5,374 nt of DNA from Spirochaetales bacterium (GTDB taxonomy: Bacteria; Spirochaetota; Spirochaetia; B11-G9), in NCBI GenBank assembly GCA_027077185.1, contig JALTGJ010000027.1, positions 1 to 5,374 on the forward strand, given 5' to 3'. Under the pieces are notes generated by a model. The model was given only the letters and a program-made list of their open reading frames with translations, ran no database searches and was not told the origin of the DNA. The number at the start of each line of letters is the position of its first letter. The first letter of the stretch is position 1. Of this stretch, positions 1-5,374 are shown in pieces. The translations under genes were made by a program, and so were the position numbers.

Positions 1-272
1 TCTCTGCCTGCTGTTGCATTTAAAACAGATTCATCTGAAGAATCAGCTATATGTTCCTTAAAAGGGTTTTCAAAGCCGTAAAGAAGCTTTGAACTATCTC
101 TGAAACTTTTTAACGTTGTATTTAAATTCTTCCAGACTGTTTTCTGATCATCATAGGTTTTTTTCTGATCTTCCAGTCTTTTAAGTGGTATTCTTTCGGC
201 ATCCATAAGACCTTGAATCATCTTATCGGTCCCGTATTTACTATTTACGCCAGGGATGCTTATGTCAGACAT
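1..272 (-). CDS. fliD: Flagellar filament cap protein FliD, N-terminal part
   Basis: FliD (HAP2) caps the growing flagellar filament and helps flagellin subunits fold into place; in spirochaetes this happens in the periplasm. Only the first 90 codons lie in the window and the gene runs off the left edge. The protein starts MSDISIPGVNSKYGTDKMIQ and continues with GLMDAERIPLKRLEDQK, the usual FliD opening: a short hydrophobic IPGV segment, then the 'LM..E..PL..L' helix. Residues 60-90 include LYGFENPFKEH, typical of spirochaete FliD. The ATG at 272 has an AGGAAA ribosome site at 277-282. The flaG stop lies 33 bases upstream, so the two are probably cotranscribed, though a sigma28-like promoter inside flaG could also serve fliD. 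The family call is firm from sequence; function is from family knowledge. Confidence 0.93.
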   Translation of the reverse strand, partial: MSDISIPGVNSKYGTDKMIQGLMDAERIPLKRLEDQKKTYDDQKTVWKNLNTTLKSFRDSSKLLYGFENPFKEHIADSSDESVLNATAGR

Positions 273-305
273 TATATTTCCTAAAAATAAGAAAAAATAT
301 GTAAG

Positions 306-692
306 TTATATTTCCTCATCAAAAATTAAGCCAATCACCTCTTTCATCCTGGAATGCAGTTTAAGGAGTGTTTCCGAGGGAATAACTCTTATTACTTTAT
401 CGGTTTTGCTGTCAATCACCTTTACTACTACTTGATTCAGTTCTTTATTAACAGAATAACTAAGTTTCCTGTTAGACATATCCTGAATGTTAAGAACTTC
501 TTTAAAATACTGTTCTGTGGCAAGCCTGGATCTTTCTTTTTGTTGTTTTTCTTTCTCAAGAGTAATGTTTTTTGTGTTTTGCTGAGCAGACTTCCTTTTC
601 TGTTCGAGTTTAATCTGTTCTTTCTGTAATTCTGCAGAAACCTCACTTTTGGCCTGGGAATTATCAGTAAGTCTTTGAACGTCAATATCCAT
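306..692 (-). CDS. flaG: FlaG family flagellar protein
   Basis: FlaG is a small protein usually encoded beside fliD; in other bacteria it affects filament length, but its mechanism is poorly known. The product is 128 aa. Residues about 15-60 are rich in Lys, Glu and Gln and look like a charged helix or coiled coil, longer than in many FlaG proteins. Residues about 74-124 hold the conserved FlaG core, including VVVKVIDSKTDKVIRVIPSE, which corresponds to the family pattern 'V.D..T..VIR.IP'. I chose the ATG at 692 because GGTGA (702-698) sits five bases upstream. The in-frame ATG at 704 has no ribosome site and emerges directly from a hairpin and T run. A GTG at 779 would add 29 residues unlike FlaG. 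The gene lies between the second flaB and fliD, in the expected order. Confidence 0.88.
   Translation of the reverse strand: MDIDVQRLTDNSQAKSEVSAELQKEQIKLEQKRKSAQQNTKNITLEKEKQQKERSRLATEQYFKEVLNIQDMSNRKLSYSVNKELNQVVVKVIDSKTDKVIRVIPSETLLKLHSRMKEVIGLIFDEEI
397..424 (-). promoter_or_regulatory. Possible sigma28 promoter inside flaG, facing fliD
   Basis: On the minus strand TAAA (424-421) is followed after 16 bases by ACCGATAA (404-397), a 7 of 8 match to the flagellar sigma28 (FliA) -10 consensus GCCGATAA. The usual spacing is 15, and the better-placed flaB promoter in this window also has 16. It would start a transcript about 115 bases upstream of fliD. The caution is that it lies in the conserved FlaG motif DSKTDKV, so the bases may simply encode protein. 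Confidence 0.35.
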
Positions 693-707
693 AATATTCA
701 CCATAAT

Positions 708-736
708 AAAACGGGAGAGGGGCGCGACCCCCCCCG
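708..736 (-). terminator. GC-rich terminator-like hairpin between flaB and flaG
   Basis: The minus-strand RNA reads CGGGGGGGG, loop UCGCG, CCCCUCUCCCG, then UUUUAUU. GGGG pairs with CCCC, one G with U, and CGGG with CCCG around a two-base bulge, giving about nine mostly G-C pairs followed by four U residues. This is the layout of a weak intrinsic terminator. It sits between the second flaB stop and the flaG start, in DNA otherwise poor in G and C. Because flaG and fliD follow on the same strand, it more likely reduces readthrough than stops it. One stem arm is an uninterrupted run of eight G (735-728). Confidence 0.5.
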
Positions 737-746
737 ATAGCAATAG

Positions 747-775
747 TGATAAGATAACGTCCAGAAATCTTATCA
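747..775 (-). other. Nine-base-pair stem-loop just after the second flaB
   Basis: TGATAAGAT (775-767 on the minus strand) and ATCTTATCA (755-747) are a perfect nine-base inverted repeat around an 11-base loop, starting 21 bases after the flaB stop. No T run follows, so it is not an intrinsic terminator on its own. It could shield the 3' end of a processed flaB message or form a tandem with the GC-rich hairpin directly downstream. The repeat is seen directly; the role is inferred. Confidence 0.45.
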
Positions 776-796
776 ACACCTTTGAACGGTTTATTA

Positions 797-1642
797 CTAC
801 AGTAACTGCAGTACTGATTGTGTACTGGCATTTGCCTGTGCAAGCATTGCTGTATTAGCCTGAACAAGAATTTGATTCTTTGTGTAGTCAACCATTTCGC
901 TGGCCATATCAACATCTCTAATTCTCGATTCTGCTGCCTGAAGGTTTTCAGATGCAATTGAAACACCTTTTGATGCCATTTCAAATCTATTTTGGTAAGC
1001 TCCCAAATCAGCTCTCTGCTGAGAAACAACTTTTAATGCTGAATCCACCATTCCGATTGCCATGTTGGAATCTTCAGGTGTAGAAATATTAATTGTTTCG
1101 GAACTTCCCTGAGCTCCCTGAATACCAAGCGCCTGTGCTGTCATTGTACCGATGTAGACTCTTTCACTCTGGTCCATATTTGCTCCGACCTGAAACTGCA
1201 TAATAGTTTCCGAATCTCTGGAAAAATTGCCTGTAAGCATATTCATACCGTTAAACTGGGCATGAGAGGCAATCCTGTTGACTTCATCAACCAACTGGGA
1301 TACTTCAACCTGAATTTGCATTCGATCTTCGCTGGTGTATACACCATTTGCTGACTGAACTGAAAGTTCACGAAGTCTGTGTAGAATATCCTGGGTTTCA
1401 TTCAGGTAGCCTTCAGCTGTTTGAATAAATGATACCCCATTCTGAATATTTCTGTCAGCCTGGTTAAGTCCACGAATTTGGCTTCTTAACTTTTCAGAAA
1501 CTGCCAAACCTGATGCATCGTCTCCACCCTTGTTAATTCGCATACCGGAACTAAGTTTTTCAATGTTGTTTGCTACATCCCTTCCTCTGTTTGCGAGTGT
1601 TCTGTTTGCATACATTGCGCTCATATTGTGATTTATTATCAT
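797..1642 (-). CDS. flaB: Periplasmic flagellar filament core flagellin FlaB (second copy)
   Basis: FlaB subunits polymerise into the core of the spirochaete periplasmic flagellar filament. The product is 281 aa, close to the usual length of about 285. It holds only the conserved D0/D1 ends of flagellin with no outer variable domain. The N-terminal helices carry [11 protein letters not shown] and [20 protein letters not shown] (about 27-59). Next come [20 protein letters not shown] and FNGMNMLTG. The C-terminus has [26 protein letters not shown] and [16 protein letters not shown]. There is no signal peptide, as expected for export by the flagellar type III apparatus. The ATG at 1642 has a very strong AAGGAGGG site (1654-1647). 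The gene ends in three in-frame stops, TAG TAA TAA. The two flaB genes share long protein stretches but differ at many synonymous sites, so the duplication is old and not recently homogenised. I cannot assign a FlaB number with confidence. Confidence 0.97.
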
Positions 1643-1646
1643 GTAA

Positions 1647-1685
1647 CCCTCCTTGATAGGTTAAAAGAGGCATCCTTTGCCTCTT
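1647..1685 (-). promoter_or_regulatory. Probable CsrA-binding leader of the second flaB
   Basis: The minus-strand RNA forms a perfect eight-base-pair hairpin, AAGAGGCA / TGCCTCTT (1685-1678 with 1672-1665), with AAGGA in the loop. The core CAAAGGATG is close to the CsrA target consensus CARGGAUG, and CsrA prefers GGA in a hairpin loop. A second GGA lies 23 bases downstream, inside the AAGGAGGG ribosome site (1654-1647). Two such sites, one at the Shine-Dalgarno, are the known arrangement on the Bacillus hag leader, and CsrA control of flaB is known in Borrelia. No csrA or fliW gene is visible here. Confidence 0.6.
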
Positions 1686-1698
1686 GCTTTATGCATGG

Positions 1699-1746
1699 TT
1701 AGGAAGGAAACAAAAGATCATTTTGCGCCTCTTTTGCCCCGTTCAT
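1699..1746 (-). CDS. Possible 15-codon leader peptide ahead of the second flaB
   Basis: ATG at 1746 opens a 15-codon frame, MNGAKEAQNDLLFPS, closed by TAA at 1701-1699. A purine-rich AAGGAAGGA directly precedes the ATG and could act as a ribosome site, although the spacing is short. The frame lies almost exactly inside a stem-loop: its ribosome site and ATG are in the 5' arm and its last codons and stop in the 3' arm. A ribosome here would open that stem. I recognise no family. A short frame of this kind can easily arise by chance. Confidence 0.25.
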   Translation of the reverse strand: MNGAKEAQNDLLFPS

Positions 1747-1754
1747 TCCTTCCT
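1701..1754 (-). other. Nine-base-pair stem with long loop in the flaB-flaB spacer
   Basis: AGGAAGGAA (1754-1746 on the minus strand) pairs perfectly with TTCCTTCCT (1709-1701) around a 36-base loop. The loop contains a smaller possible hairpin, CAAAA/TTTTG. The 5' arm is Shine-Dalgarno-like, so the stem would hide it. It lies about 60 bases before the flaB start and just ahead of the CsrA-type hairpin. The repeat is seen directly; formation in RNA is not proven. Confidence 0.4.
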
Positions 1755-1772
1755 TAAATACGAGGAGATTTA

Positions 1773-1810
1773 TCCGACCCACACTGTTTAATAATAACAG
1801 GTGGATCAGA
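1773..1810 (-). other. Fifteen-base-pair stem-loop in the flaB-flaB spacer
   Basis: The minus-strand RNA TCTGATCCACCTGTT (1810-1796) pairs with AACAG plus GTGGGTCGGA (1788-1773), with one bulged base, two G-U pairs and a seven-base loop ATTATTA. It is the strongest hairpin in the 258-base spacer between the flagellin genes. No T run follows, so it is not a canonical terminator. It may stabilise the 3' end of the first flaB message or mark a processing point that lets the two messages differ in abundance. Confidence 0.5.
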
Positions 1811-1834
1811 AACTCCCTTCGCACAACTATGCCC

Positions 1835-1861
1835 TTTATAATAAGGAGAGTATTATTTCAA
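1835..1861 (-). promoter_or_regulatory. Weak candidate sigma70 promoter for the second flaB
   Basis: TTGAAA (1861-1856) and TATAAA (1840-1835) each match the sigma70 consensus at five of six bases, but the spacing is only 15. I found no sigma28 pattern with acceptable spacing in this spacer, so the second flaB may depend on readthrough from the first. This is a weak call. Confidence 0.2.
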
Positions 1862-1900
1862 AGAACGTCGGTTAATTTATAATATTACTACTATAAACCT

Positions 1901-2761
1901 CTATCTAAATAACTGCAATACGGATTGTGTGGATGAATTAGCCTGGGCAAGCATTGCTGTTCCAGCCTGAACAAGAATCTGGTTCTTTGAGAAATCTACC
2001 ATTTCCTGTGCCATATCAACGTCTCTGATTCTCGATTCTGCAGCCTGAAGATTTTCAGCACCAATATCAATACCATTAATTGCCATAGAGAGTCTGTTTT
2101 GATAAGCACCTAAGTCTGCTCTCTGTTTATTTACTGTTTTTAGAGCCATATCAATGGTTCCAATTGACATATTTGCATCTTCAGGTGAACGTATTGAAAT
2201 AAAGTCGCCTGTTCCTACGTTTGTAATCCCCAGTCCCTGGGATGTCATTGTTCCAATAAAGACTCTTTCCCTTTGGTCCATATTTGCTCCAATGTGCAGC
2301 CACATTGATCCTGTTATTGTGTTTTCTCCTGTTTCTCTGGCAAAACGTCCGGTAAGCATGTTCATGCCGTTAAATTGAGCATGGGATGCAATTCGATCTA
2401 TTTCATCTACAAGCTGACTGACTTCAACCTGGATCTGCATTCTGTCTTCTTCAGTATAAATCCCATTTGCAGCCTGCACCGAAAGTTCTCTCATTCGGTG
2501 AAGAATATCCTGAGTTTCCTGCATATACCCTTCTGCTGTCTGGATAAATGAAATACCGTTTGCAGCATTTCGCGATGCCTGGTGAAGTCCACGAATCTGT
2601 GCTCTCATTTTTTCAGATACTGCAAGTCCGGATGCATCATCTCCTGCTCTGTTAATTCTTAAGCCCGAAGATAGCTTTTCCATGTTTCCTGCAACTTTGC
2701 TGTTTGTTCGGCCCAGTTGATTTTGTGCGAATACTGCACTCATGTTGTGATTAATTATCAT
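1901..2761 (-). CDS. flaB: Periplasmic flagellar filament core flagellin FlaB (first copy)
   Basis: This is the first of two tandem core flagellins. The product is 286 aa, the usual FlaB length, and consists of D0/D1 sequence only. Landmarks are [20 protein letters not shown] and [12 protein letters not shown] near the N-terminus, [20 protein letters not shown] and [20 protein letters not shown] in the middle, and [28 protein letters not shown] and [17 protein letters not shown] at the end. The [20 protein letters not shown] segment and final Arg resemble what I remember of treponemal FlaB1. I start it at the ATG at 2761, which has GGAGG (2772-2768) six bases upstream and gives the family-standard MIINHNMSA. 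An in-frame ATG at 2782 would add seven residues encoded across the ribosome site. A sigma28-type promoter lies at 2972-2945, giving a long structured leader. Confidence 0.97.
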
Positions 2762-2767
2762 TTGTTT

Positions 2768-2805
2768 CCTCCATGAAAACATTTTACAGAAGCATCCTTG
2801 CTCCT
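2768..2805 (-). promoter_or_regulatory. Probable CsrA-binding leader of the first flaB
   Basis: AGGAGCA (2805-2799) pairs with TGCTTCT (2794-2788), one pair being G-U, and presents AGGA as a four-base loop. The core GCAAGGATGC contains CAAGGATG, an exact match to the CsrA consensus CARGGAUG. A second GGA lies 25 bases downstream in the GGAGG ribosome site (2772-2768). The second flaB has the same hairpin with different paired bases (GGAGC/GCTTC here, GAGGC/GCCTC there), so structure and loop are kept while stem sequence shifts. A ten-A run precedes it on the RNA. Confidence 0.62.
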
Positions 2806-2819
2806 TTTTTTTTTATCGA

Positions 2820-2855
2820 TAATAAAAAATACGTAAAAATAAATATTTTTTATTA
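2820..2855 (-). other. Twelve-base A/T inverted repeat in the first flaB leader
   Basis: TAATAAAAAATA and TATTTTTTATTA form a perfect 12-base inverted repeat (2855-2844 with 2831-2820) around a 12-base loop. The stem has no G or C. It is followed by TTATCGATAA and ten A residues before the CsrA-type hairpin. It could be a weak RNA hairpin, an A/U-rich translation-enhancing leader, or bent DNA. I cannot tell which. Confidence 0.4.
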
Positions 2856-2892
2856 AGGCATCTCAGATTTCTCCGATATTATTACTATAGGG

Positions 2893-2934
2893 GGGAAGGC
2901 TGTATTTCTCCAGGTACCATGGATACAACTTCCC
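2893..2934 (-). other. Stem-loop near the 5' end of the first flaB message
   Basis: The minus-strand RNA pairs GGGAAG (2934-2929) with CTTCCC (2898-2893), then TGTAT with ATACA, then CCA with TGG, in one continuous hairpin with small internal loops. If the sigma28 promoter at 2972-2945 is used, the transcript starts about five bases before this stem. That placement suits a 5' stabiliser of an abundant message. Pairing is by eye. Confidence 0.45.
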
Positions 2935-2944
2935 TCATTGAAGA

Positions 2945-2972
2945 GCATCGGCTGTGTAAGTTAATAGCTTTA
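2945..2972 (-). promoter_or_regulatory. Sigma28 (FliA)-type promoter of the first flaB
   Basis: TAAA (2972-2969) is followed after 16 bases by GCCGATGC (2952-2945). The sigma28 consensus is TAAA, about 15 bases, GCCGATAA, so the -35 core is perfect and the -10 matches at six of eight, including GCCGAT. It lies directly after the TPR gene. Predicted start is about 2939-2937, giving a leader of about 175 bases. Sigma28 control is usual for flagellins. Confidence 0.55.
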
Positions 2973-2992
2973 GGAATTTATTTAAAAAAATA

Positions 2993-4105
2993 TTATTTTA
3001 GTAGAAATTCAATATATTTTTGAGCAATCCTGTCCTCAGGTTCTATTTCCAGAACAGTTTTAAAGAAACCCAGAGCTTCTACCTGTTTGTTTTCTTTTAA
3101 AGCAAGTATTCCAAAGTTTGAAATAATTTTTATATTTTCACCGTCCAGCCTGAGGGCCTGGGATAGTTTTTTACGGCATTCAATATATTCACCCAGTTCA
3201 AGATAACAAATTGCCAGCTCATTATAAGTATCAATATTTTCAGGATTCAGATTTAAACATTTTACCAGAGCTTCTTTTCCTTTTTGATAGTTGCCAATTC
3301 TGCGATATGCCCAACCTAAAAGAAACCATGCATTCCAAATATCTTTATTTGAATCAATATATTGTTTAACTTTTTTAATACCCGATTCTTCTTTCCCTAT
3401 TTTTATGAGTTCATATGCCTCATTAAAAATTGTGTCTTCGTTGGAAAGATTTTGAATTTTTTCTAAAATATGTCTTACATGATTCTGTTTATCAATATCC
3501 TTGGTTATGGAAAGGTAGTGTTTGAGCAGTAATCCTGCTTTTGACATATTCCCGTGTTTTAAATAAAAATTACCTGCATTAAATATTGCGTTTTCAGAAT
3601 TTGGGTGCAGTTTCATTATTCTTTTATATATTGAAAAAGCTTCATCTTTTTTTTGTTCTGCGAGATTAGAATTTTTAAGATTTTCATATAATTCTGCCTG
3701 CTCTTCCAGGACCAGGGCAAGATTTGTCAGATTTTGTTCTATATCCGGATGATAATTTGCAAGTGCTCTAAAAATTTCCTCTGCAATCTCAAAATCTTTG
3801 TTGTTGGCTTTTATTATACCTGTCTGGGTCATTTCTTCATTAATCCTAGGTTTAACAAAATCAATAAAATTTCTGTAGTAGTTAATATTTTTATGTTCAG
3901 AATCCCATGCAAAAATTTTTAACATTCCTGCAATGATCATTTCCCATGAGAGATCCTGCATTTGCCAATTTGTTTCATCTATAGGTATTTCAACCGGTAA
4001 AAGTATTGAGGTATCAATTTTAAAACCATCTATATCCTGTTCAGAATCTTCAGGAATAGAAACATATACTATTCGTTCAAGTTTTGAGTGCTTATTTGTT
4101 TTCAT
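2993..4105 (-). CDS. TPR-repeat protein of the flagellin locus
   Basis: This 370-aa protein is probably a cytoplasmic protein-binding scaffold; I see no signal peptide or membrane segment. The first 100 residues are acidic and not repeat-like. From about 105 to the end it is built of tetratricopeptide units. The clearest are at about 257-290 (WFLLGWAYRRIGNYQKGKEA), 291-324 (YNELAICYLELGEYIECRKK) and 325-358 (ILALKENKQVEALGFFKTVL, then EIEPED); weaker units lie at about 105-138, 139-172, 173-205 and 226-255. The gene begins 27 bases after the pilZ stop and probably shares its transcript. No good ribosome site precedes the ATG at 4105, so expression may be low. Its place between pilZ and flaB suggests a flagellar or motility role, but the partner is unknown. 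Confidence 0.85.
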   Translation of the reverse strand: MKTNKHSKLERIVYVSIPEDSEQDIDGFKIDTSILLPVEIPIDETNWQMQDLSWEMIIAGMLKIFAWDSEHKNINYYRNFIDFVKPRINEEMTQTGIIKANNKDFEIAEEIFRALANYHPDIEQNLTNLALVLEEQAELYENLKNSNLAEQKKDEAFSIYKRIMKLHPNSENAIFNAGNFYLKHGNMSKAGLLLKHYLSITKDIDKQNHVRHILEKIQNLSNEDTIFNEAYELIKIGKEESGIKKVKQYIDSNKDIWNAWFLLGWAYRRIGNYQKGKEALVKCLNLNPENIDTYNELAICYLELGEYIECRKKLSQALRLDGENIKIISNFGILALKENKQVEALGFFKTVLEIEPEDRIAQKYIEFLLK

Positions 4106-4132
4106 TTAATATTATCTGTCATCCATACAAGG

Positions 4133-4951
4133 TTATTTCTGACTATTCCCGGTATTACGTTTTACAGTCAGATATGAATTTATCATTTTTTTATAGTCCA
4201 TAGAAATAGAATTTTCATTAAATTTTATTGCCAGTACGGCAATATCCTTTCTATCAGCAACAGTTTCTACTCTTACTACTTTTCCCGGCAGTGTAAATAT
4301 TTTATCATCCCGGGCAACAATACCAAGGACGCATTCTTTATCGTTAAGAAACTTTGCTATACCGGGAAGAACCAGTTTTGCTCCCGAAAAGCTTAAATCT
4401 CTTATAATACAATTTCTAGGTATTCCATCCAGGGATATTTTTGCATTTTTGGATACCAGTCCCAGTATACGTAAACTATCTGCTGTAATATTAATTCTTT
4501 CGTCGGTGCGTTTCTTTGAATTTACATTAACTTCAAGCATCTGCCCCAGTATTGCTATAAGATCATCCGGTGGACGTTTAGTATAAACAAGATTAACAAA
4601 GTTAAGGTTTGGATTGTTCTTATTATAGGGGTTAAATCCTGAAACTTTGGCAGACACAAAAAATAAGAGTTTATTTTTTTTATCTTCAATACTAAAAGCG
4701 AATCTAAGGGCAACAAGGTTGTTTGCTTTTCTAATTAGCTCAAATGAATCCTGTCCCATATTAACTATTATTTTTGCATTTGTCATTGAAGTTGAATAAA
4801 TTATACCTGGCCATTGTGTCCCCAGACATTTTAGGTAAACATGCTTAGGAAGAAGATTCAGATTTTGTGTCACTTCTTTTGTAAAAGTTACATCAATATC
4901 TTTGAAATTCTCATAGAATCTGTTTATTTGCTGACTTGTTAATACTGCCAT
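4133..4951 (-). CDS. PilZ-domain cyclic di-GMP receptor, YcgR-like
   Basis: PilZ domains bind cyclic di-GMP and commonly alter flagellar function. The product is 272 aa. Residues about 15-140 form an N-terminal beta-rich domain of the YcgR N-terminal kind, and about 145-265 form the PilZ domain. Both ligand motifs are intact: RxxxR as RTDER (148-152) and (D/N)xSxxG as DLSFSG (185-190), about 33 residues apart as is normal. Cyclic di-GMP binding is therefore likely. There is no signal peptide or membrane segment, so it is cytoplasmic. The ATG at 4951 has no Shine-Dalgarno because a strong sigma70-like promoter lies only about 12 bases upstream. The TPR gene follows at 27 bases. PilZ proteins are known to be needed for normal motility in several spirochaetes, which fits this locus; action on the motor here is inference. 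Confidence 0.9.
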   Translation of the reverse strand: MAVLTSQQINRFYENFKDIDVTFTKEVTQNLNLLPKHVYLKCLGTQWPGIIYSTSMTNAKIIVNMGQDSFELIRKANNLVALRFAFSIEDKKNKLLFFVSAKVSGFNPYNKNNPNLNFVNLVYTKRPPDDLIAILGQMLEVNVNSKKRTDERINITADSLRILGLVSKNAKISLDGIPRNCIIRDLSFSGAKLVLPGIAKFLNDKECVLGIVARDDKIFTLPGKVVRVETVADRKDIAVLAIKFNENSISMDYKKMINSYLTVKRNTGNSQK

Positions 4952-4962
4952 AATTGTTTTAG

Positions 4963-4991
4963 ATAGTAGTATCTGCTTAGTTTATTGTCAA
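4963..4991 (-). promoter_or_regulatory. Sigma70 promoter of the pilZ-TPR operon
   Basis: A perfect -35 TTGACA (4991-4986) is followed after exactly 17 bases by TACTAT (4968-4963), which matches TATAAT at four of six. Transcription would start near 4957-4955, only about four to six bases before the ATG at 4951, giving an almost leaderless message. The -35 begins 12 bases after the U run of the 6S RNA. Confidence 0.65.
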
Positions 4992-5003
4992 TATATTTAA
5001 TTG

Positions 5004-5180
5004 AAAAAAACCCGCAGTGCCGCTTGGTGAAATATCTCTTGAACTCGTATGTCCAAGTGGGTGAACGCTTACCGGAATCCTGTACGATTCAAAGAACCAC
5101 GCAATTCAACCAATAAATTTGTATCCCCAATAAATATTTTTGACCCAAGAGATCTCTATCACCTCCCGAACACCGCAGGA
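5004..5180 (-). ncRNA. ssrS: 6S RNA, regulator of sigma70 RNA polymerase
   Basis: 6S RNA mimics an open promoter, binds housekeeping RNA polymerase and changes transcription in slow growth. The predicted RNA is about 177 nt, close to the usual 180. Its ends pair as CCTGCGGTG (5179-5171) with CACTGCGGG (5019-5011), nine pairs including two G-U. Just inside are TGTTCG on the 5' side and AAGCGGCA on the 3' side, equivalent to GATGTTCG / GCGGCATC of E. coli 6S. Further in, GGTGA pairs with TCACC and ATCTCTTG with CAAGAGAT, leaving the large central region open, with a small GAATC/GATTC hairpin in it. A seven-T run (5010-5004) ends the RNA. No plausible protein is encoded on either strand. The call rests on signature bases and hand pairing, not a covariance search. 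Confidence 0.78.
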
Positions 5181-5186
5181 AAATTT

Positions 5187-5192
5187 ATTTTA
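5187..5192 (-). promoter_or_regulatory. Candidate -10 box of the 6S RNA
   Basis: TAAAAT matches TATAAT at five of six bases and would place the transcription start at about 5180, exactly at the predicted 6S 5' end. No good -35 is visible at the right distance. Confidence 0.4.
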
Positions 5193-5196
5193 TTGA

Positions 5197-5231
5197 GGAA
5201 ATTACAAAACTCGAAGAGTTTTACAATTTCC
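5197..5231 (-). other. Sixteen-base-pair stem-loop upstream of 6S RNA
   Basis: On the minus-strand RNA, GGAAATTGTAAAACTC pairs with GAGTTTTGTAATTTCC around a three-base UUC loop. All 16 positions pair, two of them as G-U. The plus-strand RNA would instead have two A-C mismatches, so the helix is complete only in minus-strand RNA. It lies 50 bases after the stop of the unidentified upstream gene. Downstream sequence is A/T-rich but lacks a clean T run, so a terminator role is uncertain. Confidence 0.55.
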
Positions 5232-5239
5232 TGCATTTT

Positions 5240-5293
5240 GAGCCGCTTATAATACCTTATCAGGGCAAACATTTATTGTTATTAAAGCGGCTC
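5240..5293 (-). other. Fourteen-base-pair stem-loop over the upstream gene's stop codon
   Basis: GAGCCGCTTTAATA (5293-5280) pairs with TATTATAAGCGGCTC (5254-5240), 14 pairs with a single bulged base and a 25-base loop. The 5' arm contains the last codons (Glu-Pro-Leu) and TAA stop of the gene ending at 5282. No T run follows on either strand. With the next stem-loop nine bases away, it forms a tandem of long hairpins at the 3' end of that gene. Confidence 0.55.
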
Positions 5294-5374
5294 TATTGTT
5301 CTGTCTATTAAACTGATGATTTCAAGGGTCATCTGTTCAGCTTTAGCTGCATCTCCTTCATCCTGGATTTGCAT
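5282..5374 (-). CDS. C-terminal end of an unidentified protein
   Basis: An open minus-strand frame enters at the right edge and ends with TAA at 5284-5282. The visible 30 residues begin MQIQDEGDAAKAEQM and end with LIDRTIEPL. The tail is acidic then amphipathic, probably helical. The ATG at the edge is probably internal, since no upstream sequence is available to judge a start. I do not recognise the family. Support is that the frame ends exactly in a hairpin-rich spacer and shares the strand of all other genes. Confidence 0.5.
   Translation of the reverse strand: MQIQDEGDAAKAEQMTLEIISLIDRTIEPL

Follow-up and report, generated by a model that had tools for sequence, protein, structure and literature searches.

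Spirochaete filaments are made up of several flagellins in set proportions. The locus studied here lies in a stretch of 5,374 nucleotides of a Spirochaetales bacterium (GCA_027077185.1, contig JALTGJ010000027.1), referred to as the window, and carries two core flagellin genes, flaB-a and flaB-b (Table 1), raising the question whether one translational switch governs both. A sequence-only reading had proposed this, based on CsrA-type hairpins in the two leaders. Judged on sequence, CsrA control of both flaB mRNAs of the window is very likely, and the leaders are a new instance of the already known CsrA control of flagellin.

The two-site explanation, to which we assign a probability of roughly 85%, would work as follows. 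Each flaB mRNA would have two CsrA sites, a hairpin with A(A)GGA in the loop and, 23-25 nt downstream, CANGGAGG overlapping the Shine-Dalgarno sequence (SD). The two surfaces of a single CsrA dimer would contact the hairpin and the SD, respectively, and thereby exclude the ribosome. FliW, usually encoded beside csrA, would remove CsrA when unassembled flagellin is scarce, flagellin synthesis thereby tracking filament export. flaB-b would receive added control from the intergenic RNA, through an anti-SD covering its SD and a boxA-like word that possibly provides Nus-factor protection of the untranslated stretch. Within this scheme we infer CsrA binding, bridging and repression as well as the control by FliW.

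Table 1. Coordinates of genes and of observed or predicted RNA features in the window
Feature	Position	Strand	Details	Basis
flaB-b	797..1642	-	core flagellin, 281 aa	Pfam Flagellin_N + Flagellin_C; flaB-b group of tree
Structured flaB-a/flaB-b intergenic RNA	1643..1900	-	long flaB-b leader	covarying helices, two separate alignments (A6, A7)
flaB-b local SD hairpin	1644..1663	-	TAACCT-ATCAAGGA-GGGTTA; SD AAGGAGGGT (1654-1646)	predicted fold
flaB-b CsrA-type hairpin	1665..1685	-	stem AAGAGGC/GCCTCTT, heptaloop AAAGGAT	direct reading, shuffles, 70-row covariation
flaB-b hairpin loop GGA	1675-1673	-		
Helix 3	1694..1759	-	second internal hairpin and flanks; loops with TGAACGGGG and GAGGCGC	A6
Helix 2	1759..1823	-	long internal hairpin of intergenic RNA	A6
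Anti-SD	1843..1851	-	ACTCTCCTT, able to pair with flaB-b SD	predicted in A6 and A7
boxA-like word	1858..1866	-	GTTCTTTGA	
flaB-a	1901..2761	-	core flagellin, 286 aa	Pfam Flagellin_N + Flagellin_C
flaB-a second GGA site	2763..2781	-	hairpin TGTTTTC-ATGGA-GGAAACA; SD CATGGAGG (2775-2768)	predicted fold
flaB-a CsrA-type hairpin	2788..2805	-	stem AGGAGC/GCTTCT, hexaloop AAGGAT on C-G pair	direct reading, shuffles, 62-row covariation
flaB-a hairpin loop GGA	2797-2795	-		

Hairpins of the flaB leaders

Both hairpins of the sequence-only reading were recovered on the minus strand, exact to the base (2805-2788 and 1685-1665), together with the A(A)GGA of their loops and the distance of 23-25 bases reported between loop GGA and SD GGA, measured here as 25 nt for flaB-a and 23 nt for flaB-b. 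The high-affinity hexaloop form is present in flaB-a and absent from flaB-b, which has a heptaloop instead. Dinucleotide shuffling yielded an equal or stronger GGA-loop hairpin in 21 of 5000 versions of leader a and in 1 of 5000 of leader b. GGA-loop hairpins of moderate score are common in the window (14 overlapping matches on the minus strand, both hairpins counted, and 3 on the plus strand); thus, chance is ruled out mainly via position and relatives. The earlier claim of compensating stem changes between the duplicates stood in respect to the pairing, which is kept, with one two-sided change (A-U to G-C) next to a one-sided one (G.U versus A-U). With only one two-sided change, however, the two sequences alone are weak evidence. 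The duplicates themselves appear old, as described earlier: in an unrooted tree of 162 rows, the flaB-b sequences form a single group (86 rows, support 99), and a branch with a support of 76 sets off the 72 flaB-a rows on one side.

Selection on RNA shape, originally proposed from the two leaders, could be followed across related spirochaetes, where the stems vary and the pairing is kept. The flaB-a alignment A1 (62 rows, 55 distinct) has 92.3% of its cells paired and a covariation score of 0.711, compared with 0.247 for shuffled and at most 0.231 for slid controls; the flaB-b alignment A2 (70 rows, 60 distinct) reaches 79.3% and 0.572, compared with 0.217 and at most 0.315, respectively. Only leaders having a GGA at 20-31 nt entered the two alignments, and flaB rows, as well as control genes, are not independent by descent. 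The covariation across relatives makes a strong case that the flaB hairpins are under selection in this group. Their loss from relatives would count against the proposal, but the loop GGA is retained 20-31 nt from the SD in 62 of 64 flaB-a and 70 of 78 flaB-b leaders, being absent from the expected place in two and eight, respectively (totals with L003 assigned to flaB-a by hand; the start pattern did not recognize L052, L077, or L003 flaB-b, which are outside the leader counts, A1 and A2). Where a GGA was present within the searched 20-31 nt, the spacing ranged from 21 to 30 nt for flaB-a and from 22 to 28 nt for flaB-b. Loss of csrA as the counterpart of a missing GGA was ruled out, the genomes of L053, L057, L065, L068, L078, and L079 having both csrA and fliW. 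The optimal form, an ANGGAN hexaloop seated immediately on a closing C-G pair, occurs in 59 of 64 flaB-a leaders versus 10 of 78 flaB-b leaders. Because this form is kept in flaB-a and usually not in flaB-b, we infer that flaB-a would be the tighter CsrA target.

The Shine-Dalgarno sequence as second GGA site

The SD is embedded as CANGGAGG in all 142 flaB leaders, compared with 18 of 79 other genes serving as control, and both SDs of the window overlap a second A(N)GGA site (CATGGAGG and CAAGGAGG). Each is predicted to lie in a local hairpin; for flaB-a, the same or a similar stem is predicted in L001, L016, and L017, whereas the flaB-b SD, AAGGAGGGT, is a possible long-range partner of the anti-SD too. 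Covariation across the set supports the inner pairs of the SD hairpin and none beyond. A range of 10-63 nt is quoted for CsrA bridging in a review (PMC7652899), and the window spacings of 25 and 23 nt, as well as the leader ranges, fall within it. The flaB-a loop furthermore fits the CsrA consensus (A/U)CANGGANG(U/A), as quoted in PMC6692469.

csrA, fliW, and genome-wide model searches

Absence of csrA would speak against this reading, and the presence of csrA and FliW had been named as a check. In the relatives, csrA was found in 37 of 41 searched genomes (41 of the 80 belonging to relatives), with fliW in the same genomes, and both genes occur together in 76 of 80 genomes sampled from the phylum. 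csrA adjoins fliW in the close relative G002, and in eleven relatives the pair shares a contig with flaB, at a distance of about 5-8 kb to flaB-b. In L001, which is the nearest relative by FlaB-b, neither gene was detected in the genome; since the two are missing jointly in all such genomes, this may reflect incompleteness. Hairpins, covariation, SD consensus, spacing, and csrA-fliW in relatives all support the CsrA-type reading of both leaders.

Model R1 was built from 47 of the 62 flaB-a rows, leaving out L012, L021, L022, and L064 (odd register) and others on account of a spacing outside 22-26 nt or identity; model R2 was built from 61 of the 70 flaB-b rows, and the searches used R1, not R2. 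At E<=0.001, R1 gave 35 matches in 21 genomes; by coordinates, 34 of them immediately precede a flagellin, and the remaining one precedes a flaB truncated at the edge of its contig. Since R1 was trained on many of the matched flaB-a sequences, the informative outcome is that no other targets appeared and that unlinked third flaB genes were matched. Up to an E of 0.5, 13 of the 59 flaB genes in these 21 genomes had no R1 match; the third flaB of G009, G013, and G019 lacks the CANGGAGG SD and has a GGA hairpin further upstream. Under stricter filters, 19 of the 80 phylum genomes, all 80 of which have flagellin, gave no R1 match, and some leaders in these 19 show a GGA hairpin of a different form. 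We claim no wider CsrA regulon: of 15 non-flaB matches of R1 (E 0.003-0.08) for which the DNA was retrieved, those read lack the GGA loop, the gene, or both, or resemble chance. R1 requires both sites, so that single-site targets would be missed.

The flaB-a/flaB-b intergenic RNA

The notion of one translational switch for both FlaB proteins holds in that both leaders carry CsrA-type sites, but it is too simple considering the looser flaB-b loop and the layer of boxA-like word and anti-SD in the intergenic RNA. Searching the window and the intergenic region against Rfam gave no family for this RNA with a score of any use, nor did we find a published description of it. Two-sided changes occur at 10 of 19 pairs in helix 2 and at 6 of 8 pairs in helix 3 (fold -18.5 kcal/mol), counts that are favourably biased by structures derived from the same alignments (A6), a bias shared by the slid controls. 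The anti-SD, ACTCTCCTT, lies approximately 190 nt from the flaB-b SD, and a potential run of at least six pairs between them exists in 51 of 56 cases versus 23% of shuffles. The word GNTCTTTGA, defined after being noticed in relatives, is present in 56 of 64 intergenic regions at a density about 140-fold above that elsewhere.

The Nus boxA of rRNA and suhB (consensus GYTCTTTAANA, PMC5725501) has a similar core word and likewise untranslated RNA downstream. NusB-S10 has been linked to flagellar operon readthrough in E. coli (PMC10578931, the main text of which does not contain the word boxA). The paper listings searched gave no report of an rRNA-type boxA between flagellin genes, of which our data provide a hint. 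We tentatively consider the intergenic RNA as a new class of cis-regulator, in which boxA would recruit Nus, the anti-SD would shut the flaB-b SD, and the CsrA hairpin would gate its opening, with a GGA-less side branch in gut Treponema. The odds of this are lowered by the ability of the word to pair with the SD as well, and it is possible, though doubtful, that the word is a further anti-SD strand and no Nus site. Counting G.U, TTCTTTGA could pair at 8 of 8 positions to TCAAGGAG of the SD; against TCATGGAG or TCACGGAG the figure is 7 of 8, and in L020 and L058 a pairing of this kind gives the best long-range run. Yet the word does not follow the SD: it stays intact in 11 of 12 leaders whose SD is of the CAT or CAC type, a share similar to the 45 of 52 for CAA. 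The identical word also stands before 16S rRNA, where there is no SD, in 6 of 15 rRNA loci (18 examined, 16S start located in 15). These six belong to four genomes, including G167, which has the word in its flaB gap too; of the other loci, 4 of 15 have GCTCTTTAA alone at -34 and 5 of 15 neither.

A sigma-70 promoter, suggested by TTGAMA in the word, was rejected: the best TATAAT at 15-18 nt averages 2.23 of 6 matches versus 2.28 in shuffles, and at least four matches occur in 5 of 56 cases versus 10.5% expected. As a separate observation, a sigma-28 -10 word before flaB-a has a match in the window and none in L001, L002, and L017 (four leaders).

GGA-less hairpins and other readings of the leaders

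In one genus of gut Treponema, the flaB-b hairpin has a loop short of one G, with CANGANG in 45 of 46 leaders (from 46 of 59 genomes) and no variation at the fixed C, A, G, A, and G positions. Its alignment A5 (41 distinct rows from the 45 leaders with the motif; for L236, L241, and L257, which had two candidates, the one nearest 24 nt was taken) is 90.6% paired, with a covariation score of 0.719 versus 0.245. The third flaB of these Treponema is an internal control for the flaB motifs, with ANGGA and CANGANG absent in 22 of 24 and a different SD. A hairpin so strongly covarying yet without GGA would fit a protein or factor other than CsrA reading the hairpins, at least in some lineages, as would the structural work stating that the core bases are irreplaceable (PMC4005645) and the CsrA of seven genomes having a CANGANG-type loop, which looks ordinary by eye. 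We regard this as improbable: the window and most of the relatives inspected have the CsrA consensus as their flaB-a loop, all 46 flaB-b leaders of the CANGANG genus retain CATGGAGG at the SD, and CANGANG is the same motif less one G, with comparable loops in L059, L217, and L218.

Three further readings were dropped after testing, one being the above-mentioned promoter. Intrinsic termination or attenuation by the hairpins, with flaB-a transcripts ending at that of flaB-b, is very improbable: a short T run follows hairpin 1685-1665 in the window, L001, and L002, but TTTT follows in just 4 of 70 flaB-b leaders, while the A-N-GGA of the loop stays, no T run follows the flaB-a hairpin of the window, and a scan of 1600-3000 detected no terminator-like site at either hairpin. 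Slighter still is the chance that the ATG in AAGGATG opens a short upstream frame coupled to flaB translation, for although the window flaB-a loop reads GGATG, then CTT CTG TAA, with GGAG just upstream, the frame is absent from L001 and the loop ATG is not kept where the hairpin is (base after GGA in 61 flaB-a leaders, counted with L003 filed as flaB-b: T 47, C 9, A 4, G 1).

Comparison with known systems

The closest tested match to the window leaders is the C. jejuni flaA 5' UTR, a CsrA-FliW system with two footprinting-tested stem-loops (Dugar 2016, PMC4894983). In both, there are two stem-loops with ANGGA in the loops, of which the second lies at the ribosome-binding site; base changes among relatives are compensatory, and FliW is part of the system. 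flaA has a 45-nt leader, whereas here the layout recurs at two or frequently three core flagellin genes, whose loops differ systematically, and flaB-b has a long structured leader containing a boxA-like word. The B. subtilis hag leader, subject to Hag-FliW-CsrA feedback, likewise has two CsrA sites, one on the SD, according to the above-mentioned review (PMC7652899), but in another phylum and flagellin gene arrangement. Among spirochaetes, the available text on T. denticola flaB1/flaB2 (Kurniyati 2022, PMC9481697) contains a one-sentence mention without sequence, hairpin, covariation, or test, and does not mention the intergenic RNA. For Leptospira flaB3/flaB4, gel shifts placed CsrA on a hexaloop with GGA near the start codon; flaB3 is repressed in L. 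biflexa, a saprophyte of which a strain deleted for csrA is reported, and csrA overexpression increased flaB levels in L. interrogans (PMC8668096). That one site near the SD compares with an additional upstream hairpin here.

Implications for spirochaete flagellins

By comparative evidence, these data place the CsrA-FliW flagellin switch widely across the phylum. One repressor acting on two paralogues with systematically differing loops would amount to a testable code for flagellin proportions, which also includes an unlinked third flaB that is devoid of the site in one genus or more, and the RNA domain between the two genes. The natural GGA-less hairpins would probe the limits of CsrA recognition; if the reading of the gut Treponema hairpin is true, CANGANG would be recognized either by a different protein or by CsrA in a novel manner. 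If the intergenic RNA is indeed a new cis-regulator, boxA recruitment of Nus would let the polymerase survive the untranslated, CsrA-silenced stretch, transcription and translation control would be joined in one RNA, and the ratio of FlaB-a to FlaB-b would be set by it.

Leader hairpins in the window and its relatives

The minus strand of the window encodes a PlzA-like PilZ protein, a TPR protein, a pair of core flagellins, flaG and the beginning of fliD, and a 6S RNA was recognized upstream of the PilZ gene (57.7 bits vs a gathering score of 46.4). The nearest relatives among the loci compared, L001 and L002, share 92% and 91% identity in FlaB-b and 79% and 81% DNA identity over the longest aligned stretches, respectively.

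Features discussed in the text
Feature	Position in window	Strand	Description
flaB-a	2761-1901	-	core flagellin
flaB-b	1642-797	-	core flagellin
flaB-a leader hairpin	2805-2788	-	loop GGA 25 nt from Shine-Dalgarno GGA
flaB-b leader hairpin	1685-1665	-	loop GGA 23 nt from Shine-Dalgarno GGA
flaB-a/flaB-b gap	1900-1643	-	258 nt
6S RNA	5184-5005	-	upstream of PilZ gene

The sequence-only reading had placed CsrA-type hairpins in both flagellin leaders, and direct inspection of the sequence reproduced their coordinates, loops and spacings to the Shine-Dalgarno (SD). In dinucleotide shuffles of its own leader, an equally strong GGA-loop hairpin arose in 21/5000 cases for flaB-a and 1/5000 for flaB-b. 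As GGA-loop hairpins of moderate strength are also present elsewhere in the window, the relatives weigh more as evidence. The predicted fold of each window leader comprises two consecutive hairpins (z of -3.7 and -3.4), the second with a loop containing the SD wholly or partly.

Among relatives we sampled 80 loci; the start pattern could be read in the window and in 78 of these loci (79/81 sources), resulting in 142 leaders; L052 and L077, falling outside the pattern due to a changed second codon, were inspected by eye. With the L003 leader counted as flaB-a, a GGA was kept at the expected place, 20-31 nt upstream of the SD GGA, in 62/64 flaB-a and 70/78 flaB-b leaders. Any GGA-loop hairpin was found in 132 of the 142 leaders (93%, a few of them misplaced) vs 22% of shuffles, and one with at least five pairs in 88% vs 9%. 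Stem sequences vary widely among relatives while pairing is retained: the flaB-a alignment has 92.3% of cells paired and a covariation of 0.711 (0.247 shuffled, at most 0.231 with slid partners), the flaB-b alignment 79.3% and 0.572 (0.217 shuffled, at most 0.315 slid). This supports the proposal that the differing, still pairing stems reflect selection on RNA shape. We think that the weaker flaB-b value stems from several loop registers pressed into a single alignment.

Some leaders carry further elements. An additional hairpin, with CAAGGAGG and a potential start codon, lies ~120 nt before the flaB site in L204, L205 and L206, placed as though preceding a very short reading frame. In three genomes, the third flaB (L165, L166, L168) has a GGA hairpin far upstream, followed by a plain hairpin and an SD other than CANGGAGG.

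The Shine-Dalgarno as second site and the specificity of the layout

The SD reads CANGGAGG (N free) in all 142 flaB leaders vs 18 of 79 non-flaB genes from these loci that have a GGAGG SD. Compared with the CsrA consensus (A/U)CANGGANG(U/A), as given in the section of PMC6692469 consulted, the conserved C and A together with the free N would suit CsrA rather than a need for stronger ribosome pairing. The predicted folds of the window, L001, L016 and L017 include a well-formed outer SD stem; across the leader set, covariation gave no support for this stem past the inner C-G and U-A pairs.

We searched 21 whole genomes, mostly sources of the training sequences, with a covariance model (R1, 47 sequences) that was built from flaB-a leaders and needs hairpin and SD site together. 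Of the 35 matches at E<=0.001, 34 sit immediately upstream of a flagellin according to their coordinates, and the remaining one upstream of a flaB truncated by the contig end; at E<=0.01 there were 47 matches, of which 42 preceded a flaB whose coordinates are complete. When every match up to E = 0.33 is counted, 46 of the 59 flaB genes are covered, including unlinked third flaB genes that were not training sequences, e.g., on contig G002:C144 of the L002 genome. Across the phylum, 61/80 genomes had a match at E<=0.01. On inspection of the 58 top-ranked loci, a strict pattern recognized a flagellin start at the site in 53; two others are close to the end of a contig and have the flagellin rightly placed, and three encode flagellin-like proteins in which the start motif is altered. 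In the L210 flaB leader, an ATGGAT hairpin precedes a CACGGAGG SD by 41 nt, so the two-site layout may extend beyond the reach of R1.

The regulators implied by such sites were found in relatives: csrA is present in 76/80 phylum genomes, fliW in the identical 76, and both in G002, the genome of L002. The four genomes with neither gene still contain R1 matches, and a search of the L001 genome found neither. In G002, fliW and csrA (Pfam) follow an FlgL-type gene, itself preceded by two genes that resemble flgN and flgK, judged solely from position and sequence; T. denticola is reported to have this gene order (PMC9481697, in part). In eleven genomes (G003, G005, G012, G014, G015, G016, G020, G028, G030, G033, G037) csrA shares the contig with the flaB pair, ~5-8 kb from flaB-b and on the opposite strand.

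Divergence between the paralogues

An unrooted tree built from 162 flagellins unites flaB-b in a single group (support 99, 86 rows) and sets flaB-a on one side of a branch (support 76, 72 rows); this fits a duplication that would predate the lineages sampled. CANGGANG placed on a C-G pair is the optimal site and occurs in 59/64 flaB-a vs 10/78 flaB-b leaders. Within 60 genomes having GGA in both leaders, it is found in flaB-a only in 49, in flaB-b only in two, in both in eight and in neither in one. The tight CsrA form is an ANGGAX hexaloop directly on the stem, two inserted nucleotides causing a tenfold loss (PMC4005645, in excerpt). Because this hexaloop is kept in flaB-a, we infer, by analogy with that structural work, that CsrA would bind flaB-a more tightly than flaB-b. 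Such an asymmetry was not met in the portions of the literature on CsrA control of flagellin that were available.

The genus of G024, gut Treponema according to linked-locus names, contributed 30 flaB-a, 46 flaB-b and 24 further flaB leaders from 59 genomes. Its flaB-a leaders have ANGGA in 30/30 and the SD CANGGAGG in 29/30. Its flaB-b leaders (L224-L269) show CANGANG in place of CANGGANG, a pentaloop motif one G short, in 45/46, and the SD CATGGAGG in 46/46. The third flaB has neither ANGGA nor CANGANG in 22/24 leaders, one of the two exceptions (L278) resembling a flaB-a leader; in 23/24 its SD conforms to NNAGGAGA. The flaB-b hairpin (41 rows) is 90.6% paired with a covariation of 0.719 (0.245 shuffled, at most 0.196 slid), on par with the canonical hairpins, and its C, A, G, A and closing G are invariant. 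By eye, CsrA appeared ordinary in seven genomes with CANGANG loops (those of L099, L101-L103, L105, L106 and L108). Similar ANGAG loops occur elsewhere in the phylum, in the L059 flaB-b leader, L217 and L218, apparently outside the gut Treponema genus studied.

A predicted RNA structure between the flagellin genes

The entire flaB-a/flaB-b gap looks structured. Two separate alignments (the window with ten relatives; 16 relatives) led to an identical long-range helix and internal hairpins with two-sided changes, with 88.9% and 90.5% pairing and covariation of 0.427 and 0.441 (shuffled 0.267 and 0.227; slid at most 0.174 and 0.147). An Rfam search of window and gap gave no family for this RNA at a useful score.

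The gap starts with GNTCTTTGA, followed by a run resembling AMAAANACCCTC. This word occurs in 56/64 gaps (2.95 per kb); the remaining same-strand sequence of these loci, 481 kb, has 10 copies, and 2/63 of the 300-nt stretches upstream of flaB-a contain it. We liken it to boxA of Nus antitermination, as described in the part of PMC5725501 consulted. Among 15 phylum rRNA loci with a found start, six (four genomes) have GNTCTTTGA before the 16S rRNA, four only GCTCTTTAA near it and five none. Against the boxA reading, base pairing is also possible between GNTCTTTGA and the SD sequence TCAAGGAG, across eight positions; the word does not follow SD changes, being kept in 11/12 leaders with a CAT or CAC SD and 45/52 with CAA. 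A promoter reading was rejected for want of a -10 box downstream. Listings from literature searches that combined boxA with either flagellin, flaB or Treponema contained no such report.

Beyond the boxA-like word, ACCCTC of the gap is predicted to pair with GAGGGT of the flaB-b SD. Such an anti-SD/SD run of at least six pairs exists in 51/56 gaps vs 23% of shuffled segments, 32/56 individually reaching 5%. The helix shows little covariation because the SD is constrained; in L020 and L059 the SD flank is altered and its anti-SD partner alongside. In gut Treponema GNTCTTTGA is present in 27/30 gaps, and inspection by eye revealed no clear anti-SD after it.

Proposed regulation

Judging from leader anatomy and C. 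jejuni flaA, CsrA most likely would bridge hairpin and SD on each flaB mRNA, thereby blocking the ribosome, and FliW would release the mRNA from this block; the tested flaA leader likewise has two stem-loops (PMC4894983, in part). If flaB-b is reached from flaB-a across the untranslated gap, the boxA-like word would shield the polymerase from Rho during silence, and the anti-SD could be a second lock on flaB-b. In E. coli, NusB-S10 has been linked to flagellar operons, according to a passage of PMC10578931. The CsrA part is a further instance of an already known type of regulation. CsrA sites of T. denticola flaB1/flaB2 had been mentioned before, in one sentence of PMC9481697; the GGA-less hairpins and the boxA/anti-SD domain are the new part of these findings.
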